This document shows positions 1 through 44,305 of a stretch of 44,305 nucleotides of DNA, piece by piece. Each line of letters starts with the position of its first letter. Positions within the stretch are counted from its first letter, which is position 1. The position numbers were made by a program, and so were the translations under genes. The notes beneath the pieces were generated by a model. The model saw only the letters and a program-made list of their open reading frames with translations, did not search any database and had not been told where the DNA came from. This DNA is from Ruminococcus sp. (GTDB taxonomy: Bacteria > Bacillota > Clostridia > Oscillospirales > Ruminococcaceae): contig JAFWTA010000005.1 of assembly GCA_017519145.1 (NCBI GenBank), forward strand, positions 1 through 44,305, written 5' to 3'.

Positions 1-65
1 AGATCAGCGTATCTGCAAGGGCTTTTAGATCAATTATAATGAATGCTTTGCATTCATTATATCAT
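1..65. repeat. Partial copy A of a 125-bp intergenic repeat
   Basis: This is the right half of a repeat cut by the window edge. It matches positions 116-180 at 64 of 65 bases, the one difference being near position 27. It contains the hairpin TATAATGAATGC-TTT-GCATTCATTATA and ends with ATTATATCAT (56-65), which is also the first ten bases of the next copy, so the two copies are joined in tandem by a shared 10-bp end. Confidence 0.9.
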
Positions 66-180
66 AAAAGCGAAGCGTTATGATATAATTGCCCGATATG
101 CAGGGAGCTGATCTGAGATCAGCGTATCTGCAAGGGCTTTTTGATCAATTATAATGAATGCTTTGCATTCATTATATCAT
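56..180. repeat. Full copy B of a 125-bp structured intergenic repeat
   Basis: The unit starts and ends with the direct repeat ATTATATCAT (56-65 and 171-180) and holds the inverted form ATGATATAAT at 80-89. It contains three stem-loops: positions 56-89, a central stem GCTGATCT-G-AGATCAGC (107-123), and the hairpin around 151-177. GCCC (91-94) and GGGC (near 133) can close the central region. A second full copy of the same length lies at 7922-8046. The function is unknown; it has no open reading frame and looks like a mobile, structured intergenic element. Confidence 0.9.
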
Positions 181-322
181 ATAACGCACAGAATCGCAAG
201 GGAACGCGGAGATATTCTCCCGTCCGATATTTCTTTGCCGCGAAACTGCCTGCGGGCTCCCCGCTTATATCATACACACGGGAAAAAAGTCAATGTAAGC
301 CCAAGGCAAGCCGGCGGTCGGC

Positions 323-352
323 GTGACAACAGAAGAAATAATCTGATATACT
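323..352 (+). promoter_or_regulatory. Putative sigma-A promoter for the 94-aa gene
   Basis: A -35-like GTGACA (323-328) stands 18 bases before a -10 TATACT (347-352), upstream of the ATG at 383. The stretch between the repeat and this promoter (181-322) shows nothing else I can support. Confidence 0.45.
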
Positions 353-382
353 TTTTATAGCGCAGCATGAAAGGAGAAGCTC

Positions 383-667
383 ATGGCAAAGAAAACCGAT
401 ACAGGACAAAACCGCAAGATCAAAGCGGTAGTTGATATGATGTTTGATGACATTCCCTATTCCGAGGAGGTCACGCAGGCACAGGGGAAAATTGAAACTG
501 CTCTGAATGTGGAGTTTGACAGGATAAAGGCTGATCGCCACGAGGACGAGGCTTTGGAGGAACTGCTCGCCAGATACGGCAGGCTGTCGCAAATGGCAGA
601 GCTTGCAGGCTTCCCTGCGGACAGCGCTGAAAAGTGGCGCGGCGAAACGCAGGCTTTTCCGTGGTGA
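383..667 (+). CDS. Small conserved protein, possibly a truncated permease-prefix-type domain
   Basis: The 94-residue product is soluble, charged and probably helical, with no signal peptide or membrane segment. A good ribosome site (AAGGAG, seven bases before the ATG) and a plausible promoter support translation. The text from about residue 10 to 85 (AVVDMMFDDIPYSEEV, then ALEELLARYGRLSQMAELAG) resembles the N-terminal regulatory prefix found on some Firmicute permeases; I recall this only loosely. In those proteins a membrane domain follows, but here the frame stops after a short tail ending in FPW, and the next 200 bases hold no membrane-coding frame. It may therefore be a truncated gene or a genuine stand-alone domain. 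It lies directly after the tandem repeat, a place where rearrangement would be plausible. Confidence 0.55.
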   Translation: MAKKTDTGQNRKIKAVVDMMFDDIPYSEEVTQAQGKIETALNVEFDRIKADRHEDEALEELLARYGRLSQMAELAGFPADSAEKWRGETQAFPW

Positions 668-823
668 ACACTGACCGTCATCCGTCAAAGCCGTGGATAA
701 CAGTGATCGCAAAGAAATAAAAGGAATGTGTTGACAATTCGTCTGCCGAGTCGGAAAACAAAGTAGCTGCATGGCGAAAACAAGCACGGATGCCAAAAAC
801 AGCATAATTTATTGGCATAAAAT
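668..823. other. Intergenic stretch without a recognisable gene
   Basis: Between the 94-aa gene and the convergent sirtuin gene I see no credible reading frame. A TTGACA at 732-737 has no convincing -10 at the right distance. The stretch could be decayed coding sequence of the truncated gene, but no frame stays open. Confidence 0.4.
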
Positions 824-857
824 GAGCCTTGCACTCAAAACAGAGAGCAAGGCTCAG
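824..857 (-). terminator. Rho-independent terminator of the sirtuin operon
   Basis: The inverted repeat TGAGCCTTGC / GCAAGGCTCA (824-833 and 848-857) is followed on the minus strand by TTTTATG. It lies eight bases after the sirtuin stop codon. Confidence 0.8.
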
Positions 858-864
858 ATCTATA

Positions 865-1713
865 TTAAGCCAAGACATTCAGCACTTCACGAATATCCCC
901 GTTGATACAAATGCTCTGCCCTCTGATCTCGTCAGGCACATAGGCTTCGCCGAAATTCAGGCAGGCATATACAGCTTTCGGGTTTGCATATGTCATCTTC
1001 CAGAACGGATACTTGATGATACCGGGGGTATTCATGCCCACACCAAGCTCCAGAAACAGTATATGCTGACCGCTGCGTGTGCGAATGAAGTTATCATAGC
1101 GTTCCGCTGCCTCGTGCCAGCCATCGTCCTCAACGAAGGTATCATCGGCTCTCAGGTTCATGCTCATGGGCTTTCCGCATACAGGACAATGGGGGACGAG
1201 CTCTGACGGAACACGCATATCTTTCTGCTGTTCAAACATTGCCCTGACTGTTTCTTCATTGTCGTAGGTCTTTTGGTGGCAAGGCTCACTGCACTGCCAG
1301 AGTCCGTAGTCTCCCTGCGTGTAAAACAGGCGCTTTTTATCAAATCCTGCCTTCTGGAACTGGTGGTCAACATTGGTGGTGATAACGAAATAGTCCTTAC
1401 CTTTCACAAGCTCGAAAAGCCCCTTGTATGTGCCGTTGTCCACATCCATGTAGCGGTTGATATAGATGTAGCGTGACCAGTATGCCCACTGCTCTTCCGG
1501 TGTCGGGAAGGGATAAAATCCGCCCGAATACATATCCCGAAAGCCGTATTTTTCCGCAAAATCCCCGAAGTATTTCTGCAAACGCTCTCCCGAATATTCA
1601 AAGCCTGCGGCGGTGGAAAGCCCTGCACCTGCACCGATCACGACAGCATCTGCCGTTTCGATCTCTTTTCTCAGACGTACAATTTCCGCCGAGTAATCTC
1701 TTGTATATTTCAT
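865..1713 (-). CDS. Class M sirtuin (SirTM-type), predicted protein ADP-ribosyltransferase
   Basis: This 282-residue SIR2-family protein has the NAD-binding loop GAGAGLS (27-33), the TTNVDHQF motif (N114, D116) and two zinc cysteine pairs, CSEPC (141, 145) and CPVC (176, 179). The canonical catalytic histidine position reads TQGDYG, with glutamine at 133. Gln in place of His is the mark of class M sirtuins, which are known to ADP-ribosylate protein rather than deacetylate it. The start at 1713 is chosen because AAGGAGGACG precedes it; a start seven codons earlier has no ribosome site. It overlaps the upstream macrodomain gene, which encodes the expected eraser. In characterised operons a lipoylated GcvH-like carrier and a lipoate ligase accompany this pair; neither is here, so the target is unknown. 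Cytosolic. Confidence 0.87.
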   Translation of the reverse strand: MKYTRDYSAEIVRLRKEIETADAVVIGAGAGLSTAAGFEYSGERLQKYFGDFAEKYGFRDMYSGGFYPFPTPEEQWAYWSRYIYINRYMDVDNGTYKGLFELVKGKDYFVITTNVDHQFQKAGFDKKRLFYTQGDYGLWQCSEPCHQKTYDNEETVRAMFEQQKDMRVPSELVPHCPVCGKPMSMNLRADDTFVEDDGWHEAAERYDNFIRTRSGQHILFLELGVGMNTPGIIKYPFWKMTYANPKAVYACLNFGEAYVPDEIRGQSICINGDIREVLNVLA

Positions 1714-2443
1714 GATCGTCCTCCTTGAATACATTGAAGATCACCTGTATATCCTTTGTTTTGCGGAACTTCCTGACAGTTCGGACTGCAATTTCTGCCG
1801 CCTTATCCTGCGGAAATCCAAATACACCCGTTGAGATACAGCAAAATGCGATACTGTAAATACCGTTCTGCATAGCAATTTCAAGACAGCTTTTGTATGA
1901 GCTTTCCAGCAGGCGGCAATGCTCATCGGTTAGCTGTCCCTGTACGATGGGACCGACGGTGTGTATCACATAGTCACAGGGCAGATTGTAGGCAGGAGTT
2001 ATCTTCGCTTTGCCCGTGGGTTCTTCATGCCCATGTGCCTCCATGATCTGTCCGCACTTGTATCGCAGACGCACACCTGCAAAAGTGTGTATGCAGTTGT
2101 CGATACAGCTGTGACAGGGCTGCCAGCAGCCGGTCATTCCCGAATTGGCAGCGTTGACTATCGCTCCGCATCGAAGCGTGGTGATGTCGCCTTTCCAAAG
2201 GTAAATACCGTCCTCTATGGGCGTTAAGTCAGCCATATCCGTGATACCCTTGCTCTCGGTAAGTGATATGAGAAATTCGTCCTCAGCCTGCAGAAAGTCA
2301 TCACTTGCTTTCACAGCAGGGCGGATATTCACGAGGCTTCGGTAAAGGCGGAATTTATCCGCATCATTGTTTGGTATCTCAATTCCGTCAGCATCGTTTC
2401 TCTCGGAAAGCAGATAATTTATCAGGAAATCATTTTTGTTCAT
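1598..2443 (-). CDS. Zinc-containing macrodomain protein, predicted protein-ADP-ribose hydrolase
   Basis: The 281-residue product has an N-terminal helical region (1-70) and a macrodomain. Motifs are IVNAANSGMTGC (95-106), the zinc-type segment QPCHSCID (108-115), HGHEEPTGKAKITPAYNLP (137-155), HTVGP and STGVFGFP. These identify the macrodomain subfamily encoded with class M sirtuins, which removes ADP-ribose from protein. The start at 2443 is preceded by GAGGTG at seven bases; an in-frame GTG three codons earlier lies inside that site. Recognisable family sequence ends near residue 252 (FKEDDHEIYKRLLG), yet the frame runs 29 codons further as an Arg/Cys-rich tail, overlapping the sirtuin gene by 116 bases. 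The sirtuin ribosome site lies within this gene, so the two are probably translationally coupled. Confidence 0.88.
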   Translation of the reverse strand: MNKNDFLINYLLSERNDADGIEIPNNDADKFRLYRSLVNIRPAVKASDDFLQAEDEFLISLTESKGITDMADLTPIEDGIYLWKGDITTLRCGAIVNAANSGMTGCWQPCHSCIDNCIHTFAGVRLRYKCGQIMEAHGHEEPTGKAKITPAYNLPCDYVIHTVGPIVQGQLTDEHCRLLESSYKSCLEIAMQNGIYSIAFCCISTGVFGFPQDKAAEIAVRTVRKFRKTKDIQVIFNVFKEDDHEIYKRLLGGNCTSEKRDRNGRCCRDRCRCRAFHRRRL

Positions 2444-2540
2444 ATTAAGCACCTCGCTTTGGGGGCAATTATTTTTTGGAAAAGACGTATAGCTGCAAGT
2501 CCTGTCCGTATAGATCGGAATTCAGCGTATACGCTAAAAA

Positions 2541-2600
2541 TGAGAATTGCGAATTAATGTGTTCGCTCACATTATCTGAATATTGTCGCCGCAGCCGACA
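2541..2600. repeat. Degenerate intergenic repeat, copy 1
   Basis: The core AATGTGTTCGCTCACA (from 2556) followed by TATTG and CGCCGCAG reappears in diverged form at 9337-9380 (AATGTGTTCGCGTCGCTCAC, then GACGCTGCTG). Both sit between genes. It resembles a decayed dispersed intergenic repeat. No promoter for the macrodomain operon could be assigned with confidence in 2444-2620. Confidence 0.5.
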
Positions 2601-2621
2601 CCACAACTATACACTCAAATC

Positions 2622-2661
2622 AAAAGAGTGTGCCGACAAAACATCCGCACACTCTCTTTTT
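2622..2661. terminator. Bidirectional rho-independent terminator
   Basis: GAGTGTGC (2626-2633) pairs with GCACACTC (2647-2654). T-runs lie on both sides: TTTTT after it on the plus strand and TTTTG on the minus strand. It directly follows the Rrf2-type gene on the minus strand. Confidence 0.8.
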
Positions 2662-3097
2662 ATTCTTCGTCTATTATCTTTCGTGTGTCCGCAACTACCT
2701 GCGCAAGCGTGGTGCTTTTCAGCTCGTTTTCAAGAGCTGCCTGAGCTGCTTGCAGTCTGCCGTCCATAGACTTGTGGATATTGCGTCCAACAGGACATTC
2801 CGCATTGGGATTTTCGTGAAAGTGGAACAGTCCCTCGTCATCTACGCAGTCAACCGCCTTGTAAATATCGTACAGCGTTACTTCGTCAAGTGCTTTTGCA
2901 AGGTGTGCGCCGCCGCTGCCCTGACGAGTTTCAACTATCCCTGCCGCTCGGAGCTGTCCGAGGACGCCCCGGACTATGACCGCATTTACCCCCGTACTGC
3001 CCGACAGAAAGTCGCTGGTCACTCTCATCTGACCGCCAAAAATGTCGATGCAGGCGAGAATATGCACTGCTGCCGTGAATTTACTTGTTATCTGCAT
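2660..3097 (-). CDS. Rrf2-family transcriptional regulator
   Basis: The 145-residue protein begins MQITSKFTAAVHILACI and has the Rrf2 winged-helix: the VRGVLGQLRAAGIVETRQGSGGAHLAK segment (residues 43-69) is the recognition helix plus wing. It has one cysteine in ECPVG (near residue 101) rather than a three-cysteine iron-sulfur set, as in redox or electrophile-sensing Rrf2 members such as B. subtilis YwnA. It is the second gene of an operon with the oxidoreductase at 3115, 17 bases after that gene's stop. Its own ribosome site is weak (AAGAGATG), so coupling to the upstream gene is likely. It probably represses the operon through the repeated AAAGTTG sites at 3788-3871, though no binding is shown here. 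Confidence 0.88.
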   Translation of the reverse strand: MQITSKFTAAVHILACIDIFGGQMRVTSDFLSGSTGVNAVIVRGVLGQLRAAGIVETRQGSGGAHLAKALDEVTLYDIYKAVDCVDDEGLFHFHENPNAECPVGRNIHKSMDGRLQAAQAALENELKSTTLAQVVADTRKIIDEE

Positions 3098-3114
3098 AGA
3101 TGTTCATCTCTTTC

Positions 3115-3744
3115 TTACTCTCTTACCACGCTGATACGCTGCCTGATGTGAGCGCCTTTTTCGATCTCGTCCACCATAGCAATAGCGTAATCTGCATAGC
3201 TGATAATGCTCTCGCCATTAGAGTTGAGTGTCAGCTCCTCGCCTGCGAGAATGAACTTGCCCGTGCGCTCGCCGTCTGCCTGAAAGTCTCCTGCGGGACT
3301 GATGTAAGTCCACTTCACATCATCATACTTACGGAGTTCGTCAAGCGCGGCCTGATGTGCCTTGACAACGGGGATGGCTGCTTCGGGGAAAGGTGTTACA
3401 TCAAAAACGGTCTTGGAATGCTCCTTATCAACAAACAAACTGCCTGCACCGCCGACGACTAAAAGTCTTGTATCAGTTCCTCTGAGAAGATCGGCAAGAT
3501 ACTTGACGGCATCGGGAACGATGTGAACGGTATCGGGTGTCCACGCACCTGCTGCATCAATGACTGCATCAAAGGGCGCAAGGTCGTCCTTTGTGATCTC
3601 AAAGAGATCCTTGATAACAGCATTCGGAGCGGCGGACTTGTTCTCGCCGCGAACGAAAGCGGTAACGTCAATTCCTCTGTTTACAGCCTCTTTCACGATG
3701 AGCTGACCTGCCTTGCCGTTTGCACAAACTACTGCGATTTTCAT
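3115..3744 (-). CDS. NAD(P)-binding SDR-type oxidoreductase (YwnB-like)
   Basis: The 209-residue protein has an N-terminal Rossmann fold: MKIAVVCANGKAGQLIV gives the NAD(P)-binding glycine region, and VIDAAGAW, LLVVGGAGSL and WTYISPAGDF are conserved segments of atypical short-chain dehydrogenases of the NmrA/YwnB type. A full ribosome site (AGGAGG) precedes the ATG. The same oxidoreductase plus single-cysteine Rrf2 regulator occurs as ywnB and ywnA in Bacillus, which supports both calls. The substrate is unknown; a role in redox or electrophile stress is inferred from the regulator. The promoter at 3825-3853 is surrounded by repeated operator-like sites. Confidence 0.85.
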   Translation of the reverse strand: MKIAVVCANGKAGQLIVKEAVNRGIDVTAFVRGENKSAAPNAVIKDLFEITKDDLAPFDAVIDAAGAWTPDTVHIVPDAVKYLADLLRGTDTRLLVVGGAGSLFVDKEHSKTVFDVTPFPEAAIPVVKAHQAALDELRKYDDVKWTYISPAGDFQADGERTGKFILAGEELTLNSNGESIISYADYAIAMVDEIEKGAHIRQRISVVRE

Positions 3745-3787
3745 AATAAGTACCTCCTGAATTATAGCATAAAAGATAGTTTCTGTA

Positions 3788-3871
3788 AAGTTGTAACTAT
3801 AATTGTTTCAACTTTCTGGTGTCATTATAGCATGGCAGTTTAAAGTTGTCGATATTAAAGTTACAACTTTG
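3788..3871 (-). promoter_or_regulatory. Promoter with four AAAGTTG operator sites for the oxidoreductase/Rrf2 operon
   Basis: On the minus strand TCGACA (3848-3853), 17 bases and TATAAT (3825-3830) form a promoter. AAAGTTGTAACTAT (3788-3801) and CAACTTT (3810-3816) lie downstream of it. AAAGTTGT (3843-3850) overlaps the -35, and the near-palindrome AAAGTTACAACTTT (3858-3871) lies upstream. The shared AAAGTTGTAACTTT pattern fits a dimeric regulator, most simply the Rrf2 protein of the same operon. Confidence 0.65.
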
Positions 3872-3958
3872 GGAACTTGCACAAAATCAAAGATCATTGA
3901 TGCGCATATTATACAAATGCTTTGAAAGGTTGAAAACATACCTGTTCTCAGATGAGCA

Positions 3959-3990
3959 AAAAAAGTCCGCGGCACAAGGAAGTGCTGCGG
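3959..3990 (-). terminator. Rho-independent terminator
   Basis: CCGCGGCAC (3967-3975) pairs with GTGCTGCGG (3982-3990); the minus strand continues with seven T residues after two bases. It is the second of two terminators in a row behind the phosphatase-like gene. Confidence 0.7.
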
Positions 3991-4073
3991 ATCATATATG
4001 TACTCGCTTTCGGAAGGGCTGCCATTTTTGCATAAAGGAAGTGATCTTCGTGTCGTGGCAGCAGCTTTAATAT

Positions 4074-4106
4074 AAAAAGCGGCACAGTGGAGAGCCATCT
4101 GTGCCG
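4074..4106 (-). terminator. Rho-independent terminator of the LMW phosphatase-like gene
   Basis: CGGCACAG (4080-4087) pairs with CTGTGCCG (4099-4106), followed on the minus strand by CTTTTTATATT. Confidence 0.75.
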
Positions 4107-4184
4107 TGCTGTCCGATATTCACGATCGGCGCAATATCCTCTTATGTTCTTCCGTAAGGTTTGCATATGTTCAGCCGCTCTTTT

Positions 4185-4502
4185 TCAAAGATACTCCGGA
4201 ACGATGCTCTCCAGCAGATCGCACAGATCATCGTCCATGTAACTGTAATCATCGGTTATGTTAAGGCAGATGACTGTTTTATCTGCAATAATGTCTGAGT
4301 ACTTTTCTTTTATCCTGCGCATATGCTTCTTCTCCATGCAGAAGATAATGTCAGCCCATCCAAGCAGGCCCGGTGTCACTTTAACTCGGGCGTTGTTCTC
4401 CGTTCCGGCAGATCTGGCATTGTGAGACTCATAGCCGTCAAACAGCTTTTCGGCGGTCAGGGAACGTCTTTTGTTCTGGCTGCATAAAAATAGTAAGTGC
4501 AT
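4185..4502 (-). CDS. Low-molecular-weight protein tyrosine phosphatase-like protein
   Basis: The 105-residue protein starts MHLLFLCSQNKRRSLTAEKL. This is the short LMW-PTP-like family in which the phosphate loop reads C-S-Q-N-K-x-R-S (C7, R13) instead of the classical CxGNxCRS. Further family marks are SAGT (near 31), WADIIFCMEKKH (49-60) and a C-terminal DDYSYMD carrying the likely general acid. The classical enzymes are about 150 residues and hydrolyse phosphotyrosine; the substrate of this shorter branch is not established, so activity is inferred. It appears to be a single-gene transcript with its own terminators. The start is the first ATG of the phosphate-loop frame, with AAGGAG six bases before it. 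Confidence 0.8.
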   Translation of the reverse strand: MHLLFLCSQNKRRSLTAEKLFDGYESHNARSAGTENNARVKVTPGLLGWADIIFCMEKKHMRRIKEKYSDIIADKTVICLNITDDYSYMDDDLCDLLESIVPEYL

Positions 4503-4607
4503 ATTTCTCCTTTGTATATCTCCTGATAATCGGTGTACTGTTCAAAAATGGAATAATTGCTTTTCTGCCGCTGCTTAACAAGTTAATTAGGCTGTTTTCG
4601 GCGGAGA

Positions 4608-5345
4608 TCAGTTATTTCCGAGGCGCTCGAACTCTGTACCTGAAGGACTCATGATCACGATCCCGTCAGCAGGTTCATGTGAGAAAGTAATAATGCAGTT
4701 CGGGTATGTAAACGCTTCTGTTACCATCATATCGGGGGCAGGAGCTGATTCCTTTACAGTTACTGTCACAGTTCCGCTGTCCGAAACGTCAAGCCCTGCG
4801 ATGCTGATCCCGTAGCCGCCTGTGGAGCGTTCTCCGCTGCATATAGTGTATCGGTATTTGTCGTCTGCTGCATCACAGTAGTACCCTCGCGCCTTATACT
4901 GAGAATCAGAGTAGTCTCCCGTTGATATCTCGTATTCAAGATCGTTCATCAGTGTTCCGTTATCATCAGGCGGAGGAAGTGCGGCGGAAGGTTCGGATAA
5001 AACATTGACCTTCTGAATTCCGCCGAACGACGCAGGATAAGTCTCCTGTATACCGCCGTCGTAGGTGATCTCGAGTGTCATACCCACTGTTGCAGCAGCG
5101 CCCTCATCAAGCAGAGATAATGGCAAAGAAAACTCGCTGGAAGAGCTTGATTCACGCGAGCCTTCTGTGGGTTTTACTATAAGGGTAGTGCCATTGATCG
5201 CGGTGACTGTTGCCTTGCAGATACTTACGGCAAGAGTAGTCTGTACTGTTGACTGTTCAGACGGCTGCTGAGCGGGTTTTGCAGCGGTGCCGCAAGCAGT
5301 CAGGGACAGGCATAGTGCGGCGATCATGAATAATTTATTTTTCAT
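4608..5345 (-). CDS. Lipoprotein with PrcB-like C-terminal domain
   Basis: The 245-residue protein has a lipoprotein signal (hydrophobic residues 5-17, lipobox LTAC, acylated Cys18). A Ser/Thr/Gln-rich linker and a beta-rich middle region (about 45-120, TTLIVKPTEG and GMTLEITYDGG) follow, similar to DUF3221-type domains. The last about 95 residues, with YTICSGERSTGGYGISI and VTVTVKESAPAPD, match the PrcB C-terminal domain seen in Gram-positive surface proteins of protease-associated or unknown role. It should sit on the outer face of the membrane. A strong promoter (5392-5420) and ribosome site (GGAGGTG) drive it as a single gene. Function is unknown; catalytic residues were not found. Confidence 0.75.
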   Translation of the reverse strand: MKNKLFMIAALCLSLTACGTAAKPAQQPSEQSTVQTTLAVSICKATVTAINGTTLIVKPTEGSRESSSSSEFSLPLSLLDEGAAATVGMTLEITYDGGIQETYPASFGGIQKVNVLSEPSAALPPPDDNGTLMNDLEYEISTGDYSDSQYKARGYYCDAADDKYRYTICSGERSTGGYGISIAGLDVSDSGTVTVTVKESAPAPDMMVTEAFTYPNCIITFSHEPADGIVIMSPSGTEFERLGNN

Positions 5346-5391
5346 TTTAGTTCACCTCCGCATATATAAAAAGTAATGACTGTTCCTGATT

Positions 5392-5420
5392 ATTATATCA
5401 CATCATACTTAATAAATCAA
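5392..5420 (-). promoter_or_regulatory. Sigma-A promoter for the PrcB-like lipoprotein
   Basis: On the minus strand TTGATT (5415-5420), 17 bases and TATAAT (5392-5397), upstream of the start at 5345. The rest of the divergent gap (5421-5535) shows nothing else. Confidence 0.75.
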
Positions 5421-5535
5421 TTCTGCTGCAATAAAAAAGACTGATCGCAGAAATACTATGAGAACAGCACTGATGGCTGAGATAAAAGCAGTTCATATAT
5501 ATTTGCGGATAGTGAAACAGAATAAGCATAATATC

Positions 5536-5582
5536 TTGAAAAAAATGTAATACTGTGCTATAATTAGTTAGAAGATACTAAC
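5536..5582 (+). promoter_or_regulatory. Sigma-A promoter and operator-like palindrome for the acetyltransferase gene
   Basis: TTGAAA (5536-5541), 17 bases and TATAAT (5559-5564). Immediately downstream GTTAG (5567-5571) and CTAAC (5578-5582) form an inverted repeat covering the expected transcription start. This suggests a repressor site, but the regulator is not identifiable here. Confidence 0.75.
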
Positions 5583-5637
5583 AAATTGCGCGGCAATAGC
5601 TGTAAGAAGCGATCGCGCTTAATGGAGGACTGAAAAC

Positions 5638-6279
5638 ATGAAACGAATACGTTCACTATCAAAGGCTAAGATCAACGAAATATCCGCACTTATCGGGGCT
5701 TCCTTCTGGGACTGGCCTTATGAGGAAGGCGAGGGCGGATTGAAGCCTTTCTTTTCATCAAAAGAGGCTATGACGGAGTACATGAAGTCCTTTGTCATTG
5801 CAGGCATCGAAAGCGGCACATTTTACTGCACAGATAACGGTGAGGGCTACATACTCATAACCGACACCAACGGAAATCATCCGAATTTCCGGAGTATAGT
5901 CCGAATGGCGAAGCGGATGAAAAACGCTCTCGGCGGCTGGGGAAAGCTGTTCTCATTTCTGAAACAGGCAAACAGCGGAAGCACCGCAAAGCCCCTTGAG
6001 ATACAGATGAAAAAGCAGAAAAAGCCCTATGTTAAGGTGGAAATGCTCATCGTCACCGAGAAATATCAGGGGCAGGGCTACATGAGAAAGCTCATGGAGT
6101 TCGCCTACAGAATAGCAGACAAAAACGGCTGCCCCTGTATTCTTGATACCGATGCAAAGGGCAAGTGTGACCGCTATGTTCATCTTGGCATGAAGCTGGT
6201 GCAGACCCGTGAAGCGGCAGGCTGCAAGATATACGACCTTATGTACAGCAGGGACGGTGCTTATTGTCAGAGGAATTGA
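5638..6279 (+). CDS. GNAT-family N-acetyltransferase
   Basis: The 213-residue protein contains the GNAT acetyl-CoA site in MLIVTEKYQGQGYMRKLMEF (near residues 138-157), with the Q/RxxGxG/A-like segment YQGQGYMRK. The later ILDTDAKGKCDRYVHLGMKLV segment matches the end of the GNAT fold. An insertion of basic residues (KKQKKP, near 124) precedes the core. The acceptor substrate cannot be told from sequence. It has a good promoter and ribosome site (GGAGG nine bases before the ATG). The methyltransferase gene follows 46 bases downstream on the same strand, so the two are probably co-transcribed. Confidence 0.8.
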   Translation: MKRIRSLSKAKINEISALIGASFWDWPYEEGEGGLKPFFSSKEAMTEYMKSFVIAGIESGTFYCTDNGEGYILITDTNGNHPNFRSIVRMAKRMKNALGGWGKLFSFLKQANSGSTAKPLEIQMKKQKKPYVKVEMLIVTEKYQGQGYMRKLMEFAYRIADKNGCPCILDTDAKGKCDRYVHLGMKLVQTREAAGCKIYDLMYSRDGAYCQRN

Positions 6280-6325
6280 GCATTACTGTGATTATAAGAA
6301 AAATATTAAGATCAGGAGAAATAAC

Positions 6326-6922
6326 ATGAGTTTTACAGATAATTTCGGAAATCCTAAGGGACTCCTCGGAAGAATAATGTTAATGAGCATGGACAGGGAA
6401 CATCTGCCTATGGCACAGTGGGCGCTGGAGCAGATCAGAATTCCCGCTAACGGCAGGATCGCAGATCTGGGCTGCGGCGGCGGTTATAATATAAAGCGAA
6501 TGCTGGGAATGAGTAAAAAAGCTAAGTTTATAGGATTGGATATATCCGATGAAAGCGTGAAAAAGGCAAGAAAGGTCAACAAAGATGAACTCGGCAAGCG
6601 CGTAAAGATCATCAGGGGCAGTGTGGAAAAGCTTCCTTTCAAGGATAAAAGTGTTGATCTGATCACTGCTTTTGAGACAGTATTCTTCTGGAAAAAAATT
6701 GAAAAGTCGTTCGGTGAAGTATATCGTTCACTCGTAAATGGCGGCTGTTTTGCGGTCATCAATAATTACGGCGATCCGAATGTTGACTGGGAGAAGAAGG
6801 TGCCCTGCATGACACGATATACGGCAGAGCAGATTGCGGATATGCTGAAAAATGCAGGATTTGCCGACATATCTGTCAACAGGAAGGAGAACCTGTTTTT
6901 AGTTATGGGGCATAAGAAATGA
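6326..6922 (+). CDS. Class I SAM-dependent methyltransferase
   Basis: The 198-residue protein has motif I ADLGCGGGYNIKRML (about 45-59), an acidic end of strand beta2 in KFIGLDISD, and post-motif VEKLPFKDKSVDLITAFETVFFW. This is the UbiE/type 11 methyltransferase layout. It starts at 6326, where AGGAGA precedes the ATG by seven bases; the open frame extends further upstream but over the end of the acetyltransferase gene. The substrate is unknown. It ends convergently with the gene at 7072. Confidence 0.85.
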   Translation: MSFTDNFGNPKGLLGRIMLMSMDREHLPMAQWALEQIRIPANGRIADLGCGGGYNIKRMLGMSKKAKFIGLDISDESVKKARKVNKDELGKRVKIIRGSVEKLPFKDKSVDLITAFETVFFWKKIEKSFGEVYRSLVNGGCFAVINNYGDPNVDWEKKVPCMTRYTAEQIADMLKNAGFADISVNRKENLFLVMGHKK

Positions 6923-7071
6923 TGGCTGAAAAAGGCCTTTGCTTTGCGGTGCGCGGGAGCTTCTGAAACTGAACGACAGGGGAGTCACGAAGCTGACATA
7001 TCGGGTAATACCGACAGCCGGCGGCTCCTTGTCGGGCAAGGTGTTATGAAGCGCGTTGAGCCGTACTTGGA
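6923..7071. other. Short gap between convergent genes, possible gene remnant
   Basis: No complete gene. A plus-strand stretch at about 6947-7048 can be read as a protein-like C-terminal piece (KLNDRGVTKLTYRVIPTAGG) ending at a TGA, but it has no start or ribosome site. I could not assign it to any family. Confidence 0.3.
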
Positions 7072-7509
7072 TCATTCGTTTATCAGCTTTTCGGCGATCA
7101 GTACCGCGCTTTCTATCATCTCAGGACATTTCTCGGCGAAAAGTCCGTTAGCTCTTGCATAAGCCTTGCCATCATCGGTAGAAATATCGCAGTCGAGCAG
7201 TTCACGGCAGATATAAGAGCCGTTCTGCTTTGCAAATTCGTCAAGAAAACGCACGGCATAGCTGTTGGCTCTCTGCTTGCTTTCATAGTCTCCGTCCTCG
7301 CACATTCCGTACTTCAGCCCTAAAGCCATGAGCGCTCCCGTACACGCACCGCAGACCTCAGCCTTGCACATACCGCCGCCGAAGCAAGCTCCGACTCTGA
7401 GTGCCTGTTCCTTCGTCATTCCAAGCTCCTCGGCAAAAGCCGCCAGCACCGCCTGAGAGCAGTAATACTTCTTTGAGAAGAGCTCGCTTGCAATTTCTGT
7501 GTGTTTCAT
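7072..7509 (-). CDS. C_GCAxxG_C_C-family putative redox protein
   Basis: The 145-residue protein shows the family's ordered cysteines: YYCSQAVLAAF (C17), ACFGGGMC (C42, C48), AEVCGACTGALMALG (C53, C56), then C70 and later C100, C106 and C127. These proteins are thought to bind metal or carry out redox chemistry, and are often encoded next to ArsR regulators or electron-transfer genes; no reaction is established. A full ribosome site (GGAGGT) precedes the ATG. The upstream ArsR-type gene and a 21-bp palindrome at 7544-7564 suggest metal- or thiol-responsive control. Confidence 0.85.
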   Translation of the reverse strand: MKHTEIASELFSKKYYCSQAVLAAFAEELGMTKEQALRVGACFGGGMCKAEVCGACTGALMALGLKYGMCEDGDYESKQRANSYAVRFLDEFAKQNGSYICRELLDCDISTDDGKAYARANGLFAEKCPEMIESAVLIAEKLINE

Positions 7510-7543
7510 AGTTTACCTCCAATAAATATATTTGAATTTATCT

Positions 7544-7582
7544 ATATTTGTTTCAAACAAATATCCGTGTTTCCACGGATAT
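7544..7582. promoter_or_regulatory. ArsR-type operator palindrome and adjoining hairpin
   Basis: ATATTTGTTT-C-AAACAAATAT (7544-7564) is a perfect 21-bp palindrome of the kind ArsR/SmtB repressors bind. It lies between the regulator gene and the C_GCAxxG_C_C gene it precedes. A hairpin ATATCCGTG / CACGGATAT (7561-7582) overlaps it and may weaken read-through. Confidence 0.6.
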
Positions 7583-7583
7583 T

Positions 7584-7883
7584 TTATCTACAGCAGCAAT
7601 TTTCGCTGCCCGATACCTTTGTCAGCTCACGCAGGCAGTTTACGGCTATCTCGGTACCCTCCGCAGATATAGAGTAGTACATCCACTTGCCTTCTTTTCT
7701 GCCGTTCACAAGACCGCTGTCGCAGAGTATCTTCATATGATGTGAAAGGGTGGGCTGTGTACACTGCATCGCTTCAAGCAGTTTGCAGGCACATTTCTCG
7801 CCGTTTTGCAGGAGCCTGAATATCTGTACCCTGTTTTCATCGCAGAGAGCCTTGAATATTACGGTGATCTGTTTGTTTGTCAT
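7584..7883 (-). CDS. ArsR/SmtB-family transcriptional regulator
   Basis: The 99-residue winged-helix protein has IFKALCDENRVQIFRLL (helix 1-2 region), the recognition helix in CTQPTLSHHMKIL and the wing GRKEGKWMYYSI. Cysteines in EKCACKLLEAM sit where ArsR proteins carry the CxC arsenite or metal ligands, and the protein ends in a cluster of three cysteines. It is probably a metalloid- or metal-sensing repressor; the ligand is not determinable. I chose the start at 7883 because AGAGGTG lies ten bases before it; an earlier GTG-type start lacks such a site. The leader contains the left end of repeat copy C. Confidence 0.87.
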   Translation of the reverse strand: MTNKQITVIFKALCDENRVQIFRLLQNGEKCACKLLEAMQCTQPTLSHHMKILCDSGLVNGRKEGKWMYYSISAEGTEIAVNCLRELTKVSGSENCCCR

Positions 7884-7921
7884 TTTTATTCTGCACCTCT
7901 GATACATAGATGATTTTCTAT

Positions 7922-8046
7922 ATTATATCATAAAAGCGCAGCGTTATGATATAATTGCCCGATATGCAGGGAGCAAATCGTTGATTTGCGTATCTGCAAT
8001 GGCTTTAGATAATATATAATGAATGCTTTTGCATTCATTATATCAT
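7922..8046. repeat. Full copy C of the 125-bp structured intergenic repeat
   Basis: It has the same length and same end repeats (ATTATATCAT at 7922-7931 and 8037-8046) as the copy at 56-180. The central stem differs in sequence but not in pairing: GCAAATC-GTT-GATTTGC here against GCTGATCT-G-AGATCAGC there. The outer parts are nearly identical. It lies between the DUF1848 gene and the ArsR-type gene. Confidence 0.9.
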
Positions 8047-8076
8047 ACAGATCGAAAAATGTCAATATGATTTTTA

Positions 8077-9003
8077 TCAGAAAAATGACAGCTGACCGTC
8101 TTCCCAGCTTTCCTGACTCGCCTGATGGATGATTTCGCCCTCCTGCAGATTGCCCACAAGAAAGGGGGACTCGGGATCGTGAAGCTTCATATTCCGTCTG
8201 ACATTTGCATGGTTATAGTTTGCGTAGCAATAGCGGCAGAGGTGACCGCAGGTGTCGTATGCGCCGATATCAGTACCGAGAACGCAGGCACATTCTGCCC
8301 TTTGCGGCTTCTTTTTCGGAATGGTCAGATTACAGCCTATTGCTGTTTCAAAGGTCTGCTGAGTCATGCAGCCTGCGCAGTCGACCCCGTACGGCGCAAG
8401 GTCAGTTCCCTCGGCACAGGCTTTGATCGTGATACCGTACCGCTTGCCGATCTCCGCAAATGTTTTTCCGATGGTGATACGCTCCTGAATTGTAACTGTC
8501 CGGACCTGTGGAAAGTTGCGCTTCACTTTTTCATACAGGTCAATAAAGCTGATAACACAGACATTTGTGTGCCCTGATAATGTTCGGCACATCTGCTCAA
8601 AGTCACTGATATGCCGCTGTAATGTGTAGGTGCTGTCAATAAAGATCGGATCGTACCGCCAGCCCACGCAGTTTGTTCCAAGCTTATCCGAAAGAGTGAT
8701 AAAATCCTGCATGACCTTTTCTTTCAGAGGCACATTCGGCTCAATATCTCTGCCATAGGGAGTTATCGTGACGAACCAATACTGATGGTAGTTTTTCAGC
8801 CTGTCAAGATGCTTCAGCATAGGTTCGGGATTCTTAGTGCAGAAGGCGATGCAGTCCACAACATCGGGACTGAGTTCATAGCGCGTGATCCAGTCGGGAC
8901 GGTAAGGATTTCTCACCAGCACATAGCCTGCCTGTATCCTGTTCATGAACCACTGCGAATAGAACGCAGGGATATCCGTCCTCATACCTGTGTTGATGAT
9001 CAT
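8077..9003 (-). CDS. DUF1848 family protein with C-terminal cysteine cluster
   Basis: The 308-residue protein begins MIINTGMRTDIPAFYSQWFMNR and has RNPYRP, FCTKNPEPML and VGWRYDPIF, all characteristic of DUF1848. Near the C-terminus CGHLCRYCYANYN forms a CxxxCxxCY motif, preceded by CAGC and CAC cysteines. The spacing equals that of radical-SAM [4Fe-4S] sites, though it lies at the C-terminus instead of near the N-terminus. The fold and spacing suggest a radical-SAM-like enzyme, perhaps for nucleic acid, but no function is known. The ATG at 9003 follows AAGGACGG; the in-frame GTG nine bases upstream is too close to it. Confidence 0.82.
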   Translation of the reverse strand: MIINTGMRTDIPAFYSQWFMNRIQAGYVLVRNPYRPDWITRYELSPDVVDCIAFCTKNPEPMLKHLDRLKNYHQYWFVTITPYGRDIEPNVPLKEKVMQDFITLSDKLGTNCVGWRYDPIFIDSTYTLQRHISDFEQMCRTLSGHTNVCVISFIDLYEKVKRNFPQVRTVTIQERITIGKTFAEIGKRYGITIKACAEGTDLAPYGVDCAGCMTQQTFETAIGCNLTIPKKKPQRAECACVLGTDIGAYDTCGHLCRYCYANYNHANVRRNMKLHDPESPFLVGNLQEGEIIHQASQESWEDGQLSFF

Positions 9004-9133
9004 TGTTCTCACCGTCCTTTCATTCTATTTTACCATATCCATTCCGATTTTTCAACAGTCTATCTTCCATCACAGCAGCCGTACAGCGGCAGATATACAT
9101 GAGAAAATTGCAAGTCTTTTTTAGTATATTGTA

Positions 9134-9162
9134 TTGATAACAAGAGATGATCATGATATAAT
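9134..9162 (+). promoter_or_regulatory. Strong sigma-A promoter with no gene directly behind it
   Basis: TTGATA (9134-9139), exactly 17 bases, and TATAAT (9157-9162). A terminator follows only about 60 bases later and the next gene starts at 9398. Confidence 0.75.
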
Positions 9163-9168
9163 GATAAT

Positions 9169-9229
9169 GCGATCTATGTGCGGGATAATCCCGGTTTAAG
9201 CCTTTAGGGAGCGGCTTCGCCGCTTTTTT
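9169..9229 (+). ncRNA. Candidate small RNA or terminated leader
   Basis: From the predicted start near 9169 the transcript would form CGGGA-TAA-TCCCG (9181-9193) and end in AGCGGC-TTC-GCCGCT with six T residues (9210-9229). It is about 60 nt and encodes no peptide with a ribosome site. It could instead be an attenuated leader of the gene at 9398. Confidence 0.45.
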
Positions 9230-9232
9230 ATC

Positions 9233-9251
9233 GGGCGGATAATATCCGCCC
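9233..9251. repeat. Short intergenic palindrome
   Basis: GGGCGGATA-A-TATCCGCCC followed by CCTACG resembles GC-rich palindromic repeats scattered between genes in ruminococci and relatives; that likeness is from memory. The remaining bases to 9336 include A-rich direct repeats of AGTGAA and no gene. Confidence 0.5.
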
Positions 9252-9336
9252 CTACGTTATGCTAATGGCTGGATCAAAAATATGCACAAGCGCTGAGTGC
9301 GAACAGTGAAAAGTGAATAATGAAGAGTGAAGAGTC

Positions 9337-9380
9337 AATGTGTTCGCGTCGCTCACAATATTTAAATACTGACGCTGCTG
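9337..9380. repeat. Degenerate intergenic repeat, copy 2
   Basis: AATGTGTTCGCGTCGCTCAC followed by AATA and GACGCTGCTG aligns with 2556-2594, with a three-base insertion and scattered changes. It ends just before the ribosome site of the gene at 9398. Confidence 0.5.
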
Positions 9381-9397
9381 AAAAGGAGGTGGAACGA

Positions 9398-9739
9398 ATG
9401 ACAACGGCTCATGAACTAACAGAAACCGAGTATCTTGCCACTATGTCAGGCGGCATGAAAAATGTTACCGATACCGCGGGGTGCATAGTGGATATATGGG
9501 AATATGCATCCAATTTCGGAGTTCGTATGCTGCTTTCTGACTATGGCTTTGAAAACAGGATCATAGAGGCGGTATACGAGAATTCTTCCTGTACTTATCA
9601 GCATATCCTGCTATTCGGTTTAAGAGAGAATGTTTACATAGTGGTAGTTGCAGATATGCAGAAAGGCGAGGTATACGGTCATTATTATCTGGATTTGAAT
9701 GAAAAGTACGGGCTCGACGAGAGCAGTTCCGAACTGTAA
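9398..9739 (+). CDS. Small conserved hypothetical protein
   Basis: The 113-residue product is soluble, has no signal peptide, and reads as a small alpha/beta protein. The N-terminal half is helical and acidic (ELTETEYLATMSGGMKNVTD). The C-terminal half has beta strands (YIVVVADMQKGEVYGHYYLDL, with the break at 20 residues) and ends EKYGLDESSSEL. Similar short proteins occur in gut Firmicutes and Bacteroidetes as far as I recall, without known function. The start at 9398 is set by AAGGAGGTGG eight bases upstream. It has its own terminator and no operon partner. A terminator in its leader (9210-9229) could reduce expression. Confidence 0.75.
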   Translation: MTTAHELTETEYLATMSGGMKNVTDTAGCIVDIWEYASNFGVRMLLSDYGFENRIIEAVYENSSCTYQHILLFGLRENVYIVVVADMQKGEVYGHYYLDLNEKYGLDESSSEL

Positions 9740-9771
9740 GGACAGGCTTATCCATTGGTTTATAAAAATAT

Positions 9772-9807
9772 AGGCAATGCCATCCATACGCGGAGGCATT
9801 GCCTTTT
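9772..9807 (+). terminator. Rho-independent terminator
   Basis: AGGCAATGCC (9772-9781) pairs with GGCATTGCCT (9795-9804), followed by TTTTT. It ends the 113-aa gene. Confidence 0.85.
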
Positions 9808-9853
9808 TCATTTTATTTAAGCCGCAGAGCTTATTGCGCTGAACAGTGACAGT

Positions 9854-11905
9854 TCATGAGAGCCTGATAAGCTCTTTTTTCATCAGTGTCAGGTCAAAAA
9901 TGTCCAGCTGACCGTCATCATAAATATCCGCAGCCTGCCAAAGAGGAAGCTTTGTATCCTTTGATTTAAGAAGCCATTTCTGGAACAGAACAACGTCCGC
10001 GATATCGAATTTGTCATCAGCATTTACATCGCCTTTGAGATGAGTGTAGGGCTCCCATAGTTCGGTGAGCCAGTTCTTTCTGTTCGCGGCGAATTTGCGT
10101 ACTATATCTACCGAGTCCATGAAGGTCGGACCGCTGGAGCTTCCGAACACGGAGTATTTAGCACCGCCGTAGGTATGCCATCTGGCGTTGCTCATTTCCG
10201 CTGAGTGGCGTATGCTTTCAGCGATCTCCGTGAGATAGGGAGACTCTCCCTCGGTGAGTTTAGTCAGGAACGGCTCGAAGCGCCGGGTATAGATCTCGGC
10301 TGTGCGCCGTGTAAAGCCTGAGTACTTGAAAAGCTCTCCCACCCAGCTGATGCCGACTGTAGGACGTCCGCTGACATCATAGCCGCTTATGGGGAAATAT
10401 GCGGCGAAAAGGTTACTGTATACGGAGGAGTATCCTATCTTGCCGTCGGAGTTGGAGCGGCTGGTGACGAAGTTATTGTAACTAAGGTCAAAATCCCATG
10501 CGGGACTGAAATGGAGCTTGCCGTCCCCTTTGAGGTCGGAGTCCTTCCAAAGATAGAAGCTTGTCTGAGTGCCGTCGATATTCATTGATATCTCCTGCAC
10601 AAGGTAAGCGGTTATGAGGGAGTCAATGTCGATATAGTCGCTGTAGTGCTTTCCCTTGGAGTTGAAGCCCGTATCGGAGTAGATGGCGTCCTCGGCGTCC
10701 TGAACGAAGCCGCGGATATATTCCACCTGTGCCTTTGAAGCATATTCGGGACCCTCGATGCCTACAGCCTGTCCGCGGGATGTGATAAAGGCGCTCTTGC
10801 ATTTGAGTCCGTATCTGTTCCAGAGCTGGAACTGCATGAGATAGCCGCCTGTTATATCCTCGGGGTCGTTGGGGATATCGTAGTATTTATAGCTGTTTTC
10901 CATGTACTCATTAGCATTGGCAGCTCCTACAACTGCCTGAGGATAGCTTTCGAGGTCATTGTCGTTGAGGTCTTCCGTTATATCCTCCAGATCGCGTATA
11001 TTGACTCTGTTTTTCTGTATCTGGACCCGTTCATAAAGCTGATAGGTACCGCGGTACGAACCGCCTGCATAGAGGTCAACGAAAACCGAGTCCATAACGT
11101 ACTCCATGCCTGCTGCTCTGCACATTTCCTCTGTGAGCTTGTTCCTCAGCATTGAGTGGTCAAGATAATTGGAAAGCAGTACCCACTTTTTTGCCTTGCC
11201 CATGCCGTATAGGTTTTCTTTCTGAGGAAGCTTTATGTTATAGGGCTTTTTCTTGCTGTAATCCCATGAGGAATTGCCGTGAGCAGAAAACTTCGGGATG
11301 GGTCCTTCGTACTCTGTGCCTCCGTCAGCATTTATCATCAGGGCATCCGCCGACTCATTTATGAAGCGGACGCTGTCCAGCGTGTCTGTGTTGCCATGAG
11401 TGGTGGTAAGGAATATGCAGCCGAGATTGGACTGCATTATTTTAAGCTTACCGCAGTCCTTTCCGCCTACGGTGATGTCAAAGGCATCGGCACTGCCGAG
11501 GATATCGGTGCTTTCTCCTGTGCTTATCTCCTGACCGTTAAGGCAGAGCGGTCCGTCTGCGGAATATGTAATAACGAGGTCGCTGCGGTCGGCAGTGGAG
11601 GGGAGGAAAACATAACGGCAGTCATCCCACTCGCTGTACCACCAGTCTGTATATTCCTTATCGGATTCCCTGTCGGGGAGAAGATTGCCTACCTGAAAGG
11701 AAGATACGGGGATATCGCTGTATTTCAGCTCAGCTTCCCCGACCTTGGGGCGCATGATACTTTCTGCAGCTGTTCCGTCTGTATATATAATGTCCTCTGT
11801 CCTTTCATAGGTCAGGGGACTTTCCGCAAAGGCGTTGAGCCCGCACTGCGCAAAAAGTGCAGTGACCGAGAGCACTATGCCCAATAATCGCGTTTTCAGT
11901 TTCAT
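9854..11905 (-). CDS. Secreted CotH-kinase-family protein with C-terminal dockerin
   Basis: The 683-residue protein has a signal peptide (1-28, cleavage near AFA-ES). An N-terminal beta-rich domain runs to about 150. The CotH domain has HGNSSWDYSKKKPYNIKL (209-226), KWVLLSNYLDHSMLRNKL (240-257), LYERVQI and the acidic motif SPAWDFDLSYNN. A type I dockerin fills the last about 60 residues, with two calcium loops starting GDVNADDKFDIADVV and ADIYDDGQLDIFDLTLMK. CotH-family kinases phosphorylate protein; spore-coat CotH is the known case. With a dockerin, this one should be exported and docked onto a cohesin scaffold, as in ruminococcal cellulosomes, where its substrate is unknown. The start at 11905 follows GAGGGA. 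It is a single gene with a promoter at 12038-12066. Confidence 0.9.
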   Translation of the reverse strand: MKLKTRLLGIVLSVTALFAQCGLNAFAESPLTYERTEDIIYTDGTAAESIMRPKVGEAELKYSDIPVSSFQVGNLLPDRESDKEYTDWWYSEWDDCRYVFLPSTADRSDLVITYSADGPLCLNGQEISTGESTDILGSADAFDITVGGKDCGKLKIMQSNLGCIFLTTTHGNTDTLDSVRFINESADALMINADGGTEYEGPIPKFSAHGNSSWDYSKKKPYNIKLPQKENLYGMGKAKKWVLLSNYLDHSMLRNKLTEEMCRAAGMEYVMDSVFVDLYAGGSYRGTYQLYERVQIQKNRVNIRDLEDITEDLNDNDLESYPQAVVGAANANEYMENSYKYYDIPNDPEDITGGYLMQFQLWNRYGLKCKSAFITSRGQAVGIEGPEYASKAQVEYIRGFVQDAEDAIYSDTGFNSKGKHYSDYIDIDSLITAYLVQEISMNIDGTQTSFYLWKDSDLKGDGKLHFSPAWDFDLSYNNFVTSRSNSDGKIGYSSVYSNLFAAYFPISGYDVSGRPTVGISWVGELFKYSGFTRRTAEIYTRRFEPFLTKLTEGESPYLTEIAESIRHSAEMSNARWHTYGGAKYSVFGSSSGPTFMDSVDIVRKFAANRKNWLTELWEPYTHLKGDVNADDKFDIADVVLFQKWLLKSKDTKLPLWQAADIYDDGQLDIFDLTLMKKELIRLS

Positions 11906-12178
11906 AATTATCCCTCTCTTCAGCTTGACATGAAGCTGCAAATATCCATTCTCTTTATTAGACGCACGGACTGTGGTTTTCTCTCAGTGCTTTTTGTTTG
12001 AAGATCGGGATAATTGACGATAAGAGCCTGTGTGTCCATAATGCATTTTACCACAAAAAAATGCAAATAGCAAGCCCGATCTGAGAAACCACGCCTTCAG
12101 GCGCCATAAATATAATAAGAAAGCTTTAAGAGCTGCAGGCTGCTCTGAAAAAAACTTGAAAAATTATCCATTTACCCC
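11906..12178. other. Divergent intergenic region between the CotH gene and the GntR operon
   Basis: Apart from the minus-strand promoter at 12038-12066 and the plus-strand promoter and operator at 12179-12230, I see no gene or conserved structure. The CotH leader is about 125 bases. Confidence 0.5.
12038..12066 (-). promoter_or_regulatory. Putative promoter of the CotH-dockerin gene
   Basis: On the minus strand TTGCAT (12061-12066), 17 bases including a T-run, and CATTAT (12038-12043). Confidence 0.5.
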
Positions 12179-12230
12179 TTGACAAAGTGTAACACTGCTG
12201 ATATAATTGTATACATAGTAGTTATACAAT
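12179..12230 (+). promoter_or_regulatory. Promoter and GntR operator of the ABC operon
   Basis: TTGACA (12179-12184), 17 bases and TATAAT (12202-12207). ATTGTATA (12206-12213) and TATACAAT (12223-12230) form an inverted repeat with nine bases between the arms, starting inside the -10. A further TATACAAT half-site follows near 12241. This layout fits auto-repression by the YtrA-type protein encoded next. Confidence 0.85.
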
Positions 12231-12294
12231 TTTAGCTTTGCTATACAATCCGGAAGGTATAACAGAGTTCTATAACCACAAGGAGTGTACACTT

Positions 12295-12669
12295 ATGAAT
12301 ATCAATATCAGCAATTCATCGGGTGAGCCGATCTATATACAGATCGCCAACCAGATCAAGACCCTGATACTGGAGGGAAAGCTGGCAGAGGGAGAAGCCC
12401 TGCCGTCTATGCGAGTCCTTGCGACGGAGCTCCGTATCAGCTTTATGACAACAAAACGTGCCTATGAGGAGCTTGAACGCGACGGCTTTATCGAGAGCTA
12501 CACGGGCAGGGGTTCCTTTGTAAAGGCGCAGAATTTAGAGCTTTATCGTGAGGAGCAGATCAAGCGTATAGAGGGTCTGCTCATGGAAGCAGGGGACGCT
12601 GCCCGAAAGGTGGGAGTCACCATGGAAGAGCTTCACGAACTGCTCGATCTCGTTAACGGAGGGGAATAA
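12295..12669 (+). CDS. GntR-family transcriptional regulator, YtrA subfamily
   Basis: The 124-residue protein has a GntR winged helix (PIYIQIANQIKTLILEGKL, then GEALPSMRVLATELRISFMTTKRAYEELERDG, residues about 10-75) and only a short C-terminal helical tail of about 50 residues, the mark of the YtrA branch. YtrA regulators sit at the head of ABC-transporter operons and respond to cell-wall-active compounds in Bacillus. AAGGAG precedes the chosen ATG; the frame upstream covers the operator and is not coding. It is followed after one base by the ABC ATPase gene. Confidence 0.9.
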   Translation: MNINISNSSGEPIYIQIANQIKTLILEGKLAEGEALPSMRVLATELRISFMTTKRAYEELERDGFIESYTGRGSFVKAQNLELYREEQIKRIEGLLMEAGDAARKVGVTMEELHELLDLVNGGE

Positions 12670-12670
12670 A

Positions 12671-13549
12671 ATGAAATCATATGAGAATGCAATTGCTATA
12701 AAGGGCGTAACAAAGCGCTATGACGGCTTTACACTGGACAATATCAGCTTTGACGTTCCAAAGGGCTGCATTATGGGATTTATCGGACAGAACGGAGCAG
12801 GCAAGACCACCACTATCCGCAGTCTGCTGCACATAACGGATATCGACAGCGGCGAGATAAGCCTGCTGGGTATGGACCATGTCAAGGATGAGGCGGAGCT
12901 GAAAAAGCGCATCGCGGTAGTATTTGACGAGCTGCCCTTCCACGAGATTTTCAACGTAAAGGATATGGCGAAGATATTCCGCGGACTCTATCCCGATTGG
13001 AACGATGAAACTTATATGAAGTATATCGATCGTTTCCAGCTTCCAAAGAAAAAGAAGATAGGACAGTTTTCAAAGGGCATGAAGATGAAGCTCCAGATCG
13101 CCTGTGCCCTGTCCCACAATGCGGAGCTTCTGGTAATGGACGAGGCTACTACGGGACTTGACCCCGTTGTTCGCGACGAGATACTCCACATCTTCATGGA
13201 GTATCTGGGAAACGGTGAGCGCTCTATCCTTATGTCCTCACACATCACCTCTGACCTTGAGAAGATAGCCGATATGGTAACATTCATCGACAAGGGCAGG
13301 ATACTTCTGACAGGCTACAAGGACGAGATGCTCGAAAGCCACGGTATACTCAGGTGTGCGAAGGACTACATTCAGAATGTTGACCCCGAGGACATTGTAA
13401 GCATTCGCACAAACAATTTCGGTGCCGAGATAATGGTAAATGACCGTGAAAGCGCAAAGATGAAGTACAGGGATACGGTAATTGACCCAGCAAGCCTTGA
13501 CGATATAATGCTCTACTATGTACACAGAGAAGCAAAGGAGTGGTCGTAA
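12671..13549 (+). CDS. ABC transporter ATP-binding protein (YtrB-like)
   Basis: The 292-residue ATPase has Walker A GQNGAGKTT (38-46), signature FSKGMKMKLQIACAL, Walker B ELLVMDEATTGLDP and the H-loop SSHITSD. The signature reads SKGMK instead of SGGQ, usual in the drug- and peptide-export type with separate ABC-2 membrane subunits. The last 80 residues form an extra domain. Ribosome site GGAGGGGAATAAA lies in the end of the regulator gene, so translation is coupled. Two membrane subunits follow with one-base overlaps. Confidence 0.9.
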   Translation: MKSYENAIAIKGVTKRYDGFTLDNISFDVPKGCIMGFIGQNGAGKTTTIRSLLHITDIDSGEISLLGMDHVKDEAELKKRIAVVFDELPFHEIFNVKDMAKIFRGLYPDWNDETYMKYIDRFQLPKKKKIGQFSKGMKMKLQIACALSHNAELLVMDEATTGLDPVVRDEILHIFMEYLGNGERSILMSSHITSDLEKIADMVTFIDKGRILLTGYKDEMLESHGILRCAKDYIQNVDPEDIVSIRTNNFGAEIMVNDRESAKMKYRDTVIDPASLDDIMLYYVHREAKEWS

Positions 13550-14298
13550 TGAAAATGTACAGATCCCTTGTTTACAGAGAATGGAGACTCTCACGCGGAC
13601 ACTATATATTGATGACTATACTTTTCCTGCTGACGGAGACTGTGTTTATTCTCCCTGTTCTTGTGGAAAAGCAGTCTATCCTTGACGAGCCGGCGGAGGA
13701 TATAAAGTCGATCAAGCTGTCCATCGCAGTCATTGCGCTGTTCCTTGCAGCTATAGGCGGATTTATCGCAGGAATGAACAACAGGGTCCACAAGGCTGAT
13801 ATAGCCAGCGGCTGGAAGAGGTATTCCTATGCACTGCCTCCCACGGCAAAGCAGAGAGCAGCCTCCGACCTTATGATGAAGCTTATCATGATGGTATTCT
13901 ATGCAGCTTTTATCCTCTGCTATGCCGTTGCGGCAAAGGCGATCATCGGCGGAAAAATTATAGGCAGCACTGTAAGCACATATCTTATCGTTTCTTCCAT
14001 TGCTTTGGTTTTCGATACCATTTACTGCGGTATACTGCTTATGGCAAACAGCAGGAATGAGTTGAAAAAATACGGCATCATCGCCTCTGTTGCAGGTGTG
14101 GCGCTGTTCTTCATTCTCACAAATTTCCCCATCAAGATCGGTTCGGGGAAAAAGATCAGCATTGCAGACAGGCTGTTTAACATCATAGACACTATGAATA
14201 AGGGTTACTTTATACTGATAAGCGCTGCTGTATTTGTTCTTATCTGCGCATTATATTACGTTGTAATGTGGAGATCATACGAGAGGAGAGAAGCATAA
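13549..14298 (+). CDS. ABC-2-type membrane subunit 1
   Basis: The 249-residue integral membrane protein has about six hydrophobic helices, for example YILMTILFLLTETVFILPVL, AVIALFLAAIGGFIAG and FILISAAVFVLICALYYVVM. It starts in a TAATG overlap with the ATPase gene and ends in another with the next subunit, so the operon is tightly coupled. It is probably one half of the membrane pore with the following gene. The substrate is unknown. No periplasmic-type loop domain is visible. Confidence 0.82.
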   Translation: MKMYRSLVYREWRLSRGHYILMTILFLLTETVFILPVLVEKQSILDEPAEDIKSIKLSIAVIALFLAAIGGFIAGMNNRVHKADIASGWKRYSYALPPTAKQRAASDLMMKLIMMVFYAAFILCYAVAAKAIIGGKIIGSTVSTYLIVSSIALVFDTIYCGILLMANSRNELKKYGIIASVAGVALFFILTNFPIKIGSGKKISIADRLFNIIDTMNKGYFILISAAVFVLICALYYVVMWRSYERREA

Positions 14299-15005
14299 TG
14301 ACAGGCTTCGTCTATAAGGAGTTGAAGCAGAACCTGAGATATATACTCCTTACCGTTGTCAGCGGCTTTGTTGCACTGATAGTCCTGATAATGTTCAGGG
14401 ACAGCTATAATGCGCATGACTATAATATCCTGCTAATGCTCGGACTGATAGGCGGACTTCTGCTGGCAGGAGGTATGGAGATGGCTGTTCTCAACGGCGA
14501 TGACCGCAGGCTGTGGGCATATTTTGTCTCTTCAACATCGGACGGCTACAAAGGCTTTCTCCGTGTGAAATACGAGATGATATTCGTAATGTCGCTGCTG
14601 TTCCTGACAAGCTTTTCGCTGTGTGAGCAGCTTATTACAGCCATTGCCGCGGATAAGGGAATGATGGTGGAGAGCTCTGCTTCTGCAATTGCAGTACCTC
14701 TGGTATTCATCCAGTTTCTTCTCAGATCGGTGGATATACCGCTTTTCTACCGTTTCGGTGCAAAAAAGGGCAATACCATAAAGCTTATTTCCGTGCTGGC
14801 GATGATCGTGGTTCTCTTTACAGTTCTGCTGATAAACATTGACCGTTTTGAAGATGTGTACGGATCTGTATGCAAGGCGTTCACAGAGTACACAAGATCG
14901 CCCCTGCTTCCTGCGGGAGCTGTTGCTGCTCTGGCTGCCTATTATGCTTCCTACCGTATATCGTGCAGGGTCTATCTGAAAGGAGCGGAGACGTATGACA
15001 AATAA
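14298..15005 (+). CDS. ABC-2-type membrane subunit 2
   Basis: The 235-residue membrane protein has about six helices (YILLTVVSGFVALIVLIMF near the N-terminus, LLMLGLIGGLLLAGGMEM, FVMSLLFLTSFSLCEQ and others). It begins with the TAATG overlap and its end overlaps the CPBP gene by 11 bases. It is inferred to pair with the preceding subunit. The DDRRLWAYFVSST segment between helices 3 and 4 is typical of lantibiotic-type exporter subunits, which is suggestive only. Confidence 0.8.
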   Translation: MTGFVYKELKQNLRYILLTVVSGFVALIVLIMFRDSYNAHDYNILLMLGLIGGLLLAGGMEMAVLNGDDRRLWAYFVSSTSDGYKGFLRVKYEMIFVMSLLFLTSFSLCEQLITAIAADKGMMVESSASAIAVPLVFIQFLLRSVDIPLFYRFGAKKGNTIKLISVLAMIVVLFTVLLINIDRFEDVYGSVCKAFTEYTRSPLLPAGAVAALAAYYASYRISCRVYLKGAETYDK

Positions 15006-15867
15006 AAAGGAAAACCTCAGGCGTCTTGGACTTTATCTGCTCATCGCCTTTGCACTGAGCCTTCTGCTCATAGTTTTCAGGAAGCCAATGGAGACTTCGG
15101 CAAGGGTAAGCTTCATAATCACTCAGCTGTTCAGTTTTTCTCCTGCCATAGCCTGTCTTATCACAAGGGCAGTTACCAAGGAGGGCTTCGGAGATATGAA
15201 GCTTCACTTCAATTTCCGCGGCAATTTCAGATGGTACCTGCTGGCATTTGCGGTGCCGCTGCTGTGTTTTTCCGCATCAATGCTTCTTCCCGTCATCATC
15301 GGCGGTCACGGCAGCCTGCTCAGCGGATTTACAGCAAATAACGTGCTGTCGGTCATATTCATACTCATGGGACAGTCCGCCGTGGTATCGGCAGGACTGC
15401 TGGGCGAGGAGCTTGGCTGGCGCGGATATATGAACCGGAAACTGGAGCCGCTGGTGGGAACAGTCGGCACTTGCCTTATTGGCGGTATCATATGGGGACT
15501 GTGGCATTTTCCCATTGACATCGCAAACTATCTCGGAGGCTTCGGTTCGCTTTCATTTTCAATGAAGTTGGCTTTCGGCAGACTTGTACTGCTGACCTGC
15601 TTCGGAGTGTTCCTGATGTGGCTGACAAAAAAGACCGACAGCGTATTCCCTGCGGTGGTGGCGCATTTCATGTTCAATGCAAGCCAGAGCGCCATTATGG
15701 AGCTTTTCATGGAGAGCGATATACCCGAGGACACTGATCTCGGAAAGCTTGCTGACGTTTTTCAATATATACCTATGGCTGTATTGGCAGCGGTGTTCAT
15801 GTTCCTGCTGCTCAGAGCCAAAGCCCATGCAGGAAAGCACTCTGCTCCGCAGGCGATGAAAGCATAG
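14995..15867 (+). CDS. CPBP-family intramembrane metalloprotease
   Basis: The 290-residue membrane protein has the CAAX/CPBP (ABI) motifs: EELGWRGYMN (EExxxR, near 139-148), GLWHFP (near 168) and the late HFMFNASQ (HxxxN). These residues bind the metal and form the active site within the membrane. About eight helices are present. Family members cleave or modify prenylated proteins or act in bacteriocin maturation and self-immunity. Its position at the end of a YtrA-type ABC operon favours envelope-stress or peptide resistance, but this is inference. Confidence 0.9.
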   Translation: MTNKKENLRRLGLYLLIAFALSLLLIVFRKPMETSARVSFIITQLFSFSPAIACLITRAVTKEGFGDMKLHFNFRGNFRWYLLAFAVPLLCFSASMLLPVIIGGHGSLLSGFTANNVLSVIFILMGQSAVVSAGLLGEELGWRGYMNRKLEPLVGTVGTCLIGGIIWGLWHFPIDIANYLGGFGSLSFSMKLAFGRLVLLTCFGVFLMWLTKKTDSVFPAVVAHFMFNASQSAIMELFMESDIPEDTDLGKLADVFQYIPMAVLAAVFMFLLLRAKAHAGKHSAPQAMKA

Positions 15868-15888
15868 TTCTGATATGTAATAATACTG

Positions 15889-15922
15889 AAGCTGCCCTGT
15901 CCGCGTGACGGGGCAGCTTTTT
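15889..15922 (+). terminator. Rho-independent terminator of the YtrA-ABC-CPBP operon
   Basis: AAGCTGCCC (15889-15897) pairs with GGGCAGCTT (15911-15919), followed by TTTTTG. Confidence 0.85.
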
Positions 15923-16047
15923 GTGCCTTGAAAATGTGTTATGTCATAAGCTTACTATAAATCTCCTGATTTTGCTATCAATTTTCGGCATAAAAAGTTA
16001 TAATAATGCCAAGATGCAACTGAACACAGATCCGGGGAGGAATAAAT

Positions 16048-17463
16048 ATGAAAAGAATCAAGGCATTATCTTTTATTGCTGCAATGGCGCTTACTGCAAC
16101 CGTTACAGGCTGTGGAAACTCAAAGGGAAGCTCGGTAAGCGAGACTGCTCCGGTGACCGCAGCTGCTGAGTCAACGACAGCTGCTCAGGAGGAGGATGTT
16201 CCCGAGATCGAGGGCTATGACCTTCTCTGGAACGACGAATTCAGCGGAAGCGAGCTTGACCAGAGCAAGTGGAACTATGAGCCTCATGAGCCGGGCTGGA
16301 CAAATGAGGAGCTTCAGGAGTACACCACCTCAACGGACAATGTTTTCCTCCGTGACGGGAATCTTGTCATAAAGGCTATAAAGACCGAGAACAACGGCAG
16401 AGCGCACTATACCTCGGGTAAGGTCACAGGCAAGAACAAGACCGACTTCACCTACGGAAAGGTAGTTGCCAGAGCAAAGGTCCCCGAGGGACAGGGCTTA
16501 TGGCCTGCTATCTGGATGATGCCCAAGGACGAGGGCTACTACGGACAGTGGCCCAAGTGCGGCGAGATAGATATTATGGAGGTGCTGGGCAACGATGTCA
16601 GCACCGCTTACGGAACTCTCCACTACGGCGAGCCCCACGGCGAACAGCAGGGTACATGGGGACTTACGGGACAGACCTATGCCGACAGCTTCCATGAGTT
16701 CTCCGTAGAGTGGGAGCCCGGAGAGATACGCTGGTACATCGACGGCAACCTCTACCATACAGTCAATGACTGGTTCACAGCAGTTCAGGGCGAGGATGAC
16801 AAGCCCTATCCCGCACCCTTCGACCAGCCCTTCTTCGTACAGATGAACCTTGCAGTAGGCGGTGTATGGCCCGGCGATCCCGACGAGACTACTGACTTTG
16901 ACAAGGCGGAGTTCGAGATAGACTATGTGAGAGTTTATCAGAAGCCCGAGTATGATACCAACGTGACAAAGCCCGAAAAGCATTACCGTGAGGCGCTTGA
17001 TGACGGAAACTTCATTTTCAACGGCGACTTCTCCGAGGCGGAGGACCTGACCGATGATGTAAACTGGAAGTTCCTGCTCTTTAACGGCGGCGAGGGCAGT
17101 GCCGAGATAAGGGACAACATGATAGTTATAAGCTCAGAGGCTGAGGGCACGGAGGACTATTCCGTTCAGCTTGTGCAGCCCGAGCTCCCCATGATAAAGG
17201 GAAAGAAGTACAGAGCTACATTCGATGCCTATGCAGATGAGGAACGTGATATCGTGGTATGCGTATCAGCTCCCACAGCAGGCTGGATACGCTACTTACA
17301 GGACACAAAGCTTACAGTAACACCCGAAAAACAGACATTTACATATGACTTCGAGATGAAGGACAAGGACGACCCAAACGGCAGACTTGAATTCAATCTC
17401 GGACACAGAGGCTCCACAGCAACTGTGTATATATCCAATGTCAGAGTAGAAGAAATATCTTGA
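16048..17463 (+). CDS. GH16 endo-beta-1,3(4)-glucanase lipoprotein with C-terminal carbohydrate-binding module
   Basis: The 471-residue protein has a lipoprotein signal (lipobox VTGC, Cys22), a Ser/Thr/Ala linker to about 50, then the GH16 domain (about 57-305). The active site is GEIDIMEVLG: E173 nucleophile, D175, E178 acid/base. The ExDxME form is that of laminarinase-type enzymes, which cut beta-1,3 or mixed beta-1,3-1,4 glucans. WPAIWMMP and the HEFSVEWEPGEIRWYIDG segment also belong to the family. Residues 325-471 (FIFNGDFSEAEDL onward) form a CBM4/9-type beta-sandwich. It should be anchored on the outer cell surface, without a dockerin. Ribosome site GGGGAGG. A -10 TATAAT lies at 15999-16004 but without a clear -35. 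Confidence 0.92.
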   Translation: MKRIKALSFIAAMALTATVTGCGNSKGSSVSETAPVTAAAESTTAAQEEDVPEIEGYDLLWNDEFSGSELDQSKWNYEPHEPGWTNEELQEYTTSTDNVFLRDGNLVIKAIKTENNGRAHYTSGKVTGKNKTDFTYGKVVARAKVPEGQGLWPAIWMMPKDEGYYGQWPKCGEIDIMEVLGNDVSTAYGTLHYGEPHGEQQGTWGLTGQTYADSFHEFSVEWEPGEIRWYIDGNLYHTVNDWFTAVQGEDDKPYPAPFDQPFFVQMNLAVGGVWPGDPDETTDFDKAEFEIDYVRVYQKPEYDTNVTKPEKHYREALDDGNFIFNGDFSEAEDLTDDVNWKFLLFNGGEGSAEIRDNMIVISSEAEGTEDYSVQLVQPELPMIKGKKYRATFDAYADEERDIVVCVSAPTAGWIRYLQDTKLTVTPEKQTFTYDFEMKDKDDPNGRLEFNLGHRGSTATVYISNVRVEEIS

Positions 17464-17477
17464 CCCCTCTTTGATTT

Positions 17478-17500
17478 AGCCGGCGCAAGCCGGCTTTTTT
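17478..17500 (+). terminator. Rho-independent terminator of the GH16 gene
   Basis: AGCCGGC-GCAA-GCCGGCT followed by six T residues, 15 bases after the stop codon. Confidence 0.9.
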
Positions 17501-17528
17501 CTTTATACCGCAAAACTGCTTTTTATCC

Positions 17529-17557
17529 TTGACAAAACCGCAATAATATGGCAAAAT
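17529..17557 (+). promoter_or_regulatory. Putative promoter of the lipoprotein/RTX operon
   Basis: TTGACA (17529-17534), 17 bases and CAAAAT (17552-17557), a weak -10. Confidence 0.55.
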
Positions 17558-17634
17558 AGGGATATGGTATTTTCGGCAATACAGGTGTCTGCACAGAGGT
17601 GCAGCAGCCGTCATGAAAACTACAGGAGATAATG

Positions 17635-18342
17635 ATGAAAAGGATAAAACAGGGCGTTTCTGTAATAACGGTGCTTCTGACCTCAGCGGCAATACTGTGG
17701 GGCTGTGCAGTTGCTTCCGAAAGAGACAGCAGGCAGGAGCTGATAAAGGGGCTTGAGAAAAAGTACGGCGAGTCCTTCACTCTTATCGAGGACGCAGGAG
17801 GCGGAAATCTTTCCGCAGACCACTGCGCGGTATATGTTCGTGCGGAGAGCCTGCCCGATGAGAGGATATATGCGGTCCACGGCGTTTTTGACGGAAAGAC
17901 CGGTGACAGGGACAATTACATGGCGTATTGTCTCAGAGATGAGGCTGCCGCATATCTGACTGATATTGCAGATGATGTTTACGGCGAATGCAGGACGTTT
18001 TACGTTCCCGACGATACGGGAGTGCTGCCTGCGGATATCGGAAAGGAGTCCTCAGTCGGCGAGATGCTCAGGGCAGGGAAGTTCTACTGGTATCTGCTTC
18101 TTCCCGAGGGGCAGGATCTGAGCAAAAAGGATGAACAGCTCGATGAGCTTATGGATAAACTGGCAGATGAGAAAATAGGCTGCTATTTCTATATCGCATA
18201 TATTGACGACAATGACAGCTACAGGAACGCGGCTTCCGTAAAGGATGTGGACAGGAGCCATATCCTTGCCGACTGCACCGTGGGAATGGACGACAGCTTC
18301 AATATAACCGAAAAAAAGTGGGAGGTCAACGGCAATGGCTGA
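17635..18342 (+). CDS. Predicted lipoprotein of unknown function
   Basis: The product (235 residues from the ATG at 17635) has a lipoprotein signal peptide ending in the lipobox LWGC (Cys near residue 24) and a soluble alpha/beta domain. I recognise no family. It has notably many acidic residues, four further cysteines and a central YMAYCLRDEAAAYLTDIADDVYGE segment. The ATG at 17632 is only three bases from AGGAG, so the next codon, at six bases, is the likelier start. Its end overlaps the start of the RTX gene by eight bases (ATGGCTGA), so the two are translationally coupled and probably act together, perhaps at the membrane. Confidence 0.75.
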   Translation: MKRIKQGVSVITVLLTSAAILWGCAVASERDSRQELIKGLEKKYGESFTLIEDAGGGNLSADHCAVYVRAESLPDERIYAVHGVFDGKTGDRDNYMAYCLRDEAAAYLTDIADDVYGECRTFYVPDDTGVLPADIGKESSVGEMLRAGKFYWYLLLPEGQDLSKKDEQLDELMDKLADEKIGCYFYIAYIDDNDSYRNAASVKDVDRSHILADCTVGMDDSFNITEKKWEVNGNG

Positions 18343-20458
18343 TTTCTTTGAAAAACATGGCATAAAAGACGAGGCAAGGATGTCAATAATCCTCAATACA
18401 TTCATGTACATAAGCAAATGCATAAAGAGCGAGAAGACTCTTACTCTCAGCAGCATAGCACAGCAGATAAGTCTCAGCGGACTTGAGGAGTATCAGCAGG
18501 CTGCACTGTCAATGGTGCGCAGCAGCCTTGAGCACAGGAGCAACAACAGCTTCGGAGAGTACGAGCTCATAAGCTATTCCGAGAATATGGACGGAAAGTA
18601 CAGAGGTGCTTATGCGGCTTCATTCCGCAGTCCCGACCGCTCTGTGATATATGTGGTGTACCGCGGTACAGGCAGCGGCAGATGGTACGACAACGGCGAC
18701 GCTCTTGCAAATGTGGCGTCGGAGTACCAGAAGGTGGCGCTGCGGTATTTCGACGATATGATGGACGAGCTTTCTCCCTCTGAGGACGTGAGGGTGATAC
18801 TTACAGGTCATTCCAAGGGCGGAAATCTTGCCCAGTATGTCATGCTGACCTCGAAGCATAAAAACAGAATAAGCCGCTGCATATCCTTTGACGGACAGGG
18901 ATTTTCTCCCGAATTTCTCGGCAGCATAAACTACCCCGACAGCACCTCCGAGGAGCTTTGCGGCAGGATGTATTCCATCTGCGGCGACAACGACTACGTC
19001 AACGTCCTCGGTAAAAAGATAATCCCCGACGCAAACACCATCTACATAAAGACAGCCACAGAGCTTACGGATATGAGCGGCGCTCATTCCATAGTTCCGG
19101 ACCGCAGCAGCGACATTGAAAAGGGACTTATCCGCTATATCTTCAACTTCAACACCAATGACTTCAACGAGCAGACCACAAAGCAGCGTGAGATAGCTGT
19201 CTGTGCAAGGGAGATAAATGCCAATATCATGGACCTTCCTCAGAAGGAGAGGGAGGATATATGCAGGACTCTCATGACCCTTTCCGAGCAGTTCCTCGGC
19301 GGAAGCAATTCTCCCCGCGGGCTCAACGGCGAAATGGCAACTCTTGATGAGGGAGTGGGCTTTATCACCAATCTCTATGAGATAATCGTTCCGCTGGTAT
19401 CCCATGTGGGAAGCGAGGCAGGGGAGGACATCATATTCAACGTGCTGGTAGTTCCCAACTGCAAGAATGCGGACAGCTCCATGGCGTCGGCTCCTCTCAG
19501 CGAGAAGATGTCGCTCATCATGTCCGAGCCTGATGTGCTGAAGCTCTATTACATCGGCGCGGCTCTTGCCATTGAGGGACTCTGCGATAATGCTGAGCAG
19601 AACGCATACTCCGTTGGACGAGCTGTTTCCGGCAGGCTCTCCGACGAGCTGGGACTCATAATAAAGGCTCAGCTCATGGCGGCTGACATGATAATCTCTT
19701 ACATAAAAAAGGCAGGCTTCCTTGCAGGGATAGCTGTCATGGTGATAAAGTCAGTGCTGAAGAAATATCTTGCACTTCAGGAGAGCACAGGCATATTAAA
19801 TACAGCCAAAAACACCGAGGCAAAAAAGGCTTCGGGCGGCAAGCGCAGCAGAAAGGGCACTCAGAAAGCGGACCATATCATGGGAGATGATAACGCGGAG
19901 ATAATAGAGGGCTTCGGCGGAGATGACAGTATACACGGCTGGGGCGGCGATGATGATATCTACGGCGGCGACGGAGATGACAGGCTCTACGGCAAGGGCG
20001 GCAGAGACAATATCTACGGCGAGAGCGGCAGCGATCACTTGGTCGGCGGCGAGGATGATGACTACCTCAACGGAGGCTCGGGTGATGATGACCTTCACGG
20101 AGATGAGGGCAGAGATGTGCTGTTCGGCGGCATCGGCAATGATATTCTTGAGGGCGGCACAGGTGATGATACTCTCAACGGCGGAGCAGGCGACGACAGG
20201 TATATATTTGCAGGCGGCTTCGGCAGGGACGTTATCCGCGACCCCGAGGGCAGCGAGGTCATCGAGCTGAGAGGCATAGCAGCCGAGGATCTGCTTCTTG
20301 CCTCCGACGGCAGCGGCGGTCTCATTATCAGCGTGAGAGGTACAGATGACAGCATAAATATAGAGGGCTTCCGCTGCGATAGGTTCACCCTTGAGATAAA
20401 CGGAGGCAGCTACGGTATAGTTGAAAATGACGGAGCCTACTTCCTGATAAAGCAGTAG
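18335..20458 (+). CDS. Mbeg1/DUF2974-like alpha/beta-hydrolase with C-terminal RTX calcium-binding repeats
   Basis: The 707-residue protein has an N-terminal lipase-like domain. VIYVVYRGTG (near 105) and VILTGHSKGGNLAQYV carry the nucleophile elbow G-H-S-K-G with Ser160, and SFDGQGF and DYVNVLG follow as in Mbeg1-like (DUF2974) proteins. A helical middle region (about 270-490) has one hydrophobic stretch (AGIAVMVIKSVLKKYLAL). Residues about 520-625 hold some eleven tandem nonapeptides of the GGxGxDxLx RTX type (for example GGDDDIYGG, TGDDTLNGG), which bind calcium. A haemolysin-type C-terminal domain (VIELRGIAAEDLLLA) ends the protein. No signal peptide is visible, and no type I export genes lie in the window. 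The substrate is unknown; lipid ester cleavage is inferred. Confidence 0.88.
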   Translation: MADFFEKHGIKDEARMSIILNTFMYISKCIKSEKTLTLSSIAQQISLSGLEEYQQAALSMVRSSLEHRSNNSFGEYELISYSENMDGKYRGAYAASFRSPDRSVIYVVYRGTGSGRWYDNGDALANVASEYQKVALRYFDDMMDELSPSEDVRVILTGHSKGGNLAQYVMLTSKHKNRISRCISFDGQGFSPEFLGSINYPDSTSEELCGRMYSICGDNDYVNVLGKKIIPDANTIYIKTATELTDMSGAHSIVPDRSSDIEKGLIRYIFNFNTNDFNEQTTKQREIAVCAREINANIMDLPQKEREDICRTLMTLSEQFLGGSNSPRGLNGEMATLDEGVGFITNLYEIIVPLVSHVGSEAGEDIIFNVLVVPNCKNADSSMASAPLSEKMSLIMSEPDVLKLYYIGAALAIEGLCDNAEQNAYSVGRAVSGRLSDELGLIIKAQLMAADMIISYIKKAGFLAGIAVMVIKSVLKKYLALQESTGILNTAKNTEAKKASGGKRSRKGTQKADHIMGDDNAEIIEGFGGDDSIHGWGGDDDIYGGDGDDRLYGKGGRDNIYGESGSDHLVGGEDDDYLNGGSGDDDLHGDEGRDVLFGGIGNDILEGGTGDDTLNGGAGDDRYIFAGGFGRDVIRDPEGSEVIELRGIAAEDLLLASDGSGGLIISVRGTDDSINIEGFRCDRFTLEINGGSYGIVENDGAYFLIKQ

Positions 20459-20461
20459 TAC

Positions 20462-20498
20462 TTGATTTGTCAGGTAGTATGTGTTATACTTATATAAC
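20462..20498 (+). promoter_or_regulatory. Promoter with overlapping palindrome for the flavodoxin gene
   Basis: TTGATT (20462-20467), 17 bases and TATACT (20485-20490). GTTATA-CTTA-TATAAC (20483-20498) is a perfect inverted repeat over the -10, a likely repressor site whose regulator is unknown. Confidence 0.7.
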
Positions 20499-20525
20499 AA
20501 TAATATTTATGAGGAGGCAACCATC

Positions 20526-20987
20526 ATGAGCAAAAAATTAGTAGCATACTTTTCAGCAGGCGGAAATACCGCAGCACTGGCAAAGAAGCTTGCAGCGGCA
20601 GCAGGTGCAGATCTTTTCGAGATAGAGCCTGCGGTGCGCTATACTGCACAGGACCTCGACTGGATGAACAAGCAGTCCCGCAGCAGCGTGGAGATGAGCG
20701 ATCACAGCTCCCGTCCTGCAATTGCAGGCACAAAGAGCGATCTTGCGGAATACGATACGGTATATGTGGGCTTCCCCGTATGGTGGTACATAGCTCCCAC
20801 TATAATTAATACATTCCTTGAGAGCGGCGACTTTTCCGGCAAGAGGGTGATCCTTTTTGCCACATCGGGCGGAAGCGGCTTCGGAAAGGCTGCGGACAAT
20901 CTCCGCGGCAGCGCTGTGGGTGCAGAGATCATTGAGGGAAAGGTAAATCCCTCGGACAGCGACATAAAGGCTCTGGCTGAGATGTAA
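20526..20987 (+). CDS. Flavodoxin
   Basis: The 153-residue protein begins [22 protein letters not shown], whose SAGGNTA loop binds the FMN phosphate. [19 protein letters not shown] supplies the aromatic flavin stack, and [16 protein letters not shown] is the second loop. This is the flavodoxin_4 type common in anaerobes as a small electron carrier or NAD(P)H-linked reductase partner. The ribosome site GGAGG lies nine bases before the ATG at 20526; the open frame upstream covers the promoter and is not coding. It is a single-gene unit with its own promoter and terminator. Confidence 0.9.
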
Positions 20988-20997
20988 GACAAAAATA

Positions 20998-21030
20998 ACG
21001 GGGAGAAGCAAAAATGCTTCTCCCCGTTTT
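20998..21030. terminator. Bidirectional terminator between flavodoxin and histidine kinase genes
   Basis: ACGGGGAGAAGC (20998-21009) pairs with GCTTCTCCCCGT (21016-21027). TTTT follows on the plus strand and TTATTTTTG on the minus strand; the flanking genes converge here. Confidence 0.88.
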
Positions 21031-21042
21031 CGTGCGTAGGAT

Positions 21043-21915
21043 TTACAGTATTATCCTTATGGTGAGCCGTTCATCGCTGTATTCGGCAGTTATGCTGCCG
21101 CCCATGCGCTGTATGAGGGAGCGGGCTATGGACAGTCCCAGACCCGTAGAATGGCGGGCGGCTTCAACGGTATAGAAACGGTCAAAGAGCTGTTCCACTT
21201 CAACTGCGGACAGCTCTTTTGCCGTATTTGAAAAAGTTATCTCACCCGATTCTGTCAGTGTGATATCAAGGTCTCCGTCGCTGTATTTTGCCGCATTGTT
21301 CAGCAGATTGGAGAAGACTCTCGACAGGGCGTCGGAGTCAAGCTTGCGCTCCACACGTTCCTCGGTGATGGATATTTTCGGAGCTATGCCCTTTTCTGAA
21401 AGCGTCGGATAGAAGCTGCTGATACTCTCCGCAAGGAGCTGATTTACGAATACGGTCTCAGTTTTCAGCTCAGTCTCATCGGAAACAATGACAGAATAGC
21501 GGAAAAGCTCCTCGGTGAGATGCTTCATCATATCGGCGCGTTCCTTCATAATGGACAGGTAACGCGCCTGTTTTTCGGGATCGTCGGTCTTCTGCATCAA
21601 ATCCAGATAGCCGCATATGGCAGTCAGGGGAGTCCTCAGGTCGTGGGAGATATTGGTGACAGCGCTTTTCAGCTCTCTGTTGCCCTGTATGTAGGAAAGC
21701 TCCTCAGTGCGCATGGCAGATAGCTGAGTGCTGAGGCTCTCGGCGAGCCTGCGGATATCCTTGTCGCTGCTGGAGACATAGATGAGGTTATTGGTGTCAT
21801 TTTTCAGTCTGTCAGCAAACTGCGCGGATATTTCCCGTGCCGACTTTTTCAGCAGATATATCTTGACGCAGAGCAGTATTATCACAACTGCGGCGCATAA
21901 CAGACAGTATATCAT
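21043..21915 (-). CDS. Sensor histidine kinase
   Basis: The 290-residue kinase has one N-terminal membrane helix (about 2-22, IYCLLCAAVVIILLCVKIYL), no extracellular domain, a coiled linker and the H-box VTNISHDLRTPLTAICGYLD (phosphorylated His near residue 91). The ATPase motifs are LLNNAAKYS (N), an abbreviated central region, and GLGLSIARSLIQRMGG (G2). The lack of a sensing domain suggests it reads its signal through the neighbouring ABC transporter or within the membrane, as in small VanS/BceS-like kinases. It is the last gene of the set RR-ATPase-permease-kinase, 18 bases after the permease stop. Confidence 0.9.
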   Translation of the reverse strand: MIYCLLCAAVVIILLCVKIYLLKKSAREISAQFADRLKNDTNNLIYVSSSDKDIRRLAESLSTQLSAMRTEELSYIQGNRELKSAVTNISHDLRTPLTAICGYLDLMQKTDDPEKQARYLSIMKERADMMKHLTEELFRYSVIVSDETELKTETVFVNQLLAESISSFYPTLSEKGIAPKISITEERVERKLDSDALSRVFSNLLNNAAKYSDGDLDITLTESGEITFSNTAKELSAVEVEQLFDRFYTVEAARHSTGLGLSIARSLIQRMGGSITAEYSDERLTIRIIL

Positions 21916-21933
21916 CTTTGTCCTCCTTTGCGA

Positions 21934-22644
21934 TCATTTAAGGTCGGCTTTGCGGAAGTTTACCACTCCCGCTGTTATGAAAAATACAGTGAGTATCAGT
22001 GAATAAGCTATGTGTATAGCGGCGCGTTTGTCAGGAACTGCAAGTACAGTCATCTGACTCAGCGGAATGATGTCGCTGAATACCTGTATCCACTTTGAAT
22101 CGCCGAATTCCTGAGCCATAGCAGCGAACATCAGCAGGGGATACATGAGTATTATGGGAAGAACTCCACCTGCGGCACTTTTTACGGTCATGGCGAGAAA
22201 TGTGGTGAGAGCGGATACAGCGACCACCGCAAAGAAGCAAACGGTCATGTTCTTCATGATATCGGAAAAAACAGCGCCCTTGGTGCCGATGACAATAAGG
22301 TTGGCGGCAGACGATACCGCAAAGAAAATTATCAGCGATATGCAGAAAAACAGAGTTTCAGCTATCTGATTTGCAAGGTAGATGTGGGAGCGCTTATGTC
22401 CGACGGTGAGCTTGTTGCGTATGGTGTTCTGTGTATAGTCGCGGCTGATGAAAAGTCCTCCCACAGCCGAGAAAAACATCATCATTATCATGGGCATCTC
22501 AAACATACTGTACCAGTCAAGGCTGCCGTTGAGCTTGCCGATGAGGACCTCCAGCAGGGCGAGCACCGCCGACATGATGACGCATATCATCGTATCCTTT
22601 CTGCGGAGCATGAGCTTCAGGTTTACTTTCAGGAGCTTATTCAT
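21934..22644 (-). CDS. ABC-2-type transporter permease
   Basis: The 236-residue protein has six predicted helices, for example MICVIMSAVLALLEVLIG, PMIMMMFFSAVGGLFI and IAYSLILTVFFITAGVV. The segment SRDYTQNTIRNKLTVGHKRSHIYLANQ is typical of ABC-2 permeases of lantibiotic or multidrug export. It starts at 22644 behind GGAGGTGG, inside the last codons of the ATPase gene (eight-base overlap). It works with that ATPase; the substrate is unknown. Confidence 0.87.
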   Translation of the reverse strand: MNKLLKVNLKLMLRRKDTMICVIMSAVLALLEVLIGKLNGSLDWYSMFEMPMIMMMFFSAVGGLFISRDYTQNTIRNKLTVGHKRSHIYLANQIAETLFFCISLIIFFAVSSAANLIVIGTKGAVFSDIMKNMTVCFFAVVAVSALTTFLAMTVKSAAGGVLPIILMYPLLMFAAMAQEFGDSKWIQVFSDIIPLSQMTVLAVPDKRAAIHIAYSLILTVFFITAGVVNFRKADLK

Positions 22645-23551
22645 TGCTGCCACCTCCTACCAGTGAGATAAAGAAGCCTTCAAGGTTCTCGTCGTGCTCG
22701 GAAGCGGAGAGTATCTCGCACTTTTCCTCCCACAGGCTGAATGCCAGCTTTGTGATATTGGGAGTGGCAAAGATGTCAGCGTGTTCGTCGTCGATTATCT
22801 TGTACTCCATATCCATGCTGTCGAGGACTCTTGCAAGAGCGGCGGTGTCGGTGACCCTGACCCTTACGCATTTGCGGCACTCGTTTTCAAGCTCCTCAGC
22901 GCTCATTTCGCGGACTATCTGTCCGCCGTTGATGAAGCCGTAATGTGTGGCTATTTTTGAGAGCTCATCGAGGATGTGGCTGGAAATGAGGATGGTAATA
23001 TTGTTCTCGCGGTTGAGCTTCAGTATCAGCTCGCGCATTTCGATAATGCCCTGAGGGTCGAGACCGTTTATGGGCTCGTCAAGGACGAGAAAGTCGGGCT
23101 TTCCGCAGAGTGCCACGGCAATGCCAAGGCGCTGACGCATACCCAGCGAAAAATCCTTTGAGAGCTTTTTGCCCGTGTTTTTCAGTCCCACAAGGTCAAG
23201 GAGCTCGTCGATGCCGTTATAGTCGGGCATACCCATGATATCGTACTGCATCTCGAGGTTTTTCCTTGCGGAGAGATAGGGGAGAATTGACGGTGTTTCC
23301 ACAACGGCGCCCATTCTTCTTCTGGTCTCGGATATATTGGGGTCACTGTTTTTGACTCCGTAAAGCTCGAAGCTGCCGTCGGTGGGGAACTGTATCCCGC
23401 ACACCATTCGTATGAGAGTAGTCTTTCCTGCGCCGTTCCTGCCTACAAAGCCGTATATGGAGCCCTTGGGAACGTTCATGGTGAGACCGTTCAGGGCTTT
23501 GAAGTCCTTGTAATGCTTGGTGAGCGAATTTGTTCTTAGTACATAGTCCAT
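22637..23551 (-). CDS. ABC transporter ATP-binding protein
   Basis: The 304-residue ATPase has Walker A GRNGAGKTT (37-45), signature FSLGMRQRLGIAVAL, Walker B FLVLDEPINGLDP and H-loop SSHILDE. The C-terminal extra domain of about 90 residues ends LEGFFISLVGGGSNE. This is the BcrA/LanF-like type exporting peptides or antibiotics. A ribosome site (GGAGG) precedes the start. Expression is likely activated by the response regulator through the direct repeats at 23598-23639. Confidence 0.92.
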   Translation of the reverse strand: MDYVLRTNSLTKHYKDFKALNGLTMNVPKGSIYGFVGRNGAGKTTLIRMVCGIQFPTDGSFELYGVKNSDPNISETRRRMGAVVETPSILPYLSARKNLEMQYDIMGMPDYNGIDELLDLVGLKNTGKKLSKDFSLGMRQRLGIAVALCGKPDFLVLDEPINGLDPQGIIEMRELILKLNRENNITILISSHILDELSKIATHYGFINGGQIVREMSAEELENECRKCVRVRVTDTAALARVLDSMDMEYKIIDDEHADIFATPNITKLAFSLWEEKCEILSASEHDENLEGFFISLVGGGSNE

Positions 23552-23581
23552 ATAGGAACCTCCTTCTTTCTTTCTGATATG

Positions 23582-23640
23582 AGTATATCACAGGAAGGTT
23601 AAGAAATCGGTTAAGAAAAGAGTTAAGATAGGGTTAAGAT
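23582..23640 (-). promoter_or_regulatory. Response-regulator-dependent promoter with four direct repeats
   Basis: GTTAAGA occurs at 23598, 23610, 23622 and 23633, spaced 12, 12 and 11 bases, about one helical turn each. On the minus strand a -10 TATACT (23582-23587) lies downstream, with no matching -35 because the repeats cover that position. This is the layout of promoters activated by OmpR/PhoB-type regulators. The last repeat overlaps the stop codon of the response-regulator gene. Confidence 0.75.
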
Positions 23641-24302
23641 TTTTCAGAAAGCATATAACCTATTCCCCATACTGCCGAGATGCAGTCCCTGCCTGAGGCA
23701 GCTTTCAGCTTGCGGCGCAGGTTATGTATGTGTATCTTCAGAGAGTCCTCTGTGCAGTCGGGGGTATCGTCGCTTATCCGTTCAAGAATGGTGAGCTTTG
23801 CGACCACCTGTTCACTGTTCTGCATGAGGAGCTTCAGTATGGCGTATTCCGTTCTTGTGAGCTTTATCTCCCTGCCGTCGGCGGTGACGGTGTGGGAACT
23901 GCTGTCTATGGTCATGCCGCCGTATGTCAGCTTATCCTTTTCGGGAGCAGCTGTACCTCTGCGGAGCTGTACGGCGATACGCGCCATGAGCTCCTGCATA
24001 TGGAACGGCTTTGTGATATAGTCCGCCGCGCCGCCGAGGAGAAGCCCCACCTTGTTTGAGACATCGGCTTTTGCGCTGACAACTATGACGGGGATATCCT
24101 TTATCTTGGGAAGAAGCTCCTCACCTGTGAGCCCGGGGAGCATAAGGTCAAGGAGAATAAGGTCGGGATCTGTCTGAGAGAGCAGCATGAGTGCCTCTGT
24201 GCCCGAATATGCCTGTGAAACTGCATATCCTTCATCGCGGAGGGCTTCCGTTATCATATCGCTGATATGGGGATCATCATCGATCACCATTATTTTCGGC
24301 AT
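23634..24302 (-). CDS. OmpR/PhoB-family response regulator
   Basis: The 222-residue protein has a receiver domain with the acidic pair DDD (8-10), phosphorylation site LILLDLMLPG (Asp near 52), VVSAKAD and Lys in ITKPFHMQEL (near 98). A winged-helix output domain (about 125-220) has LTRTEYAILKLLMQNSEQVV and the recognition helix DSLKIHIHNLRRKL. Its kinase partner is almost surely the gene at 21043, with the ABC genes between them. It has its own sigma-A promoter and probably activates the downstream genes. Confidence 0.93.
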   Translation of the reverse strand: MPKIMVIDDDPHISDMITEALRDEGYAVSQAYSGTEALMLLSQTDPDLILLDLMLPGLTGEELLPKIKDIPVIVVSAKADVSNKVGLLLGGAADYITKPFHMQELMARIAVQLRRGTAAPEKDKLTYGGMTIDSSSHTVTADGREIKLTRTEYAILKLLMQNSEQVVAKLTILERISDDTPDCTEDSLKIHIHNLRRKLKAASGRDCISAVWGIGYMLSEKS

Positions 24303-24326
24303 TGTATCACCTCGTTGTTTTTTACT

Positions 24327-24355
24327 ATTATATCACCTGAGAGCTGTCTTTTCAA
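24327..24355 (-). promoter_or_regulatory. Sigma-A promoter of the response-regulator gene
   Basis: On the minus strand TTGAAA (24350-24355), 17 bases and TATAAT (24327-24332), 25 bases before the start codon. Confidence 0.8.
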
Positions 24356-24365
24356 GGCAGCGGTG

Positions 24366-24917
24366 TCAGCTCTGCGACAGTACGCCGGTACACTCGAAGA
24401 AATAAGCCGATACCTCCTCGGGAGAATGGCTGCCGTTATCTCTCATCCACCACCTGACGGTCCCGGCAAAGCTGCTCACTGCCATATCTGCGGCATAGTC
24501 CCGCGGGATATTGCTGCTGACGGAGATATGTGCATCAAAGACATGATAGAGGTACTCCTTGAAATAGCGGATGAACACTTCTCCGCATTCTCCGATGAAA
24601 AGTCCGCTGATGCTCTGCTGCTTTTCTCTCAGGTGATAGAGGATATGGGTTATCCTGTCGCGGAAGGAGCTGTTATGTGAGAAATCGTGCTCCGCCTCGG
24701 TCATGATGTCCTCTGAGAATACATGGTCGAAAATATCCGTACACATAGCGCGGAGCAGCTCGTCCTTTGTCTCAAAGTGTGAGTAGAATGTACTTCTGCC
24801 GATATCAGCCTCATCAATGATGTCCTGTACTGTTACCGAGGAGTAGCATTTGCGCTCCAGCAGGGCTGAAAAGGCAGTAAAAATGGCGTTTCGGGTCTTT
24901 CTCTGTCGTCTGTCCAT
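24366..24917 (-). CDS. TetR/AcrR-family transcriptional regulator
   Basis: The 183-residue protein has the TetR N-terminal helix-turn-helix: KTRNAIFTAFSALLERK, VTVQDIIDEADIGRSTFYSHF (about 28-48) and KDELLRAM. The C-terminal domain, with AVSSFAGTVRWWMRDN, resembles the TetR_C_8 type. It is transcribed away from the EamA-type transporter gene, and a palindrome (25020-25034) lies at that gene's start, so it probably represses the transporter. The ligand is unknown. Confidence 0.9.
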   Translation of the reverse strand: MDRRQRKTRNAIFTAFSALLERKCYSSVTVQDIIDEADIGRSTFYSHFETKDELLRAMCTDIFDHVFSEDIMTEAEHDFSHNSSFRDRITHILYHLREKQQSISGLFIGECGEVFIRYFKEYLYHVFDAHISVSSNIPRDYAADMAVSSFAGTVRWWMRDNGSHSPEEVSAYFFECTGVLSQS

Positions 24918-24982
24918 AGAAGCTCCTTTCTGTACAGATGGTGAAATTTGTTCAGTATCTTACAATAACGTGATTTCGGTTA

Positions 24983-25034
24983 TTGAAAACTCTGCATTTA
25001 TGTGTTACTATATATACGGAACAAAGTGTTTGTT
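24983..25034 (+). promoter_or_regulatory. Promoter and TetR-type operator of the EamA transporter gene
   Basis: TTGAAA (24983-24988), 17 bases and TACTAT (25006-25011). AACAAA-GTG-TTTGTT (25020-25034) is a 15-bp palindrome just downstream, at the expected transcription start. Confidence 0.7.
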
Positions 25035-25088
25035 ATTGCATAAATGATACCATAAGATCAACAATATGTCAAGGAGCTGATACTATAA

Positions 25089-26042
25089 ATGCTAAAAGAG
25101 AGATCAAATCCGACAAGTCCCCCGACTGTACGCGGAGTGAGTGTCCTTAGGGGAATGAACCCGAAGAGTGAAAGAATAAAGGCAGTGGGCTATGCGGCAG
25201 CAGCGGCAGTATTCTACGCGCTGAACGTGCCCTGCTCGAAGCTGCTTCTGGGCAGTGTGCCTCCCACTTTTATGGCTGCATTCCTGTATCTCGGGGCAGG
25301 GTTCAGCGTTGGTATCATGTATATTTTTCACCGCAGAAAGGAGCAGCCGTCGGAGCGGCTTTGCAGAAAGGATATGCCCTATACGATAGCAATGGTGCTG
25401 CTGGATATAATCGCTCCCATACTCCTCATGCTGGGAGTGAAGCTGGGAACATCCGCCAATGCTTCGCTGCTTGGAAACTTTGAGATAGTTGCCACGACAC
25501 TTATAGCGATGCTGGTTTTCAGGGAGAGGGTCAGCAAAAAGCTCTGGGCAGCCATAGGGCTCATAACTCTGTCAAGCATCATTCTCTCCTTCGGCGGAAA
25601 GGGCAGCTTCAGCTTTTCTGCGGGCTCGCTGCTGGTACTTGGGGCAACAGCCTGCTGGGGACTGGAAAACAACTGCACCCGAAGCATATCCGAAAAGAGC
25701 ACCTATCAGATAGTGACCATAAAGGGCTTCGGCTCGGGAGCAGGCTCCTTTGTCATAGCACTGATTATCGGGGAGGATATGCCGCAGCTCAGACATATAC
25801 TGCCTGCGCTGCTGCTGGGATTTGCTGCATACGGTCTGAGCATTTTTACATATATCCGCGCACAGAAAACTCTCGGAGCGGCAAAGACCAGCGCGTACTA
25901 CGCTGTTGCTCCCTTTATAGGAGCCTTCCTGTCATTCGTGGTGCTCCACGAGGCTCTGACTGCTGTCTATCTGACAGCTCTTGCAGTCATGATAGCAGGC
26001 ACAGCTTTTGCAGCCGCAGATACCCTTGAAAGCGGAGACTGA
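25089..26042 (+). CDS. EamA/DMT-superfamily transporter
   Basis: The product is up to 317 residues with ten predicted membrane helices in two homologous halves. Examples are AVGYAAAAAVFYALNVPCSK (helix 1) and TSAYYAVAPFIGAFLSFVVL (helix 8-9 region). The start is uncertain. The ATG at 25089 has AAGGAG twelve bases upstream. An ATG at 25157 (MNPKSERIKAVGY) would begin where family members usually start, but has a poorly spaced site. The first 22 residues in the long form do not look like a membrane or signal segment. Metabolite or drug export is inferred, under control of the divergent TetR-type regulator. Confidence 0.85.
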   Translation: MLKERSNPTSPPTVRGVSVLRGMNPKSERIKAVGYAAAAAVFYALNVPCSKLLLGSVPPTFMAAFLYLGAGFSVGIMYIFHRRKEQPSERLCRKDMPYTIAMVLLDIIAPILLMLGVKLGTSANASLLGNFEIVATTLIAMLVFRERVSKKLWAAIGLITLSSIILSFGGKGSFSFSAGSLLVLGATACWGLENNCTRSISEKSTYQIVTIKGFGSGAGSFVIALIIGEDMPQLRHILPALLLGFAAYGLSIFTYIRAQKTLGAAKTSAYYAVAPFIGAFLSFVVLHEALTAVYLTALAVMIAGTAFAAADTLESGD

Positions 26043-26115
26043 GTACCGCTCCGTTGACTTCATCGGCTGTAGATGGTATAATAAGCCATAGCAAAGCTTA
26101 GGAGGTATCGCGGAT

Positions 26116-26565
26116 ATGAAGATATTCATTGACGCAGACAGCTGTCCCGTGGTGGATATCACAGTCAGGACGGCGGTCAGATACGGTGCGGAGTGTACCA
26201 TAATATGTGACACAGCTCACTCTATACAGCGCGAGGGTGCAAAGACCATAGTGGTGGATAAGGGAGCTGACAGTGCCGATCTGCGACTTGTGAACCTTGT
26301 GGGAGCAGGGGACATCGCTGTCACTCAGGACTACGGACTTGCAGCCATGTGTCTCAGCAGGAGGGCAATTGTCCTCGATCAGGACGGAAGGCTCTATACC
26401 GAGGAAAACATATCGGGACTGCTTGAATTCAGAGCAGTGTCCGCGAAGATACGCAGGAGCGGCGGACGCACCAAGGGAAAGCCCAAGCGCAGCGCACAGC
26501 AGGACAGGGATTTTGAGGCTGCTCTTATAAGATCACTCAGTGCAGACAAGGCACATGAACAATAA
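26116..26565 (+). CDS. DUF188/UPF0178 (YaiI/YqxD) family protein
   Basis: The 149-residue protein begins MKIFIDADSCPVVDI and carries VVDKGADSADLRLVNLVGAGDIAVTQDYGLA (the conserved acidic PIN-like core) and RRSGGRTKGKPK. The family has a NYN/PIN-like fold, which suggests nuclease activity, but function is not established. Length is normal. Ribosome site TAGGAGGT. It shares the strand with the transporter gene and could be read through from it. Confidence 0.93.
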   Translation: MKIFIDADSCPVVDITVRTAVRYGAECTIICDTAHSIQREGAKTIVVDKGADSADLRLVNLVGAGDIAVTQDYGLAAMCLSRRAIVLDQDGRLYTEENISGLLEFRAVSAKIRRSGGRTKGKPKRSAQQDRDFEAALIRSLSADKAHEQ

Positions 26566-26569
26566 TAAA

Positions 26570-26597
26570 ACGGCAGCTCAGGCTGCCGTTATCTTTT
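26570..26597 (+). terminator. Rho-independent terminator
   Basis: ACGGCAGC-TCAG-GCTGCCGT (26570-26589) followed by TATCTTTTA, just after the DUF188 gene. Confidence 0.75.
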
Positions 26598-26643
26598 ATC
26601 AATAGTGGGATATCTCAAAGCTTGCCATTATGGAGCTTATCAG

Positions 26644-27741
26644 CTATTCTGCCTTTTTTATGAGAGCTTCCACAAGCTCTCTTTTTTCGTACAGAACACA
26701 GCCGCCCTTGTGATCGTCGAGGAGCAGGTCACCGCTTCTCAGGGCAGTGAACAGGGGAGACCTCATAGCCTCCCGGAGAGAGGTGTCCTTTATGTTCACA
26801 TCTGAATAGGGCGAGAAAGGACATGGCTCCGCGCCGCCGTGGGAGTTGATGTGGAAAAAGCCTCTGCCTGCGGCAACACAGCCTCCCGAGCTCTTTTCGT
26901 CACCGGGAAAGGCGATGTATACCATTTCGGGACGCTCCTCCCTGAGCCGCTGTATCTCTCTCATGAGGTGTTCGCGCTCAGAGTCTGTGGGAGCAAGTTC
27001 CCCGGTGTCCTTGCTGACGGGGACGTATTCCACGAAGATGACCGCCTTGCAGCCTCTTTCGGCAAGGTCACCGAGGAATTCCTCGGAGGTCACCTCCGCA
27101 TAGTTTTTCGTGGTAACGGTGACGGACGCGCCGAAGATGAGCCCTCTTTTCCTGAACTCCTCCATATTTGCCATAAGTCTGTCATAAATACCGCTGCCCC
27201 GTCTGCTGTCGGTGAGCTCTCTGCTGCCCTCGATGCTCATAATGGGCACAAGGTTACGGCATCTGTCAAAGAGTCTGAAGTACTCCTCGTCCATGTATGT
27301 ACCGTTGGTAAAAATGGGGAAGAGTATGTTCTGTCTGCTTCCGGCTGCTTCAATGATGTCGCGGCGGAGCATAGGCTCTCCTCCTGCAAGGAGAATAAAG
27401 CTGATGCCCATATCGTCTGCTTCACCGAATATCCTCAGCCATTCCTCGCCCGAGAGCTGCTTTACAGGCTCCGAGTCCACGGTGGCGTGGTTGCAGCGTG
27501 AATAGCAGCCTGCACAGTGCAGGTTGCAGCTGCTGGTTATGCTTGCGATAAGAAAGGGCGGTATATGCTCGCCATTGTCCTCGGCTTTTCTGCGCTTTTT
27601 TGAAGCTGCGCGGCTTGCGGCTGCGAATTTCAGCATAAAAGCGCTTCCCCTCGGATTTTTTATGGTAGCCTTTATGGCTTCCTTGACGACTCCCTCAACG
27701 CCTTCGATGAGGTAGTTCTGCAGGTCGAAACCTTCATTCAT
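26644..27741 (-). CDS. Radical SAM protein with SPASM-like C-terminus
   Basis: The 365-residue protein has the radical-SAM cluster motif SCNLHCAGCY (C72, C76, C79). ILLAGGEPMLRRDI is the GGEP motif, and IFTNGTYMDE and MSIEG(S) follow in order. The C-terminal part has more cysteines (GGCVAAGRGFF, EPCPFSPYSD, GGCVLYEKR), as in SPASM or twitch domains binding an extra iron-sulfur cluster. About 65 residues precede the core, including a basic stretch KKRRK. No RiPP precursor is evident nearby, so the substrate is unknown. A ribosome site AGGAG precedes the ATG; it appears to be a single gene. Confidence 0.9.
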   Translation of the reverse strand: MNEGFDLQNYLIEGVEGVVKEAIKATIKNPRGSAFMLKFAAASRAASKKRRKAEDNGEHIPPFLIASITSSCNLHCAGCYSRCNHATVDSEPVKQLSGEEWLRIFGEADDMGISFILLAGGEPMLRRDIIEAAGSRQNILFPIFTNGTYMDEEYFRLFDRCRNLVPIMSIEGSRELTDSRRGSGIYDRLMANMEEFRKRGLIFGASVTVTTKNYAEVTSEEFLGDLAERGCKAVIFVEYVPVSKDTGELAPTDSEREHLMREIQRLREERPEMVYIAFPGDEKSSGGCVAAGRGFFHINSHGGAEPCPFSPYSDVNIKDTSLREAMRSPLFTALRSGDLLLDDHKGGCVLYEKRELVEALIKKAE

Positions 27742-27764
27742 GTGGGACTCCTCCGTTCCTTGGC

Positions 27765-27796
27765 AAAAAGGGCTGCCGATGGGATACCGACAGCCC
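27765..27796 (-). terminator. Rho-independent terminator of the DUF285 protein gene
   Basis: GGGCTG (27770-27775) pairs with CAGCCC (27791-27796), extended by weaker pairs; the minus strand continues TTTTTG. Confidence 0.75.
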
Positions 27797-27815
27797 GTTG
27801 TTCATGTGTGCAGGC

Positions 27816-29888
27816 TCAGTTGCTGCTGTAATATTCGTCAGCTGCCTTGCTGTACTCATAGAAACGTGTACACAGGGCCTTCAGGTCATCGTCTGCGCTG
27901 CTGCTGCCGAGTACACGCTGAACATAGGAAAGTGCGCTGAATGTTACTTCTTTGCCGTTTATGATGAGAGTATTCTCTGAGCTGAGCTTGTCAGCGCTGA
28001 GAGCAGGGAGCTCAAAGAACTTTCCGTACTGACTTGTGCTTGGTGAGATGATAAGCTGACCGCACTTAGCCGTTTCGGCTTCATCGGGGTAGTATATCCT
28101 TACTGCGGTCTTTGAGTTGAGGACGAGGGATATACTGCACCTGCCTGTTTCGTCCTTCATTTTTTTGCTGTTTATGAAGCTCATATCCTCGTCAGTGAGG
28201 GCTGCGGCTGTGATGGGAGCAGTACCCTCGGTGAAGTAGGCGTTTGCTGCGTCGCAGTAATTGCTGAGAGAGTCAACGAGCGCATCAAGCTTTTCGCTGC
28301 TCTGGTACTGAGCGTAGCTGTCGATATAGTCCTGAACGCTGCATTCAGCCTGTACGAAGCTGAGTATCTTTTCATCCTCGTTGACCAGTATGAGCTGTCT
28401 GCCGTCTGCATCAAAGGTCTTCATGGTTACAGCTTCGCCTGCCTGAGTGGCGTTTACGGGATATGTCAGCTTGCATACGCCGTTTTCGTCGGTGTATGGC
28501 GCAAGATTGGCTTTGTTTATGGTAATGTCGCCGTCGGGACCGCTGAGGACTGCCTTTGACAGCGACTCACAGGGAATGAAGCTGATATTCACACCGATAT
28601 TTCCCTCGAGGGTAAGGCTCATGCCTTTTACGGTGCTTATCTTGTCCTTGAGTCCCTTGCAGTTGAGGAAAACGCTCTCCGTGCTTGTCACAGATGATGT
28701 GTCAAAGCCTGTGAGGTCGAGGTATTCCAGAGCTTCGCAGCCGTTGAACATATCCTCCATGTCCTCGACCTTTGAGGTATCGAAGGAGGAGAGGTCTATC
28801 TTTTCCAGCTTTTCGCAGTTGGAGAACATGAAATACATATCTGTTACGTCAGATGTGTCGAAATTTCTCAGGTCCAGCTCGGTAACAGCCTTGCAGGCAG
28901 AGAAAAGTAACGCCATATTCTGCACCTTTGATGTGTCAAAATTGCTGACATCGATAGTTTTCAGAGCATAGCAGCAGTTGAACATACTGCTCATGTCAGT
29001 GACCGAGGAGGTGTCAAAACCGCTGACGTCGATGTTTCTGAGAGCGCGGCAGCATTCAAACATCCTGCTCATATTCGTAACATTGGAGGTCTTGAATCCG
29101 CTGACGTCTATTTTCCATGTTGCCTCGCAGCTGTAGAACATACCGCTCATGTTGGTGACCTTTGAGGTATCGAAGCTGCCGAGCTTAAAGCTGTCCATAA
29201 GCAGACAGTTTCCGAACATAAAGCTCATATCGGTAACATTTGAGGTGTTGAAATTTTCTGTGGGCACAGAATAGAGCTTCTGGCAGCCGAAGAACATACG
29301 GGACATATCCGTTACCTTTGATGTGTCGAAGCTGTCGGTTTTCAGGGAAGTGAGCTTCATGCAGTTATAGAACATCCAGCTCATGTCTGTGACTTTAGAG
29401 GTGTCGAATTTTGTAAGGTCGAGAGTTGTGAGGCGATAGCAGTCGCCAAACATATGGTTCATACTGGTGACATTCGAGGTATCAAAGCCGCTGAGGTCGA
29501 AGTTGCCGAGAGAGGTACAGCCGTCGAACATATAGCTCATATCCGTAACAGCCGAGGTATCGGCATTTCTCAGGTCTATCTCAGTCATTCTGAATGAGTA
29601 GAAAAGCTTTGAGCAGTCCGCAGGGAGTATCGTTCCCTCCTCAGCGATGACCTTTTTGACCTTGGTATTTTGCTTGTAAGCGGCAACATCTTCCTTGACA
29701 ACATTTCCGCTGAGGGTGAGTGTACCTGTTTCAGCGTCGAATGAAACCGTTGAAGCGCTGTCGGCCGCAGCTGCGGCAACAGCATTGTCCGAAAGGGCAG
29801 AGCTGCCGTATGAGGCAACTGCTGCGCCCCCTATGACAGCAACAGCCATTACAGCGGCAATGGTCCTTCTGAAAAGTCGATTTTCCAT
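27816..29888 (-). CDS. Secreted BspA-type surface protein with twelve DUF285 repeats
   Basis: The 690-residue protein has a signal peptide (about 1-40, hydrophobic core IAAVMAVAVIGGAAVASYG). Twelve tandem 24-residue repeats span about 100-390, with the consensus xxIDLSxFDTSxVTDMSxMF and a cysteine near each repeat end. This is the DUF285 (BspA leucine-rich-like) repeat, common on gut and oral bacterial surfaces and linked to adhesion. The C-terminal 290 residues form a two-part module. Each part ends in a helical ALSYVQRVLG... or VQDYIDSYAQ... segment with aromatic residues, as in other ruminococcal surface proteins. The last part is related to the orphan fragment at 36945. No LPXTG or dockerin is visible, so anchoring is unclear. 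Confidence 0.88.
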   Translation of the reverse strand: MENRLFRRTIAAVMAVAVIGGAAVASYGSSALSDNAVAAAAADSASTVSFDAETGTLTLSGNVVKEDVAAYKQNTKVKKVIAEEGTILPADCSKLFYSFRMTEIDLRNADTSAVTDMSYMFDGCTSLGNFDLSGFDTSNVTSMNHMFGDCYRLTTLDLTKFDTSKVTDMSWMFYNCMKLTSLKTDSFDTSKVTDMSRMFFGCQKLYSVPTENFNTSNVTDMSFMFGNCLLMDSFKLGSFDTSKVTNMSGMFYSCEATWKIDVSGFKTSNVTNMSRMFECCRALRNIDVSGFDTSSVTDMSSMFNCCYALKTIDVSNFDTSKVQNMALLFSACKAVTELDLRNFDTSDVTDMYFMFSNCEKLEKIDLSSFDTSKVEDMEDMFNGCEALEYLDLTGFDTSSVTSTESVFLNCKGLKDKISTVKGMSLTLEGNIGVNISFIPCESLSKAVLSGPDGDITINKANLAPYTDENGVCKLTYPVNATQAGEAVTMKTFDADGRQLILVNEDEKILSFVQAECSVQDYIDSYAQYQSSEKLDALVDSLSNYCDAANAYFTEGTAPITAAALTDEDMSFINSKKMKDETGRCSISLVLNSKTAVRIYYPDEAETAKCGQLIISPSTSQYGKFFELPALSADKLSSENTLIINGKEVTFSALSYVQRVLGSSSADDDLKALCTRFYEYSKAADEYYSSN

Positions 29889-29964
29889 ATATACATCTCC
29901 TTAAATAAAATAAAGGCAGACAGCTCTGTGAGAGCTGTGCCGAAAGAACAAAGCTTTACGTTTT

Positions 29965-29993
29965 ATTGTAACATATTTCACAGAAATAATCAA
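29965..29993 (-). promoter_or_regulatory. Sigma-A promoter of the DUF285 protein gene
   Basis: On the minus strand TTGATT (29988-29993), 17 bases and TACAAT (29965-29970). Confidence 0.75.
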
Positions 29994-30068
29994 TACTCAG
30001 TTAAAATAAACGTAAGGAACGCCGCCCTCAGCGTTCCGTGTCCCGTGTTACTTTTTTCTCTGCGTCCC

Positions 30069-30103
30069 TTGCTATTTGAAAAAGTTTGTGCTACAATTAT
30101 AAA
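30069..30103 (+). promoter_or_regulatory. Promoter region of the second two-component operon
   Basis: Two overlapping candidates: TTGCTA-17-TACAAT (30069-30097) and TTGAAA-16-TATAAA (30076-30103). Either would serve the gene starting at 30121. Confidence 0.6.
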
Positions 30104-30120
30104 AACAAAGGAGGCTGACC

Positions 30121-30720
30121 ATGAACACTATTCTTCTTGCAGAGGACGACCATACCCTGCGTAAAAATATAAAAATGTCACTGGAGACAGAGGGCTATAA
30201 TGTCATTGCAGTCTCCACCACCGAGGAAGCCGAGGAGCAGGCTCCGCAGGCTGACCTGCTGATACTGGACGTGATGCTCCCCGACGGCAGCGGTATCGAA
30301 CTTTGCAAACGTCTGCGCAGGACAATAAAAGCTCCCGTTATATTTCTCACATCCTGCGACGACGAGGCGGACATCATCCGCGGACTGGACAGCGGCGGTG
30401 ACGATTATATGACCAAGCCCTTCAGGCTCCGCGAGCTGTTCTCCCGTATCAGGGCAAATCTCAGGCGTATCCCCGATGTTCCCAAGCTGGACCTTACTGC
30501 GCTGGAGCAGAAGCTGCTGAACTATCTCATGCAGAACCGCGGTCAGTTTCTGACCCGTGACCAGATACTGGAATACCTCTGGGACTCAAAGGGCACCTTC
30601 GTGAACGACAACACCCTTTCCGTGAATATAAGCAGGCTCCGCGAAAAGCTCAACAACGCCGAGGGCTGCGGCACGATCGTTACAAAGCGAGGAATAGGCT
30701 ATAAATGGACAGATTTGTAA
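30121..30720 (+). CDS. Response regulator, OmpR-type with shortened output domain
   Basis: The 199-residue protein has a complete receiver (acidic EDD at 8-10, LLILDVMLPDGSG with Asp near 51, LTSCDD, Lys in MTKPFRLREL). The winged helix (LDLTALEQKLLNYLMQNRGQ, then TLSVNISRLREKL and TKRGIGYKW) follows almost at once. The usual four-strand sheet between receiver and helices is missing, making it 20-30 residues shorter than typical OmpR members. Such short forms occur in ABC-linked systems. It overlaps its kinase gene by 16 bases. A direct repeat at 31936-31950 before the ABC genes may be its target. Confidence 0.9.
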   Translation: MNTILLAEDDHTLRKNIKMSLETEGYNVIAVSTTEEAEEQAPQADLLILDVMLPDGSGIELCKRLRRTIKAPVIFLTSCDDEADIIRGLDSGGDDYMTKPFRLRELFSRIRANLRRIPDVPKLDLTALEQKLLNYLMQNRGQFLTRDQILEYLWDSKGTFVNDNTLSVNISRLREKLNNAEGCGTIVTKRGIGYKWTDL

Positions 30721-31910
30721 ACAACCGGGCTCCCAAGCGGCTGGTGCTGATACTTGCGCTGCTGCTGTGCATCTCCGCTGCTGCCGCATATCTTATCTCG
30801 GGAAAGTGCGCGGAAAAGATAGTGAAAGAGCAGATAAAGTCGGAGCTTTCAGTGGCGGGCGGCGGCAAGATGACGATCCCTCCAGACGAGGAGCATATCT
30901 CATCAGGCGAGGTCCTGCTGGACGAGTACGGCATAGACCGCAGTCTTTCACCGCAGCTCATGCACAATTACAAAAGTGTACGCAAGACCATTTTTATTCC
31001 CGTATTCGGGCTTGCGGCACTGTTATCTCTTATCTGGTTCATCGCTGCCCTCACGGAGCTTATGGCGGTATACCGCGATCTCGAAGCCATAAGAAAAGAG
31101 TGCATAGCCGCTGCGGATTCACCCGACAAAAGGATAGGGCTCTACGGACATGACCTGAGCTCGATCCGCAGGATAGCAGAATCCGCCGATCTTCTGGTCA
31201 GCAGGCTTGACCACACCCTTTTCAGTCTCAGCAGCGAGCAGAAGTATCTTCGCAGCTTCCTCACGGACCTGTCCCACCAGATAAAGACCTCTCTTGCCGT
31301 GGTAAGGCTCAACACGGATATGCTGTCGGAGCTTCCCGATATCTCCGAGGAGCAGCGCACAAAGCTCTCCGACGAGATACAGCTCAACCTTGATGCCATG
31401 GAGAACATGGTCATTGAGGCTATAAAGATGGCTAAGCTTGATGCCGATGCCGTGGAATACGATATGCAGGAGTGTTCTCCTGCGGAGGTGTGCAGTCTTG
31501 CGCTGAAGCGCCTTGCTCCCATGCTCCGCAAGAAAAACATCTCCGTCCGCACAGACCTTGATGAAGATGTAAGGCTCATGTGTGACAAGGGCTGGCTATG
31601 CGAGGCTGTGGAGAACATTATCAAGAACTCTGCCGATCACTCGGAGTGTACGGAGATATCCGCCGAGGTCACAGCAGACCCCATCAAGATCACCATAGCT
31701 CTCTCCGACAACGGAAAGGGCATTCCGCAGAACGAGATACCCAAGCTTTTCGAGCGCTTTTCCTCTGGCTCATCCGACCGCTCCATGTATAGCTCGGGAC
31801 TTGGAATGTCCATCTCACAGAAAATAGTCCGCTGCCACGGCGGCGAGATATTCGTCTACTCAGAGGAGGGCAGCGGTGCGCGTTTTGAATTTGTATTTCT
31901 GAAAAACTGA
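30705..31910 (+). CDS. Sensor histidine kinase
   Basis: The 401-residue protein has two membrane helices (about 14-32 and 97-118) around a short external loop of some 65 residues. A HAMP-like linker, the H-box FLTDLSHQIKTSLAVVRLN (phosphorylated His near residue 192) and the ATPase motifs NIIKNSADHS, DNGKGI and GLGMSISQKIV follow. It pairs with the overlapping response-regulator gene. Together with the ABC genes that follow it suggests sensing of an envelope stress or peptide. The small external loop argues against a large sensory domain. Confidence 0.92.
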   Translation: MDRFVNNRAPKRLVLILALLLCISAAAAYLISGKCAEKIVKEQIKSELSVAGGGKMTIPPDEEHISSGEVLLDEYGIDRSLSPQLMHNYKSVRKTIFIPVFGLAALLSLIWFIAALTELMAVYRDLEAIRKECIAAADSPDKRIGLYGHDLSSIRRIAESADLLVSRLDHTLFSLSSEQKYLRSFLTDLSHQIKTSLAVVRLNTDMLSELPDISEEQRTKLSDEIQLNLDAMENMVIEAIKMAKLDADAVEYDMQECSPAEVCSLALKRLAPMLRKKNISVRTDLDEDVRLMCDKGWLCEAVENIIKNSADHSECTEISAEVTADPIKITIALSDNGKGIPQNEIPKLFERFSSGSSDRSMYSSGLGMSISQKIVRCHGGEIFVYSEEGSGARFEFVFLKN

Positions 31911-31928
31911 GAGCTTTCTCAGTTTTTT
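31907..31928 (+). terminator. Terminator overlapping the kinase stop codon
   Basis: CTGAGA (31907-31912) pairs with TCTCAG (31917-31922), followed by TTTTTT. It separates the two-component genes from the ABC genes, which have their own promoter. Confidence 0.7.
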
Positions 31929-31935
31929 GCTTTTT

Positions 31936-31967
31936 GTAACTTTCCCGTAAGGTTCATGCTTTACAAT
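31936..31967 (+). promoter_or_regulatory. Putative regulator-dependent promoter of the ABC genes
   Basis: A -10 TACAAT (31962-31967) has no consensus -35. Instead GTAA repeats at 31936 and 31947, 11 bases apart (GTAACTTTCCCGTAAGG), cover that position. This fits activation by the response regulator encoded upstream. Confidence 0.55.
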
Positions 31968-31997
31968 ACAGTCAGAATAAAGAACGGAGGTCCTTTT

Positions 31998-32672
31998 ATG
32001 GGAAACGATATAATACTGAAGACTGAAAAGCTTACCAAGCAGTACGGCGAGGGCGAGAACGCATTTCTTGCCGTAAAGGACATAGACCTTGAGGTCCGCA
32101 AGGGCGAGTTCGTAGCGATAACAGGCGAGAGCGGCAGCGGCAAGACTACACTGCTGAACTGTCTCGGCTCGCTTGACCGTCCCACAAGCGGCAGCATAAT
32201 CTTCGACGGAAGGGACATCACGGGGCTCAGCGACAACGCCCTCTCAGCCTACCGCCGCAGGAGCATAGGCTTCATCTTCCAGAACTTCAACCTCATCCCC
32301 GTGCTCAATGTTGAGGAGAATATAGTTCTTCCCCTCAATCTGGACAACACGCCCCCCGATATGGAGTATCTTGATGAACTGCTGCGCCTTACGGGACTTG
32401 AAAGCAAACGCCGGAACTTCCCTCACGAGCTCTCGGGCGGTCAGCAGCAGCGTGTGGCATTTGCAAGGGCTCTGGTCCACAAGCCCCAGCTCATACTGGC
32501 TGACGAGCCCACGGGAAACCTTGACAGCAAGAACAGCCGCGAAATAATCTCCATACTGAAAAACTCCATCAAGAAGTATGACCAGACCCTCATACTCATA
32601 ACCCATGACGGCAGCATTGCTGCGCAGGCAGACCGCATCTGCCGTATCACCGACGGCGTTCTCAGCGAGTAA
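31998..32672 (+). CDS. ABC transporter ATP-binding protein, MacB/LolD type
   Basis: The 224-residue ATPase has Walker A GESGSGKTT (39-47), Q-loop FIFQNFNLIP, signature LSGGQQQRVAFARAL, Walker B LILADEPTGNLD and ITHDGS as H-loop. The LNCLGSLDRPTSG segment is that of the LolD/MacB/BceA group, which drive large FtsX-type permeases without moving substrate through a pore. The start at 31998 follows GGAGG; the upstream frame lies in the promoter. The permease gene starts 12 bases after its stop. Confidence 0.95.
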   Translation: MGNDIILKTEKLTKQYGEGENAFLAVKDIDLEVRKGEFVAITGESGSGKTTLLNCLGSLDRPTSGSIIFDGRDITGLSDNALSAYRRRSIGFIFQNFNLIPVLNVEENIVLPLNLDNTPPDMEYLDELLRLTGLESKRRNFPHELSGGQQQRVAFARALVHKPQLILADEPTGNLDSKNSREIISILKNSIKKYDQTLILITHDGSIAAQADRICRITDGVLSE

Positions 32673-32684
32673 GGAGGCGGCAGC

Positions 32685-35426
32685 ATGAAACATCTCATCT
32701 CTCTTTCTCTCAAATATATCCGCCGCCAGAAGGCGCGCACCTTTCTCACATTCATGTGCATAATGCTCTCTGCATTCATACTCGCTACGGTCTGCTCCTT
32801 CGGCAGCAGCCTCTACACCACCCTCTATAACTACTCCGAGCATGACGACGGCTTGTGGGAAGTGAACGTAACAAATTGGGTAAGACAAGCAGAGGATTAT
32901 AGCAAGGCTCTGGATATCGTCAAGAACCACGCTGTTGTGGACGATTACCTCCAGCCCCATTCTGAAGTATTAGAATATATGGATGATATCGGTTTTTTTG
33001 AGATAAGCGACGGAAAAAACTCATCAAGAGCAATGGTACTCAGCAGCAGCAGCTATGAGGGTAGCAAGAAGCTGGGCTCGGAAATGACCGTCACCGATCC
33101 TGCGTTCAATCTTGATACAGATAATGCAGACGGAGTCTATGTCCCTCGCTGCTTCAAGGATATGGGATACTCCGAGGGAGATACCGTTACCTTCACCATA
33201 TGCCCTTTCAGCGCTAAGTTTGACGAGAACAGCGATATCATAAAGCAGCTCCGCAAAGAGCTGAAGGAAAAGAACGGCACAAGCCTCACGCCAATGGATA
33301 TAGGCTTTGACCGGCTGCCCGAGGAGCTTCAGCGTAAGGCTTCAGGCTCGAACCTGTTCTTTTCTCTCCAGCGGAGAAATATAGACGTAAAGGACTATCC
33401 TCTTACAGATCTGAGCTACGGCGAGCCTGTGGAGTACACAGTGAAAATAGCAGGCTTTACCGAATCGGTCAATTCATTCAGTGTAAACCTGAACCGTTTC
33501 ATCAACACAAAAAGCGGCAGTGTTGACCTTAAAAAGGTATACGAAAAAAACCATTTCCTCAACTGCGCGCTTGAAGACGAGATGCTCATACGCATAAAGG
33601 ACGGCTGTGACTTCGAGGAAGCGCTGAAGACTCTGTTCACCGACCTTGGTCATGATTACGACAATGAATTTTACAGCGACAACCTTCGCCATTCCGAAAA
33701 CTCCACTCTGCTGGGACTTGAATGGAAGAGCGCCGACGCTATATACAGCATACTTCCCATGTTTGTGCTGCCCCTTATGGTAGTCCTGCTCATAGCGTGG
33801 TTCATTTCAAGATTTATCATCGACAACGCCTTTGAAATGGCTGTTCAGGAGAGAAGCACTCATTTTGCCGCTCTTCGTATCATGGGCGCCTCAAAGGGAC
33901 AGGTGGCGGCGGTAGTCCTCATAGAAGCGGTATTCTACTGCCTTACAGCCGTGCCCCTCGGTATACTCACCGCTGTATTCATCTGCCGCGGTGCATTCAA
34001 CTCCTTCCACAGGGCAGGCTTCCCTCTGTTTGAGTTCTCCGTAAAGGGCACATTCATAGTTATCGGTGCAGCACTCTGCATACTGGCGATAATGGTATCC
34101 GCATTCACATCGGCGATGTGGGCTTCAAGAAAGCTCTCTCCTGCCGAGGCACTGAACTTCGGCAAGCCCAAGAGCAAAAAGCGCAGGCTTCGCAGATACA
34201 AGTCAAAGCTGGACCTGAGCTCAAAGAGGTTCCTGAGAAGATACACCAGAAAGAACATAGGCGCCTCAAAGAGCCGTTTCGTGATCTCTACCGTAACTAT
34301 GGGACTGGGAGTCCTCATGTTCACCTTTACAGCCCTTATCGGCACATATGTAAAGGAGCTGTCGGGAAAGATAATTCCCGATTCTATTGGAGATTATTAT
34401 ATAGACACCATGTACGCGGACGAAAGCCTGATCGAAGCCGCCGATGAATGTTTTGCAGGAAATGATGCCTTTTCAAGCTACTGCATAACCTCAGTTTTCA
34501 CACAGGAAATATCAGCTTTTTCAGACACCGGCGAGATAGCCGATGACAGACTCAAACGAATTTCCGAAAAAGGCATGGCTATGGTATATGCAGTCAATGA
34601 GGGCGAATACAAAAGATGCTATCTGGACGAAGTAACAGGCATGAGCTATGAGGAGTTCAGAGACAGCGGTTCTGCCTTCTTCAATATACAAAACGGTGTT
34701 CGGGTTCCCGAAACAGATACGATCAAAGAAACAAGCAAGCGCCGATTTGAAAAATTCAGCAAGCCCATCACCTCGGAGAGCACCAACGGACTCAGCCTTA
34801 AAATTCTCGGTGTTGCATACAGCCCTAAGGCTATGTCATACAACCTGATCGTCCCACTGGAAAAATCAGCGGAATACGCCGAGGATTACCATATCAGCCT
34901 GACTGTAAACGGCATGGAAAACTACGAAAAGGCTCAGGCTTCAATGGATCAGTTCAGACAAAAAGTCACAGACTGCAATATTGCAGATCTTTACATGGTT
35001 GGAACAGGTCTGAAGGAGTTCGCAAAGGCGATCGTTAAGATCGTTCTCGTATTCCTCATATCCATCTGGCTTGTGGGAATACTCTCCATGATAAACTGCG
35101 TCAACACCAGCGTCCTCAACAGAAGCCGCGAGCTGATGATGCTCAGGAGCGTGGGCATGACAAGGAAACAGCTCCGCAAGAGCGTTATACTGGAAACTAT
35201 CATGTTCTCCGCAACGGCTGCCATAATCGGCACACTGCTGGGACTTGGCATATTCCTCATATTCGTATACCTGCTCATTCAGGAGCCCTCTATGTTCCAT
35301 ATCGGCAAGGCAGCGGCAGTTATCATCGCTTCACTGACGCTCAACATCATCATATCACTGATTTCGGCAATACCTGCCATAAGAAATCTCGGCAAGGTAG
35401 AAGCCATCGCACAGGCAGCTGCATAA
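32685..35426 (+). CDS. Large FtsX/MacB-type ABC permease
   Basis: The 913-residue protein has an N-terminal helix (about 18-40). An external region runs to about 360, three helices form an FtsX domain (about 362-485), and a basic cytoplasmic linker KPKSKKRRLRRYKSK follows. Then come a further helix (near 545), a second external region (about 565-775), and a final FtsX domain of three helices (about 785-900). SRELMMLRSVGMTRKQLRKS and the earlier THFAALRIMGASKGQ are the coupling-helix segments typical of FtsX domains. It works with the preceding ATPase, probably for antimicrobial-peptide resistance or export of an envelope component. The external regions did not match any domain I know. Confidence 0.9.
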   Translation: MKHLISLSLKYIRRQKARTFLTFMCIMLSAFILATVCSFGSSLYTTLYNYSEHDDGLWEVNVTNWVRQAEDYSKALDIVKNHAVVDDYLQPHSEVLEYMDDIGFFEISDGKNSSRAMVLSSSSYEGSKKLGSEMTVTDPAFNLDTDNADGVYVPRCFKDMGYSEGDTVTFTICPFSAKFDENSDIIKQLRKELKEKNGTSLTPMDIGFDRLPEELQRKASGSNLFFSLQRRNIDVKDYPLTDLSYGEPVEYTVKIAGFTESVNSFSVNLNRFINTKSGSVDLKKVYEKNHFLNCALEDEMLIRIKDGCDFEEALKTLFTDLGHDYDNEFYSDNLRHSENSTLLGLEWKSADAIYSILPMFVLPLMVVLLIAWFISRFIIDNAFEMAVQERSTHFAALRIMGASKGQVAAVVLIEAVFYCLTAVPLGILTAVFICRGAFNSFHRAGFPLFEFSVKGTFIVIGAALCILAIMVSAFTSAMWASRKLSPAEALNFGKPKSKKRRLRRYKSKLDLSSKRFLRRYTRKNIGASKSRFVISTVTMGLGVLMFTFTALIGTYVKELSGKIIPDSIGDYYIDTMYADESLIEAADECFAGNDAFSSYCITSVFTQEISAFSDTGEIADDRLKRISEKGMAMVYAVNEGEYKRCYLDEVTGMSYEEFRDSGSAFFNIQNGVRVPETDTIKETSKRRFEKFSKPITSESTNGLSLKILGVAYSPKAMSYNLIVPLEKSAEYAEDYHISLTVNGMENYEKAQASMDQFRQKVTDCNIADLYMVGTGLKEFAKAIVKIVLVFLISIWLVGILSMINCVNTSVLNRSRELMMLRSVGMTRKQLRKSVILETIMFSATAAIIGTLLGLGIFLIFVYLLIQEPSMFHIGKAAAVIIASLTLNIIISLISAIPAIRNLGKVEAIAQAAA

Positions 35427-35434
35427 CAGCATAC

Positions 35435-35472
35435 AAAGCTCCTTGGCGTTATTCTTACCGCTGAGGAGCTTT
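35435..35472 (+). terminator. Rho-independent terminator of the ABC operon
   Basis: AAAGCTCCT (35435-35443) pairs with AGGAGCTTT (35464-35472), with a long loop and a short T-rich tail. Confidence 0.6.
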
Positions 35473-35491
35473 ATTATGTCTGTTCGGAGCG

Positions 35492-35520
35492 TTGACAAAA
35501 GGGGAATAATATGTTATATT
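35492..35520 (+). promoter_or_regulatory. Strong sigma-A promoter of the flavin reductase gene
   Basis: TTGACA (35492-35497), 17 bases and TATATT (35515-35520). The leader to 35592 is about 65 bases. Confidence 0.85.
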
Positions 35521-35591
35521 CATACTATCAGCTTCTGCTGACTTTTTACGCATAAATGCGGTCTTCCGCTTAATATAAGGAGGTAATCATT

Positions 35592-36161
35592 ATGAGAAAG
35601 AATTTAGGTGTACAGCCTGCGCTGTTCCCCATGCCCGTAGTTATCGTTGCTGCATACGCCGCTGACGGAAGCATCTGCGCAATGAACGCTGCATGGGCTC
35701 AGATCTGTGACATGGACAAGATAGCCCTCTTCATCGACGCAGACCACAAGACCACCAAGAATATCATGGAGACCAAAGCTTTCACAGTCAGCATAGCCGA
35801 TGTTCCCAATATGGCTCCTGCGGACTTTTTCGGTATCGCCACAGGCAACAAGATGCCCGACAAGTTTGAGCGCTCCGGCTGTCACGCAGTAAAGAGCGAG
35901 TTCGTAAACGCGCCTATAATCACAGAGTTCCCCGTTGCCATAGAGTGTGAGCTTGCAGAGGAGATAAACACTCCCAATATGCACGCCATCGTCGGAAAGA
36001 TAGTGAATGTCAGCGCAGATGAACAGGTCATCGGCGACAAGGACAAGATACTCCCCGAGAAGGTAAATGCCCTCATCTTTGACCAGTACCGCAGCGGATA
36101 CTTCGCTGTCGGCGAAAAGGTAGGTCAGGCATGGAATGCAGGCAAGGACCTGATGAAGTAA
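35592..36161 (+). CDS. Flavin reductase-like (FMN-binding split barrel) protein
   Basis: The 189-residue protein has PALFPMPVVIVAAYAADGSI at the N-terminus, AWAQICDMDKIALFID, and KTTKNIMETKAFTVSI, as in the flavin-reductase-like family. The FMN-binding split barrel covers most of it, and FERSGCHAVKSEFVNAPII is also conserved. Such proteins reduce or bind flavin in anaerobes; the partner is unknown. It has a ribosome site (AAGGAGG), a strong promoter and its own terminator, so it is a single-gene unit. Confidence 0.9.
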   Translation: MRKNLGVQPALFPMPVVIVAAYAADGSICAMNAAWAQICDMDKIALFIDADHKTTKNIMETKAFTVSIADVPNMAPADFFGIATGNKMPDKFERSGCHAVKSEFVNAPIITEFPVAIECELAEEINTPNMHAIVGKIVNVSADEQVIGDKDKILPEKVNALIFDQYRSGYFAVGEKVGQAWNAGKDLMK

Positions 36162-36167
36162 ATAAAA

Positions 36168-36204
36168 GAGCAACAGCCGCTGCGATGTGCAGCGGCTGTT
36201 GCTC
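36168..36204. terminator. Bidirectional terminator
   Basis: GAGCAACAGCCGCTGC (36168-36183) pairs perfectly with GCAGCGGCTGTTGCTC (36189-36204). The minus strand continues TTTTATTT, the plus strand TTC. It can end both the flavin reductase gene and the small membrane-protein gene facing it. Confidence 0.85.
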
Positions 36205-36227
36205 TTCATGGATAGTTTATCTATATA

Positions 36228-36278
36228 AACAGGAAATGTGGAAGGCTTATAACGCTCTGCCATATCGGCGTTCCTGTT
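36228..36278. repeat. Inverted repeat in the gap between convergent genes
   Basis: AACAGGAA (36228-36235) pairs with TTCCTGTT (36271-36278), and AACGC pairs with GCGTT inside. It would lie in the 3' end of the small membrane-protein transcript. Confidence 0.4.
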
Positions 36279-36304
36279 TCCTGAAGATATTATAGACAAG
36301 GCGA

Positions 36305-36529
36305 TCAGAGAACGGCAGTTTTGTTCTTCTTTGCCATGCTCTCCTTATCTGCGATGAGTACCATGACCATCGACATGAGTCCGCCTACAAAGAAGTCGTT
36401 TGCAGAAAGGCTGCTGTATGTTCCTGTCTTGTCGAAAACTGCCCTGAAGTAAACAAATATCATAGCAGCGATAGTGATAACATAGATCACCTTGTAGATT
36501 GCGAATAATACCTTTTCTGACTTTTTCAT
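36305..36529 (-). CDS. Small two-helix membrane protein of unknown function
   Basis: The 74-residue product has two predicted membrane helices, about 9-28 (FAIYKVIYVITIAAMIFVYF) and about 44-62 (NDFFVGGLMSMVMVLIAD). It has a basic N-terminus (MKKSEK) and a basic C-terminal tail (KKNKTAVL). No family is recognised. The start at 36529 is favoured because AAAGGA lies ten bases upstream; the ATG at 36538 is only one base from it. A weak promoter (36594-36622) and a GC hairpin (CGGGG-CTTTT-CCCCG, 36567-36581) precede it. Confidence 0.65.
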   Translation of the reverse strand: MKKSEKVLFAIYKVIYVITIAAMIFVYFRAVFDKTGTYSSLSANDFFVGGLMSMVMVLIADKESMAKKNKTAVL

Positions 36530-36593
36530 AATGATCATTTCCTTTCGGTTTTTCCTGTTTATTCTCGGGGCTTTTCCCCGTTTCCATGATCTT

Positions 36594-36622
36594 ATTATAC
36601 ACCCTCCGCAAGGCTTTGTCCT
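36594..36622 (-). promoter_or_regulatory. Putative promoter of the small membrane-protein gene
   Basis: On the minus strand AGGACA (36617-36622), 17 bases and TATAAT (36594-36599). The -35 is poor. Between 36623 and 36773 I see no gene. Confidence 0.5.
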
Positions 36623-36773
36623 TCGCGCAATATTACTTTACATTACAATTCTGTAAGGTTAAGCTGTCCACCTCGGGTAGACGATGTGCAAAAACACTGA
36701 CAAATACAGCATCACAAGCCGTGACAAACGCCGAAAATCAGATGTTTTATGGAGAAAGACAGCAATTTTGGCA

Positions 36774-36802
36774 TTGAAATCCTTTCTGAAAGATGATATA
36801 AT
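36774..36802 (+). promoter_or_regulatory. Strong sigma-A promoter with no gene behind it
   Basis: TTGAAA (36774-36779), exactly 17 bases and TATAAT (36797-36802). A terminator ends about 95 bases downstream. Confidence 0.8.
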
Positions 36803-36808
36803 AATTAC

Positions 36809-36900
36809 AGTGCCCCCTTGACATTACAATGATATCCAGAACCACCTTTATAAAGCAGGACCCTGCTGCACCATGTGTGCGGCAGGGCTTCTGCTTTTTT
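36809..36900 (+). ncRNA. Candidate small RNA ending in a strong terminator
   Basis: The predicted transcript of about 92 nt starts near 36809 and ends with a long hairpin. Its arms run from GCAG (36855) through CCCTGC to GCAGGG and CTGC (36894), followed by six T residues. The 5' part is unstructured and C-rich (GCCCCC). A 25-codon frame from the ATG at 36830 runs through the terminator without a ribosome site, so I do not call a peptide. Confidence 0.5.
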
Positions 36901-36904
36901 GCAT

Positions 36905-36934
36905 AAAAAAGCATGGCTCACACCGGAGCCATGC
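36905..36934 (-). terminator. Rho-independent terminator of the dockerin-protein transcript
   Basis: GCATGGCTC (36911-36919) pairs with GAGCCATGC (36926-36934); the minus strand continues with six T residues. It lies beyond the orphan fragment, so that fragment is transcribed with the dockerin gene. Confidence 0.88.
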
Positions 36935-36944
36935 CTGTATCTTC

Positions 36945-37169
36945 TCAGCCTGCATAGTTCTTTGCAGCTGTCATATAAACATACAATGCCTTGCAGACAT
37001 CCTTCAGCCGACTGTCCGCGGAAGGCTCTCCAAGCACACGGTCAACGTAGGAAAATGCATTGAAGCTGACTTCCTTTCCGTCTATGGTCATGGTGTACAT
37101 ATCATAGGGCTTTGACAGAGAGAGGTTGCTCAACTCAAAATACTTACCGTATCTGCTCTCCATTATCAC
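36945..37169 (-). pseudogene. Orphan fragment of the C-terminal surface-protein module
   Basis: This 74-codon frame reads RYGKYFELSNLSLSKPYD, then DGKEVSFNAFSYVDRVLG, EPSADSRLKDVCKALYVYMT. It aligns well with the last 70 residues of the DUF285 protein at 27816 (QYGKFFELPALSADKL, then NGKEVTFSALSYVQRVLG and SSADDDLKALCTRFYEYS). The N-terminal remainder and any signal peptide are absent. No ribosome site precedes the possible starts at 37169 or 37163. It lies 20 bases after the stop of the dockerin gene, in another frame, before their common terminator. It is most likely a remnant of a larger gene; a separately translated domain is less likely. Confidence 0.65.
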
Positions 37170-37188
37170 CGTGCGGATAATGGTTTTA

Positions 37189-38913
37189 TTATTCCTCAGA
37201 TGAGCTGTTTTCCAGTCTGAGACGCTCTTCTTCCTTGAGTCGCTCTTCCTCCTTGAGACGCTCTTCTTCCTTGAGTCGCTCTTCCTCGAGCTCCTTTTCG
37301 TAATCTGTCATTGCCTTATCCTTATCGGCAACATAAAGAGTAATATCCTTAGAGATCCTGCCGTTCTTTACTGTGAAAGAAGCCATATCAGATCTGTATA
37401 CTCCCTCGTCCTCGAATATATCAAGCTCTCTGCTCATTTCCTCGCCGAGCTCTGTCCATATCCATGTGCCGCAGTAGGGATCGTCGTCGGGATATTTTAT
37501 TCCTGAGATCATATAGTCGCCGTCCTTGAGAGCGAACTTCTGCCCCGGCTTCACACCTGTCATAATGGTATCGCCATCCTGATAGACAATGAATGTTGCA
37601 TCACCTGTGTAGGGCTTTTTATCGGGCCATGTGAGAACATTGAAGGAGATATCCTTTTCGCCGTCAACAGGCTCGAAGTAGAAATTGAAGTTGCCGGTAT
37701 AGTTGTATGCATAGCCGAAGCCTATCCGCTTCACCTCATTGCTGGGCTTATATCCCTCGGGAACGCTGTCAACTCTCACATTGTAGCTGCTGCTGCCTGT
37801 GCAGTACAGATCCTCAAATACCTTTGTGGTGCCGTCGGAGGTGAACTTTGTCTCCTTTGCATAGGTTTCGGGAGCCTCTGTAAGTGTGAGCTCAACGCCC
37901 TCGAGAGGCAGGCCTGTCAGGCTGTCATAGCAGTTTACGGTCAGGGTATTGCCCTTTCCTTCAATGGCACCGAAGTTGATGAACAGGTCTCTGTCAGGCT
38001 TTCCGTCAACTACCGAGAAGTCGATACCATTTGACCAGTCTTCAAACTCGGCGTCGGGATAGTTTTCCTTGATCCTTGCAGCAGAACTGCTGTCGGGCTC
38101 TATAAGCTGCACGGGATAATCGAAGGGATTGAAGTCGGCATGGTAATCGCCGTCGGGAAGTGCAAACTCCATATCATAGTCTCTCTGATAGTAGTAATTT
38201 CCGTCCTTGTCAGTGATGGTGAGGTTGCCGTAGCCTATGTACTCAATGCCCTGACCCCAGTCCATACTTGTGATCTTTACATTGTTTTCAGCATCATCGG
38301 CAGCAACTCTGATAACGAGTTCCTTCTCGGCCGTACCTGCGGGGATATCAAAAATAACTACCTGATCCCAGTTCTTGTAAGCTGTCGCGTAGCCTTCGGG
38401 AAGTTCAGATACATTTACGAAATACTGATACTCCTTATCATCGGGAAGTCCGTAGTAGTTGACAGACTCGCCGTTGGTATCCAGAGTTGTTCCGATATCG
38501 TAGAGATTATTGCCGTTGAGCTCCGAAAGACATATTGTTGCGTTATCAAGGGGTTCGCCTGTCATCATGTCCACGACCTTGATGCTGAGCTTGGTGCCTG
38601 CGGGCTTCTGAGCGCCGACGAGCTGTTTTCTCAGGTATACCATGTCGAATACATCGATGACACCGTCTGCAAGCAGATCCGCATTCTTTGAGTTGCCGAG
38701 CTCCCCTAAGTGTCCCAGCAGATAGCGGTTGAGCTGGACTGCGTCCGATACGCCGACGTTACCGTCGAAGTTTACGTCACCGAAAAGTGTGAGCACCTCT
38801 GCGTTTTCAACTACATAATCCTCAGCCGAAGCGGCAGGGATATTCATAGCCAGAGGTGCCGCAGCCATTACAGCTGCCGTGAGAAATGCCTTGATCCGAT
38901 TTTTGTTGTTCAT
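37189..38913 (-). CDS. Secreted protein with N-terminal dockerin, Cna-B-like domains and charged repeat tail
   Basis: The 574-residue protein has a signal peptide (1-30, ending PAASA). A type I dockerin follows directly (about 44-103: GDVNFDGNVGVSDAVQLNRYL and ADLLADGVIDVFDMVYLRKQL). Next come several beta-sandwich domains. Two begin LSIKVVDMMTGEPLDNATI and LTVNCYDSLTGLPLEGVEL, the pattern of Cna-B/carboxypeptidase-regulatory (SpaA-like) domains. The tail repeats KEEERL four times (about 540-563). The dockerin implies binding to a cohesin scaffold; the sandwich domains suggest a structural or adhesion role. No catalytic domain is visible. The start at 38913 follows AGGAGG; the longer frame upstream lies in the leader. 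Confidence 0.9.
   Translation of the reverse strand: MNNKNRIKAFLTAAVMAAAPLAMNIPAASAEDYVVENAEVLTLFGDVNFDGNVGVSDAVQLNRYLLGHLGELGNSKNADLLADGVIDVFDMVYLRKQLVGAQKPAGTKLSIKVVDMMTGEPLDNATICLSELNGNNLYDIGTTLDTNGESVNYYGLPDDKEYQYFVNVSELPEGYATAYKNWDQVVIFDIPAGTAEKELVIRVAADDAENNVKITSMDWGQGIEYIGYGNLTITDKDGNYYYQRDYDMEFALPDGDYHADFNPFDYPVQLIEPDSSSAARIKENYPDAEFEDWSNGIDFSVVDGKPDRDLFINFGAIEGKGNTLTVNCYDSLTGLPLEGVELTLTEAPETYAKETKFTSDGTTKVFEDLYCTGSSSYNVRVDSVPEGYKPSNEVKRIGFGYAYNYTGNFNFYFEPVDGEKDISFNVLTWPDKKPYTGDATFIVYQDGDTIMTGVKPGQKFALKDGDYMISGIKYPDDDPYCGTWIWTELGEEMSRELDIFEDEGVYRSDMASFTVKNGRISKDITLYVADKDKAMTDYEKELEEERLKEEERLKEEERLKEEERLRLENSSSEE
37223..37294 (-). repeat. 18-bp tandem repeat inside the dockerin gene
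   Basis: About four units of CGCTCTTCYTCCTTGAGW (plus strand) encode the KEEERL repeats. Units alternate between two versions, making a 36-bp higher-order period, which suggests duplication of a two-unit block. Confidence 0.9.
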
Positions 38914-38969
38914 TGCCTTTTTACCTCCTGTCAATTTTAGGAGCCCCCAAAAGCTCCCCTTACTCTCCA

Positions 38970-38998
38970 AGTGTAACATAATGAATAAAAATTGTCAA
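38970..38998 (-). promoter_or_regulatory. Sigma-A promoter of the dockerin/Cna-B gene
   Basis: On the minus strand TTGACA (38993-38998), 17 bases and TACACT (38970-38975). The short leader holds a GGAGC / GCTCC hairpin (near 38941-38957). Confidence 0.8.
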
Positions 38999-39120
38999 TG
39001 TTCTTGATAAAAAATGTGCCTTAGGTGCATTTCCCACGGACTGTATAGTTACTTTGTGTGTGCTATGACATATAATTTTTCCGCAAAGCACAGCCTTTTT
39101 CCCTCATTTTTTCAGTACGC

Positions 39121-39150
39121 AAAAAAGCAGGACGTCCAAGACGTCCTGCT
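39121..39150 (-). terminator. Rho-independent terminator of the xylanase gene
   Basis: AGCAGGACGTC (39126-39136) pairs with GACGTCCTGCT (39140-39150); the minus strand continues with six T residues. Confidence 0.9.
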
Positions 39151-39187
39151 CATTGTTCATATTATTATCGGAGCCATGATGCTCTTA

Positions 39188-40453
39188 TCATTCGCCCTCT
39201 GCGCCCGAGACCTCGTCCACATAGAAGTCAGTGAGACTGTCGGGTGACTCAACGTAAAGCTGAAGATTTTCAGCTCCGTCGGGGATAACATATGCGGGAT
39301 TTTCGAGAGTTACCCATTCGCCGCTCTTTGCAGGCACAAGCGCCACCTCGTCGTACTTCTCGCCGTCGCAGTCATACTGCATAGTCAGCTTCATGGTAGC
39401 GTCCTTGCCGCTGTTCTGCATAGCCTTGCAGCTGAACTTGTAAGCCTGTCCGGGCTTGTAGGTATCACTGCTGAGCATGATCGCAGCACCGTTCCAGTTG
39501 TCTGTTCTTCCGCTGACGAACAGGGACTGTGAACCGTCGGAGGCATTCTCCTTGTCAACGCTTACCATTGAACCGCCTCTGGGTATCCAGCCTTCCTTGC
39601 CGTTCTCGAAGCTTATATCGAAGAAGCCCACAGCCTCGGGAGTTCCTGCATCTGCCTCTGCCTCAGAAAGCTGTGCGATAGCATCCTCATCAACGGTGAC
39701 TGTGATATCTGTCGCCTCAGTGTAGGTGCCGCCGGTCTTGAGCTCATTCTTGTACACCTTAGCCTTGCCCATGGACTGATAGCCCTCGATGGTAAGTGCC
39801 ACCTCGTACATATTGCCCAGCTCAAGTCCGCACTTAGCCCATGCGTCAAAGTGCTTGGAAACGGAAATAGTTCCCTCGATCTTGGTGCCGTCGCCATCGG
39901 GCTTTGACTGTCTTACGCTCCAGTACTGATCGAATGTCTGTGTGCCGTCGATAGAGGGCTGTTCGTATCTTGTGGTCTTGTATATATCATATGTGCCGCC
40001 GTCAACAGTGACTGTTCCCAGCGCCATGGGAGCTCCGGGCGGTCTCCAGCTGCCCCATGATTCCACGATGTAGAACTCTATGAGGGGATCCCTTGTCCAG
40101 CCGTACACGCACATATAGGAATTGCCGATGGGGTCGTAGTCAACGCCGTAATCCACGGTGATATTGCCCAGATCCTTGTAGGTCTGTGTGCAGTCATACT
40201 TCTTTCCGCGGCGGAAAAGAGCGTTGTTGATATTGCTCCATTCGCAGGAGAAGGTACCTCCGCCGGGCTCAACATTGAAGGTGGTGTCGCCCTCGTCTTT
40301 CCAGAGCTCATAGTCATAGCCGTCGGCAGAGCCCGTTACATTCTCGGTGAACACCTCTGTCTTGGCGTTATTTGAGCTGCATCCTGCCAGCGCACCGATC
40401 ATGCAAACAACTGCTGCGGCTGTGGAAAGTTTCTTTAAAATGCCATTCTTCAT
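39188..40453 (-). CDS. GH11 endo-beta-1,4-xylanase lipoprotein with C-terminal CBM22
   Basis: The 421-residue protein has a lipoprotein signal (lipobox LAGC, Cys25), a GH11 domain (about 40-240) and a CBM22-type module (about 281-421, [20 protein letters not shown] onward). GH11 motifs are [14 protein letters not shown] with nucleophile E131, [24 protein letters not shown] and [10 protein letters not shown] with acid/base E223. It cuts xylan chains internally and should be tethered to the cell surface by lipid instead of by a dockerin. A linker of Asp/Glu/Ala residues joins the two domains. It has its own promoter (40512-40539). The ribosome site lies inside a 12-bp palindrome at 40456-40467. 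Confidence 0.94.
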
Positions 40454-40455
40454 TC

Positions 40456-40539
40456 AGGTCATGACCTCGCTTTCGTTTTGTCGCCCGAAGCGTTTCGGGT
40501 CTTCAATACTGATTGTAACACATGATACGAATTTTTCAA
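40456..40539 (-). promoter_or_regulatory. Promoter and structured leader of the xylanase gene
   Basis: On the minus strand TTGAAA (40534-40539), 16 bases and TACAAT (40512-40517). The leader forms CCCGAA-GCGT-TTCGGG (near 40483-40498). Its ribosome site is part of the perfect palindrome AGGTCATGACCT (40456-40467), which could hide it. Confidence 0.6.
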
Positions 40540-40584
40540 GTCATTTTTTGCGGCGGCTCGGTCGTATCTTGCGTTGAAAGCCGC

Positions 40585-40923
40585 TCATGCTCCTGCTGAG
40601 CGCCCCAATGTCATGCGGCAGGCAAAGTGGGGGATATGGCAGAAAAAGTCCTCCTCGCCGCCGATAAACCGCCTGTGATCCACCTTCACGGGACAGCTCT
40701 CTATGCCTGCGCTGAATGACATGAGCCATATGAACAGGGGCAGGTGTCCCATGCTGCCGTCCCTGTGGACAGCTATGACCTTTCCCGTCTTCCACCTGTC
40801 ACGGGGAAGCTCACCGAAATAAAGCCCCTCCTCGCTGCGGAAGAACTCCTCACATAGCTCCTCACTGTCAAAATACACCCATACCGTTTCCTCATTTTCC
40901 AGCAGTTCTCTGATGCTTCTCAT
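40585..40923 (-). CDS. Small protein of unknown function under SAM-riboswitch control
   Basis: The 112-residue product is soluble with no signal peptide. It begins MRSIRELLENEETVWVYFDS and has an acidic N-terminal half (SEELCEEFFRSEEG), a central RDRWKTGKVIAVHRDGSMGH, a hydrophobic LPLFIWLMSFSAGI and four cysteines. I recognise no family and see no methyltransferase, transporter or methionine-biosynthesis motif. The ATG at 40923 has AAGGAG nine bases upstream and is the first codon after the riboswitch terminator. As the only gene between the riboswitch and the xylanase promoter, it is the likely regulated target, so a link to methionine or SAM metabolism is inferred only from its leader. Confidence 0.75.
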   Translation of the reverse strand: MRSIRELLENEETVWVYFDSEELCEEFFRSEEGLYFGELPRDRWKTGKVIAVHRDGSMGHLPLFIWLMSFSAGIESCPVKVDHRRFIGGEEDFFCHIPHFACRMTLGRSAGA

Positions 40924-40961
40924 AAATATGCACTCCTTGAAAAAAATTCCACAAGAGTGCG

Positions 40962-41093
40962 AAAAAGCGGCTCCATCGTCACGACGGAGCCGCTCTGTAA
41001 GCCTTTTTACCCCATCGTTCAAGCTTTAGCACCTTGCATAACGCAGGTTGCTGTGCGGTCACAGGGCTTGTCCCTCACGCACTCTTTATGGTA
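40962..41093 (-). promoter_or_regulatory. SAM-I (S-box) riboswitch with terminator
   Basis: On the minus strand the aptamer (about 41093 to 41008) shows the conserved SAM-I elements in order: AAAGAG, GAGGGAC, GCCC, TGTGAC, GCAACC and AAGGTGCTAA. P2 is GTGCG / CGCAC, P3 is ACCTGC / GCAAGGT, and P1 can form from TACCAT (41088-41093) with ATGGGGTA (41008-41015). The loop CAAG can pair with CTUG-type CTTG after the GCTAAAG, which is the expected pseudoknot. A terminator follows: AGCGGCTCC / GGAGCCGCT (40966-40974 and 40986-40994) with five T residues. When SAM is bound, the family turns expression off. Confidence 0.87.
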
Positions 41094-41098
41094 TATAT

Positions 41099-41127
41099 AT
41101 TATAACACTTCGGACAGAATAAATCAA
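41099..41127 (-). promoter_or_regulatory. Sigma-A promoter of the SAM-riboswitch transcript
   Basis: On the minus strand TTGATT (41122-41127), 17 bases and TATAAT (41099-41104), so the aptamer would start within about ten bases of the transcript's 5' end. Confidence 0.85.
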
Positions 41128-41140
41128 GGCTTTTCCGAAA

Positions 41141-41177
41141 AAAAGTGAAGCTGCCCGCAAAAAAATGCGGACAGCCT
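41141..41177 (-). terminator. Rho-independent terminator of the sigma/anti-sigma operon
   Basis: AAGCTGCCCGC (41148-41158) pairs with GCGGACAGCCT (41167-41177); the minus strand continues CACTTTTTTTC. Confidence 0.8.
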
Positions 41178-41185
41178 CGCTGTTA

Positions 41186-42472
41186 TCAGTATTCCTCGCC
41201 GAATACCACGCCGTATCCGTCAACGTAAAGCACTCTTGTGTCTGTGTCGTCGCCGGGGTATGGTTCAAGGACAACCCTGATCCATCTGTTGTTGTTCCTG
41301 AAGTCATCGGTCACATGGTAATAGCTGTCGGGAAGCTCGGTCATCATGTCCCAATGGGCATTGTAATCGTAAAAGTTTTCATTATACCCCTCAAGATATG
41401 TCTGTACGCTTGCCATAACAGAATCAAAGTCGATATCATCATCTGCACGGAAGCTGGGACCGCCCTCAAGCAGGGGATACTCACTTGCAGTATAATCCTT
41501 GCCTTCCTCATATTGAGTTCCCATTATATTGTATGAGAGTATCTTCCATACTCCGTCATCTGACTTCTTGAATTCCATCGTCAGTGCATCTGCAAATGCC
41601 ACATCATTTTCTTCATTCTTTACAACACGCTCCCACATAAAGCTGTCGGGATTTACGAAGAAAGCTCTGTCGGAAAGGATATCATGGTTCCATTCTTCCT
41701 GCGTTTCCGCTCTTTTCATAGTTCCTCTGACGTAAAGTGCTCCATTGTATTCAAGAAAATAGCAGTCATCCAAAACATCGCCTGCCTGATGATCGCTTAC
41801 GTCGCCTGCGTACGGCAGGCGTTCAGCGGGCTCGAAAAAATAGCGGCTGTAATACTCCACCATCTCGTCATAGGTGCTGAACCTCTCGTCTTCGACCTTA
41901 TAGAAAGGTGTTTCATACAGCTCTCCGTCATAACTCCGGAGATCAAAGTTGATGCTTTCCCAGTCCCTGCTGAAATAATCCTCTGTACAAAGACCGGAGA
42001 ATTCACTGAAAAAGGGGAAGAGCTCCTCGAAAATGCCCTTCATCTCCTCCTCTTTGGGAAGGATATCCTCCGGCTTGGCAGGAGCTTCTGTCGTCAGCTC
42101 TGTTGTCTCAGCAGTGGTGGTGGGATTGGGCTGTGATACACCTGAGAGTCTGGCTTTCCTGCTGAATGCAAAGCCGGTGCCAAGTCCGCCTGCTATAAGG
42201 ATGAAAGCGGCTGCCGCACACAGAGGTTTGTACCATGCCGGTCTGTGGTACACCTCTACGCCCTCTACCACGGTCTCGCTGCTTTTTATCGTTTCTTTTC
42301 TGTTATCCTGTTCTTTCTCTTTATCCTGATGTCTGATAAGGTCTTTATATTTCTTTTCGCTCATAGCAAGGACCCTTTTCATCACCTGATCTTCGTCGGG
42401 GGAAAAGGGGACAAGCTCCTCAACGATGTCATCCTCGGCATTTTCGAGTATTCTGAGGTCTATGTCTTTCAT
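41186..42472 (-). CDS. Membrane-anchored anti-sigma-factor-like protein
   Basis: The 428-residue protein has a cytoplasmic N-terminal part of about 80 residues, acidic and helical (DLRILENAEDDIVEELV). One membrane helix (about 82-103, LCAAAAFILIAGGLGTGFAF) follows, then a Thr/Glu/Pro linker (TTTAETTELTTEAP) and a large external domain (about 135-428). I do not recognise the external domain; its WKILSYNIMG and ERVVKNEEND parts look beta-rich. It overlaps the sigma-factor gene by four bases (ATGA), as anti-sigma genes often do. The natural reading is that the inner part holds the sigma factor and the outer part senses a signal. Confidence 0.75.
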   Translation of the reverse strand: MKDIDLRILENAEDDIVEELVPFSPDEDQVMKRVLAMSEKKYKDLIRHQDKEKEQDNRKETIKSSETVVEGVEVYHRPAWYKPLCAAAAFILIAGGLGTGFAFSRKARLSGVSQPNPTTTAETTELTTEAPAKPEDILPKEEEMKGIFEELFPFFSEFSGLCTEDYFSRDWESINFDLRSYDGELYETPFYKVEDERFSTYDEMVEYYSRYFFEPAERLPYAGDVSDHQAGDVLDDCYFLEYNGALYVRGTMKRAETQEEWNHDILSDRAFFVNPDSFMWERVVKNEENDVAFADALTMEFKKSDDGVWKILSYNIMGTQYEEGKDYTASEYPLLEGGPSFRADDDIDFDSVMASVQTYLEGYNENFYDYNAHWDMMTELPDSYYHVTDDFRNNNRWIRVVLEPYPGDDTDTRVLYVDGYGVVFGEEY

Positions 42473-43041
42473 ATCATCCCCTCCTTTATGCCTCTGTTCT
42501 CAAGTACTCTGCGCAGCTTTTCAGCCGCGCGCTTGCATCGCATACGGACAGTTGACGGGTTCATGGACAGAAGCGTCCCTATCTGATGCGATCTTTTATT
42601 ATAATAGTATTTCTGTATAAGTATAGTAGAGTCCGGTTCACCCAGTTCTCTGATGCTGTCCATTAATATATGTCTGAGCTCTGAATTCTCGCTTTCTTTT
42701 ACGAGATCCAGCTCTGCGCTTATCTCGGGAACTCCGTCCTCATCCATGGAGAATGTTTTTCCTGCTTTTCTGATAAGCTTTCTGTAATAGTCAATGCTCA
42801 TCCTCTTGGCAACAGTGCCGACAAAGCCCTTCATATCACCGTTTGAGTACTTCTCGCCGAAGGTAAAGAATATCTGTGCAAAGATATCACTGATACATTC
42901 CTCCACGTCTTCAGAGGTACCCGTGCTTCTCAGGCGGTTGAATGCTATGGTCCGTACATAGTTATAATACTCGCCGAACAGTTTCTCATGCGCCAGTTTT
43001 GGTGATCTTTCCAGAAGAGCAAGGTATTCGCCGCCCGTCAT
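42469..43041 (-). CDS. ECF-type RNA polymerase sigma factor
   Basis: The 190-residue protein has sigma region 2 (LFGEYYNYVRTIAFNRL, about 20-36, then EDVEECISDIFAQIFF and GFVGTVAKRMSIDYYRK) and region 4 (DSTILIQKYYYNKRSHQIG, MNPSTVRMRCKRAAEKLR). The start at 43041 follows AAAGGAGGAAAT; a start nine codons earlier overlaps that site. It should direct polymerase to a small regulon, possibly its own operon and nearby polysaccharide genes. It is held by the overlapping anti-sigma gene product. Confidence 0.9.
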   Translation of the reverse strand: MTGGEYLALLERSPKLAHEKLFGEYYNYVRTIAFNRLRSTGTSEDVEECISDIFAQIFFTFGEKYSNGDMKGFVGTVAKRMSIDYYRKLIRKAGKTFSMDEDGVPEISAELDLVKESENSELRHILMDSIRELGEPDSTILIQKYYYNKRSHQIGTLLSMNPSTVRMRCKRAAEKLRRVLENRGIKEGMI

Positions 43042-43068
43042 GCGATTTCCTCCTTTCGTACCGCTCAT

Positions 43069-43175
43069 ATCCGACCGCGGCTTTTTCCCTCTCTGATTTA
43101 TACGCGGTCGGCTGAGCCGAAAGCTGAATTGCAGCTTTCAATACAAACAATCGTGACAAAAAGGTGCAGTGTCAC
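43069..43175 (-). promoter_or_regulatory. Structured leader and inverted repeat upstream of the sigma-factor gene
   Basis: GTGACA (43153-43158) and TGTCAC (43170-43175) form an inverted repeat with 11 bases between. Downstream on the minus strand two stems follow: AAAGCTG / CAGCTTT (43120-43138) and CCGACCGCG / CGCGGTCGG (43071-43111), the last just before the ribosome site. I could not assign a -35/-10 pair; an ECF-type promoter may be present. Confidence 0.5.
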
Positions 43176-43193
43176 AAAAATGCAGAAAAAATA

Positions 43194-44087
43194 TCATTCT
43201 GTTTCCAGAAACTCAAGTATGAGCTCTGTGGTATCTATGCCGTTTACGCTGTTCTGTTCCCAGCGCCATGAATGTCTGCCGTCCTTTATAACAAGGTCCC
43301 AGACCTGCCTGCTGTCATCGCCGCCTGTGTACTTTCTAAGAAGTGAACCTTTCCCTGTCCCGATAGTTTCGGACAAAGCAAGCCCGTTGGACTCAGCCCA
43401 GTACGCCATAACGTCCTCAATGGCAGGAGCCTTGGTATGTTCAGCAGTTCCGTCGCTGTTCTTGGGGACTGCATCGTCCTTTTCGCCTGTCAGCTGGAAC
43501 ACTCCCACATTGTTGGCGCTTCTGCGTTTTTTCCATACGCTCTCCTGCATCATTCCCGATACGCTGACCACAGCGGAGTAGGTGTCCGAAGCCTCCATGG
43601 CAAGGCGATGAGTCATAAAGCCGCCGTTGCTGAAGCCCACGGCAAAGGTGCGGCTGCTGTCGAGAGCATATTGCTCCTGAAGATGATCTGCCAGAGCCGT
43701 CAGGAACTCAACGTCCCTGTTTCCTGTTCCGTCGGAATATGAGTTCCAGCCTGCCGAGGACGCAGGATCATCGGGATCGCAGGCTCCTGTGACATAGGCG
43801 ACTGCATAGCCCTCAGCATTGGCTCTCTTATGAAATCCGGTGGAAGTACGAAAGCTCTCCGCACTGTCTCCGTAGCCGTGGAGCATAACCACTAACGGTG
43901 CGTTTTCGGTGACGTCGGGCAGGTCAACGATAAAGTCGTGCTTAACGCCGTCAAAGGTGCAGGTGTATTTTCCGCTGACTGTCTCAGTGATGTCCGCAAG
44001 CTGCGGAGGAGCCTTTTCCCGTACAGAACAGCAAGACAGTGAAAGAACAAGTGCTGCGGCTGTAAATGCTGAAGCTATCCTTTTCAT
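43194..44087 (-). CDS. Lipoprotein esterase of the CE1/PHB-depolymerase-like (LpqC) family
   Basis: The 297-residue protein has a lipoprotein-type signal (SLSCC, Cys19 or Cys20). The alpha/beta hydrolase has oxyanion-hole segment VVMLHGYGDSAESF (67-80), nucleophile elbow AVGFSNGGFMTH (Ser153), an acid in TGEKDDAVP and the histidine in DGRHSW. Members include feruloyl and acetyl-xylan esterases (CE1) and depolymerases. In this neighbourhood, with a xylanase, removal of feruloyl or acetyl groups from xylan is the best guess, but specificity is not readable. The start at 44087 has GGAG seven bases upstream; two earlier starts fit worse. Confidence 0.85.
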   Translation of the reverse strand: MKRIASAFTAAALVLSLSCCSVREKAPPQLADITETVSGKYTCTFDGVKHDFIVDLPDVTENAPLVVMLHGYGDSAESFRTSTGFHKRANAEGYAVAYVTGACDPDDPASSAGWNSYSDGTGNRDVEFLTALADHLQEQYALDSSRTFAVGFSNGGFMTHRLAMEASDTYSAVVSVSGMMQESVWKKRRSANNVGVFQLTGEKDDAVPKNSDGTAEHTKAPAIEDVMAYWAESNGLALSETIGTGKGSLLRKYTGGDDSRQVWDLVIKDGRHSWRWEQNSVNGIDTTELILEFLETE

Positions 44088-44164
44088 AGTCATTCTCCAT
44101 AAAAAGATGTGTATGCGGCTGTCAGAAAAGCTGCCATATTGCCGATACCATTTTATAACAGTAA

Positions 44165-44193
44165 ATTTTATCACATTTCACGCAGTTTTTCAA
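44165..44193 (-). promoter_or_regulatory. Sigma-A promoter of the esterase gene
   Basis: On the minus strand TTGAAA (44188-44193), 17 bases and TAAAAT (44165-44170). Confidence 0.8.
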
Positions 44194-44252
44194 CTGCCAA
44201 TACTTACAAATTTACAAGCTGATTATTGTGACTTTTAATAATGCACCAAAGG

Positions 44253-44281
44253 TTGATTTTTACGGCGGAACGGCGTATAAT
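44253..44281 (+). promoter_or_regulatory. Strong plus-strand promoter reading out of the window
   Basis: TTGATT (44253-44258), 17 bases and TATAAT (44276-44281), followed by TTAATTAAC. It would start a transcript whose gene lies beyond position 44305. Confidence 0.8.
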
Positions 44282-44305
44282 TTAATTAACAGACAAGGCT
44301 GTCCC

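Follow-up and report, generated by a model that had tools for sequence, protein, structure and literature searches.

A P4-less SAM-I riboswitch paired with a small protein of no named family in gut and rumen bacteria and their phages

In the window, by which we mean the whole 44,305-nucleotide stretch analysed here (Ruminococcus sp., contig JAFWTA010000005.1), a SAM-I riboswitch (S-box) without P4 stands ahead of a 112-residue protein of no named family. The protein family and the S-box are truly linked, and this pair of switch and protein turns up again in bacteria of the gut and rumen and in the phages that infect them. The gene is probably mobile and responds to low SAM, unlike a methionine gene of the usual kind. 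We lean towards reading it as a mobile, SAM-repressed accessory-gene cassette that would be ON when SAM falls, with the window copy as a settled chromosomal version.

All features of the locus lie on the reverse strand. RF00162 (SAM-I), at 41094-41009, is the sole cmscan match at Rfam's cut-offs in the whole window; with 59.4 bits (E 2.2e-11) against a cut-off of 44.4 bits, the riboswitch predicted ahead of the 112-residue ORF is real. The original prediction had credited it with all main aptamer elements. P1, P2, P3 and the pseudoknot are indeed present, but P4 is deleted in the cmscan alignment. P2 (41053..41082) has a GA/GA motif that looks by eye like a kink-turn, and its loop carries the 5' strand of the pseudoknot (41020..41070), in which CAAG at 41070-41067 pairs with CTTG at 41023-41020; P3 spans 41029..41051. 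Upstream, the predicted promoter was found as TTGATT-17-TATAAT with TG 5' of the -10 element, at 41127-41099: one such promoter-like site was found, where shuffles gave 0.5 expected.

Behind the aptamer (41009..41094) the 3' strand of P1, 41017-41009, can pair with 40990-40982 to form an antiterminator (40982..41017). The alternative is a terminator hairpin at 40994-40966, followed by a T run at 40965-40962; this hairpin was absent from the output of a simple terminator scan. Next come a ribosome-binding site, AAGGAG (40933..40938), and the ORF itself, whose start was set behind AAGGAG and which covers 40585..40923 with the stop included. The genome (3.17 Mb, 65 contigs) holds one further S-box, upstream of metK.

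The unrecognised protein had been described as the only gene behind the riboswitch. Unrecognised it is, but a gene for a GH11 xylanase with a carbohydrate-binding domain (39188-40453) follows on the same strand, 131 nt downstream, with a promoter-like site of its own at 40512-40539. At the window copy no terminator was found behind the 112-residue ORF, nor a terminator-like site between it and the xylanase gene, so that read-through from the S-box into the xylanase is possible. A search of two genomes of the same genus with the GH11 protein, made as an empty-site check, matched repeated GH11/CBM modules.

The leader is well conserved in an RNA alignment (A9) of 22 homologous leaders, which omits L015, L018, L066-L068 and the viral loci fetched later. 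All cells are paired in P2a (105/105), P2b (66/66) and the pseudoknot (88/88), and 95.5% are paired in P3. In P1 the figure is 79.2%, the weak cells being the outer three pairs. The pseudoknot has compensatory forms in two of the 22 leaders (L025: CAGA/TCTG; L013: TGTC/GGCA), and neither of them loses a pair. Further, when partners were slid by one to three columns, pairing dropped from 91.4% to 31-43%, and in the same comparison for the antiterminator from 96.3% to 31-42%. The hairpin of the predicted intrinsic terminator and the antiterminator alternative are both kept in the 22 leaders, with 87.5% and 93.9% of cells paired.

Terminator/antiterminator SAM-I switches are OFF with SAM, so the protein should be made at low SAM. 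Here it is predicted anatomy and conservation that identify such an expression platform. By computed energies the terminator hairpin (-24.8 kcal/mol) is more stable than the antiterminator helix alone (-11.6 kcal/mol), and a free fold of the leader retains the terminator hairpin while P1 is not formed; this suggests that the switch rests on folding order.

A search with the single protein sequence found a homologue in 4 of 396 genomes of the family, and a profile search in 12/394 genomes of the order, 6/391 of the class and 8/396 of the family, in samples that overlap and include the window's own genome. In genome contigs a scan matched two named records, including the contig of genome G305; the named carriers are Ruminococcus flavefaciens SAb67 (88% identical) and ND2009 (71%). 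Against plasmids, the proteins of L008 and L010 had no match.

The protein searches gave 24 distinct bacterial loci; of these, L027 matched the protein weakly (E 7e-4), and two (L015 and L018) have in-frame stops. Homologues also follow S-boxes, and do not mostly lack such leaders as the original prediction would have to fear: SAM-I lies upstream at Rfam's cut-off in 22/24 bacterial loci, and likewise in all 13 viral loci from the protein search. The remaining two bacterial loci are L006, with none, and L013, with a match of 30.1 bits, below the cut-off. The L013 aptamer nevertheless keeps its pseudoknot and P1 pairs by compensatory changes, which indicates that Rfam's model misses part of the P4-less variant. 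At L015 (G519:C8) and L018 (G689:C11) the S-box is kept beside a coding frame with in-frame stops, from which it appears that the cassette decays in some genomes.

The pair is also carried by phages. By tblastn the protein occurs in one annotated phage record, that of Ruminococcus phage NatCom_28274, where the S-box is in place. Scanning viral contigs with protein alignment A3 yielded 12 loci, all with SAM-I upstream; several viral loci are near-identical, so there are fewer independent events than loci. No relative was confirmed when viral sequences were scanned with the L008 protein or alignment A4.

When the P4-less S-box pattern itself was searched for, two scans found it in 36 distinct viral contigs, some of which could be bacterial, since IMG/VR contigs are predicted viruses. 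In 27 of them it precedes the window protein's family (18 distinct proteins). The other nine comprise six with small proteins (L073, L074, L079, L087, L137, L140), two with larger ORFs (L088, L092) and one pattern match at which no ORF was found (L082). All 14 pattern-scan viral loci given to cmscan scored above the cut-off, as did five more in the cmscan of the A3 loci. In the order, 14 of 394 genomes have the pattern and the reversed control gave 0; nine of these 14 have it before the window protein's family and five before other small proteins.

The other proteins fall partly into groups. Family B (L073, L094, L097 and L140, grouped by eye) has about 138-150 residues where complete and occurs in viral contigs and bacterial genomes, while family C consists of L087 and L106, alike by eye. 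Further small proteins of no recognised kind behind P4-less S-boxes are L074, L079, L099, L103, L137 and L144. A Pfam search of eight of these other proteins gave nothing of weight beyond a weak MORN-like match of L103 (1e-4, below the family cut-off); L094, L097, L140, L088, L092 and L144 lay outside this set, and L073 was entered as 130 of its 138 residues. In L092 the P4-less S-box precedes a 732-residue ORF, and within this viral contig there is also a stretch of 112 residues that resembles MetK at 66% identity. Viral contigs with a P4-less S-box also contain Rfam matches to DUF2800 RNA (L140, 5466-5621, 87.7 bits) and gut-2 RNA (L139, 5503-5550, 53.9 bits). Record MT835503, entered as a phage but marked unverified, holds a P4-less S-box ahead of a different small protein; with neighbouring ORFs that by eye are TrpB-like and aldo-keto-reductase-like, it was not counted as a phage.

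The genomic setting of the cassette varies. In one phage group it is convergent with a gene for a C5 DNA methylase, and close to it are genes for an N6/N4 methylase that carries ParB_N and for a protein containing a MetK N-terminal domain, as well as terminase and portal. Among 63 loci searched, which are viral, prophage and bacterial stretches, several of them overlapping, a C5 methylase was found in 26, an N6/N4 methylase in 22 and a MetK-like protein in 13. The methyltransferase neighbours belong mainly to the one phage group; settings elsewhere differ, for instance tail-like ORFs (by eye) in L069. Two viral loci with the cassette, L081 and L141, encode a longer relative of MetK that shares 39% identity with the host MetK across about 370 residues. 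As for the marks of a phage accessory gene (moron), the phage settings vary and the leader terminator is conserved; the promoter scan covers the window copy, behind whose ORF no terminator was found.

In a weakly resolved tree of 39 rows, with 5 of the 35 inner branches well supported, viral and bacterial rows are intermixed. Further, the protein of L010 (L010/L033, a bacterial genome with phage genes around the locus) and the protein of viral contig L080 are identical. On this evidence the mobility of the family is well supported. That claim does not extend to a phage origin of the window copy. Its neighbours are not those of a phage (a sigma-70-like gene, an unknown protein and the GH11 xylanase, in identical order in G305), and in this weakly resolved tree the window clade of three (99/86) is separate from the viral rows and lies beside L068, which has a long branch; for these reasons no phage origin is claimed for it.

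The favoured explanation is a self-contained unit, which would consist of promoter, P4-less SAM-I aptamer, terminator/antiterminator and one small soluble protein. SAM is the likely ligand, and low SAM would turn the gene on. With enough SAM, P1 would form and the transcript would stop at the terminator. At falling SAM levels the P1 3' strand would pair with the 5' arm of the terminator instead, and the protein would be made. Passages of PMC2258182 describe terminator/antiterminator SAM-I switches as OFF with SAM, for a case in C. acetobutylicum and as a general mechanism. The cassette would spread as phage or other mobile cargo, as a 'moron', and the copy of the R. flavefaciens group would be its settled chromosomal version. 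A mobile accessory cassette for low SAM agrees better than a core methionine gene does with the patchy occurrence, the presence in phages and the variety of proteins that follow one S-box type.

What the protein does is a guess: it might be a binding or inhibitory factor that aids phage or host in SAM shortage, for example when failing methylation brings a danger of restriction. The suggestion of a role in methylation and restriction conflicts comes from the phage neighbours of the one group. More tentatively, the unit may be a portable P4-less promoter-plus-switch that phages and bacteria set before changing small effectors, which would be released at SAM collapse and would settle such conflicts. 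The collapse could come from heavy DNA methylation, SAM-destroying invaders or starvation.

The original prediction went in another direction and proposed a candidate new component in the metabolism, uptake or sensing of methionine or SAM. Such a component, for instance one that regulates MetK or methionine uptake and would be made at low SAM, gains from the S-box control at 22/24 bacterial loci, the part of that proposal that stands. The other S-boxes of the carrier genomes also speak for it: 19/20 precede metK, as judged by eye from the MetK start motif, and the 20th lies at a contig end. Further, passages of PMC3766115 state that various genes behind SAM riboswitches in some groups are probably cysteine or methionine genes. 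However, the step from S-box to metabolism is the weaker one. Carriage is patchy (the 12/394 genomes of the order) and phages share it, further small proteins follow the same P4-less S-box type, and the protein has no significant domain that would name an enzyme or transporter. Among the bacterial-locus neighbours listed we see by eye no methionine operon or other methionine genes, and no common neighbour. On balance we consider a metabolic role rather unlikely.

A different idea is a SAM-depletion alarm, in which the destruction or draining of SAM by an invader would release a growth-stopping or abortive-infection effector. A low-SAM switch before small, varied proteins, carried by phages and scattered bacteria, would suit such an alarm, and varied effectors would be in keeping with the different proteins found behind one S-box type. 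However, ordinary methionine starvation would trigger the effector too, and PADLOC gave no match of weight (best E 0.032 with 25 members of alignment A8), which makes the alarm a doubtful candidate. In general the family has no named relatives in Pfam, NCBIfam, PHROGs, PADLOC or PDB chains. Besides the PADLOC match, several hits were considered and not accepted: in PHROGs a best E of 0.0038 (one of the 25 A8 members, a match of unknown function), too weak; Pfam SH3_15 (E 0.0087, three members) and PRTase_3 (E 0.0092, one member), weak and scattered; RraB (E 0.064, one of the 25); and in PDB a best E of 0.12 (the 25).

The protein alignments omit L015 and L018, with their in-frame stops, and the weak L027. 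No clear membrane segment is seen in the protein. AlphaFold2, run with 22 sequences, gave a model with pLDDT 83 and pTM 0.78 and the elements H4-8, E13-17, H21-30, E49-53, E57-61, H63-69, E79-82, H83-88 and H99-107. The middle order E-H-E-E-H-E corresponds to that of a ferredoxin-like fold, a comparison at the level of element order. F27 is invariant in 39 members, L7, E32, G33, D82 and G89 are present in at least 92% of lettered rows, and R2 in 33/38 such rows; no conserved residue looks catalytic. A DNA mimic is not supported by charge, as the net charge runs from -8 to +10 over 39 members.

The missing P4 sets the aptamer apart from most S-boxes of the same genomes. It is missing in 22/22 aligned leaders, and the spacing from GGTG to GAT is 17-18 nt in all of these versus 28-33 nt in 18/20 other S-boxes, a comparison set drawn from 26 carrier genomes (the spacings of L012, L110 and L117, 18, 29 and 17, were set by eye). 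P4 is retained in 18/19 metK S-boxes of the carrier genomes. Two S-boxes of the ordinary sequence type have the 17-nt spacing and no P4: L117 (G519:C45:13703-13786, before metK) and L122 (G992:C14:3-86, at a contig end). P4 loss is thus a mark of the cassette but not unique to it. For want of P4 we class the aptamer as a P4-less variant rather than a standard SAM-I member. A structure that departs from most SAM-I in 22/22 leaders could mean that a related compound such as SAH, and no longer SAM, is sensed. We find this improbable, as the core scores above Rfam's SAM-I cut-off, the metK S-box L117 lacks P4 too, and so does SAM-IV, as passages of PMC6890682 state.

Finally, the window gene is hardly a functionless remnant in decay. 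Its protein is divergent and the copies L015 and L018 have in-frame stops, but Ka/Ks is 0.16-0.22 among three copies and the leader is whole in all three. In the R. flavefaciens group the gene is settled in the chromosome and evolves under purifying selection.

If the cassette reading is true, SAM riboswitches also act as phage sensors for accessory genes, beyond the housekeeping control of methionine genes. One small RNA and one small protein would then make a module for studying how phages and gut and rumen bacteria respond to SAM exhaustion. Further, natural P4-less SAM-I aptamers are material for studying the purpose of P4.

The closest known system is the transcription-terminating SAM-I riboswitch (S-box, RF00162) of Firmicutes. 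The cassette shares with it P1-P3, the pseudoknot between loop and J3-4, the terminator/antiterminator and a score above Rfam's cut-off. However, it has no P4, and the gene under its predicted control is not a methionine gene but encodes an unnamed small protein that phages also have. According to passages of PMC6890682, SAM-IV has no P4 and a core like that of SAM-I, and in these two points the cassette resembles it. In contrast to SAM-IV, the cassette keeps a P2 that is kink-turn-like by eye, and SAM-I is Rfam's best match in the clan; the P5 and second pseudoknot of SAM-IV are not apparent in the alignment of the 22 leaders, where the terminator comes after P1.

Among the matches listed from the open-access literature, as far as their available text goes, there is no report of phage-borne SAM riboswitches or of P4-less S-boxes, and passages of PMC9004378 call riboswitches a rare feature in phages. 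The same passages describe a glutamine riboswitch before ssrA in the marine phage Melnitz, likewise a metabolite riboswitch in a phage genome; the cassette differs from it in ligand, gene and phages. The C. difficile prophages phiCD630-1 and phiCD630-2 have c-di-GMP riboswitches that, in passages of PMC7699646, are likewise tied to an accessory module of a prophage. There the ligand is another one, and the riboswitch precedes an antisense antitoxin RNA, whereas the cassette described here precedes a protein gene.
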